Assembly: GCA_027064085.1 (NCBI GenBank)
Contig: JAMOQH010000105.1
Coordinates: forward strand, 1 to 40,646
Reading direction: 5' to 3'
DNA length: 40,646 nt
From: a bacterium
GTDB taxonomy: Bacteria; UBP6; JAFGXH01
Shown here: piece after piece, positions 1 through 40,646 of the stretch
Position numbering within the stretch: position 1 is the first letter of the stretch
Layout of the letters: each line of letters opens with the position of its first letter
Translations under genes and position numbers: made by a program
The notes under the pieces: generated by a model
What the model saw: the letters and a program-made list of their open reading frames with translations, nothing else
Databases searched by the model: none
Told to the model about the DNA's origin: nothing

Positions 1-90
1 GATGAAAAGCATTCCGTTGTATTTGATGAAGCAGAAAATAGATTGCATGCACATAAAGCTATTATGTTGAGATTGATGGGATTAGCTTAA
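1..90 (+). CDS. 3' end of an unidentified protein (partial)
   Basis: An open frame enters from the left edge and stops at TAA 88-90, giving 29 C-terminal residues that end RLHAHKAIMLRLMGLA. The short tail is His/Ala/Leu-rich and looks helical. It faintly resembles the C-terminal helix of RdgB/Ham1-type NTP pyrophosphatases, but too little is visible to assign a family. The next gene has its own promoter and starts 66 bases downstream. Confidence 0.5.
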   Translation, partial: DEKHSVVFDEAENRLHAHKAIMLRLMGLA

Positions 91-110
91 ACTACACATC
101 TTATTTTTTC

Positions 111-139
111 TTGCGAAAATGAATAAATAAAGTTATACT
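111..139 (+). promoter_or_regulatory. Promoter of the mntA/hepT pair
   Basis: A sigma70-like pair, TTGCGA (111-116) and TATACT (134-139), is separated by 17 bases. It lies 17 bases before the ATG at 157, with a GGAGG ribosome site between. Confidence 0.5.
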
Positions 140-156
140 TCATTTATGGAGGTGTT

Positions 157-462
157 ATGACTAGAAAAGAAAAGTTTTATAACATTATCAATAGAAATAA
201 AAAATATCTAAAGAATCTAGGTATAGTTAGAATTGGTATTTTTGGTTCGCTTGTCAGAAATGAAGATATTGAAAATAGTGATTATGATATCCTAGTTGAA
301 TTTAAAAAAGAAAGTAAATCCTTTAAAAACTTTATGAATTTATGTGATTTTATAGAAAATAACCTGACAAAAAATTATGATTTAATTACAAGAGATAGTT
401 TAAGTCCATATATTGGTTCATATATTTTAAAAGAGGTTGAAAATGTCCAAATTGCCTCTTGA
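157..462 (+). CDS. mntA: MntA-type minimal nucleotidyltransferase antitoxin
   Basis: A 101-residue minimal nucleotidyltransferase. The family signature GS-x10-D-x-D is intact at about residues 30-45 (FGSLVRNEDIENSDYDILVE). In characterised MntA/HepT systems this enzyme adds AMP to a tyrosine of its HEPN partner and neutralises its RNase activity. A GGAGG ribosome site precedes the ATG. The 3' end overlaps the downstream HEPN frame by 20 bases, the usual coupled arrangement. The partner is interrupted by a stop codon, so the antitoxin may now be an orphan. The family is secure from the motif; the antitoxin role is inferred from the pairing. Confidence 0.85.
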   Translation: MTRKEKFYNIINRNKKYLKNLGIVRIGIFGSLVRNEDIENSDYDILVEFKKESKSFKNFMNLCDFIENNLTKNYDLITRDSLSPYIGSYILKEVENVQIAS

Positions 463-784
463 ATATTTAAGGCATATACTAGATGAAACAAAATTTATTC
501 TTAGTCAAAGTAAGAATTTAAAAGAAGATGATTTTTATAATAATCCAGTTTTGACAAGGGCTTTTATAAGAAGCTTAGAAATAATTTGAGAAGCTACTAA
601 AAATATTCCAAAAGAGTTTACAAATAAATATCCTGATATAGAGTGGAAGTACATGGCAAGAATGAGAGATAAATTAATTCATCATTATTTTGGTATTGAT
701 TATTTTATTATATGGGATATTGTAATAAGTGAAATTCCTAAATTGAATGATAGAATTGTTGAGATTATTAATGAGAATGAGTGA
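443..784 (+). pseudogene. hepT: HepT-like HEPN (DUF86) toxin, broken by an in-frame TGA
   Basis: Read from ATG 443, this frame gives a full-length HEPN/DUF86 protein of about 113 residues with one interruption: TGA at 587-589 (codon 49). The context reads RSLEII-stop-EATKNIPKEF, where the family normally has Gly (IGEA); one G-to-T change in GGA would produce it. Downstream, the catalytic and AMP-acceptor motif R-x4-H-x-Y is intact (RDKLIHHY), and the frame continues to its own TGA at 782-784. TGA ends neighbouring genes normally, including mntA, so recoding is unlikely. The mutation looks recent because nothing else has decayed. A sequencing error cannot be excluded. Restart at an ATG inside the second half would give only a fragment. 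Confidence 0.85.
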
Positions 785-995
785 AATTTTGATTTTTTTA
801 GAACTGCATAGCCTAAAGTCTATTTCGTTACAACTTCAACTACCTTGGCCACGAGTGGCAGGGCGAACACAAGATTCGCCCCTACAAGGTATTTTCCGTT
901 GCCATTTCAACCTTGCTACCGTATCAATACTGAATCAAGTTCAGCATGACCACAGCATGACAGCAAGTTTTCCATGTATTTTCAAGCTATTTTTC
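785..995 (+). repeat. Intergenic patch of foreign composition with two palindromes
   Basis: This gap is clearly richer in G+C than its surroundings. It contains GGGCGAA (861-867) paired with TTCGCCC (875-881) around a 7-base loop, and CTGAA (930-934) paired with TTCAG (940-944). A short duplication AGCATGAC / AGCATGAC lies at about 943-961. These look like mobile or dispersed intergenic repeat sequences. An open frame crosses the patch but codes for nothing recognisable and is not annotated. Confidence 0.5.
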
Positions 996-1024
996 TTGAT
1001 AAAGTAAATGATTAAAGCTATACT
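996..1024 (+). promoter_or_regulatory. Promoter of the DUF1703-type gene
   Basis: TTGATA (996-1001) and TATACT (1019-1024) are spaced by 17 bases. The ATG at 1051 follows, with GGAG at 1041-1044 as ribosome site. The promoter directly abuts the foreign-looking repeat patch. Confidence 0.55.
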
Positions 1025-1050
1025 ACTAGCAACTCTAATTGGAGCTTATT

Positions 1051-2628
1051 ATGGAAACTAAAAATAAATTTAAAAGTTTACCTATAGGAATACAAACATT
1101 TAGTGAAATAAGAACTAGTAACTTTTATTATGTAGATAAAACTAGTTTAATATCAAAACTAATAGAAGGAGGTAAAAAATATTATTTTCTTTCTCGTCCA
1201 CGAAGATTTGGTAAATCCTTATTTTTATCAACTTTAAAGAGTGCTTTTAAGGCTCAGAAAGAATATTTTAAAGGGCTATTCTTAGAAAACAACTGGGATT
1301 GGAGTAAAAAATATCCCGTTTTATATATTTCATTTGGAGGTGGAGTAACAGGTGGAAAAGAGCAATTACAAATAAAATTAAAAGAACTCATAAATAGTTG
1401 GCGCAGGGAATATAGTATTAATAATTTAGAAAATACATCAATGGAAGGACAGTTTTCTGAAATAATTCAAGTTTTACATGATAAATACAATGAAAAAGTA
1501 GTAATTTTAATAGATGAATATGATAAACCTATTTTAGATATGATAGATAAGCCTGATTTAGCTATTGAAGTAAGAGATGGATTAAAAAACTTCTATTCTG
1601 TAATAAAAGACGGCGACGAATATTTAAAATTTGTATTTTTAACTGGTGTAACTAAGTTTTCTAAGGTGAGTTTATTTAGTGGATTAAATAATTTAGAAGA
1701 TATAACTCTACATAAAGACTATGGAGATATTTGTGGATATACTCAAAATGATATAGAGACAGTATTTTTAGAAAGGCTAGAAAATATAGATTTAGAAAAG
1801 TTAAAAAAATGGTATAATGGATATAACTTTTTAGGAAATCATGTTTATAATCCATTTGATATTTTATTATTCTTTTCTAATCACAACACATATAAAACAT
1901 ATTGGTTTCAAACAGCAACTCCAACTTTTTTAATAAAATTAATGCAAAAAAACAAATATTTTATTCCTAAACTTGAAAATTTAGAAGTTAGTGAAGAAAT
2001 CATTGGTAGTTTTGATGTTGATAAAATCAATTTAGAAACCTTATTATTTCAAACAGGATATCTAACTATTGATAAAGTAGTTGACACTCCATTTGGAATT
2101 AAAAAATATGTATTAAAATATCCAAATCTAGAAGTTAAAAATTCTTTAAATACATACATTATAGATTACTTAACAAAAGAAGATTCAACAGATAAATTAA
2201 AGTATCAAAGCAATATTTACATATCATTTAGAGATGAAAAACCAATATTTTTAAAAGAAACTTTAATCTCATTATTTGCAGGTATTCCCCATAATAATTA
2301 TCACAATAATTATATTTCAAACTACGAAGGTTATTATGCAAGTGTAATTTATGCTTATTTTGCATCAGTTGGATTAAATATTATTACAGAAGATTCCACA
2401 GATAAGGGGAATATTGATTTAACAATACTTCTTGAAGACAAGGCTTATATAATTGAGTTTAAAGTATCAACAAATAAGCCCAAGACCAATACTGCATTAA
2501 AGCAAATTCAAAAAATGAAATACTACGAAAAATATATTTATAAATATAATAAAGTTTATAATATTGGTATTATTTTTGGTAAAAGAAAGAGAAATATTGT
2601 TAAGTTTAATTATGAAACGGTAAAATAA
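1051..2628 (+). CDS. AAA-ATPase-like / PD-(D/E)XK nuclease family protein (DUF1703 type)
   Basis: A 525-residue protein of the AAA-ATPase_like plus PDDEXK_9 family, which is patchily distributed and often multicopy in anaerobes. It has the N-terminal hallmark PIGIQTFSEIRTSNFYYVDK, a P-loop variant RPRRFGKS near residue 50, a Walker B-like strand VVILIDEYDKP near 150, and a C-terminal nuclease core NIDLTILLED...AYIIEFKV with the D...E-x-K residues. An upstream in-frame TTG (1039) is possible, but the GGAG it overlaps is better read as the ribosome site for ATG 1051. The cellular function of the family is not established; defence or mobile-element roles have been suggested. It sits beside a toxin-antitoxin remnant and repeats, so it is probably accessory DNA. 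Part of its 3' end is duplicated downstream. Confidence 0.85.
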   Translation: METKNKFKSLPIGIQTFSEIRTSNFYYVDKTSLISKLIEGGKKYYFLSRPRRFGKSLFLSTLKSAFKAQKEYFKGLFLENNWDWSKKYPVLYISFGGGVTGGKEQLQIKLKELINSWRREYSINNLENTSMEGQFSEIIQVLHDKYNEKVVILIDEYDKPILDMIDKPDLAIEVRDGLKNFYSVIKDGDEYLKFVFLTGVTKFSKVSLFSGLNNLEDITLHKDYGDICGYTQNDIETVFLERLENIDLEKLKKWYNGYNFLGNHVYNPFDILLFFSNHNTYKTYWFQTATPTFLIKLMQKNKYFIPKLENLEVSEEIIGSFDVDKINLETLLFQTGYLTIDKVVDTPFGIKKYVLKYPNLEVKNSLNTYIIDYLTKEDSTDKLKYQSNIYISFRDEKPIFLKETLISLFAGIPHNNYHNNYISNYEGYYASVIYAYFASVGLNIITEDSTDKGNIDLTILLEDKAYIIEFKVSTNKPKTNTALKQIQKMKYYEKYIYKYNKVYNIGIIFGKRKRNIVKFNYETVK

Positions 2629-2698
2629 AATGTAAAGTCGTAGCAGTGCTACGGCTCATTTTATTGTTAAATTTAATTATGAAACGAAAAAATAAAAT
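2596..2698 (+). repeat. Duplicated gene end flanking a hairpin
   Basis: The last bases of the preceding gene (2596-2631) recur at 2663-2698 with three differences in 36, an offset of 67 bases. Between the copies is a hairpin with stem CGTAGC / GCTACG (2639-2653). In RNA the hairpin is followed by a modest T-rich stretch, so it may act as the gene's terminator. The layout resembles insertion of a small palindromic element with duplication of target sequence. Confidence 0.6.
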
Positions 2699-2713
2699 AA
2701 CCAGAAATAATAT

Positions 2714-4528
2714 TTATTTTTCAGTAATATTTAAGCTATCAACATATAAATATCCCGTACCATCTGCCTCATAATTATCAGGACAACTATCTACATCACA
2801 ATGCCCCTTATAAAGCCTAATACCAAATCTTATATATGATAAATTCTCAGGTAAACCTCTCCATATTTCCCCTTTATCAATAAAGCCGGTTACATATTTT
2901 AACTGTACCCAGTTATCTATATTTTTAGTAAAGTCATTATCACCAGCAATTCCACTTCCTATGTAAGTATTGTAAACATCATAGGCCTTATAATAGATTT
3001 TAGCATCAATATCATAATTTGTGTCAAGTATAAAAAGAGATAGCTCATAATTCTTATCATACTCAACGGCTACAGGTGGAGATAAAAACTCTACACTATC
3101 ATTATCAGTTTTTAGATACTCAAATCTTTCAACTTTAGCAGAGAAACTGCTTGCCTCTACTTTATTATCTTCTTGAGTAACTTTTAAAGCATCTCCAATC
3201 AAATATCCATTGGGTTTTCCCGAAGTCCAGTTATCTATATCAGCATTATCAAGTATAGAAGGCTCTTCACAATAATGACTTTCTGTATTACATGTTGCAT
3301 TTTCATTTCTACAATCACTATTTTCAACACATCTGCCTTCTGAAATTGCACAATAGTCTATGTCTAAACATTCCTCCCATTCTTTGCAATCTTCTTCGCA
3401 AAAAGGAACATAAACAACAATATCATCTTCAGTTCTTGGTAAAACTCTAGCTAATCCATTAAAATTATCTAAAATACCTATCAAAGAATTTAACTTTACA
3501 GATAAAGATAAATGATTTAAATATGAAATAGTATCTTTTACATATATCTTCAAGTTGCTATCAAATTGATTTATAAAAATCCAGTGTTCAGGTCTAATAT
3601 CCCTCAAATTAAATCTACTGTTTAAAATAACATCAATAAGCATAGATTCATAATTATCTAAAGCAGTAAAATAATCTACAGAAATAGGTTTATAAGGCAT
3701 TTCACCATTTCTTATTAATTGAATATCTGAAATTTTTGTTCTTATTCTTAAATGTCCAATATCTCTATCTAAAATACCCGTAACTTTTATTCTGTCTCCA
3801 ACTTTTATATCTGTTGCTCCTGCTTCAATAAAGTAAACATATAATCCTGAATGCTTCTCTTCACCAAATTGTATATATAGACCTTTGGGTTGTCTTTGTT
3901 GAGAAAGTGCAATTGCCGTTACAATTCCAATAGTTTGAGCTTTTTTATCAATTAAAGACTCATCTGTTTGCAAGTTTTGAATTGTTGTATAAAAAAAATC
4001 ATCTTTTTGGCAATAACCTTGAGAATTACAAGTAAATTCTTGTTCACAATCGGAATCAATTAGGCATTTTCCAGTGATAAGTTCACATTTATTTGCTATC
4101 GTATTGCATGTTTCCCATTCTCTACATGGAGTATTATCACATGAATCTGTTTTTTCTGTACAGTGGTTATTTTCACAGGTTTGGGTTTTAGGACAATCTA
4201 AATTATCATTACAAGATCCTTGCTTTAAAATACATTTATTATCCTTGCATTCTTCATAAGAAGCACATTCTTCACTTTTGGTACATTGAGTAACGGTTTC
4301 ATCTATACATTTATTATTAGAATTGCAAATTTGATTATTGCTACAATCATTTTCAGTATTACAATAGCCTTTTTTAAGTTCGCATTTATTGCTTTCATTG
4401 CATACTTGATAATCTTTACATGTTGGATTACAGTTATTATTATTTACTCTATCAGTATCACTACAGGAGATAATTAATACAGAAAAAATTAATATATTAA
4501 AAATAAAAAAATAATTTGAAAATCTCAT
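2714..4528 (-). CDS. Cys-rich repeat lipoprotein with OB-fold-like and C-terminal sandwich-like domains
   Basis: A 604-residue lipoprotein. ATG 4528 is chosen over an upstream TTG because GGGGG lies just before it. The signal peptide ends in a lipobox, LIISC. Residues about 20-180 are roughly seven short disulfide repeats of the pattern C-x4-5-C-x4-5-C-x5-6-C. Residues about 185-370 (TIQNLQTDESL..IGIVTAI..GLYIQF) look like the OB-fold region found in YhcR/ExeM-type extracellular nucleases and DUF5689 proteins, but no nuclease domain follows. A second Cys block covers about 375-430. The C-terminal part (DNWTSGKPNGYLIGD onward) resembles a carbohydrate-binding beta-sandwich. It is probably a surface or secreted binding protein. 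Domain names are from pattern memory only. Confidence 0.7.
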   Translation of the reverse strand: MRFSNYFFIFNILIFSVLIISCSDTDRVNNNNCNPTCKDYQVCNESNKCELKKGYCNTENDCSNNQICNSNNKCIDETVTQCTKSEECASYEECKDNKCILKQGSCNDNLDCPKTQTCENNHCTEKTDSCDNTPCREWETCNTIANKCELITGKCLIDSDCEQEFTCNSQGYCQKDDFFYTTIQNLQTDESLIDKKAQTIGIVTAIALSQQRQPKGLYIQFGEEKHSGLYVYFIEAGATDIKVGDRIKVTGILDRDIGHLRIRTKISDIQLIRNGEMPYKPISVDYFTALDNYESMLIDVILNSRFNLRDIRPEHWIFINQFDSNLKIYVKDTISYLNHLSLSVKLNSLIGILDNFNGLARVLPRTEDDIVVYVPFCEEDCKEWEECLDIDYCAISEGRCVENSDCRNENATCNTESHYCEEPSILDNADIDNWTSGKPNGYLIGDALKVTQEDNKVEASSFSAKVERFEYLKTDNDSVEFLSPPVAVEYDKNYELSLFILDTNYDIDAKIYYKAYDVYNTYIGSGIAGDNDFTKNIDNWVQLKYVTGFIDKGEIWRGLPENLSYIRFGIRLYKGHCDVDSCPDNYEADGTGYLYVDSLNITEK

Positions 4529-4555
4529 AATCACCCCCAAAAAATAAAGTTCTTA

Positions 4556-4584
4556 TTTATACTAGTAAATTTAAAATAATGCAA
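4556..4584 (-). promoter_or_regulatory. Promoter of the 604-residue lipoprotein
   Basis: On the minus strand TTGCAT (4584-4579) and TATAAA (4561-4556) are spaced by 17 bases, ending 27 bases before ATG 4528. It lies back to back with the ABC ATPase promoter. Confidence 0.5.
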
Positions 4585-4590
4585 AAAATA

Positions 4591-4618
4591 TTGCAAAATT
4601 ACTAAAATCTACTATAAT
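4591..4618 (+). promoter_or_regulatory. Promoter of the orphan ABC ATPase
   Basis: TTGCAA (4591-4596) and a perfect TATAAT (4613-4618) are spaced by 16 bases. The roughly 60-base leader to ATG 4680 is less AT-rich than its flanks (GAGGCTAGAG...GGGTTTGC); I recognise no riboswitch in it. Confidence 0.55.
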
Positions 4619-4679
4619 AAAATAGATATGAGGCTAGAGTACAAGGGTTTGCAATCCATTATGAAGGACAGAAAAAATT

Positions 4680-5348
4680 ATGGAATTAAAAAATATAAAC
4701 TATAAAATAAATAATAAAGTAATACTAAGCAATATTACTACAAAATTTGAAAATAATGGTATTAATTTAATTATTGGACCAAATGGAAGTGGGAAATCAA
4801 CTTTGTTGAATATTTTATATCAAATTACTAAACAAACAAGTGGAGAGTTAATAAATAATAAAGAAAAAACTGCATATTTAGGTCAATACAACTCAATATT
4901 TCATAAAGTTAATCTGGAATATTTTTTAAAGCTAAACAGATACTTAAAAATAAATACTTTAAAAATTGATGATTACACAAATACTATCATAGAATTATTT
5001 TCTTTAAAAAACTTTTTAAAACAATCTTTAACATCTCTTTCAGGAGGAGAAAGACAAAAAGCTATACTTGCCTCTATTTTTCTTCTTGAAAAAGAATATA
5101 TTTTACTTGATGAACCTTTTTCGTATTTAGATATTTCTGCAAAACTTCAATTATCAAATATTTTAGAAAATAATTTCAAAAATAAAACAATTATTATAGT
5201 CACTCATAATTTTAATATATTTAAAAATATAAAAAAAACTATTGCATTAAAAAATGGAAAAATATTTTTTGATGGATATAAACCTGATAATGAAACAATG
5301 GAAAAGCTTTTTGATATTGAAGGAAGTAATTATTTTATTGGGAAATGA
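4680..5348 (+). CDS. ABC transporter ATP-binding protein, no permease nearby
   Basis: A 222-residue ABC ATPase with all nucleotide-binding motifs: Walker A GPNGSGKST (about residue 34), Q-loop LGQYNS, signature LSGGERQKA, Walker B YILLDEPFSYLD and the switch histidine in VTHNF. Length and motifs fit a single-domain transport ATPase. It is monocistronic, with its own promoter, and ends by overlapping the convergent uppS by 14 bases. No permease or binding protein is adjacent. The BtuF-like protein at 18618-19385 is far away and there is no evidence linking them. The substrate cannot be told. Confidence 0.85.
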   Translation: MELKNINYKINNKVILSNITTKFENNGINLIIGPNGSGKSTLLNILYQITKQTSGELINNKEKTAYLGQYNSIFHKVNLEYFLKLNRYLKINTLKIDDYTNTIIELFSLKNFLKQSLTSLSGGERQKAILASIFLLEKEYILLDEPFSYLDISAKLQLSNILENNFKNKTIIIVTHNFNIFKNIKKTIALKNGKIFFDGYKPDNETMEKLFDIEGSNYFIGK

Positions 5349-6030
5349 GCCCAAATCGCCTATCTCTTTTATAAAAATCACTCAAAATTTGATCAAGCTT
5401 ATCAGTAGTGAAGTCAGGCCAAAAACTTTCTTCAAAAAATAATTCTGCATAAGACAATTCCCATAACAAAAAGTTACTAATCCTTTTGTCTCCACCTGTT
5501 CGTATTAATAAATCAACATCTTTACCAAAATTAAAAGTAGAAAGGTTTTCTGTAATTGTATTCTCTGTAATGTCTTTAGGATTTATATTTGATTTTACAA
5601 TATTTTTAACAGCATTAACTAAATCACTACGCCCAGAATAGCTAAGAGCAAGATTTAATTCCATTACTGAATCTTTTTGAGTATCTCTATCTAGTTTTTT
5701 TAATAATGGTTTTACAAAAGGAGGTAATTTATCCAAATTACCAATTGGATGAAAATGAATATTATTTTCTAAGAGAGTCTTTCTTTCAGAAGTCATAAAC
5801 TCTACAAGTAATTTCATTAATGTTGAAACTTCTGTTTTAGGACGCCCCCAATTTTCTTCTGAAAAAGCATATAGTGTTAAATTTTTAATACCAAGCCTTC
5901 TAGTATGAGTAACGATATCTCTAACAATATTTGCACCCTTTTTATGACCTTCAACTCTTTTTAAGTTTTGATTTTTTGCCCACCTACCATTACCATCCAT
6001 AATAATAGCAAGATGATTAATTTGTGCCAT
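5335..6030 (-). CDS. uppS: Undecaprenyl diphosphate synthase (cis-prenyltransferase)
   Basis: A 231-residue enzyme that condenses isopentenyl diphosphate onto farnesyl diphosphate to make undecaprenyl diphosphate, the lipid carrier for peptidoglycan and O-antigen. It shows HLAIIMDGNGRWAK with the catalytic Asp near the N-terminus, FSEENWGRP in the middle, and DLLIRTGGDKRISNFLLWE near the C-terminus, where the usual Glu after RTGG is Asp. Length is near normal. It lies 2 bases downstream of frr, the order common in bacteria, but cdsA does not follow: the operon ends here against the convergent ABC gene. Confidence 0.95.
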   Translation of the reverse strand: MAQINHLAIIMDGNGRWAKNQNLKRVEGHKKGANIVRDIVTHTRRLGIKNLTLYAFSEENWGRPKTEVSTLMKLLVEFMTSERKTLLENNIHFHPIGNLDKLPPFVKPLLKKLDRDTQKDSVMELNLALSYSGRSDLVNAVKNIVKSNINPKDITENTITENLSTFNFGKDVDLLIRTGGDKRISNFLLWELSYAELFFEESFWPDFTTDKLDQILSDFYKRDRRFGLISQ

Positions 6031-6032
6031 AA

Positions 6033-6590
6033 TTAAACTTTCATTATTTCAGCTTCTTTTTTAGCTAAAACTTCTTCAACTTTTTTATTATATAGATTAA
6101 TTATATCTTGAATTTTACTTTTAGCCTTTTTGTGGTCATCTTCTGTAATTTCTTTTTCATTTTCTAATTCCTTTAAGTCTTTTAATATATCATGTCTATG
6201 GTTTCTTAAAGAAACTTTAATATCCTCAGATATTTTTTTAGCAACTTTAACCAAATTCCTTCTTCTTTCTTCTGTAAGAGCAGGAACTGAAAGTAGGATT
6301 TGTTCTCCATTATTGTTTGGATTAATCCCTAAATCAGATGCTAATATTGCTTTTTCAATTGGCTTTAACATAGCTTTTTCCCAAGGCTTAACAGTTAAAA
6401 CTCTTGCTTCAGGCACAGATATTGTTGCAACTTGTGATAACTCAGTAGCCGTACCATAATAATCAACTTTTATTCCATCAAGCATAGAGGCATGTGCTCT
6501 TCCTGTTCTAAGCTTGGTTAATTCTCTATCAAAAGCTTTAATCGCTCCTTCCATTTGCCCTTTAAACTCTACATATAAATCATCTAACAT
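6033..6590 (-). CDS. frr: Ribosome recycling factor
   Basis: A 185-residue protein of standard family length. It acts with EF-G to split the post-termination ribosome. Diagnostic segments are KLRTGRAHASMLDGIKVDYYG near the N-terminus, LTVKPWEKAM and SDLGINPNNNG in the middle, and the long C-terminal helix LTEERRRNLVKVAKKISED. An AGGAGG-like site (CGGAGG) precedes the start. It is the first gene of a two-gene unit with uppS. pyrH and tsf, which often precede it, are not here; a BI-1 gene diverges instead. Confidence 0.97.
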   Translation of the reverse strand: MLDDLYVEFKGQMEGAIKAFDRELTKLRTGRAHASMLDGIKVDYYGTATELSQVATISVPEARVLTVKPWEKAMLKPIEKAILASDLGINPNNNGEQILLSVPALTEERRRNLVKVAKKISEDIKVSLRNHRHDILKDLKELENEKEITEDDHKKAKSKIQDIINLYNKKVEEVLAKKEAEIMKV

Positions 6591-6673
6591 TTTAACCTCC
6601 GATATAATTCAACATATTTTTACTATAAATAAATATAATTTGCAAGTTTTATGGTATTTTTAAGCCGTATTTA

Positions 6674-6701
6674 TTGACAATAAATAATTCGTGCATATAA
6701 T
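6674..6701 (+). promoter_or_regulatory. Consensus promoter of the BI-1/AAA+ unit
   Basis: TTGACA (6674-6679) and TATAAT (6696-6701), both perfect hexamers, are spaced by 16 bases and lie 30 bases before ATG 6732. GGAGGT at 6723-6728 is the ribosome site. Confidence 0.7.
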
Positions 6702-6731
6702 AATAATGTAACATTAATTTTAGGAGGTGAT

Positions 6732-7430
6732 ATGGCTAAAGCTAGTAGATTTAGTAAATTTAAGCAAAATACATTAGAAAATTCAGTTTATACAATGTCA
6801 GAAAGTTCAAGACTAGCCTTTATCAAAAAAGTTTATGCTTATTTTGGAGCATCTTTGTTTGTGGCATTTATTGGTGCTGTAGTTACAATGAAAACAAGTT
6901 TTGTTATCACCGTTTATCAAAACTATTTTATATTTACTATACTCGAATTCGCATCTTTAATTGGATTATTCTTTTTAAGAAAGAAAGAGCCTATTAATAA
7001 AATATTGTTATTTACATTTACATTTTTATCAGGAGTTACTTTAGGACCTATGCTAGCAGCTTATGGTATTTCAGGAAATTTTAATCTTGTTATACAAGCT
7101 TTCGCTCTAACAGCTATTGCTTTTGGTGGCTTAACCGCTTATGCATGGACAACTAAAAAAGATTTTAGCTACTTAGGTGGCTTTTTGTGGATAGGATTAT
7201 TTTTATTAATTGGAGCAATAGTTATTAATTTATTTTTTCATTCTATGATAGGAAACACTGTTATTTCTATGATAGGAGTTATACTGTTTTCAATGTTTAT
7301 CTTATATGACACCCAAAACATTATGAAAAGATACTCTGAAGATGAATATATTATGGGAGCAATTGATTTATTTTTAGATTTTGTTAACTTATTTTTATTT
7401 ATTCTTTCTTTATTAAGCAATGATAGATAG
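6732..7430 (+). CDS. Bax inhibitor-1 (BI-1/YccA/UPF0005) family membrane protein
   Basis: A 232-residue inner-membrane protein with about seven hydrophobic segments after a roughly 35-residue polar N-terminus. Family markers are LSGVTLGPML in the middle, FGGLTAYAWTTKKDFSYLGGFL, and the C-terminal motif ILYDTQNIM, whose acidic residue belongs to the conserved pair lining the proposed calcium/proton path of BsYetJ-like proteins. Bacterial members are often near membrane-protease or stress genes. Here it is followed 8 bases later by an AAA+ ATPase, suggesting co-transcription from the consensus promoter upstream. Confidence 0.92.
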   Translation: MAKASRFSKFKQNTLENSVYTMSESSRLAFIKKVYAYFGASLFVAFIGAVVTMKTSFVITVYQNYFIFTILEFASLIGLFFLRKKEPINKILLFTFTFLSGVTLGPMLAAYGISGNFNLVIQAFALTAIAFGGLTAYAWTTKKDFSYLGGFLWIGLFLLIGAIVINLFFHSMIGNTVISMIGVILFSMFILYDTQNIMKRYSEDEYIMGAIDLFLDFVNLFLFILSLLSNDR

Positions 7431-7437
7431 GTAAAAT

Positions 7438-8847
7438 ATGATTATTGATGATAATGATGACATTCAAGATATCAGTGTTTTTGATGACCTTGAGTTTAAT
7501 GATAAGACAGTTAACAAAGTTGTAACAAAAACAGATGAATTTGAAACCATAGAAGAAATTGATGATTTTGATGATTTTGAAGAAATTGAATTATCCGAAA
7601 TCATAATTAGGCCTGAAGCAATAAATGATTTAGATGTTTCCAAAGAATTAATTAATGATTCAATTTTAAAACATCTTTATTACGAAGGAGAAATGACTGG
7701 GCTAGAACTCGCCAATAAAATGAGAGTCCCTTACAATAATGTTATTGAAGTATTTCTTGATAAATTATTAAAACAAAAGTTTGTTTTTTATGAAGGCGGT
7801 AGAGGATTTGGTCGTTCTTCAATGAAATTTGCTCTTTCAGATACAGGAAAAGATGCCGCCAAAAGAGCCTTAGAGTTAAATAATTATGTTGGTCCTCTTC
7901 CTGTTTCACTAGATAAATATAAAAAAATGTTTACATCTTTAAATCAGATTGTATCCATGAGATTAAATGTTTTAAAAGATTTACTTTCAGATTTGGTACT
8001 TCCTGATAACTTTTATTACAATATTGGCCCCGCAATTAATTCAAATCATTCAATTTTCTTATACGGACCTCCAGGAAATGGAAAATCTGTTGTTGCAGAT
8101 AAAATTGCAAGAGCCTTAGAAGGAAGTATAACAATTCCTTATGCAATTGAAATTGATGGTCAAATTGTAAAACTATACGATAAAATTTTTCACACAATAA
8201 TAGAAGAGCACCCCTTAGATAAAAGATGGATTAAAATTAAAAGACCATATGTTTTTGTTGGTGGTGAACTTACCTATAATATGTTAAACTTAAATTTTGA
8301 TCCTGTTTCAAAAGTATATGAAGCCCCACTACAACTCAAAGCTAATGGAGGTGTATTTTTAATAGATGACTTTGGTCGTCAAAAAGAAGCTCCTTCTTTA
8401 TTTTTAAATCGTTGGATAGTTCCATTAGAAAATAGATTTGATATTCTAAATTTAAGCAGTGGTAAATCTTTTATTGTGCCTTTTGAACAATTAATTATAT
8501 TTTCAACAAACATAGACCCAAAAGACTTAGTTGATGAAGCATTTTCGAGAAGAATCAGGTATAAAATAGGACTTCAAAACCCAAATCCTGAAATGTTTTT
8601 AAAAATTTTTATAAAGTTATGTAAAGCTAAAAAAGTAAAATATAAACTTTCAGAAATAGAAAGTTTCTTCTTTTACAATGTTAATAATACACCAAAGATT
8701 AGAGCCGTTTTACCAAGAGATTTACTAGAAATTATAGAAAAAATCGCAGACTTTGAGGGTATTGAAAATGAAGTTAATTTTTACACTCTTAAGAAAGCAA
8801 GTGAAATAGGTTTTATACAAAATTATAGTTATGATTTAAATATCTAA
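7438..8847 (+). CDS. AAA+ ATPase with acidic N-terminus and winged-helix-like domain
   Basis: A 469-residue protein. Residues about 1-60 are strongly acidic (repeated DDFDDFEE). Residues about 75-145 (DSILKHLYYEGEMTGLELAN...GRGFGRSSMKFALSDTG) look like a winged helix. The ATPase domain has Walker A GPPGNGKSVVADK near 212, Walker B GGVFLIDDFGRQ near 305, a sensor-like LIIFSTNIDP and an arginine-finger region DEAFSRRIRYK. Similar predicted ATPases occur in several bacterial phyla without a settled function. The gene follows the BI-1 gene by 7 bases. A chaperone or remodelling role is only inferred from the fold. Confidence 0.8.
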   Translation: MIIDDNDDIQDISVFDDLEFNDKTVNKVVTKTDEFETIEEIDDFDDFEEIELSEIIIRPEAINDLDVSKELINDSILKHLYYEGEMTGLELANKMRVPYNNVIEVFLDKLLKQKFVFYEGGRGFGRSSMKFALSDTGKDAAKRALELNNYVGPLPVSLDKYKKMFTSLNQIVSMRLNVLKDLLSDLVLPDNFYYNIGPAINSNHSIFLYGPPGNGKSVVADKIARALEGSITIPYAIEIDGQIVKLYDKIFHTIIEEHPLDKRWIKIKRPYVFVGGELTYNMLNLNFDPVSKVYEAPLQLKANGGVFLIDDFGRQKEAPSLFLNRWIVPLENRFDILNLSSGKSFIVPFEQLIIFSTNIDPKDLVDEAFSRRIRYKIGLQNPNPEMFLKIFIKLCKAKKVKYKLSEIESFFFYNVNNTPKIRAVLPRDLLEIIEKIADFEGIENEVNFYTLKKASEIGFIQNYSYDLNI

Positions 8848-8863
8848 AGCAATAAGACTAAAA

Positions 8864-8879
8864 ATTTAATATATTAAAT
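8864..8879. terminator. AT-only palindrome between convergent genes
   Basis: A perfect 16-base palindrome, ATTTAATATATTAAAT, lies in the 90-base gap between the AAA+ gene and the convergent outer-membrane gene. It could serve as a weak bidirectional end signal. With no G:C pairs the support is slight. Confidence 0.25.
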
Positions 8880-8937
8880 AAATAAATTTTATTATATAAA
8901 CTAGTATAATAATTGGAGATAAATAATAAAATAAATT

Positions 8938-10275
8938 TTACTCATAAGAAATATCAATAAAAAACAAATGAATATTACCACCATAATTAACATCACTTTT
9001 ATAATAAGAACTATATTCACTTTTTGTAATGCTTTGCTGTAAAGAATAAGCTAAATTCAAAAATAAACTTTGAGTACTATTAAACATAGACAATAACTTA
9101 ATCTTAAACCCTATTGAATATGACATAATGTCAGTATCTATAGTATTTGTAAACCTATCATGTTTCGTTATTACAGAAGGCCTATATGCAAAAGCAAAAT
9201 TTAATTTATTATTCTTTAAAAATATAAAAGAATAGCCTAAGCTTAAATTAACTGTATTTCTATACTTAACTAACCCTCTATAACTATTTAAATCTTCTAT
9301 TTTTAACAAATTAGCATCTGAATTTACTGAAGTAAAAGAATATGGTGCTGGTGCGTTACTCCAGAATTCATAAGAAATATTAAAATGTATTGAAGAATAA
9401 ATATATTCTTCTAAATTTATACTAAAACCCAATTCAAGCTTAGGCGGTAACCAAACCCCTACTCCTTCAATTAATAAATCAATCTTAGCATCATTTCCTT
9501 CCCCGTTGAAATCCTTTAGTGTGATTGAAGCAGGAATTTTATATGGAAGAGATAGTTCTTGCTTATAAATTAAACCAACTGAGTATATATCATAGTTCAT
9601 AAAAAAAGAAATATTATAAGCCCTTTTGTTTACAACACCTAGATATAAATCTTTTCCTGATATTATAGAATCGTTTGCTGGGTCATCGTCATCATCTGCT
9701 CCTAGCTTAAATTGAACATTTGTTGCTCCAACAACAGATACTAATTGGGCAACTCCAATTCCAATTGAAAAATGCCTTAAAAACTTAAACCCTACCCCTA
9801 AGTTCATTAATAGAGTTTCTGCATTTGAGTGATATTTATAATATTGATATAACTTTTCATCAAAAACAGATATTTTAGCTACATCATTTTCAATATAATT
9901 ATTAACAAAACCAATATTTAAAGCATAATTATCAGTATTAAAGATAGGTAGAGTAAAACCTATTGTATAACTTGAATAGCCATCTTGTAACTTTTTAGGA
10001 CTATCTGTTCTAAAAAACTTTTTTGTACTTTCGCTTCTATTATCTTTTAAATTTATAAATAAATTATATTTAGAAAATTGATACCCGATTCCATTGCTTA
10101 AACCTATAAATGGTAATTTTGCTGGATTATAATATGCTGCCGTATAGTCATCTACACCTGAGATTTGAGTACCTCCTAAAGATAAATTTCTTGCATTTAT
10201 CCCCCAAAAATCCCCTGCATTTGCACTAATATTGACTACAGTTAATATTAATGCAAGATATATAATTTTTTTCAT
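8938..10275 (-). CDS. Outer-membrane beta-barrel protein (FadL/PorV-like)
   Basis: A 445-residue protein with a signal peptide (cleavage after ISANA) followed by GINARNLSLGGTQISGVDDYTAAYYNPAKLPF. This 'all genes are the same shape, points to an N-terminal plug then many strands' pattern is typical of FadL/PorV-like barrels. The rest alternates aromatic and polar residues, with an Asp-rich loop (GADDDDDPAND) at about 200. It is the last gene of the grpE-dnaK operon and overlaps comF by 4 bases. It may transport a hydrophobic ligand or help surface secretion; neither can be chosen from sequence. Confidence 0.75.
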   Translation of the reverse strand: MKKIIYLALILTVVNISANAGDFWGINARNLSLGGTQISGVDDYTAAYYNPAKLPFIGLSNGIGYQFSKYNLFINLKDNRSESTKKFFRTDSPKKLQDGYSSYTIGFTLPIFNTDNYALNIGFVNNYIENDVAKISVFDEKLYQYYKYHSNAETLLMNLGVGFKFLRHFSIGIGVAQLVSVVGATNVQFKLGADDDDDPANDSIISGKDLYLGVVNKRAYNISFFMNYDIYSVGLIYKQELSLPYKIPASITLKDFNGEGNDAKIDLLIEGVGVWLPPKLELGFSINLEEYIYSSIHFNISYEFWSNAPAPYSFTSVNSDANLLKIEDLNSYRGLVKYRNTVNLSLGYSFIFLKNNKLNFAFAYRPSVITKHDRFTNTIDTDIMSYSIGFKIKLLSMFNSTQSLFLNLAYSLQQSITKSEYSSYYKSDVNYGGNIHLFFIDISYE

Positions 10276-10910
10276 AAAGATACTCCTATTGTTAAAATAT
10301 CTATTTTATTTGCCATAGAATAAAAAAAAGGCTTTGCTATGGCATTCAAAGTAGCTCCCGTTGTAAAGATATCATCAAATAGTAAAATATTTTTGTTTTT
10401 AATGTGTTTAATTTCTTTAATTTCTATATCAAAAATATTTTCTAAATTTTCCTTTCTCTCAAGTTTTGATTTAGTTAAAGATTGTTGCTTTGTATTTTTA
10501 ATTTTAAATACAGCATTAAAAAGCTTATCTTCATCAATAAATTCTTGAAGAATTTTTAGTGTTTGATTAAAACCTCGTTTTTTAAATTTTTTATTATGCA
10601 AAGGTACAGGAACAATATAATCATATTGATTAAAAAACTCTAAACTGTACCTTTTTAGGATTAATTCACTTAATAGCTTACTTAAAGACCTAATATTTTC
10701 AAATTTGTATAAATGTATAATTTTTTTTAATATATCATTATACTCCAAAAGAGTATAGACATTATTAAAGTAGAAATTACCATTACTATTTATAAAATTA
10801 ATATATGGAATATAGGTAATATCATTTAAACAATTGTCGCAGATTAAATCATTACAATTTATTTTATTATCACAAATATAACAGCTGTTCCCTAAAATAT
10901 ATTTTATCAT
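10272..10910 (-). CDS. comF: ComF-family phosphoribosyltransferase-like protein
   Basis: A 212-residue protein with an N-terminal four-Cys zinc finger (CYIC...CNDLICDNC) and a C-terminal phosphoribosyltransferase fold. YDYIVPVPLHNKKFKKRGFNQ and the PRPP-binding loop NILLFDDIFTTGATLN are the family markers. ComF proteins are needed for natural transformation in several bacteria (Haemophilus, Bacillus), working in the cytoplasm on incoming single-stranded DNA. No other competence gene is in the window. It lies 5 bases after the TPR gene and overlaps the outer-membrane gene, so it is inside the chaperone operon. Confidence 0.9.
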   Translation of the reverse strand: MIKYILGNSCYICDNKINCNDLICDNCLNDITYIPYINFINSNGNFYFNNVYTLLEYNDILKKIIHLYKFENIRSLSKLLSELILKRYSLEFFNQYDYIVPVPLHNKKFKKRGFNQTLKILQEFIDEDKLFNAVFKIKNTKQQSLTKSKLERKENLENIFDIEIKEIKHIKNKNILLFDDIFTTGATLNAIAKPFFYSMANKIDILTIGVSL

Positions 10911-10915
10911 TAATT

Positions 10916-13432
10916 TTAATAATCATTTGAAAAGAGTAACTTTTTATATGTTAAATCATATTTAAAATCATTTTTAAAATCAGAAAGCATTTTAATTGCT
11001 ATAGTTTCTTTTCCTAACTTAAGATATAGTAAAGCTTGTGCAACTTTAATAACATTTGAATACTTAAAATCATATTGAGCTTGCTTCACTAATTTCCTAG
11101 CTTCTTCTATTTTTTTTAGTTTAAGTAGTGATTTAATTTGTATTAAATATAAATATTCTGATTTAGCCAATTTAGCACTACTCTCAGCTATTTTAAGAAC
11201 TTCATTATATCTCTTTAACCTATAATTAATATATGATAAATAAAGATAGTTTGAAATATTCCTTTCGGATAAATTTATTGATTTATTAAAATAGTAACTT
11301 GCCTTACTAAACTTTTTTAGTTGATAATATAATAATCCTAAATTATTAAAAATAAGAGCCTTGTCTGCATCTTTATTTTTAAGGGAAATTTCAAGATAAT
11401 TAATTAAGGATTTAATGTTTATATTTTTTATATATATTTTAGTTAATTTATGAGCATTATCTATATAATAATTAGGATTGATAGTATTGAGCTTTAATAG
11501 TACTTCTTGAACCATATTAAGATTATTCATTTTAGCATATATACTTGCCAAATAAACATAATACATATTATTATATCTTTCTAGATTTATAATTTGCCTA
11601 ATTTGTTTTACAGCATCTTTGTATTTATTTTGAGCCATATATAGTTCTAACTTTATAAAATAATTATACTTATCAATATTTTTTCCTGACTTATCAAATT
11701 GTGAAATTAGTATATTAGCTTCTTTATACTTTTTTTGTTTAATCCTTATTAAAATCAAATTAAACTTAGCAACTCTATTATCCTTTTCTATACTTAATAC
11801 TTTTTGAGAATATTTAATTGATTTTGCTAGGTTTTGTTTCAAACGATAGATAATTGCAATATTATTTAAAACAGAAATCTTATCTTTTTTTGATAATTTA
11901 AATAAAATATTCTTTTTTATTCTTTTTAAGATTTTAAGAGCTAGATTTTTATTATTTTTATATTGATATAATAATTCAGCATATAGTATGTTAAATTTAT
12001 CTAAACTATTCTTCTTATCCTTGCTTAATTTATTTAATATAAGAAATGCCTTATCATAGTATCCTATTTTTAAAAACAATCTAGCTAATACATATTTAGA
12101 ATATTTAGTATCCATCTTTTGATAATAGGAAATAGCTTCTTTAAAATTTTCTGAAACAATAAATGTTTTTGCTAATAACTCTTTTGCTACAGATAACCTA
12201 TCATCGCTCTTAATAGAAATTTTTAAGTATTTTATTGTTTTGTCTATCTTTTTAGAATTAAAATAAAATCTTGCCAATAAGTAGTTAGAAATAGCATTAT
12301 TAGAAACGATATTTTTAGTTTCATTAGCATAATTAAATGAATCAACAAAATGTTCTAATTTAAGACTTAATGCACTTAATGCATTATAATATAGCTCATT
12401 ATGCTTTTTAGTATCTCTTATTGACTTTAATATTTTTAAATACTCTTTTAAGGTTTTGTTATCTTCTATTTTTATGTCAGAAAAAGAAATACTTAATACT
12501 AAATAGTAAAAAGCATCATATTTTAGAGGATTTTTAATTAAAACCTCCTTAAATTGATTAACTGATTTTATATATAAATTGCTTGAATTTGAATAAAAAT
12601 TCTGAATTGCTTTAGCATAAATAAGGCTATCATTACTTTTAGTTACAATTATATTTTTTTTCCACTTTTTTATATGAGACTGGAGTAAATTTACTTGTTT
12701 CTTTTTACTAACACTCCCCTTATCAACAATTATATAATCATTATTAGTATATTTATCTAACAATGTTACAATTACAAAAGCAATTAAAACTAATATCACT
12801 CCAGTAACTAAATACTTTGTAACATTGCTATTATTATTTTGTTCTTTAAAAAAGGGGAGTAATTCAGAATGACTTTCTATTGTTTTCCAATCATCACCAT
12901 CTTTTGAAAATAAGAATTCTTTCGTTATTTTTCTTTTTTTTATTTCAAGTTTTATTTCATTAATAGTAAATGGACCAAGAAAACTACTACCCTTTTTCGC
13001 ACTATATAAACCTTTGTTCTGTTTAACATTAGAAATATTAGAAACATTAGAAACATTAGAAACATTAGAAACATTAGAGTCTTCAAGTCCAATTGCAACA
13101 TTCTCTTTTTTATTTTGAGATAATTTCTCTTTTATTGCTTCTTTTTGTAGACTATCTAAATCAATATCAGGTAACTCTTTATTGATTGGTTTATATTTTT
13201 CAGAAGTAGATGCATCAAATTCATTACTATTAATTTGTTTATTTTTAATAGATTCAATAAAATCTACTGTAGCCTTATTATCTTCAAATGGATTAGCTTC
13301 TTTTGCTTTTATTAATTCATTTTTTTGAACGAATTTACACTTAGGACACTGAGTTTTTATTGAAGTTTTACCTGCAATTAATTCATCTTTTATCTTGTAA
13401 GTAGACCCACATTCTTCACATATAATTTTCAT
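10916..13432 (-). CDS. Zinc-ribbon / GYF_2 / transmembrane / TPR protein
   Basis: An 838-residue protein built like known deltaproteobacterial and myxococcal scaffold proteins. It starts with an MJ0042-type zinc ribbon (residues 1-40, CEECGSTYKI...CPKCKF). A polar linker follows with an NVS tandem repeat (about 118-135), then a GYF_2-like domain (about 140-200, SFLGPFTINEIKLEIKKRKI). One transmembrane helix sits near 205-230, and about fifteen TPR-like helix pairs fill the rest. This places the ribbon and GYF parts in the cytoplasm and the TPRs in the periplasm. It lies 18 bases after dnaK and 5 before comF. A role in envelope protein assembly fits, but is inferred. Confidence 0.8.
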   Translation of the reverse strand: MKIICEECGSTYKIKDELIAGKTSIKTQCPKCKFVQKNELIKAKEANPFEDNKATVDFIESIKNKQINSNEFDASTSEKYKPINKELPDIDLDSLQKEAIKEKLSQNKKENVAIGLEDSNVSNVSNVSNVSNISNVKQNKGLYSAKKGSSFLGPFTINEIKLEIKKRKITKEFLFSKDGDDWKTIESHSELLPFFKEQNNNSNVTKYLVTGVILVLIAFVIVTLLDKYTNNDYIIVDKGSVSKKKQVNLLQSHIKKWKKNIIVTKSNDSLIYAKAIQNFYSNSSNLYIKSVNQFKEVLIKNPLKYDAFYYLVLSISFSDIKIEDNKTLKEYLKILKSIRDTKKHNELYYNALSALSLKLEHFVDSFNYANETKNIVSNNAISNYLLARFYFNSKKIDKTIKYLKISIKSDDRLSVAKELLAKTFIVSENFKEAISYYQKMDTKYSKYVLARLFLKIGYYDKAFLILNKLSKDKKNSLDKFNILYAELLYQYKNNKNLALKILKRIKKNILFKLSKKDKISVLNNIAIIYRLKQNLAKSIKYSQKVLSIEKDNRVAKFNLILIRIKQKKYKEANILISQFDKSGKNIDKYNYFIKLELYMAQNKYKDAVKQIRQIINLERYNNMYYVYLASIYAKMNNLNMVQEVLLKLNTINPNYYIDNAHKLTKIYIKNINIKSLINYLEISLKNKDADKALIFNNLGLLYYQLKKFSKASYYFNKSINLSERNISNYLYLSYINYRLKRYNEVLKIAESSAKLAKSEYLYLIQIKSLLKLKKIEEARKLVKQAQYDFKYSNVIKVAQALLYLKLGKETIAIKMLSDFKNDFKYDLTYKKLLFSNDY
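13023..13076 (-). repeat. 9-bp tandem repeat inside the TPR gene
   Basis: Six 9-base units, four of them exactly GAAACATTA on the plus strand, code for the Asn-Val-Ser repeats of the linker. Each unit is three codons, so gain or loss changes linker length without shifting frame. Confidence 0.85.
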
Positions 13433-13450
13433 ATATTACAACCTAATACA

Positions 13451-15241
13451 TTAGTATAATAATTCAGATATTTTATGAGTTATTACAGTTAAATTTTCTA
13501 TTGAAACTTGAAGATTATATGCACTTTTTTCTTCAAGAGATTTCTCTGCTTCTTCTATTTTATTTTTTAATTCTTCTTTTTCTTCATCAGGCAACATATT
13601 ACCTAATTCAAGTAAGTTATTTGCTGAATATAGTAAACTCTCTAATTCATTGGATAATTCAACTAATTTTTTATTTTGAGAATCAAACAATCTATTTTTT
13701 TCAGCATCTTCTATTATTGTATTAATTTCAGACTCTTTAAGCCCTGATGCCGCAGTAACTTTAACAACTTTTTCTTCGCCTGTTCCTAAATCTTTTGCTG
13801 AAACTTGTAAGATTCCATTTGTATCAATATCAAATGATACTTCAATTTGAGGTACACCTTGTTTTGCAGGTGGTAATCCAGTAAGTTCAAAATCTGCAAG
13901 TAAACGATTATCTTTTGTAAATTCTCTTTCACCTTGATAAACTTTAATTGTAACAAAAGATTGATTATCAACAGCAGTAGTAAATATTTCACTAAATCTA
14001 ATAGGTATTGTTGTATTCTTTTCAATTAATTTGCTAAACAATCCACCCTTAACCTCTAATCCTAGGCTCAATGGAATAACATCAAGTAAAACGACATCAT
14101 TAACTTCTCCAGAAAGTACTCCACCCTGAATAGATGCTCCAATTGCAACTACTTCATCTGGGTCTATTCCGTTATGAGGCTTTCTATTAAAAAAATTCTC
14201 AACCTTTTCATATATTTTAGGAACTCTAGTCATTCCTCCAACCAACAATACTTCATCAATGTCATCAATAGTCATATCAGCATCTTTAAGAGCTAGTCTA
14301 CAAGGAGCTAAAGTACTTTCAATTAAATCACTTACTAATGATTCAAACTTATATCTCGTTAACTCTAAAACTAAATGTTTTGCTCCTGTATCATCAGCAG
14401 TTATAAACGGAATATTTATCTCTGTTTCTAAAACAGATGACAGCTCATGCTTTGCTTTTTCAGATGCTTCTTTTATTCTTTGTATTGCAGTTTTATCCTT
14501 TGATAAGTCAATACCCGTTTCATTTTCAAAATGTTCTAATAAATGCTTCATGATTCTCATATCAAAATCTTCACCACCAAGCATAGTATTACCATTTGTT
14601 GATTTAACCTCAAAAACACCATCTTCAATAGTTAATATTGAAACATCAAATGTTCCTCCACCTAAATCATAAACTACTATTGTTTGAGCTTTATCATTAT
14701 GAAGACCATAAGCTAATGCTGCAGAAGTAGGCTCATTAACAATTCTTTTAACATCTAAACCAGCTATCCTTCCAGCGTCTTTTGTAGCTTGTCTTTGGCT
14801 ATCATTAAAATAGGCAGGAACAGTAATAACAGCATCAGTAACCTCTTCACCAATATAGTCTTCAGCTACAGCTTTTAATTCTCTTAATATTTTTGATGAT
14901 ATTTCTTCAGGAGAGTATTTTTTATCATCCACTTCAACCCAAGCATCTCCATTATTGGCAGAAATAATAGAGTATGGAAGCATTTCTCTAAGTAATTCTA
15001 CTTTAGAATCCTCAAATTTTTTACCAATTAATCTTTTCACTGAATATATGGTTCTTTCACTATTTGTTGCAGCTTGTCTTTTAGCTATTTGCCCAACTAA
15101 TTCTTCATTATCTAAAAATGCAACAACAGAAGAAGTTGTTCTACTTCCTTCACTATTTGGAATAACAATAACCTCGTCACCTTCAAGGACGGTAACGCAA
15201 CTATTTGTTGTACCTAAATCTATACCTATTATTTTTGACAA
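13451..15241 (-). CDS. dnaK: Hsp70 chaperone DnaK, short C-terminus
   Basis: A 596-residue Hsp70. The ATPase domain is complete: [19 protein letters not shown] at the N-terminus, [36 protein letters not shown], and [14 protein letters not shown]. The linker [10 protein letters not shown] and substrate domain (ITVKVYQGER-like, here [12 protein letters not shown]) follow. The protein stops after the helical lid ([10 protein letters not shown]), so the flexible tail with the EEVDK-like end found in DnaKs of about 640 residues is missing. It follows grpE by 12 bases; no dnaJ or hrcA is adjacent. As a folding chaperone it would act with GrpE and a J-protein encoded elsewhere. Confidence 0.96.
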
Positions 15242-15253
15242 AATGAGCTCCTA

Positions 15254-15904
15254 TTACTTAGTTTTCTTACTTACAATAACTTTTGCAGGTCTTAACAATC
15301 TTTCTCCAATAAAATATCCTTTTTCATATTCTGTAACAACGGTATTATTAGGTAATTCATCATTCTCTACCATTTGTAATGCTTCATGTTTTGTGGGATC
15401 AAATATTTCATTTAAAGAATCAAAAGCTTTGACTGAATTTTTATCTAAGGCATCTTGAAACTGTTTGTAAACTAGTACAACTCCTTCAACAAGCGGATTG
15501 TCATTTTTCTCTTCTTCAGAGACATGCTCTATTGCTCTTTTTAAGTTGTCAACAACAGGTAAAAAATCCTTTAGAATAGAAGTAACAGCATATTTTTTCA
15601 TATCTTCAACTTCTTTTTTAGTTCTTTTTCTTAAGTTTTCAATATCAGCTAATGTTCTAATATATCTTTCTTTTATTTCTTTAACATCTTTTTCAACTTT
15701 TTCATTTCTTTCTTTTAAAACTATATTCTGCTTTTCTAGAGCTTTTATAATTTCATCTTTAATATAATCTTCATTATTATCTTCTTTGCTACTTTTAATA
15801 TTTTCATTTACTTCATTTTCATTCAAGTTAGCTTCTCTATCTAAGTTATTAACACTACCAAGGTCTTTACTTTCTTTTAAAGTATCTTTGCGTTCTTCTG
15901 TCAT
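15254..15904 (-). CDS. grpE: Nucleotide exchange factor GrpE
   Basis: A 216-residue GrpE that releases ADP from DnaK. The N-terminus (about 1-60) is acidic and low-complexity. A long coiled coil covers about 55-110 (IRTLADIENLRKRTKKEVED is the family core), and the beta-wing domain ends with FDPTKHEALQMVENDE and GYFIGERLLRPAKVIVS, both standard. GGAGG precedes the ATG. It is the first gene of an apparent five-gene operon ending at 8938, behind a near-consensus vegetative promoter; I see no CIRCE element here. Confidence 0.96.
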   Translation of the reverse strand: MTEERKDTLKESKDLGSVNNLDREANLNENEVNENIKSSKEDNNEDYIKDEIIKALEKQNIVLKERNEKVEKDVKEIKERYIRTLADIENLRKRTKKEVEDMKKYAVTSILKDFLPVVDNLKRAIEHVSEEEKNDNPLVEGVVLVYKQFQDALDKNSVKAFDSLNEIFDPTKHEALQMVENDELPNNTVVTEYEKGYFIGERLLRPAKVIVSKKTK

Positions 15905-15927
15905 CTAAACCTCCTATAATTCAGACT

Positions 15928-15956
15928 ATTTTATAATAACTCACTCCTATTGTCAA
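15928..15956 (-). promoter_or_regulatory. Promoter of the grpE-dnaK operon
   Basis: On the minus strand TTGACA (15956-15951) and TAAAAT (15933-15928) are spaced by 17 bases, 24 bases before the grpE ATG. It is vegetative in appearance, not sigma32-like. Confidence 0.65.
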
Positions 15957-16124
15957 TTTTTTAATCAATAGAAACTTCAAATATCAATATCCGTAGATAT
16001 ATATAATCATTAAAATCACTATTTCAAGTATAAAAGCTCTATTTTTATTAATATTATAAAAAAACAATGGAATAAATTCTAAAAAAATATATTATATATA
16101 CTAATACTTATTTTGGGAGATAAA

Positions 16125-17609
16125 ATGAGAGTCTATATATCTATATTAATGTTTTTTACAATTAGTTTTAATATTTGGGCTATTGAGAGTGTAAAATCTG
16201 ATACCGGAATTAAAAACACCATGAGAATAGAGCAAAAACTTAATGTTCAGCAACTTTACAAAACAGATATTAAACCTATGGCAATAACTAATGAAGTTAA
16301 AGATAAAGGAATAATGGCAGATGGTTTATTCTGGGCATTTTTAATTGTTTTTATAGGTGGCTTTTTAACAAGTCTTACCCCTTGTGCATTTCCTGTAATT
16401 CTAATTTCAATGCCTGCTCTTATGAAAAAGGAGGGGAGTAAAAAATATAAGTTTTCAATATCACTAACCTATGTTTTAGGAATTGCAACGATGTATGCTT
16501 CTTTGGGGATATTTGCAGCTTTAAGTGGTAGTGCAATAGGTGCTTTAATGCAAAATCCATGGGTAATAGGTGGTTTTATAGTATTTTTTATTGCAATGGG
16601 CTTGTCATCTTTGGGAGCTTTTATACTGCAGATGCCAAGTGGTTTAACTACTAAAATGACAGGGGCATCAGAAGGAAGTGGTTATGTAAAAGCATATATT
16701 TCAGGATTATTTTTAGGAATAATTGCTGCTCCATGTGTTGGTCCTGTTTTGGCTGGTGTATTAGCTTATATTGCTCAAACAAGAGATGTCATGCTTGGAT
16801 TTTTATTATTAACAACATTTGCTTTTGGAATGGGAGTTTTAATTTTAGTAATAGGTACATTTTCTCCTAAATGGAAAAGTGGTGCATGGATGGAAAAGGT
16901 AAATACAGTTTTTGGTATTTTGTTATTTTTTGCTGCTTTTTATTTTTTGAAAGATGTTCTCCCAATAATAAACACTCCGTTTAATAAATTATATTTAGTA
17001 ATTGGATATAATACAATTATATTTTCATTAATATCACTTGTGGTAATAATTGTAGGCTATTTTGTTGGGCCTTTTAAATTTGAAGAAATGTTTATGCTTG
17101 ATGGTATTGAAAAATTAAGGAAACTTCTTGGAGCTCTTATTGTTGCAGTTGGTTTGTTTATGCTTGCTGGAGTATTTTTGTTTTTCAAAACAGAAACAAA
17201 ATTTCACTGGGAGCATCCAAATATAGCAATGATTAAAAATGATAGTAATTTTACTAAAATGGGTATACCAAAATCACTAATAGAAAAAGCTAAAAAAGAA
17301 AAAAAAGGAATAATGATAGATTTTAGTGGTCAAGGTTGTGCAGCCTGTGCAGAATTAAAAAGACATACATTTAGTAATGAAGATGTTGCTAAAAACATAA
17401 AAGAAAATTTTATACCTATCTATTTACATTATGAAGATAGTGATGAAGATGAAGTTGTATATGCTCCTATGGATAATGCTTTTAAGGTAAATTATCAATG
17501 GCCGACTGTCATTTTTATAGATAAGGCAGGCAGATGGAGAAAAGATCTAACATTAAAAGGCTTTGAAAAAGCTGAAAAATTCTTAAAAAGAATTAAAAAA
17601 GTTCAGTAA
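16125..17609 (+). CDS. DsbD/CcdA-like thiol:disulfide interchange protein with thioredoxin domain
   Basis: A 494-residue inner-membrane protein. ATG 16125 is preferred to an in-frame TTG at 16113 because GGGAG lies between. It has a signal peptide, then a DsbD_2/CcdA membrane domain of about eight helices carrying one redox Cys in each half: SLTPCAFPVIL near residue 87 and APCVGPVLAG near 203. The C-terminal thioredoxin-like domain has the active pair in GQGCAAC near 405. It lacks the N-terminal DsbD-alpha domain. The expected role is to pass electrons from cytoplasmic thioredoxin to periplasmic disulfides. Two families of disulfide-heavy lipoproteins are encoded nearby, plausible clients. 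It appears monocistronic. Confidence 0.9.
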   Translation: MRVYISILMFFTISFNIWAIESVKSDTGIKNTMRIEQKLNVQQLYKTDIKPMAITNEVKDKGIMADGLFWAFLIVFIGGFLTSLTPCAFPVILISMPALMKKEGSKKYKFSISLTYVLGIATMYASLGIFAALSGSAIGALMQNPWVIGGFIVFFIAMGLSSLGAFILQMPSGLTTKMTGASEGSGYVKAYISGLFLGIIAAPCVGPVLAGVLAYIAQTRDVMLGFLLLTTFAFGMGVLILVIGTFSPKWKSGAWMEKVNTVFGILLFFAAFYFLKDVLPIINTPFNKLYLVIGYNTIIFSLISLVVIIVGYFVGPFKFEEMFMLDGIEKLRKLLGALIVAVGLFMLAGVFLFFKTETKFHWEHPNIAMIKNDSNFTKMGIPKSLIEKAKKEKKGIMIDFSGQGCAACAELKRHTFSNEDVAKNIKENFIPIYLHYEDSDEDEVVYAPMDNAFKVNYQWPTVIFIDKAGRWRKDLTLKGFEKAEKFLKRIKKVQ

Positions 17610-17738
17610 AATTTAAAATTTCTAAAAAAAATTTAAAAAAAACTATTTACTTTTTAAAAACAGTGCTCATTTATATGGTTGTAACAAGGCGAAAGCCTAT
17701 ATTAATGATGTTAGTTTAATATTTTATGGAGGTTTCTT

Positions 17739-18167
17739 ATGTATCTATTCAACAAGAATTTACCAACTTTTTTTGAAACACTAGAAAGAGTAACAAGAGA
17801 GTTTGAAGATTTTACAAACAATTACTCTGTGTCTGAAACAACCGCTCCTAAAATTAATCTTTATAGAGGTAAAGATGGAGTTGTTTTAACTGCAAAAGTA
17901 GCAGGTGTTGATCCTAAAGATTTAGATATCTCTATTGTGGGTCAAACCGTTACAATTAAAGGTAATTATAAGTCTGAAATTGATAAAGAAAAAGCTTCCT
18001 TCCATAGAAAAGAAATTAAAGAAGGAAATTTTACTAGAACTTTAGAATTACCCTTCAAAGTTGAAGTAGATAAAGTTGAAGCAGAATTTGACTCTGGTAT
18101 ATTAAAAATAAATATGCCTCAAGCTGATTCTGATAAACCTAAAAAAATTGCCGTTAAAAGTAAATAA
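17739..18167 (+). CDS. Small heat-shock protein, Hsp20 family (first copy)
   Basis: A 142-residue alpha-crystallin-domain protein. The domain runs from about residue 38 (APKINLYRGKDGVVLTAKVAGVDPKDLDISI) to AEFDSGILKINMP, the A-x3-G-I-L signature. The C-terminal IAV motif (KKIAVKSK) is a variant of the I-x-I/V that docks subunits into oligomers. A GGAGGT site precedes the ATG. ATP-independent holdase function is expected. A hairpin AGGC-GAAA-GCCT lies at 17687-17698 in the presumed leader; it does not resemble a known thermometer. Confidence 0.93.
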   Translation: MYLFNKNLPTFFETLERVTREFEDFTNNYSVSETTAPKINLYRGKDGVVLTAKVAGVDPKDLDISIVGQTVTIKGNYKSEIDKEKASFHRKEIKEGNFTRTLELPFKVEVDKVEAEFDSGILKINMPQADSDKPKKIAVKSK

Positions 18168-18214
18168 TTTAACTAATATTTAAGGAGAACAAGTAATATT
18201 TGTAGGAGGATAAA

Positions 18215-18604
18215 ATGACTAATAATTTACAAAATATGAATAAATCAGTAACACCAGAAATGACCAAAAGTGAAGTTACATATTCACCTAATGTAGATAT
18301 AGTAGAAACAGAGAAAGAAATTGTTTTAACTAGTGAACTTGTAGGAGTAGATGAAAAAAATCTAGATGTAATGCTTGAAAACAATGTATTAACAATTACT
18401 GGTAAAATGAAGGATGAAAAACTTGAAGATTATGAGTTAATCTACTCTGAATATAGACCTGTAAAATATGAAAGAAGTTTTACCATTAGTGATGAATTTG
18501 ATAAAAAGAAACTTAAAGCAACATTAAAAAATGGATTATTAACAGTTTCTATCCCTAAGGCAGAAAAGGCCGTGGCAAAAAAGATTGCCGTTAAGACATT
18601 ATAA
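18215..18604 (+). CDS. Small heat-shock protein, Hsp20 family (second copy)
   Basis: A 129-residue alpha-crystallin-domain protein 47 bases after the first copy with its own AGGAGG. The domain starts at about residue 25 (SPNVDIVETEKEIVLTSELVGVDEKNLDVML) and ends with ATLKNGLLTVSIPK; the tail KKIAVKTL again has the IAV docking motif. The two copies differ clearly in sequence, so the pair is old and may form hetero-oligomers, as paired bacterial Hsp20s often do. Tandem arrangement suggests one transcript. Confidence 0.93.
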   Translation: MTNNLQNMNKSVTPEMTKSEVTYSPNVDIVETEKEIVLTSELVGVDEKNLDVMLENNVLTITGKMKDEKLEDYELIYSEYRPVKYERSFTISDEFDKKKLKATLKNGLLTVSIPKAEKAVAKKIAVKTL

Positions 18605-18617
18605 CAAGGTTTGATAT

Positions 18618-19385
18618 TTATAGAATTTCTTTATTTAACTTTATGATTTCATCTATTATATAAGGGGAGGGAATGGTTAACTTAATACTCCCCTTATATA
18701 GTTTTTTATTTCTTACAGCCTTAATTTGAGGGTATTTGTTCCAAATATTTATATTTGCCCCATAAGTTAAATCAATTATTATATCTGGATTTAAATTTAT
18801 TACATTTTCAATATTAATTTTAGGATATTTTTTAGATTTTATTATATTTTTTAGATTTAAAATAGATAAATAATCATTCATAAAATTATCACTTCCTACA
18901 ACAAATAAGTTATTTAGTGCATTTTTACTTCTGTCTATTATAATTAAAACCTTCTTTTGTATTTTTATAGCTTTAGAAATAGATAATAAAGGAGCAAATG
19001 GAATTTCTTTATTTTTAATGTTTAAAAGTTTGGCTATTTTAGCTATTTCAGGGTTTATATCACTAAGCCTTCTGATACTAACAATATGTGTTCTTATTTT
19101 TTTTATTCTTTTTATTTTTTCTGCAATATTTTTTTGTTCTTTTGTTAAAAAAACGACATCAGGATTTAAAGAAATCAACTTTTCATAGTTGATATTCATT
19201 AAATCTCCAATAATTACAGCATTACTAGGTTTTTTAGAGAATTTATCAACAGCTATAACATTATTTTCATAATTTAAATAATACATTATATCTGTTAAAT
19301 TAGGTGCTAATGTGATAACTTTTTTAGTTTTAGCATTAATGCTAAAACTTATTACAACAGTAAAGATTAAATAAATAAATTTCAT
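18618..19385 (-). CDS. BtuF-like periplasmic binding protein
   Basis: A 255-residue class III periplasmic binding protein with a cleavable signal peptide (SFSINA) and no lipobox. Family features are KVITLAPNLTDIMYYL at the mature N-terminus, the lobe motif NYEKLISLNPDVVFLT near 68, and NPDIIIDLTYGANI near 200. Relatives bind vitamin B12, haem or ferric siderophores. No permease or ATPase is adjacent, so the ligand is open. It lies 58 bases after nadC with two palindromes in the gap, which suggests separate regulation. Confidence 0.8.
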   Translation of the reverse strand: MKFIYLIFTVVISFSINAKTKKVITLAPNLTDIMYYLNYENNVIAVDKFSKKPSNAVIIGDLMNINYEKLISLNPDVVFLTKEQKNIAEKIKRIKKIRTHIVSIRRLSDINPEIAKIAKLLNIKNKEIPFAPLLSISKAIKIQKKVLIIIDRSKNALNNLFVVGSDNFMNDYLSILNLKNIIKSKKYPKINIENVINLNPDIIIDLTYGANINIWNKYPQIKAVRNKKLYKGSIKLTIPSPYIIDEIIKLNKEIL

Positions 19386-19403
19386 TTTACCTTAATAATT
19401 AAA

Positions 19404-19436
19404 TTTTCACAGTTGTGAAAATTCCACAATTGTGGA
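19404..19436. promoter_or_regulatory. Paired palindromes upstream of the BtuF-like gene
   Basis: Two perfect palindromes lie end to end: TTTTCACAGTTGTGAAAA (19404-19421) and TCCACAATTGTGGA (19423-19436). Their cores CACAGTTGTG and CACAATTGTG differ at one base and are 18 bases apart. They end 18 bases before ATG 19385. They look like a double binding site for a dimeric regulator. A folded RNA attenuator is the alternative, though no T-run follows. Confidence 0.6.
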
Positions 19437-19443
19437 GAGATAA

Positions 19444-20292
19444 TTATAAAAATTTCATACTTAAATCTGAAGCAATAACAGAATGTGTCAACGCACCACT
19501 TGAAATCACATCTATATCTAGTTTTGCTAATTTGGGAAGCCTATCTAGCGTTACATTTCCACTCACTTCAATAATGATGTCTTTATTTGCATTTCTTATA
19601 ATTTCACTAGAATTTTGCATCATTTCTATAGTCATGTTATCAAGCATAATAATATTTGCACCACTTTCAACAGCTTCTTTAACTTCTTCTAAGTTAGTAA
19701 CTTCACACTCTATTTTCATTGTATGAGGAGCCTCTAATTTAACCTTTTTGATTGCATTTTTAATACTTCCAGCTGAAATTATATGATTTTCTTTAATCAG
19801 GATAGCATCACTAAGCCCCATTCTATGATTAAATCCTCCACCCATTCTTACAGAATATTTATCTATATACCTAAATCCAGGCAATGTTTTTCTTGTATCA
19901 ACAATTTTTATTTTACTGTTATTTAGAGTTTTTACAAATTTAGCTGTTTTAGTTGCAATTCCACTCATTCTTTGCATAAAATTTAGTATAGTTCTTTCTG
20001 CTGATAAAATAGATATTGCATTTCCTTCAAAAGTAACACATTCAGTACCCTTTTTAATTGATTCTCCATCTTTAATTTTAATTTCAAATTTTACTGAATC
20101 ATCAATTTTATCTAAAATAGGCTTTACTAAAATACCTCCAGAAAAGACTATATCTTCTTTAGCAATAATATGTGCTTTTATTATTTTATTTTCTTCAACT
20201 GTATATATTGATGTCATATCACTATTTATAATATCTTCTTCTAATGCTAAATCAATCAACTTAATAATCGCGGGTGACACAAAAAAATACAT
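19444..20292 (-). CDS. nadC: Nicotinate-nucleotide pyrophosphorylase (quinolinate phosphoribosyltransferase)
   Basis: A 282-residue enzyme that turns quinolinate and PRPP into nicotinate mononucleotide in de novo NAD synthesis. Length is standard. The diagnostic segments are RTILNFMQRMSGIAT, VDTRKTLPGFR followed by DKYSVRMGGGFNHRMGLSD, ILIKENHI, and the barrel C-terminus IECEVTNLEEVKEA...IIMLDNMT. Substrate-binding Arg, His and Lys residues are therefore present. AGGAG precedes the start, 8 bases after the end of the second giant Cys-rich lipoprotein gene, so nadC appears to share their transcript. nadA and nadB are not in the window. Confidence 0.96.
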   Translation of the reverse strand: MYFFVSPAIIKLIDLALEEDIINSDMTSIYTVEENKIIKAHIIAKEDIVFSGGILVKPILDKIDDSVKFEIKIKDGESIKKGTECVTFEGNAISILSAERTILNFMQRMSGIATKTAKFVKTLNNSKIKIVDTRKTLPGFRYIDKYSVRMGGGFNHRMGLSDAILIKENHIISAGSIKNAIKKVKLEAPHTMKIECEVTNLEEVKEAVESGANIIMLDNMTIEMMQNSSEIIRNANKDIIIEVSGNVTLDRLPKLAKLDIDVISSGALTHSVIASDLSMKFL

Positions 20293-20300
20293 TTTACTCC

Positions 20301-23300
20301 TTATTCACAAATTCCACCATAAACAACATAATCAGGATTTAAATCTTCAACTAAAATATCTTCCACCTTGCATTGAGTTGTCCCAACATCATTACATTGA
20401 GAGTTTTTAGTACAAGCATGAGAACACTTATTTGTATTCATATTGCAGATTTGAGAGCTACAATCACTATCTTTCGTACAAGTTTGATTTAGTGGGGTAT
20501 AACCTTGTTTTTTCTCGACACAAATATATTCAACACCAAATTTATTTGGATTATCTGCTTTTGGTTTTATATTTACTGGATTTGAAATACATGTTTTACC
20601 TGTATCACATAAAGAATCAGAATCATTTCCATTTATATTACAATTTGTAACATTAGTATTTTCATGCCTTGTAATACAAACCCCTCCATATACAGCTCTT
20701 GAATACTGAACTTCATCTCTTAGAAGTATCCTTTTACAATAATTATCTCCTTCACAATCACTTGAGCGTTCACAATAATTTCTACATCTACCAACTCTAT
20801 TATCTTCACATAAACCGTTACCACAAACACATAAGTCTGTATCGCAAATTTGGCTATCATTATTACATAATTCTCCTTCAGATGAATATGCTTTATTTGA
20901 TGTTGGTGTCAATACTCCACATACTCCTGATGCACTATCTCCTGATTTGCCTTCGGGTAAGTCTTTTAGTAGTGTAAATTTTGGCAAACACTGATATGAT
21001 TTTCCATTAACTAAGTTAGTTGGGCAATCATTTTTACCACCACATTCCGAAGGTGTTTCTTCAGTAGAATCCAAATACTTACATACTCCTAAATAATTTA
21101 AATCTATTAACTCTCCGTCTCTATTATTATGTATAATTTCACCTGACATCAAATTTTCATAACTACAATAAGCATTTATCCCACAATCAGAATCAGCTTT
21201 ACAAGTTGTTGTACAAAGAGTTTGGTTGCCACACATTCTGCCTTTACAATCAGAATTAAGCGAACATCTAGATCTTAAATTAGAACTTGCACTATTATCC
21301 TGAGGCCTGCAATAACTTAGTTTTGGGCCAGGTATTTCCTCTGGAAGCACTTGATATTTATAAGTAGTAGCAGAACACTTATAATCTTCCCCTAAAACAG
21401 AACACTCATTGTCATTTTCACATTGAACAAGACATATATTTAAAAATAAGTCCTTGTCCGTGTCTGGTAAATGATAAGCCAATGGAATACATTTTGTTCC
21501 TCCTGTACAAAAACTATCATCTTTACATTGCCCTGTACAAAAACCTTTTATACAATGTAGCCCTGTTGCACACTCTGAATCATTACAATTTTCATTACAT
21601 GGCTCACCTTGTTGCTTATTTTCTCTTTGACAATATCTAAAAACTCTTTGACAATAAGAAATATTAATATCTAATTTAGTACCTGCTTGAACTTCAAAAT
21701 CATAATAAGTTACCATTTCACAAAAATATCTTTCGTCTAAGCCATATCCAGTATAGGGGTCAGCACAATCTTCATCTATTGTACAACCATCACAACCTCC
21801 TACAGTTGCACACAATACCGGATTGTTTCTATCTTTTGTTAACTTTAAACCTAGACAATATGGGCCTTCTTCAACTTGATCATAAATACATATATTTGTT
21901 GGAAAATTACCAAAAGAATTAAATCCATCTTTACAATCTTCATTTACAACACAACAAGAACCAGAAACGCCTCCATTTTCCAAGCTTTTACTTTCCCCCT
22001 CTTGTAAGATTGGTCTGTTATCTGAACAAGTAAAAGAACATTCACCACTATTACACATTCCCCCATCATCACATCTCCCGTGCGGATATTGGGTGCTACA
22101 AGGTTTTTTAACACAATCACCACTTATACATTCTTCATCCCAAGAAGTACAAAACCCATTAGTAAACAAACTAGAACATGCTTGACTTGTTGGATCTGTA
22201 CAAGCATTATTATAGCAAACATAGCCTTCTGTTGAACACCAGCCATTAGGTTGCTGTTCCGAACATTCATTTAAACATATTCCTTGAATACATTTTTGAT
22301 TTGTACCTTCACAAGGACCATTGGGATTTTCTGCTCCACAAGGAATTTCTTCACAATTTCCATTATTACAATAAAAATATTGCTCACATGAGCCATTAGG
22401 AAATGTTTCTGAACACTGTTCAATACAATCTCCATCTAAGCAACCATAACCTAACTCAGAACATACACCAAAAGGATAATTATTACTACATTGAAATTTA
22501 CATTCACCCTCAATGCATATTTTATATTTATCCTGACATGCTCCCGTTAATTCAGTTGGGCTACATATAGGTTTACAGTAACCTTCAACACAAGTTTTAT
22601 TTTCATCTTCACAGTATCCATCTTTTACCGTTTCAGAGCATTTAAATTTACATTCACCCTCAACACACTTTGTTCCAATTTCTTCACAAATTCCAGTGGG
22701 TCTAATCTTGCTACATCTATAATTACAATTTCCCTCAAAACAAACTTGGTCTTCGTACTCACAAATTCCATTGGTTACAACAGAAGAGCAAACTCTTTTA
22801 CATACTCCTTGATCACAGAGCTTACCTACTTCACACACACCATAAAGATTATCTTGACCACATAACTCATACTCAAAATAACATTTATTAAATTTACATT
22901 TCTTAGTAGAATCACAAGCTCCATTTGGATATTGTTCACCACAAGAGAATTGACACTCATAATTTTCAGAATTACTATCAAGAGCACATGTTTTTCCTTT
23001 TGCACACACTCCATTTGTTACAATATTACTACACTTAGCACTATCTTTAATACAAGTACCATTAATACAACTATATTCATTTTGACAAGCACCGCTTGTA
23101 TGATTCTCGTCACATTTATATTCACAAAGACCTCTTTTAGTACAAATCATATTTTCATCAGCACATGTTCCATTTAAATTATTGAAACTACATCTTCCTT
23201 CAACACATTTAAAACCACCATTTTCAGTATCTTCAACACATGCCTCCGTTTTATCCTCACAAGGTGCAAGAATTGTTCCACACTTACTATCTTTAGGGAT

Positions 23301-23468
23301 ACAATTCCCCTTATAACAAGTATCACCATCCTTATCACACTGTCCAAAAGGTGTTTCTATTGTACATTTTATAGGTTCAACACTAATATCTCCATCATCT
23401 TTTTTACAAGATTGTAAAATAACTGATAAAATTATAAATAAATAAATAAAAATTTTATAATTATTCAC
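20301..23468 (-). CDS. Giant Cys-rich repeat lipoprotein B
   Basis: A 1055-residue lipoprotein with about 130 cysteines by my count. GTG 23468 is chosen because GGAGG lies 5 bases before it and it gives a normal signal peptide with lipobox VILQSC; a longer ATG start at 23507 is less likely. Residues about 35-500 are tandem disulfide modules of about 33 residues, typically C-x5-NG-x-C-x7-C-x2-G-x-C-x3-C. The second half has longer, less regular Cys modules (ADSDCG, KDSDCSSQIC) and ends VVYGGICE. It is paralogous to the gene before it throughout. The start overlaps that gene's stop by 8 bases. Surface adhesion or structural function is a guess; myxococcal-type disulfide repeats are similar. Confidence 0.85.
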   Translation of the reverse strand: MNNYKIFIYLFIILSVILQSCKKDDGDISVEPIKCTIETPFGQCDKDGDTCYKGNCIPKDSKCGTILAPCEDKTEACVEDTENGGFKCVEGRCSFNNLNGTCADENMICTKRGLCEYKCDENHTSGACQNEYSCINGTCIKDSAKCSNIVTNGVCAKGKTCALDSNSENYECQFSCGEQYPNGACDSTKKCKFNKCYFEYELCGQDNLYGVCEVGKLCDQGVCKRVCSSVVTNGICEYEDQVCFEGNCNYRCSKIRPTGICEEIGTKCVEGECKFKCSETVKDGYCEDENKTCVEGYCKPICSPTELTGACQDKYKICIEGECKFQCSNNYPFGVCSELGYGCLDGDCIEQCSETFPNGSCEQYFYCNNGNCEEIPCGAENPNGPCEGTNQKCIQGICLNECSEQQPNGWCSTEGYVCYNNACTDPTSQACSSLFTNGFCTSWDEECISGDCVKKPCSTQYPHGRCDDGGMCNSGECSFTCSDNRPILQEGESKSLENGGVSGSCCVVNEDCKDGFNSFGNFPTNICIYDQVEEGPYCLGLKLTKDRNNPVLCATVGGCDGCTIDEDCADPYTGYGLDERYFCEMVTYYDFEVQAGTKLDINISYCQRVFRYCQRENKQQGEPCNENCNDSECATGLHCIKGFCTGQCKDDSFCTGGTKCIPLAYHLPDTDKDLFLNICLVQCENDNECSVLGEDYKCSATTYKYQVLPEEIPGPKLSYCRPQDNSASSNLRSRCSLNSDCKGRMCGNQTLCTTTCKADSDCGINAYCSYENLMSGEIIHNNRDGELIDLNYLGVCKYLDSTEETPSECGGKNDCPTNLVNGKSYQCLPKFTLLKDLPEGKSGDSASGVCGVLTPTSNKAYSSEGELCNNDSQICDTDLCVCGNGLCEDNRVGRCRNYCERSSDCEGDNYCKRILLRDEVQYSRAVYGGVCITRHENTNVTNCNINGNDSDSLCDTGKTCISNPVNIKPKADNPNKFGVEYICVEKKQGYTPLNQTCTKDSDCSSQICNMNTNKCSHACTKNSQCNDVGTTQCKVEDILVEDLNPDYVVYGGICE

Positions 23469-26400
23469 AAACACCTCCGAGTATCCAATTAGACTGATTC
23501 TCATCATAAACTGCTGGATAATTAGTATTACATGTTTCTGTACCTACACCTATACATTGGGCATTGCTTGTACAAGCAGTTACACATTTATTACTTAGTT
23601 TTGAACAGATATTAGATTTACACTGAGTATCATTACTACAGTTAGCTCCAAAAATCCTTCCTGCAGGATTTTCAGATACACATAAATATTCAACAGAAAA
23701 TTTCCATGGAGCATTAACATCAGCATGATTATTTACTGGATTTAACACACAAGTTTCATTAGCTAATGCACATTTTTCAGTGGTACAATCACTTAATGTT
23801 GAAGCGGGAACAGGTACACAAACACCTCCAAACACTTCTTTATTGTTTCCTGTTTCTAAAGCACCATCTCTAAGCTGAATTCTTCTACATATTTGTTTTT
23901 GAGGTGAATTATTTATTTCTATCGTTGAACACTCTGAAGTTTCAGAGCATAATTCCCTACAAGTTCCCACTTCATTTGTTAAACTTAATGTATCATCAGT
24001 ACAAATAGAAGTATCACAGTATTGATTTGGAGAATGACAAGGCCCCCCTTCCAAAGACACAACACCTAAACCAATATCCCTAATACCACAAACACCTCTA
24101 ACAGTATCAGCATCATCAATATAAGCTAAGCATTTATAATTCCTATCTCTTCCCGAAACAGTAACTATTTCAGTAGGACAATCTGAAGAGGAAGTACAGA
24201 TATTTTTTCTAGTGATGCCTTGTGCAAGATACATACATACTCCAAGATAATTAATTGTTTTTGAATTTTTAATTAAAGCTTTGTTATAGTCACAGTATCC
24301 ATTTGTTCCACAATCATCATGTATTAAACAAGGTTCACTACATTTATGTTTAACACATAAGCTAGATGAACATTCTTCATTATTATCACAATATGTATTC
24401 TTAATTTTTCCAGATCTTTTATTACCACAAGTTGAAAACAGAGGAAGATTTTCATCATTTAAATCTTTTTTGTTATAATAATTATTACACTCATTTTGAG
24501 AAATCTTACAGTCTTTATTACTTGTACAAACATTTCTACAAACATTAGAATTTACTTCGTTTGTATACCCTGGATAATTTTTATCTTCTGAATATAACTC
24601 ACATACTAGCTGCTTCCCATTATTTACAGTAGGACATGTTGTATTTTGATTACATTCTTTAGTACAAATACCATCTATACAATGTAATCCATAAATACAA
24701 TCCGCATCACCACAGCTTTGGTCACAATATTGTCCCTCCATCTTATCTCTTAAAGCAGCACAATTTTCCTTTGCTCTTTCACAAAATGAAATATTTATAT
24801 TTTCAATTTTATCAAAATACGATGAACAATAATACTTTTGAGTACTACTTTCATTTGGTAAATATGGATAAACATCATTACAATCATCATCGTTTCCACA
24901 AATATTATCACCAATTTTATTACAGTATTTACCTCTTGAGTTCCCATCATCAACACATCTATTATTACTTGGAGTTGAGATATTTTCCCCTTGGCTTAAA
25001 CAATCCTGATTTGTGGTACAACAAGCAGTATAACTTGATTCATTTGGTAAATCTTCTTTATTTATACAACCATTAACTTCAGGAGTTTCTCCTTGTTTAC
25101 AAAGTATTCTTCTATAATCTTCACACATAGAAAAACATTCCCCTGTTATGGTATAACAAATTTCATTAGCATTTTCACACCTACCAGCAAAATCAATAGC
25201 ACAAGGCTTCAGAACACATTCATTCGCAATACATTCGAAATCATTATCACTACAATATGTACCATTCATTTCTTCACATGGTATTTGAATTTGTGTTTTG
25301 CAACTTCCTTCAAAGCAATGCTTATCATCATTACACCAACCATTAAGCTCATCTGCAGAACATGGTTTTACACAAGTTTCATTAACACATCTTTGTTCAA
25401 TACTATCAATTTCAGGACAATACCCATGAGGAAATTGTTGACTACAATCTCTTTTCTCACAAATACCATTATTACAGTAATATGTCTCATCTTCACAAAC
25501 TCCTGATTTATGATCAATATCACATGGATCTTCACATTGCTGATTTTTACACCATTGAACGCCCTCACAGTAGCCATCTGCTACAGTTTCTTCAGTTTCC
25601 TCTGCACCTTCAGGCAATTCGCATGCCTTTTTGCAAGTTCCAGCTTCACATCCACCATATTGACCAACATCATCAGTATCACAATGACCATTAGGATGGT
25701 TGGTACTACATTTGAAAACACAATTTCCATTAACACAATCTTGATCAATCCCAAGACAAACTCCTTGAGGAGCTTGAACAGAACACTTAGATTCACATTT
25801 ATAAGAGTTACTACCTTCTTTTTTTATACATACTTTAGAAGAAATGCATTCTCCATTAATATTATCATCACCACATTTGTTATCAGTATGCAAGCACTCA
25901 CCCTCAATACACTCTTCACCTTCATTTGGACAAGGCATTTTGCTATATTCGGGTTCTTCTTCTTCTGATTTATGACAAAGGGTAGTACATTTATAGTTTC
26001 CATCATCTTGTATTGTACATTTATTTTTACTATTACATTTTCCATTTGGATTATTAACAGAACAAATATTATTTTTGGGCAAACAAACTTCATCAAAACA
26101 TATATCGTTTTTATCAGTACAACCTCCAGTAGGATACTCTGAAGAGCAAGGCTTCTTACAATAACCATGAAAACAAGATTCCCCCTCAGTTGAGCAATAA
26201 CCATTTAAATTTTTTATTGTACATCTACCTTCAACACATTTATATTCTCTTGTTGCTTCATCTCTTTGGCATTCATCTCCACTATCACAAAAAGCATCAA
26301 GTGCGCCACCACATTTTAGAGTTTTGTCAATACAACTTCCTTTATAACATCTTTCGTTCTGATTCTCACAAGGGGCAAATTGATTAGTTTTAGAACAATA

Positions 26401-26481
26401 TGTTGGTTTAAAGGCATCATCTTCTCTTTTGCAAGAAATGATTAAAAATGATATTGAAACTAATAAAAAAAAATATTTCAT
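23461..26481 (-). CDS. Giant Cys-rich repeat lipoprotein A
   Basis: A 1006-residue paralogue of lipoprotein B. ATG 26481 follows AGGAG and starts a signal peptide with lipobox LIISC; an upstream in-frame start at 26544 would place 21 odd residues before it. The N-terminal block matches B module by module (CYKGSC, YKCVEGRCTIKNLNGYC). Repeats of the NG-x-C type follow to about residue 480, then longer Cys modules, ending WILGGVCE. The codons for the last residues (GGAGGTGTTTGTGAATAA) also contain the ribosome site and GTG start of gene B. It has its own promoter. Localisation is probably the outer membrane or cell surface. Confidence 0.85.
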   Translation of the reverse strand: MKYFFLLVSISFLIISCKREDDAFKPTYCSKTNQFAPCENQNERCYKGSCIDKTLKCGGALDAFCDSGDECQRDEATREYKCVEGRCTIKNLNGYCSTEGESCFHGYCKKPCSSEYPTGGCTDKNDICFDEVCLPKNNICSVNNPNGKCNSKNKCTIQDDGNYKCTTLCHKSEEEEPEYSKMPCPNEGEECIEGECLHTDNKCGDDNINGECISSKVCIKKEGSNSYKCESKCSVQAPQGVCLGIDQDCVNGNCVFKCSTNHPNGHCDTDDVGQYGGCEAGTCKKACELPEGAEETEETVADGYCEGVQWCKNQQCEDPCDIDHKSGVCEDETYYCNNGICEKRDCSQQFPHGYCPEIDSIEQRCVNETCVKPCSADELNGWCNDDKHCFEGSCKTQIQIPCEEMNGTYCSDNDFECIANECVLKPCAIDFAGRCENANEICYTITGECFSMCEDYRRILCKQGETPEVNGCINKEDLPNESSYTACCTTNQDCLSQGENISTPSNNRCVDDGNSRGKYCNKIGDNICGNDDDCNDVYPYLPNESSTQKYYCSSYFDKIENINISFCERAKENCAALRDKMEGQYCDQSCGDADCIYGLHCIDGICTKECNQNTTCPTVNNGKQLVCELYSEDKNYPGYTNEVNSNVCRNVCTSNKDCKISQNECNNYYNKKDLNDENLPLFSTCGNKRSGKIKNTYCDNNEECSSSLCVKHKCSEPCLIHDDCGTNGYCDYNKALIKNSKTINYLGVCMYLAQGITRKNICTSSSDCPTEIVTVSGRDRNYKCLAYIDDADTVRGVCGIRDIGLGVVSLEGGPCHSPNQYCDTSICTDDTLSLTNEVGTCRELCSETSECSTIEINNSPQKQICRRIQLRDGALETGNNKEVFGGVCVPVPASTLSDCTTEKCALANETCVLNPVNNHADVNAPWKFSVEYLCVSENPAGRIFGANCSNDTQCKSNICSKLSNKCVTACTSNAQCIGVGTETCNTNYPAVYDENQSNWILGGVCE

Positions 26482-26515
26482 AGATACTCCTTTTAAGTAA
26501 ACACTACTATTTTTG

Positions 26516-26544
26516 ATTATATAGTATATAGGATAAAAAATCAA
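26516..26544 (-). promoter_or_regulatory. Promoter of the Cys-rich lipoprotein/nadC unit
   Basis: On the minus strand TTGATT (26544-26539) and TATAAT (26521-26516) are spaced by 17 bases, 34 bases before ATG 26481. Confidence 0.55.
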
Positions 26545-26616
26545 AATATTACTAAAAATAGAATATTTTAAATAGATTCATATAGTAAATTGTATTATTT
26601 TAAGAATTATTCGAAC

Positions 26617-26796
26617 TTATTTTAAAGAATTAGTTGGTGCTTCAAAACCACAATCACACATCCAAAACATTCCTGATGCCTTTGAACTTCTTGCCATTTT
26701 CACGGCCTTTAAAATAGCTCCACATTTAGGACATTTTTTATCATACATTCCTGCTTTTGTAGTTGTTGAGATTTTAGCTGCTTTTTTAGGTGCCAT
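26617..26796 (-). CDS. 59-residue zinc-ribbon-like protein
   Basis: A small gene with a clear CGGAGG site before ATG 26796 and stop TAA at 26619-26617. The first 20 residues are basic (MAPKKAAKISTTTKAGMYDK), recalling nucleic-acid-binding tails. They are followed by CPKCG and, 23 residues later, CDCGF, a likely four-Cys zinc ribbon (positions about 23, 26, 47, 49). It has its own promoter and lies between the giant lipoprotein operon and the divergent CheY operon. I do not recognise a named family. A nucleic-acid or topoisomerase-type ribbon function is possible. Codon use and ribosome site make it a real gene. Confidence 0.8.
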   Translation of the reverse strand: MAPKKAAKISTTTKAGMYDKKCPKCGAILKAVKMARSSKASGMFWMCDCGFEAPTNSLK

Positions 26797-26833
26797 ATTT
26801 TCCTCCGATTATAATCAAAATCAATAAAAACTG

Positions 26834-26862
26834 CTTATAACATAATTTAATGAAAATTTCAA
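26834..26862 (-). promoter_or_regulatory. Promoter of the small zinc-ribbon gene
   Basis: On the minus strand TTGAAA (26862-26857) and TATAAG (26839-26834) are spaced by 17 bases, 37 bases before ATG 26796. A second TATAAT-like hexamer lies closer to the gene without a matching -35. Confidence 0.4.
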
Positions 26863-26929
26863 TTTAAAACACTCAAATATTCTAAAAATAAGTTAAAATA
26901 CAAATAAATAAGAAAAAAATAAGTTTTGA

Positions 26930-26959
26930 TTGACAGAATTTTTTATTTTATAGTATACT
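26930..26959 (+). promoter_or_regulatory. Promoter of the CheY/cNMP/TPR operon
   Basis: TTGACA (26930-26935) and TATACT (26954-26959) are spaced by 18 bases. GGAGG at 26977-26981 precedes the TTG start at 26987. Confidence 0.6.
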
Positions 26960-26986
26960 ATTCAATGAATTATTATGGAGGATATT

Positions 26987-27373
26987 TTGGCAATAGATTA
27001 TAATATGAAAATTCTTATAGTTGATGATTTTTCAACAATGAGAAGGATTGAAAAAAATATATTAAAACATATTGGTTATACAAATATTGATGAAGCTGGA
27101 GATGGATCTGAGGCATTACAAAAGTTAAGAGCTAAAAAATATGATTTTATTATTTCTGACTGGAACATGCCCATAATGGAAGGAATTGAATTATTAAGGG
27201 CAGTAAGAGCAGATGAATCATTAAAGCACTTACCATTTTTAATGGTTACTGCAGAAGCTGAAAAGGCATCTGTTCTATTAGCTATTAAAGAAGGTGTTAG
27301 TAACTACATTGTTAAACCTTTTACCGAGGATGTTATTAAAGCTAAAATTGAACAAATTTTTAATAAAAAATAA
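26987..27373 (+). CDS. CheY-like response regulator
   Basis: A 128-residue stand-alone receiver domain. TTG 26987 is preferred to ATG 26975 because GGAGG lies 5 bases before it and the product then begins MAIDYNMKILIVDDFSTMRR, the usual start for this group. The acidic pair DD (residues about 11-12), phosphoacceptor Asp in FIISDWNMPIMEG (about 55), the Thr/Ala of MVTAEAE and the Lys of NYIVKPF are all present, so phosphorylation should work. It is close to chemotaxis CheY in sequence. No CheA, kinase or flagellar gene is nearby. It heads a four-gene operon with a cNMP-domain protein 11 bases downstream. Confidence 0.93.
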   Translation: MAIDYNMKILIVDDFSTMRRIEKNILKHIGYTNIDEAGDGSEALQKLRAKKYDFIISDWNMPIMEGIELLRAVRADESLKHLPFLMVTAEAEKASVLLAIKEGVSNYIVKPFTEDVIKAKIEQIFNKK

Positions 27374-27384
27374 CATGATGAAAT

Positions 27385-28770
27385 ATGATGGATAAAAAAA
27401 ATAGATTAAAAAACAAAGCAAATAGCTACTTTGACCGAGCTAACTACAAAAAGGCTATAGCCGTTTTTGAAGAAATTTATGCTCTTGATGAATATAATGA
27501 AAAAATAATGTTATTAAGAGCAGCTAGATGCTATGAATTAATAAAAGATAAAAGGAAGGCAATACTTATTTATATTAGAGTTGCAAAAGAATATGCTGAA
27601 TCGGGTTTTTTATTAAAAGCTATTGCATCTTTAAAAAATGTTTTGGAACTAGAACCTAATCATATTGAAACTCAAGAGTTAATTGCTGATTTATATGCTA
27701 AAAACGGTAAGATTTATGAAAAGAAGAAGCCAAAAGTAAAATCATTTATAAAAAACGATACTTCCTTTAAGACCAAAAAAGCAAAAATAATAGAAGAAGA
27801 TATTACGGATGCGGAAGATCTTATAATAGAGGGAGATTTTATCGCTAAAGAAGATGATTTTTCTGAAGAAGAAATTTTTATAAATCAAATAACAGAACCC
27901 ATTCCTCCAGTTATGCAAGATGTTATTGATGCATCAACCCTATTAAAGCCTTTACCGGAAATACCTTTATTTTCAAAATTAGATAAAGAAGCTTTTATTC
28001 ATTTAATGAATAAAATAGAATTAAAAAAATATAGAAAGGAAAATTTAATTATTAAGGAAGGAGATCATGCCGATGCTCTTTACATAATACTTTCTGGAGA
28101 AGTCAAGATACTTAAAGAAATTGACGAGAATTCAAATATTGAAATAGCAAGATTATCAGAAGGATCATTTTTTGGTGAAATGGCACTATTGGGAAATTCT
28201 CAAAGAATGGCTTCTGTTGAGGCCGCAACAGAACTTGAACTTTTTGTTATATCTAAAGAGATGCTTGATGAAATAATGAATAAGTATTCTTCAATTAGAG
28301 AAACATTATTTAAATTTTATCGTAATAGGTTACTTTATAATATTATTAATTTTTCTCCAATGTTTCAAAAAATTGAAAAAGAAAAAAGATTAACATTAAT
28401 AAAGAAGTTTCGCTCTAAAAGACTATTTGCAAATCAGATAATAATTGAACAAAATGGAGAAATACCAGGTTTATTTCTTGTTTTAGAAGGAAATATCAAG
28501 GTATATCGTCTTTTAGAGAATGCTAACCGACAAGATATAATAACAGTATCTAGGGGTGCAATTCTTGGAGAGATGTCTTTACTAACAGGGAGTAAACCAA
28601 TGGCATATTGTTCTACTTTAGTAAAAACTTGGGTGCTAAGGTTACCAACAGAAGATTTTGATTTTTTAAGAACAGAGTATCCTGAGGTTATAGATTATCT
28701 AAAAAATCTTAAAGAAGATAGAGAGTATGAATTAGACTTATTAGGTAAACTTAATATTGGGATTTACTAG
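27385..28770 (+). CDS. TPR protein with two cyclic-nucleotide-binding domains
   Basis: A 461-residue cytoplasmic protein. Residues about 1-115 are TPR-like helices (YFDRANYKKAIAVFEEIYALDE). An acidic linker follows, then cNMP-binding domain 1 (about 195-310) with IIKEGDHADALYIILSGEVKI and the phosphate-binding loop FFGEMALLGNSQRMASV including its Arg. Domain 2 (about 320-440, IIEQNGEIPGLFLVLEGNIKV) has ILGEMSLLTGSKPMAYCS, lacking that Arg. There is no DNA-binding helix-turn-helix, so it is not a CRP-type regulator. The start is the first of two adjacent ATGs; the ribosome site is weak. One working and one degenerate cNMP site would suit an allosteric scaffold. Its partners are probably the flanking genes. 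Confidence 0.88.
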   Translation: MMDKKNRLKNKANSYFDRANYKKAIAVFEEIYALDEYNEKIMLLRAARCYELIKDKRKAILIYIRVAKEYAESGFLLKAIASLKNVLELEPNHIETQELIADLYAKNGKIYEKKKPKVKSFIKNDTSFKTKKAKIIEEDITDAEDLIIEGDFIAKEDDFSEEEIFINQITEPIPPVMQDVIDASTLLKPLPEIPLFSKLDKEAFIHLMNKIELKKYRKENLIIKEGDHADALYIILSGEVKILKEIDENSNIEIARLSEGSFFGEMALLGNSQRMASVEAATELELFVISKEMLDEIMNKYSSIRETLFKFYRNRLLYNIINFSPMFQKIEKEKRLTLIKKFRSKRLFANQIIIEQNGEIPGLFLVLEGNIKVYRLLENANRQDIITVSRGAILGEMSLLTGSKPMAYCSTLVKTWVLRLPTEDFDFLRTEYPEVIDYLKNLKEDREYELDLLGKLNIGIY

Positions 28771-28771
28771 C

Positions 28772-30322
28772 GTGATAAAAATTATTTTATTTATCTTACT
28801 TATATTGCTTTCATCTTGTAATGATAATACTGAACAAAAAATAAAAGATCATCTTAATTATTATTTAATTGGAGTTAGCCAATATAAAGCAAGAGACTTT
28901 AATAATGCAATTACTTCCTTTAAAGAAGATTATCGTAGAACCAAAAACATTGAGAGTTTATTTAAATTGGCTGAAATATCAAGCTCAACTGGAGACCCTC
29001 ATAATGCTGAAGAATATCTAAAGAAAATTATTATTAAAAAACCTGGCAACAATAGAGCTTTATTTCAATTAGCTTTTTTATATAAAAAAATGGGAAGATA
29101 TAATAAATCCGTTAAATATTTCGCTAAACTTCTAGACAATAAAGACTACCTAGATGAATCTTATTATCATATTATAGATATTTATATTTATTCTATGGAA
29201 ATTAAAGAAGCAATAAGTCTTTTTGAATCGGGGATAAATAAAATAAAAAAGAAATATAAAATTGAATATCTTTTTGTTAATTATTTCTATGATAAGGATA
29301 AGGATAAATATAAAAAATATTTTAACGACATATTAAATAACGCAAAAGATTATAAAGTATTAAATAAACTTGTAGATTTCTTTTTTATAAAAGAAGATAT
29401 TAACACAGCTTATATCATACTTAAAAAAATGGAAAAATATTATCCCAAAGATGCAGAAACATTAACAACTATTGGTCAGATACACTTAAGAAATGGCAAA
29501 TTTTCAGAAGCTAAAAAATATTTTAAAAAAGCCGAAAAATCTAATAGAAAAAGCCTTTTAAATAAGATAAACTTAGCAACTTCTGAATTTTATGATAATA
29601 ATTTAGATAAAGCTGAAAATTATTTAAAAGAAGCAATCGGAATTAAAAGAGATTCAATAGAGTCACTTTTATTAATTGGCTTTATATACTACCTTAAAGG
29701 AGATATTGATAAATCTAGTAAAATTATAGAAACAGTAAAGAAAAATACTTTTGAAACACAAATTGATTCATTTAAAAAAAGTAATCAATTGATTGAATTT
29801 TATCTTATAAATATAGAATTAGATAAAGATAATAAATTTCCAGACAAACATAAAATCATTAATTTTGTTACAGGAAAAAATCTTAAACTAATGGCACTTA
29901 AGGCCAAAATCCTTAATGAAATGGGATTATATAAAGAAGTTGGAGCTTTAGTTTTACCCAAAAACATTAAAAACGATTCATTAATAAAAGAAATACTTAT
30001 TGCAAATATTTTTTTGAAAAATGAAAAACAAGCATACCTATTATTGAATAAGCTTCAAAAAAATAAAGATATTTATAAAATATGGCTAGATTATTCCTTT
30101 AAGAAAAAATGTGATAATTTGGATAAGAAATATGATAAAAACAAGAAAAATAATATTTTTATTGATATTTATACTAATTGCCTAATGAAACAGAAAAAAT
30201 TTAAATTGTCTAAAAAAATAATAACTAGCTTTATCAAAGAGAATGACTTATCTAAAACAACTATTGATTATTTAAAAAAGAAGATAATCGTAATAAACTA
30301 TAATTTAATACAGCAACAGTGA
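28772..30322 (+). CDS. TPR-repeat lipoprotein
   Basis: A 516-residue lipoprotein. GTG 28772 gives a compact signal peptide with lipobox LLSSC and starts one base after the previous stop; TTG 28757 is an alternative. Residues about 20-330 hold TPR units (YLIGVSQYKARDFNNAITSF, RALFQLAFLYKKMGRYNKSV, TTIGQIHLRNGKFSEAKKYF). The rest is helical and Lys-rich without clear repeats. Absence of Asp after the lipid Cys (it is Asn) favours outer-membrane sorting under the usual rule. It overlaps the next gene by 4 bases. It resembles TPR lipoproteins of assembly machines such as pilus or secretion systems, but no such machine is adjacent. Confidence 0.8.
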   Translation: MIKIILFILLILLSSCNDNTEQKIKDHLNYYLIGVSQYKARDFNNAITSFKEDYRRTKNIESLFKLAEISSSTGDPHNAEEYLKKIIIKKPGNNRALFQLAFLYKKMGRYNKSVKYFAKLLDNKDYLDESYYHIIDIYIYSMEIKEAISLFESGINKIKKKYKIEYLFVNYFYDKDKDKYKKYFNDILNNAKDYKVLNKLVDFFFIKEDINTAYIILKKMEKYYPKDAETLTTIGQIHLRNGKFSEAKKYFKKAEKSNRKSLLNKINLATSEFYDNNLDKAENYLKEAIGIKRDSIESLLLIGFIYYLKGDIDKSSKIIETVKKNTFETQIDSFKKSNQLIEFYLINIELDKDNKFPDKHKIINFVTGKNLKLMALKAKILNEMGLYKEVGALVLPKNIKNDSLIKEILIANIFLKNEKQAYLLLNKLQKNKDIYKIWLDYSFKKKCDNLDKKYDKNKKNNIFIDIYTNCLMKQKKFKLSKKIITSFIKENDLSKTTIDYLKKKIIVINYNLIQQQ

Positions 30323-31977
30323 AACAATACATAAATATACTTTTCTATAATATAATCTTCGCTATTTTTATAACAATTTTAGAAACGATTATTCTTAATT
30401 CCAATAATGGTAAGTTTGAAGTTGTTAATTCAATTTTTATTTTTATAAACTTTTATATATTATTAATTATTATCTCCTTGATTGTATTTTTTATTAATTT
30501 AATATTAAAATATTTATTTTTAAAGATAGATATTCCTTTTAATTCTTATAAAGAACTATCTAAAATAATCATAAGAATCATAACAATTACCTTATTGTTA
30601 TTTTTATCTTTAATAATTCTATTTTTTACTTACAAAAGCTATACAATTTATTCTATATTATATTACTCTCTAATTCTTTATTTGATTATTTATTACATAG
30701 TTTTTATTGATAAACTAGTCTTATTGAAATTAGAAAAAATTAAAATCTCTCAAAAAGTAAGTTATAGTCTTATACTTTTATTTTTATTATCTATTGTAAT
30801 TTTTTTTAGTATTATAACAATAAAAGGATACCTATATAATATAAATTATATTATTGAAATCTTTTATATACTACTGTTAATGGTAGTATTATCTTTTAAG
30901 CACTTCAATAAAGCTAACTTATTACATTTTAAAATAATAATAATAATAATAATAAGCACATTTTTCATTAATTCATTTAAATTATTTGAAACTAAATTTA
31001 TTGACTTAAAAAAAATTTCATCAACTCTAGAAAATAATAATTTATTATCTGATAAAATTACAAACATTATACTAAAAAACTTTTTTGATAATGATAATGA
31101 TGGCTTTTATAAATTTTTATCATATGGTGATTGTGATGATAATAATGCTAATATTAACCCCTTTGCTGATGATATCCCTAACAACAGTATTGATGAAAAT
31201 TGCAATGGATTCGATGAAAGAGAACTGTATGTTTTTAAAGAAAATTCTCATAAAAGATATAGAGATATCAAATTAAACTACATTCCAAAGATTTTAGTTA
31301 TATTTATACAAAATTTATCCTCTAAATCAATTAAAAATCTAAATAAATTAATTGCTAAAGATAATCATTTTTTAATTTACAAAAACATGATATTGGAAAC
31401 ACCAAATCGCGACTCTAATATTAATAATTTTTTATCTGTAAAACTTAAAGCAAAAAACAACACTCTTTTATGTGATACAATTATAGTAGAATCTAACACT
31501 CACAAACTCAAAAAGATTATAAAAACAAGTGATGCAACTGATATTTTTATTATTCCTATTTCATTAAATGCTGTTGGAAAGTATGGCTATACAAAATCCA
31601 ATAATTCTCTATTAGAGGATCAAGTAAACTCTCTTGCAATTATTTATTCTAAAAAAAGAACTTATAGTAAAAAATATATTAAAAGATATATTTCATTAAT
31701 GGATATATCTTATACTATCTCTCAAATCCTTAAAAAGAAGGTAAAAAATGAATATTTTTTATCTTTAATTGATGAAATCTTATTTGATTCTTATGAAATA
31801 AATAAAAACAGTACAATAAATTTATACCATGAAAATGAATTCAAAAAAATTATAGAAGTTTCAAAAATCAAAAATAATGTAAAATGTATTAAAAACTTAA
31901 AAACGAAAAAAACTTTTTGCTTAAATCTAAAAAATAATACTAAATTAAATAAAAAGATGAACTTTTTAATTCCCTAG
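30319..31977 (+). CDS. Polytopic membrane protein with MopE-type motif and degenerate sulfatase-like domain
   Basis: A 552-residue protein starting at GTG that overlaps the previous stop (GTGA). Residues about 1-225 form six to eight membrane helices. Residues about 253-300 are a MopE-type metal-binding motif (DNDNDGFYKF...GDCDDNNANINPF...DENCNGFDE). The rest resembles the alkaline-phosphatase/sulfatase fold: KILVIFIQNLSSKSIKNLNK where active enzymes have a metal-binding Asp, and the late helix YISLMDISYTISQIL like the vsLvDiaPTLL end of sulfatases. The nucleophile Ser/Cys/Thr and metal ligands are not recognisable, so it is probably inactive. The layout recalls LtaS-type membrane sulfatases. 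Assignment of this part is inference; the end overlaps the convergent Kelch gene by 12 bases. Confidence 0.65.
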   Translation: MKQYINILFYNIIFAIFITILETIILNSNNGKFEVVNSIFIFINFYILLIIISLIVFFINLILKYLFLKIDIPFNSYKELSKIIIRIITITLLLFLSLIILFFTYKSYTIYSILYYSLILYLIIYYIVFIDKLVLLKLEKIKISQKVSYSLILLFLLSIVIFFSIITIKGYLYNINYIIEIFYILLLMVVLSFKHFNKANLLHFKIIIIIIISTFFINSFKLFETKFIDLKKISSTLENNNLLSDKITNIILKNFFDNDNDGFYKFLSYGDCDDNNANINPFADDIPNNSIDENCNGFDERELYVFKENSHKRYRDIKLNYIPKILVIFIQNLSSKSIKNLNKLIAKDNHFLIYKNMILETPNRDSNINNFLSVKLKAKNNTLLCDTIIVESNTHKLKKIIKTSDATDIFIIPISLNAVGKYGYTKSNNSLLEDQVNSLAIIYSKKRTYSKKYIKRYISLMDISYTISQILKKKVKNEYFLSLIDEILFDSYEINKNSTINLYHENEFKKIIEVSKIKNNVKCIKNLKTKKTFCLNLKNNTKLNKKMNFLIP

Positions 31978-32991
31978 AAAGTAACTCCAAGTTTTATTTG
32001 TTGAAGTAGATTCATTTTTATCATTCAAAAAATTACCACCAAATATATAAAAATACTCATTTTTAGAAACAAATATTGCAGATCCTGATAATGCTCCTGG
32101 CTTTGGAGAATTATCTATTGTTTCCCAAGAATTTTCATTAATATCATATTTTAAAAAATTTGATAAATTATCATTTGAATTTTTTCCACCATAAAATAAA
32201 ATAGAGTTGTTATTTTTATTATAAAAAGAACTATTATAATAACCTTTCAAAGGTATATTTGAATTCACTTGTGTCCATTTTTTAGTTGTGAAATCAAAAC
32301 TCCAAATATCATTTATTGCCCCCGAATTAGCTTTTCCGCCAATAATAATGAGCTTACTATCAGATATAGCAGCAGTATGAAAAGTTCTAGGGCTTGGTTT
32401 AGTTCCAGAAACATTTAACTTTTCAAATGTTTTAGAATTTATACTAAACACTCTGATATCATTATTTATTGTACCACCAGCATCTTCTCCACCAAATATA
32501 ATGAGAGAAGGTTCTGATAAGCCCGACTTTAATAAGGAAATAGAATGCCCTCTTAATGAGGTATCAGGTATAGAGCTAGAGGCAAGTTCCTCTAGCTTAT
32601 TTTGATTAACATAATACTTAAGTATATTTGATGGCAGTGCATTTCCACTGCCATTTTTACCATAAAGGTAGGCAATATCATTTTTATCATCATAAACACA
32701 GTAATTCATTCTTCCACCAGAATCTAAAGATGTCCCTGATACTGAAACCTTAGACCATTCTTTGTCTGCTATGCTAAACTTCCACACATCATTATATCTT
32801 TGATTTTGAGATGATCTTCCTCCAATTATATAAAATGAGTTATTTGATTCTTGATAAAAGGAACAGGTATCATATCTCACTGATGGTGTTTCAGATGAGC
32901 TTATCTCTTTCCAGCTAATATCATCTTCACTAGAACAAGAAAATACAATAAAAGCTACAAAAACAGGGATTAGAAACTTAGTGATTTTCAT
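31966..32991 (-). CDS. Kelch-repeat lipoprotein
   Basis: A 341-residue lipoprotein with signal peptide and lipobox IVFSC. Residues about 30-340 form six Kelch blades, each with the GG pair and spaced Trp: SFYIIGGRSSQNQRYNDVWKF, LIIFGGEDAGGTINNDIRVF, LIIIGGKANSGAINDIWSFD and SILFYGGKNSNDNLSNFLKYD. The closed beta-propeller would bind protein or sugar; no catalytic motif is seen. It is 13 bases after the skp gene, so probably co-transcribed with it. Confidence 0.88.
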   Translation of the reverse strand: MKITKFLIPVFVAFIVFSCSSEDDISWKEISSSETPSVRYDTCSFYQESNNSFYIIGGRSSQNQRYNDVWKFSIADKEWSKVSVSGTSLDSGGRMNYCVYDDKNDIAYLYGKNGSGNALPSNILKYYVNQNKLEELASSSIPDTSLRGHSISLLKSGLSEPSLIIFGGEDAGGTINNDIRVFSINSKTFEKLNVSGTKPSPRTFHTAAISDSKLIIIGGKANSGAINDIWSFDFTTKKWTQVNSNIPLKGYYNSSFYNKNNNSILFYGGKNSNDNLSNFLKYDINENSWETIDNSPKPGALSGSAIFVSKNEYFYIFGGNFLNDKNESTSTNKTWSYFLGN

Positions 32992-33004
32992 TATTTACCT
33001 AAAA

Positions 33005-33508
33005 TTATTTATAAGATTTATCATATTGTCTGATTAATTGGTTTGTAATATCAGATGCAGGTGGAGCATATAATAAAGCAGCTTTATTAAAAACCATAGT
33101 AAACTTTTCTTTTTTTACTATTTTAGCCAAAACAACTTGAGCTTTTTCAAGAATCTTTTTAGCTGCAGCTTGCTCTTTTTTCATTAATTCTTGTTGCATC
33201 TTTTGAGCTTCCATTTGTAACATTTGATAAGTTTGAGCTAACTGTTTATATTTAGCTTCTGCTTTTGCTTTATCAGCTGCAGGATTTTTCATCATTTCTT
33301 CTAGTTCTTTTTGCTGTTTCATGAAATTTTGCTTTTTGGTATTGATAGTTTTTTCTTTTTTAGCTTTTTCTGCTTTTAATATAGACATTGCTTTTTTACC
33401 TTGACTAACTTCAAGTATAACCCTTTGCATGTCAACTACTGCAAATTTATTTGCTCCCATAACAGAAACGGTTATTAAAATTGATAACGCCATTAATAAA
33501 TATTTCAT
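33005..33508 (-). CDS. skp: OmpH/Skp-family periplasmic chaperone
   Basis: A 167-residue protein with a signal peptide (SVMGA) followed by the family start NKFAVVDMQRVILEVSQGKKA. A long coiled coil rich in Lys, Glu, Gln and Met covers about 40-135, and the end FTMVFNKAALLYAPPASDITNQLI is also characteristic. Skp trimers hold unfolded outer-membrane proteins in the periplasm. It is usually between bamA and lpxD; here it stands alone before a Kelch lipoprotein. CGGAGG precedes the ATG. An inverted repeat with a T-run sits immediately upstream. Confidence 0.9.
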   Translation of the reverse strand: MKYLLMALSILITVSVMGANKFAVVDMQRVILEVSQGKKAMSILKAEKAKKEKTINTKKQNFMKQQKELEEMMKNPAADKAKAEAKYKQLAQTYQMLQMEAQKMQQELMKKEQAAAKKILEKAQVVLAKIVKKEKFTMVFNKAALLYAPPASDITNQLIRQYDKSYK

Positions 33509-33521
33509 ATTTCCTCCGATA

Positions 33522-33548
33522 TAAAAAGCACTATTTTATCTTAGTGCT
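33522..33548 (-). promoter_or_regulatory. CIRCE-like inverted repeat / terminator-like hairpin before skp
   Basis: AGCACTA (33548-33542 read on the minus strand) pairs with TAGTGCT (33533-33527) around 8 bases, then TTTTT runs directly into the skp ribosome site. One arm extends to TTAGCACTA, close to the CIRCE half-site TTAGCACTC; the other reads TAGTGCTTT. The spacing between conserved hexamers is one base shorter than in CIRCE. It could be an HrcA-type operator, or an attenuator or terminator between merR and skp. Confidence 0.45.
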
Positions 33549-33617
33549 AAAACAGTAATAACCTTTAGACCTATGGTTATCAAAATTATTTAATTTTTTT
33601 TTTATTTTTTTCATAAG

Positions 33618-33974
33618 TTATAAATTCTCTATTAATTGTTTTAAAGTAAGAAGTTCTTCTTTAATGGAATCTTTATCTAAAAATAAATCTTTTTTTATGA
33701 GAATTTTTTCGTTTTCTGTATTAGCTTTTATTGTAGAAAGCTCTTTTATTGCACCCTCAATTTTAAAATTTTTATTATATAGTAAATCATGAATTTGAAT
33801 TATCAGATCAAAGTCTTTTTTAGTATATCTCCTATGACCACTAATTTTATTCTTTTTTACTTTCAATTGAGGAAACTTTTCTTCCCAAAATCTTAATACA
33901 GATGTTTTAATTCCAAGATAACCAGATATTTCCCCTATTTTATAGTATTTTTTATTGTTTGGTACATTATTCAT
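33618..33974 (-). CDS. MerR-family transcriptional regulator
   Basis: A 118-residue protein with an N-terminal MerR winged helix (YYKIGEISGYLGIKTSVLRFWEEKFPQL...GHRRYTKKDFDLIIQIHDLL) and a short C-terminal coiled segment. It has no Cys or other metal-sensing motif, as is normal for this subgroup. A MerR gene of this kind often follows ihfA in proteobacterial phenylalanyl-tRNA synthetase operons. It overlaps ihfA by 4 bases, so translation is coupled. Its target is unknown. Confidence 0.9.
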   Translation of the reverse strand: MNNVPNNKKYYKIGEISGYLGIKTSVLRFWEEKFPQLKVKKNKISGHRRYTKKDFDLIIQIHDLLYNKNFKIEGAIKELSTIKANTENEKILIKKDLFLDKDSIKEELLTLKQLIENL

Positions 33975-34246
33975 TTATTTATTGAATTTCTTAAGATTGA
34001 ACTGCCTTTAAATCTTACCACATTTCTAGCCTCAATTTGAGCCTCTTTCATATTTTTAGGATTTCTTCCAATTCTTTCTTTTTTACGATATACTTCAAAG
34101 GTTCCAAATCTAGAAATCTTTAACTTACCCTCTTGCTCTATTTTAGATTTTATTGTTTCAAAAAAAGTATCCACTAGTTCAGCAGCCTCTTTTCTTGAGC
34201 AACTCATTTCTTTAATTATAGAATCAATCAAATCCTTTTTAGTCAT
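33971..34246 (-). CDS. ihfA: IHF-alpha/HU-family DNA-bending protein
   Basis: A 91-residue HU/IHF protein. TKKDLIDSIIKEMSCSRKEA starts the helical dimer body, and the arm contains the DNA-intercalating Pro in RIGRNPKNMKEAQIEARNVVRFK, with IHF-like ending KGSSILRNSIN. Position between rplT and a merR gene is the classic ihfA place, which favours IHF-alpha over HU. GGAGGT precedes the ATG. pheS and pheT, normally located between rplT and ihfA, are not here. Confidence 0.9.
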   Translation of the reverse strand: MTKKDLIDSIIKEMSCSRKEAAELVDTFFETIKSKIEQEGKLKISRFGTFEVYRKKERIGRNPKNMKEAQIEARNVVRFKGSSILRNSINK

Positions 34247-34262
34247 AATATGACCTCCAAGA

Positions 34263-34607
34263 CTAAGCAGTTAATTTCTGAACAATTTTTTTAAATGCAA
34301 CCATATCAGCCACCGCCAATTCTGCAAGCATTTTTCTATCAAGTTCAATATTATTCTTTTTAATCAACCCCATAAACTTACTATATGAAACACCATTCAT
34401 TCTAGAAGCAATATTAATTCTAAGAATCCATAATTTCCTCATCATTCTTTTTCTGACTTTTCTATCTCTAAAAGCAAAATTATGAGCACGAACAACTGCT
34501 TCTTTTGCATTTCTAAAAAGATTTCCTCTTGTTGTTCTATAACCTTTTGCTAGTTTAAGGATCTTTTTTCTTCTCTTTCTGGTGTTAAATCCATTTTTTG
34601 CTCTCAT
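34263..34607 (-). CDS. rplT: 50S ribosomal protein L20
   Basis: A 114-residue protein of standard length. LAKGYRTTRGNLFRNAKEAV and the conserved RDRKVRKRMMRKLWILRINI, followed by GVSYSKFMGLIKKNNIELDRKMLAELAVADMVAF, identify L20, which binds 23S rRNA during early assembly and can repress its own operon in other bacteria. The first residues are MRAKNGFNTRKRRKKILK; MRVK(R)G is usual. It lies 15 bases after rpmI and 16 before ihfA. Confidence 0.98.
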   Translation of the reverse strand: MRAKNGFNTRKRRKKILKLAKGYRTTRGNLFRNAKEAVVRAHNFAFRDRKVRKRMMRKLWILRINIASRMNGVSYSKFMGLIKKNNIELDRKMLAELAVADMVAFKKIVQKLTA

Positions 34608-34622
34608 TTCTTCCTCATAAAT

Positions 34623-34826
34623 TTAAGTATTAGGTAACATTCTTCTAACTTGTTTCATGTTAGTATCATCTACCATTACGATTTCCCTAAGACGTCTTTT
34701 TCTTTTCTTAGTTTTTTTAGTTAAGATATGACTTTTATAAGCCTTTCCACGCTTAAATCCACCACTCTTCTTTTTCTTGAATCTCTTTGCTGCTGCACGA
34801 TTAGTCTTTATCTTGTAACCTGCCAT
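34623..34826 (-). CDS. rpmI: 50S ribosomal protein L35
   Basis: A 67-residue protein. [20 protein letters not shown] is the typical L35 start, so ATG 34826 with GAGGT upstream is chosen over an ATG 33 bases earlier. The body is very basic ([16 protein letters not shown]) and ends in VRRMLPNT, as usual. infC, its common upstream partner, is absent: the operon begins here from its own promoter with a leader of about 20 bases, too short for an L20-binding leader. Confidence 0.97.
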
Positions 34827-34850
34827 AATATACCTCATAAAAAGCAATAA

Positions 34851-34879
34851 ACTATACATAATTAAGGCAATAAAGTCAA
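34851..34879 (-). promoter_or_regulatory. Promoter of rpmI-rplT-ihfA-merR
   Basis: On the minus strand TTGACT (34879-34874) and TATAGT (34856-34851) are spaced by 17 bases, 24 bases before ATG 34826. Confidence 0.65.
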
Positions 34880-34905
34880 ATGTTTTTTTTATTTTTCCAA
34901 ATATT

Positions 34906-37119
34906 TTATTTAAAAGTCATACCAAAAATATCAAATAAGAAGGCATAAATATCTGATTGCTCATCTATAATTTGCTCTACGCTCATTCCGTGTCCGTGTC
35001 CAGACTTAGATTTTACCCTCAACAACATAGGTGAGTTCCCCTTATTATGTTTTTGCAACATTGCAACAAATTTTCTTGCATGAAGAGGAGCTACCCTATC
35101 ATCACTGTCAGCAGTTGCTACCATTGTTGCAGGATAATCTGCATCTTTTACATTATGATATGGAGAATATTTATGTAAATATTCAAATTCTTTTTTAGAG
35201 TGTTCTGCATTTCCATATTCAGGAATCCAATAATGGCCAACTAAAAACTTATGAAACCTTAACATATCGGTTAGAGGAACTTGACATACTACTGCACCAA
35301 AAAGTTTCGGTTGCTGAACCATTACAGCAGAAACAAGAAGCCCACCGTTACTTCCACCCATAATTGCTAATTTTTTATTATTGGTATATTTCTTTTCAAT
35401 TAAATACTTAGCAGCATAAATAAAATCATCAAAAACATTTTGTTTTTTATCAAGCATTCCAGCTTTATGCCACTCTTCTCCATATTCACCGCCACCTCTC
35501 AAGTTAGCAATAGCAAATACTCCACCATTTCTCATCCATAAAAGTCTAATTGTAGAAAACCAAGGAGTTAGGCTTATATTAAATCCACCGTACCCATATA
35601 ATAAAGTTGGATTATTTCCATCTAATTTTAAACCTTTTTTATATACTATAAACATTGGAATTTTAGTACCATCTTTTGAACTGTAAAAGATTTGTTTTGC
35701 CTCAAAATCATCTTTATTGAAATCTAATTCTGTTTTAAATAATTCTATTAGTTTATCAGTCTTGAAGTCATAATCATAAATTACTCCAGGATATAAAAAA
35801 GATGTAAAAGTAATAAAAACTTTGTTGTTAGCTTGTTTACCAGATATTCTAGAAGAACCAACAGTTGGAAGTTTAATTTCTTTTAAAAACTTACCATTTA
35901 AATCAAAAATTGCCAACTCTGAATGCACATCTTTCATATAATTTGTAAAGATTGAATTATTTGAAACAAATGCAGCATCAAGAGTTCTATCTTTACTTTC
36001 TTTTACTATTTCTATTAATTTTTTACTTTTATTTTTTAAATTTACTTTTACAATTCTTTTTTTAGGAGCATTTTTGTCAGTTAATACATATAAAGTATTT
36101 TTAATATTTCCAATTACCTCATAAGAAGCATCAAATTTATCAAATAGTTTTTTTATTAACACTTTTGGATAACCAGAACTATCATTTTTACCTAAAGATG
36201 AATAGTAAATCATTGTTTTTGGATCTGTACCTTCCCACACATAAATAATTAAATATTTCCCATCTTCTGTGATTTGTGGAGCAAAAGCATGTTTAGGAAA
36301 TTTATCTTCTTGATAAATTAATTTATCTTTTGATTGCTCAGTACCTAACTTGTGATAGTATAACTTATGATTTAATGTTCGTTCTTCTTTTTTTACAGTT
36401 TTTGGATCTGGATACCTTCCATAAAAAAAACCATTACTTCCATTCCAAGCAATAGAAGAATATCTCATGTTCAATAATTTTTCATCATATAATTTATTGG
36501 TTTTTAAATTTTTTATATAGTAAGTTTGATTATCTTTTCCACCTTCAGATGCTCCATAAACCATTAATGATGCATCTGAATTTAGATATATCCCGCCTAA
36601 AGAAGTTGTACCATCTTTTGATAATTTATTAGGATCTATTACAATTTCTCCTTCTTTTTTAATATCTTTTGTTCTATAAAATACAGACTGAGGTTGCAAG
36701 CCATCATTTTTATAATAAAAGTAGTAATTTCCTTTCTTCATTACTGAACTATAACGAGTATAATTAAAGAGTTTTCTATATTTTTTTGCAATTTTTTCTT
36801 TTAACTCTCCATTTAAATAACTTTTTGTAAAATCATTTTGAGCCTTGACCCAACTTTTTACATTTTTATTTTTATCATCTTCAAGCCATTGGTATGGATC
36901 TTTGACAACTGTACCAAAGTAACTATCTTCAACAATTTTTTCAATAGTTTTAGGATATAGCAATTTATTTTTACCCAATTTAATCTCCTTTTTATCTTTA
37001 ATAACAATTCCACCATAGCCTTGCTTTTCTTGGGAGTCTTTTTTATGTGTTTCAACTTTATTATTTGAACTACATGAATAAGTAAATAATAAAACCAATG
37101 TTAATAATAGTAATTTCAT
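34906..37119 (-). CDS. Prolyl oligopeptidase (family S9A), predicted lipoprotein
   Basis: A 737-residue serine peptidase. ATG 37119 is chosen because the codons of an upstream TTG start overlap the GGAGG ribosome site. The signal peptide has lipobox FTYSC, so it is anchored in the envelope. Residues about 50-420 are the beta-propeller (starting [18 protein letters not shown]). The C-terminal alpha/beta-hydrolase has catalytic Ser in GGSNGGLL (about 590), Asp in [11 protein letters not shown] (about 674) and His in KSGHGHGM (about 708). It would cut short peptides after proline. It is monocistronic with its own promoter and is followed by the ribosomal operon. Confidence 0.95.
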
Positions 37120-37149
37120 GATTTCCTCCAAAATTTAAATCATTAAAAC

Positions 37150-37178
37150 TATATAGCATAATAAAATTTTATTATCAA
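37150..37178 (-). promoter_or_regulatory. Promoter of the prolyl oligopeptidase gene
   Basis: On the minus strand TTGATA (37178-37173) and TATATA (37155-37150) are spaced by 17 bases, 30 bases before ATG 37119. Confidence 0.5.
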
Positions 37179-37245
37179 AAGGTTTAGTTTTTTGTGATAA
37201 AAACTAGCAAGCTACAAATTGGCATATAATCATATTTATATAAAA

Positions 37246-37274
37246 TTGATTTTATAGCAATATTATTGTAATAT
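37246..37274 (+). promoter_or_regulatory. Promoter of the DUF4388/Roadblock gene
   Basis: TTGATT (37246-37251) and TAATAT (37269-37274) are spaced by 17 bases. AAGGGGGG at 37296-37303 is an unusually strong purine ribosome site for ATG 37310. Confidence 0.45.
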
Positions 37275-37309
37275 ACTGAACCTAGCTGTTTTTTTAAGGG
37301 GGGTATTAT

Positions 37310-38086
37310 ATGGAAAACGAAACATCTGCTTTTGAAGATAGTTTTAGTGGAATAATAAAAAAGATATCTTTATTTGATTACATACAATTAATAATAATGA
37401 CAAGAAAAAATAAAACAATAGAAGTAAAACAAAATAAATATAGCGGAGTAATTCAGATAGTAAATGGAAAAATAACTTTTTCAAAATCCTCAACGGGGAA
37501 ACTTGGAATGGATGCTCTTTTAGAAATAATGTTACTAGATAATGGCGGTTTCTCTGAAATTGATGAAGATGTTGAATTCACTTCAAATATACAAGATAAT
37601 GGTAATATTTTATTACAAATTGCAGAATTTATGGATAAAATAAAAAACAGTGAAATAAAAGCTGAAAATATTATTAAAAAAACATCTCCTAACGATAGTA
37701 AATGTAAATTAATAATGAACAAATTAAAAAAAAGTAATCTCCTTGAAACTTGGGGTAAAAAAATAAGTGGAGTAGAAGAAATTGCAATTGTAAGTATGAA
37801 AGACAAAATACTTGCAAGTACAACTTTCCATGAGAACAAAGAAATGTTTTTGTACTCATTATATCTTATTGAACTTATGAAAGATGCAATTAGTTCATTT
37901 AAAGTTTCTAAATTTGGTAAATTTAAAGAACTTACACTGGCATCAGATGAATATCATGTTCTTATGCAAATGATTAATAATGATTTTTTTATTGGCGTTG
38001 CTATTTCAAAAGAAGTAGGTAGTCTTGGTTTTGTCAAGCTAGAATTAAAAAAATTAATACCTCAAATAGATGAATTACTAAACTAA
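37310..38086 (+). CDS. DUF4388 (PATAN) plus Roadblock/LC7-like protein
   Basis: A 258-residue cytoplasmic protein. Residues about 10-85 fit DUF4388: FSGIIKKISLFDYIQLIIMTRKNKTIEVKQ, then GVIQIVNGKITFSKSSTGKLGMDAL. Residues about 150-258 fit a Roadblock/LC7 (MglB-like) fold: GVEEIAIVSMKDKILASTT, then YHVLMQMINNDFFIGVAISKEVGSLGFVKLELKK. In Myxococcus such domains control small Ras-like GTPases such as MglA, and DUF4388 occurs in signalling proteins with unclear function. No MglA gene is in the window. It is monocistronic and convergent with tsaB. Domain calls are from remembered patterns. Confidence 0.75.
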   Translation: MENETSAFEDSFSGIIKKISLFDYIQLIIMTRKNKTIEVKQNKYSGVIQIVNGKITFSKSSTGKLGMDALLEIMLLDNGGFSEIDEDVEFTSNIQDNGNILLQIAEFMDKIKNSEIKAENIIKKTSPNDSKCKLIMNKLKKSNLLETWGKKISGVEEIAIVSMKDKILASTTFHENKEMFLYSLYLIELMKDAISSFKVSKFGKFKELTLASDEYHVLMQMINNDFFIGVAISKEVGSLGFVKLELKKLIPQIDELLN

Positions 38087-38101
38087 TTATTCAAGCAATA
38101 T

Positions 38102-38710
38102 TTAAACTTTTTTTGTAACAAATTGCTTATAATAATAAGGAGTTAAAGAAATTATATTTTCTATATCACCCTTTTCTGATTTATAATCAGAAAAGTTAAT
38201 CATATCTATTAAATCTATATTATATTCATTTATATCAAAATCAGGTTTTACACCTATAAACAAAGGGTTTTCTATCTTTTTTGCATCTTCATAAGAAATT
38301 AATTTAACATCTTCAATAATCTTAAAATCATTATCAGTTTTTCTATATTTTCCATAGTGAAAAAACTTTAAAAACTCCCTACTCCCCCCCATAATAACAT
38401 TAACTTCTCCATTTTGAGTAAAAGCCATTAATTCTAGTAGATTTAGAGGAATAATTTCTATATCCGGAACAGACACCTTTAATCCCTTGGCGAATGTTAA
38501 AAAAAATCTTAAAGAAGTAAAAGAACCAGGGCCATTTATAAATGCAAATCTTTTAATTTCATTAAATTTAACTCCAGCATTATCAAATAAGTCATAGAAA
38601 TTTTCACTTATTCGTCTTTCATTAACTTCTAAATTGAATAGTATTTTGTTATTATCCATAATCCAATATTTTGTTTCGTCATAAAAAGTATAAATATATA
38701 AATCAACCAT
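38102..38710 (-). CDS. tsaB: TsaB, tRNA threonylcarbamoyladenosine factor
   Basis: A 202-residue divergent member of the YeaZ/TsaB family. The key segment FAFINGPGSFTSLRFFLTFAKGL (usual GPGSFTGLR) is clear near residue 56. The expected N-terminal strand with an ASKH nucleotide-binding Asp (LaiDTS) is replaced by LYIYTFYDETKYW, as in other diverged TsaB proteins that do not bind ATP themselves. It scaffolds TsaD and TsaE in making t6A37 in ANN-decoding tRNAs. It overlaps cca by 8 bases, grouping two tRNA-maturation genes. tsaD, tsaE and rimI are not here. Confidence 0.8.
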   Translation of the reverse strand: MVDLYIYTFYDETKYWIMDNNKILFNLEVNERRISENFYDLFDNAGVKFNEIKRFAFINGPGSFTSLRFFLTFAKGLKVSVPDIEIIPLNLLELMAFTQNGEVNVIMGGSREFLKFFHYGKYRKTDNDFKIIEDVKLISYEDAKKIENPLFIGVKPDFDINEYNIDLIDMINFSDYKSEKGDIENIISLTPYYYKQFVTKKV

Positions 38711-40070
38711 AATTATCTTCCTTATAAATTTTTTCTATAAAATTAAGTAAATTTTCTTTTTCATTGTTTTTAGGGTCTTTAAGTACAAATAAAAGTGTTT
38801 TTTGTAGAATTTCTCCTACTGCCTTCGATGGTTTAATATTAAGTTTATCCATTACATCTTTACCATTAATAGCTAAATCATTTATGTTAAATACCGTTTC
38901 TTGCTCAAGCATTATATCTATTCTTTCAAATAACTCTTTATATAATTTATCTTTATATTCAGGATTCCCCGCACTTGCATCAGCAATTCTAATTTCAAGC
39001 AAATAATTTAAATGTTTTATGCCAACTTTATTTATAAATCTTCTAATTGTACTATCTTTCCATTCTTGAGTATAATGGAACATATGATTTCTTACTAAAT
39101 GCTTAACTACTTTTACGATACTACTTGGATATTTAAGTCTTTTTAATATATTTTCAACTAAATCTGCCCCAATAACTTCATGATTATAAAAAGTAGCTTT
39201 TCCTCGTATCATTCTTTTAGTACTAGGCTTAGCAATATCATGAAATAAAACAGCAAGTCTAATAATTAAATCTTTTTTACTATTATCAAGAGCATGTAAT
39301 ATATGCTCATATACATCATATATATGATATTTATTTTGATTTATGCCAATACATTTAACTAATTCGGGTAAAAAATGTTGCAATAAACCACTCTTTTCTA
39401 AAAGTCTAATTCCCCTTGATGGGGTATCCAATAAAAGAATTTTACTAAATTCATCATTAATTCTTTCTATAGAAACTTTTGTAATATTATTATTTAGTAA
39501 CTTTATTGCATCAAAAACATCTTTATTTATATTAAAATCTAATTTTACTGCAAATCTAATTGCTCTCATCATTCTTAGAGCATCTTCATTAAATCTATCA
39601 ATAGGATTATTTATTGCAATTATTTTTTTTTCTTTTAAATGTTCGATTCCACTAAATAAATCTATAAATTCATTATTTATAGGATTATAAGCAAAAGCAT
39701 TTATGGTAAAATCTCTTCTTTTCAAATCCTCATTAATTGTTTTTGAATATTCAATTGTTTCAGGCCTTCTAAAATCCTTATATTCACCGTCTTTTCTGTA
39801 AGTTGTAACTTCAATATTAAAATCACCTTTTACTATAGTTACAGTACCATGCTTAATTCCAGTTTCTATAACTTTATCAAAAATACTAATAATTATTTCC
39901 GGACTTGCATCTGTTGTAATATCATAATCATAAATACTTCTATTTAATAAAATATCTCTAACAGCCCCACCTACAAGATGAGCCTTATAACCATTGTTAA
40001 CAATTTCTTTTACTACATAAATCACTTCAAGTGGATACTTATGTTTTTCTAATTTTTTTATATCAATCAT
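38703..40070 (-). CDS. cca: CCA-adding / poly(A) polymerase-family tRNA nucleotidyltransferase with HD domain
   Basis: A 455-residue class II nucleotidyltransferase. HLVGGAVRDILLNRSIYDYDITTDA near residue 33 holds the G-G-x-(V)RD and metal-binding D-x-D. DLKRRDFTINAFAYNP and FNEDALRMMRAIRFA carry the nucleotide-selecting and RRD-type motifs. The HD phosphohydrolase domain (RLAVLFHDIAKPSTK, about 250) is followed by a helical C-terminus. HD-containing members usually add CCA to tRNA 3' ends; A-only or PAP activity cannot be excluded. It begins one base after the PEGA gene stops and overlaps tsaB, so the three are one unit. Confidence 0.93.
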   Translation of the reverse strand: MIDIKKLEKHKYPLEVIYVVKEIVNNGYKAHLVGGAVRDILLNRSIYDYDITTDASPEIIISIFDKVIETGIKHGTVTIVKGDFNIEVTTYRKDGEYKDFRRPETIEYSKTINEDLKRRDFTINAFAYNPINNEFIDLFSGIEHLKEKKIIAINNPIDRFNEDALRMMRAIRFAVKLDFNINKDVFDAIKLLNNNITKVSIERINDEFSKILLLDTPSRGIRLLEKSGLLQHFLPELVKCIGINQNKYHIYDVYEHILHALDNSKKDLIIRLAVLFHDIAKPSTKRMIRGKATFYNHEVIGADLVENILKRLKYPSSIVKVVKHLVRNHMFHYTQEWKDSTIRRFINKVGIKHLNYLLEIRIADASAGNPEYKDKLYKELFERIDIMLEQETVFNINDLAINGKDVMDKLNIKPSKAVGEILQKTLLFVLKDPKNNEKENLLNFIEKIYKEDNYG

Positions 40071-40071
40071 T

Positions 40072-40646
40072 TTAATTTAATTTAAACCTAAATTCTTTTT
40101 TTTCACCAGCCTTAATATTTATCATTTTTATTCCTCTTGACTTACCACTTGAATCTTTAATTTCAAGTTTATGCTTACCTGGTTTAACCTTATATCCTAA
40201 TCTTGTTACAGATGAAATTTTTCTACCATCTAAATATATATCTCCAAAAGGGATTACATATATATCAAGTATTGCCTTTCTCGTTTTATATATCCTCTTT
40301 TTTATCTTTTTGGGGTGAGTTTTTTCTTTATTTACAGGATGAGTCAACGACTTGTCCTTACTGTCCACAGGATGAGTCAACGACTCCTCCTTACTGTCCG
40401 CAGGATGAGTCAACGACTTGTCCTTACTGTCCACAGGATGAGTCAACGACTTGTCTTTATTATTCACAGGATGAATCAACGACTCCTCCTTACTGTCCAC
40501 AGGATGAGTCAACGACTTGTCTTTATTATTCACAGAATGAGTCAACGACTCCTCCTTACTGTGCATAGTAGCTAGTTTTTGATTTACATTACTATTTTTA
40601 TTGAGGGTAAAAACGAATAAAATAATATTAAAAACTAGAAGTACAC
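40072..40646 (-). CDS. PEGA-domain membrane-anchored protein with 11-residue repeats (N-terminus off window)
   Basis: The frame is open from stop 40074-40072 to the right edge, so the start lies outside; the first Met inside (40566) is not the start. The visible N-terminus reads VLLVFNIILFVFTLNK, a probable membrane anchor or signal sequence, then a short linker. Seven copies of an 11-residue unit follow (K-D/E-K/E-S-L-T-H-P-V-D/N-S/N), then a basic stretch (KKIKKRIYKTRK). The last 65 residues (IPFGDIYLDGRKISSVTRLGYKVKPGKHKLEI) are a PEGA domain, a surface-layer or envelope-binding beta-fold. Repeat length differences would change the reach of the PEGA domain from the membrane. It is the first visible gene of the cca-tsaB unit. 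Confidence 0.8.
   Translation of the reverse strand, partial: VLLVFNIILFVFTLNKNSNVNQKLATMHSKEESLTHSVNNKDKSLTHPVDSKEESLIHPVNNKDKSLTHPVDSKDKSLTHPADSKEESLTHPVDSKDKSLTHPVNKEKTHPKKIKKRIYKTRKAILDIYVIPFGDIYLDGRKISSVTRLGYKVKPGKHKLEIKDSSGKSRGIKMINIKAGEKKEFRFKLN
40334..40564 (-). repeat. 33-bp tandem repeat, seven copies
   Basis: Seven head-to-tail 33-base units fill exactly 231 bases. Each begins ACAGGATGAGTCAACGACT on the plus strand or differs by one base. Two variants alternate in the second half of the unit (TGTCCTTACTGTCC or CCTCCTTACTGTCC, and a TTTATTATTC form). Units are 11 codons and keep the frame. Confidence 0.95.

Follow-up and report, generated by a model that had tools for sequence, protein, structure and literature searches.

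The four tightly packed genes at positions 26,987 to 31,977 of the window (the whole 40,646-nucleotide stretch analysed, contig JAMOQH010000105.1, our C105) are probably two adjoining gene pairs, each conserved in its own right, rather than one four-part system. The first pair would consist of a flagellar CheY and a soluble adaptor with tetratricopeptide repeats (TPRs) and two cyclic-nucleotide-binding domains (CNBDs), and the second would be an envelope pair, in which a TPR lipoprotein is joined by an inner-membrane protein. We favor this reading because both pairs are kept in all three family genomes and the quartet in two of the three (our genome and relative G001; only three genomes were available), and because the DNA upstream of the TPR lipoprotein gene is alike in relatives G001 and G002. 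Two points run counter to it: the quartet occurs intact in two genera despite scrambled flanks, which favors some common role or regulation of all four genes, and quartet carriers are few in a sample of three genomes from one family.

Gene layout and linkage in relatives

The source genome comprises 3.65 Mb in 195 contigs, with a GC content of 0.27. A preliminary description of the window had reported four packed genes, the first three separated by 11 bases and 1 base and the last two overlapping by 4 bases, and we confirmed four open reading frames on the + strand with exactly this spacing: cheY (gene 1; 26,987 to 27,373), the TPR-CNBD-CNBD gene (gene 2; 27,385 to 28,770), the TPR lipoprotein gene (gene 3; 28,772 to 30,322) and the membrane-MopE gene (gene 4; 30,319 to 31,977). 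They encode proteins of 128, 461, 516 and 552 amino acids, respectively, and genes 3 and 4 start with GTG. The TTG at 26,987 is best read as the start of cheY, since it is preceded by GGAGG and aligns with the ATG starts in G001 and G002. The domains ascribed to the first three proteins (a receiver, a double cNMP protein without a DNA-binding domain and a TPR lipoprotein) were likewise borne out by Pfam, by the absence of a helix-turn-helix (HTH) and by the lipobox LSSC. The GC content is 0.28 in genes 1 and 2, 0.22 in gene 3 and 0.19 in gene 4, and GC3 is ~0.16 in all four. The last 12 bases of the MopE gene (31,966 to 31,977) are shared with the end of a convergent gene for a Kelch lipoprotein, and two adjoining cysteine-rich lipoproteins of ~1,000 residues each, which contain short repeats and match no Pfam family, are encoded on the − strand at 20,301 to 26,544.

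The preliminary description had proposed a search for this gene order in other genomes. Linkage was indeed found in G001, which belongs to another genus and carries cheY, CNBD, TPR and MopE genes in the same order, spaced by 84, 191, and 9 bases, downstream of a mannose-1-phosphate guanylyltransferase-like gene (named by eye). In G002, however, the set is broken after gene 2: one locus has cheY and the CNBD gene with an unrelated convergent gene downstream of them, and the TPR-MopE pair is on another contig. A few kb from this unlinked pair are TolQ/TolR-like and large TPR genes (L031:193-10665, on G002:C218) which, by eye, resemble gliding-machinery clusters. On the G001 contig, none of the genes that flank the quartet in the window is found in synteny (a single weak match, 27% over 92 residues, lies elsewhere), and around fliLMN only the operon itself is common to our genome and G001. 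The kept order of the quartet is therefore not background synteny, and because it recurs in G001 without common flanking genes, the packing is more than chance. Outside the family, the four-gene set was not found by a profile search over 386 genomes, in ten neighbourhoods, or by a gene 4 homologue search; a contig search with the CNBD protein alone gave no match, and one with its alignment returned only the two known relatives.

A promoter-like site, TTGACA-N18-TATACT, stands before cheY (26,930 to 26,959, + strand) with 11 of 12 consensus matches, and sites with 12 of 12 occupy the same place in G001 and G002. Among mononucleotide shuffles of the 80-base upstream region, 0.75% score as high in our genome; in the relatives, 0 of 2000 do. 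Scanned as a whole for promoters and terminators, the window gave results at noise level, the cheY site being the only one repeated in the relatives. In our genome, both pairs probably share this promoter. In the genus of G001 and G002, the second pair probably has a leader of its own, since the DNA 5′ of the unlinked TPR gene in G002 resembles the 191-base gap of G001 (score 54, reached by 0 of 300 shuffles, the best of which scored 45).

The TPR-CNBD-CNBD protein

Gene 2 contains two Pfam cNMP_binding stretches (3.2e-39), preceded by an N-terminal TPR domain (TPR_19, 1.6e-6) that had been overlooked in the preliminary description. Pfam detected no HTH in the protein, which thus lacks the CNBD-then-HTH arrangement of CRP/FNR proteins, and we ruled out a CRP-type regulator on that ground. 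A three-row profile run against 386 genomes picked up homologues well beyond the phylum; of these, the ones in G071 (3.4e-81, positions 2-453) and G314 (8.5e-80, positions 3-451) matched over their full length. As judged by these alignments, gene 2 belongs to a widespread family, named here TPR-CNBD-CNBD and defined by N-terminal TPRs plus two CNBDs over the full length. The phosphate-binding cassette of CNBD1 (GE...R.A) is intact in all 13 aligned proteins, whereas the cassette arginine of CNBD2 is absent from 10 of the 12 proteins having that domain, gene 2 included. Gene 2 would consequently be expected to bind a cyclic nucleotide at a single site, in CNBD1, and a ligand source exists, given that our genome has four class III cyclase matches. 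Several members in the 13-protein alignment (loci L103-L112) end in a short G-[ILM]-[VYC] tail.

Tandem CNBDs without an HTH are also found in the regulatory parts of PKA and PKG, which were the best PDB matches, and tandem CNBDs in the bacteriocin-transport-associated family TIGR03896 (match 1.3e-25, although at 90.5 bits under the cut-off of 161). In contrast to these proteins, gene 2 has N-terminal TPRs, no kinase, and a CNBD2 without the cassette arginine. An AlphaFold model (mean pLDDT 43.6) was confident in the TPR part only.

In ten neighbourhoods of gene 2 homologues outside the phylum, we found neither a stand-alone CheY nor any gene homologous to gene 3 or gene 4. Among genomes with a homologue, FliM/FliN matches were present in G118, G076, and G055, and none were detected in G071, G314, G176, and G067. 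The general role of the family is therefore not tied to flagella, and adjacency to cheY is a feature of the present lineage. One could accordingly suppose that cheY and the CNBD gene are plain neighbours under one promoter, with no common function; the unequal identity of the two proteins among the relatives (84-87% for CheY vs 51% for the CNBD protein) fits this idea as well. Nevertheless, the two genes adjoin in all three family genomes, in two genera and between differing flanks, and we consider mere neighbourhood unlikely. Adjacency is also the basis on which we infer that gene 2 may act on chemotaxis, and a cAMP-tuned chemotaxis pair made of genes 1 and 2 is plausible.

The probable envelope pair

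Genes 3 and 4 were found only in the present family, and adjoin in all three of its genomes. The TPRs of gene 3 (Pfam 1.9e-21) and its lipobox recall TPR lipoproteins of the GltE/Tgl/PilW type (NCBIfam GltE, 4.2e-13), but gene 3 falls far under every curated cut-off (49 vs 225 bits for GltE).

Gene 4 had been called a polytopic MopE/sulfatase-like protein. Its seven hydrophobic segments, as judged by hydropathy, and a MopE motif slightly below the Pfam cut-off (1.1e-5) agree with the first part of that description; as to the second, Pfam gave no sulfatase match, but the domain scored 28.4 (probability 51%) against a profile of 15 sulfatases, compared with at most 11.2 in 30 column shuffles. 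Where sulfatases have the motifs VDT and SDHG, gene 4 has FIQN and SLNAVG; both motifs are lost in the two relatives too, so that none of the three family proteins carries the metal-site motifs of an active sulfatase (PF00884). Because the profile score exceeds the shuffles and the metal-site motifs are lost, “pseudo-sulfatase” appears to be a fair description, with moderate support. The AlphaFold model (mean pLDDT 38) was too poor for fold comparison.

The only full-length homologues of gene 4 are those of the two family relatives, and the remaining matches center on the MopE motif. Some of these are larger TM-MopE-sulfatase proteins with a recognizable sulfatase domain, two of them, in G231 (L156), with intact motifs. 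Such proteins share with gene 4 a membrane part, a MopE motif and a sulfatase-like domain in the same order, yet those of G231 keep VDT and SDHGEE. Between their genes lie two type IV pilin-like genes and a gene for a polytopic TPR protein (L156:3942-11606), an arrangement that could be a pilin-modification locus. We rejected the G231 TPR/TM-MopE-sulfatase pair as a counterpart of genes 3 and 4, its TPR protein being polytopic and not a gene 3 homologue. We suggest that the outer part of the inner-membrane protein consists of the MopE motif and a sulfatase-like domain without catalytic activity and, from the lost motifs and the location, that genes 3 and 4 may act together as a scaffold or substrate holder.

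The preliminary description had gone further, and proposed that all four genes form one new signalling system. In such a relay, phosphorylation and cNMP inputs would be merged by CheY and the CNBD protein and handed on to the envelope pair. The common order in two genera without common flanks, and the single base that separates gene 2 from gene 3 in our genome, are what one would expect of it. However, G002 has two separate loci, the 191-base gap in G001 falls between the pairs, the quartet was confined to the family, and the four proteins diverge very unequally (84, 51, 35, and 33% identity for genes 1 to 4). With gene 1 very probably a flagellar CheY, and the gene 2 family occurring elsewhere without CheY and FliM/FliN, we regard the integrated relay as improbable and did not retain it. 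About equally doubtful is an arrangement in which CheY or the flagellar switch is the direct target of the cyclic-nucleotide-gated adaptor, and genes 3 and 4 are the envelope side of the same apparatus.

CheY and the proposed pathway

Gene 1 consists of one receiver domain only (Pfam Response_reg, 4.8e-28). It is 54% identical to E. coli CheY (the comparison sequence was entered by hand), retains DD/D58/T88/K110/Y107, and has CheYs as its best solved-structure matches. Its length, full set of catalytic residues and switch-position tyrosine are those of the flagellar CheYs of E. coli and Vibrio. Against NCBIfam PRK10610, an enterobacterial-type model narrower than the CheY family, it scored 164.6 bits, under the cut-off of 189. 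In a survey of 29 genomes (our own, 27 others of the phylum, and one outside), orthologues were found in three, all of one family; the next-best matches were 31-39% identical and mostly within larger proteins. FliM/FliN and flagellin occur in exactly the same three genomes, a co-occurrence that counts as one event, as the three form one family.

Our genome encodes FliM, FliN, FliL and flagellin, and the N-terminus of its FliM, MEEILSQDEISALLNA, resembles LSQAEIDALL, the CheY-binding segment of E. coli FliM. Divergence within the family is slow and equal for CheY (84-87% identity), FliM (80%) and FliN (85-87%). The che operon on contig C144 (L070:3984-9586) encodes CheW, CheB, CheR and a CheA whose C-terminal part is a receiver domain, and no separate CheY. 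On the strength of the E. coli identity and kept residues, the co-occurrence, the FliM N-terminus, the matched divergence and this operon, gene 1 is very probably the flagellar CheY. It differs from that of E. coli and Vibrio in lying apart from the cheA-cheW-cheB-cheR operon and next to a CNBD gene. That it might instead be the non-flagellar output of another chemosensory pathway, as the CheA-receiver hybrid could suggest, is highly improbable, given that its closest solved relatives are flagellar CheYs with the key residues kept, that FliM carries the CheY-binding motif, and that CheY, FliM/FliN and flagellin share the same genomes.

In the two-pair reading, CheA, encoded elsewhere, would phosphorylate CheY at Asp58, and CheY-P would bind the FliM N-terminus and switch rotation; homology strongly supports both steps. 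The adaptor would bind its ligand in CNBD1 and, through its TPR domain, relay the ligand state to another component, perhaps the chemotaxis apparatus or the motor. None of this is new in kind; as far as our tools reach, the pairing of cheY with a CNBD gene and that of a TPR lipoprotein with a pseudo-sulfatase are undescribed variants built from known parts, and our search of the literature on a link between CheY and CNBD proteins, on MopE-sulfatases and on myxobacterial proteins that bind cyclic nucleotides found nothing usable. What emerges is that, in this thinly sampled lineage, the probable flagellar CheY is accompanied by a cyclic-nucleotide-binding adaptor. The family of this adaptor reaches distant bacteria, and in most members one ligand site is intact and the other worn out. 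A protein of the TM-MopE-sulfatase type, turned probable pseudoenzyme, is in its turn kept with a TPR lipoprotein. If the link between CheY and the adaptor is functional, a cyclic nucleotide would be a direct input to flagellar steering.
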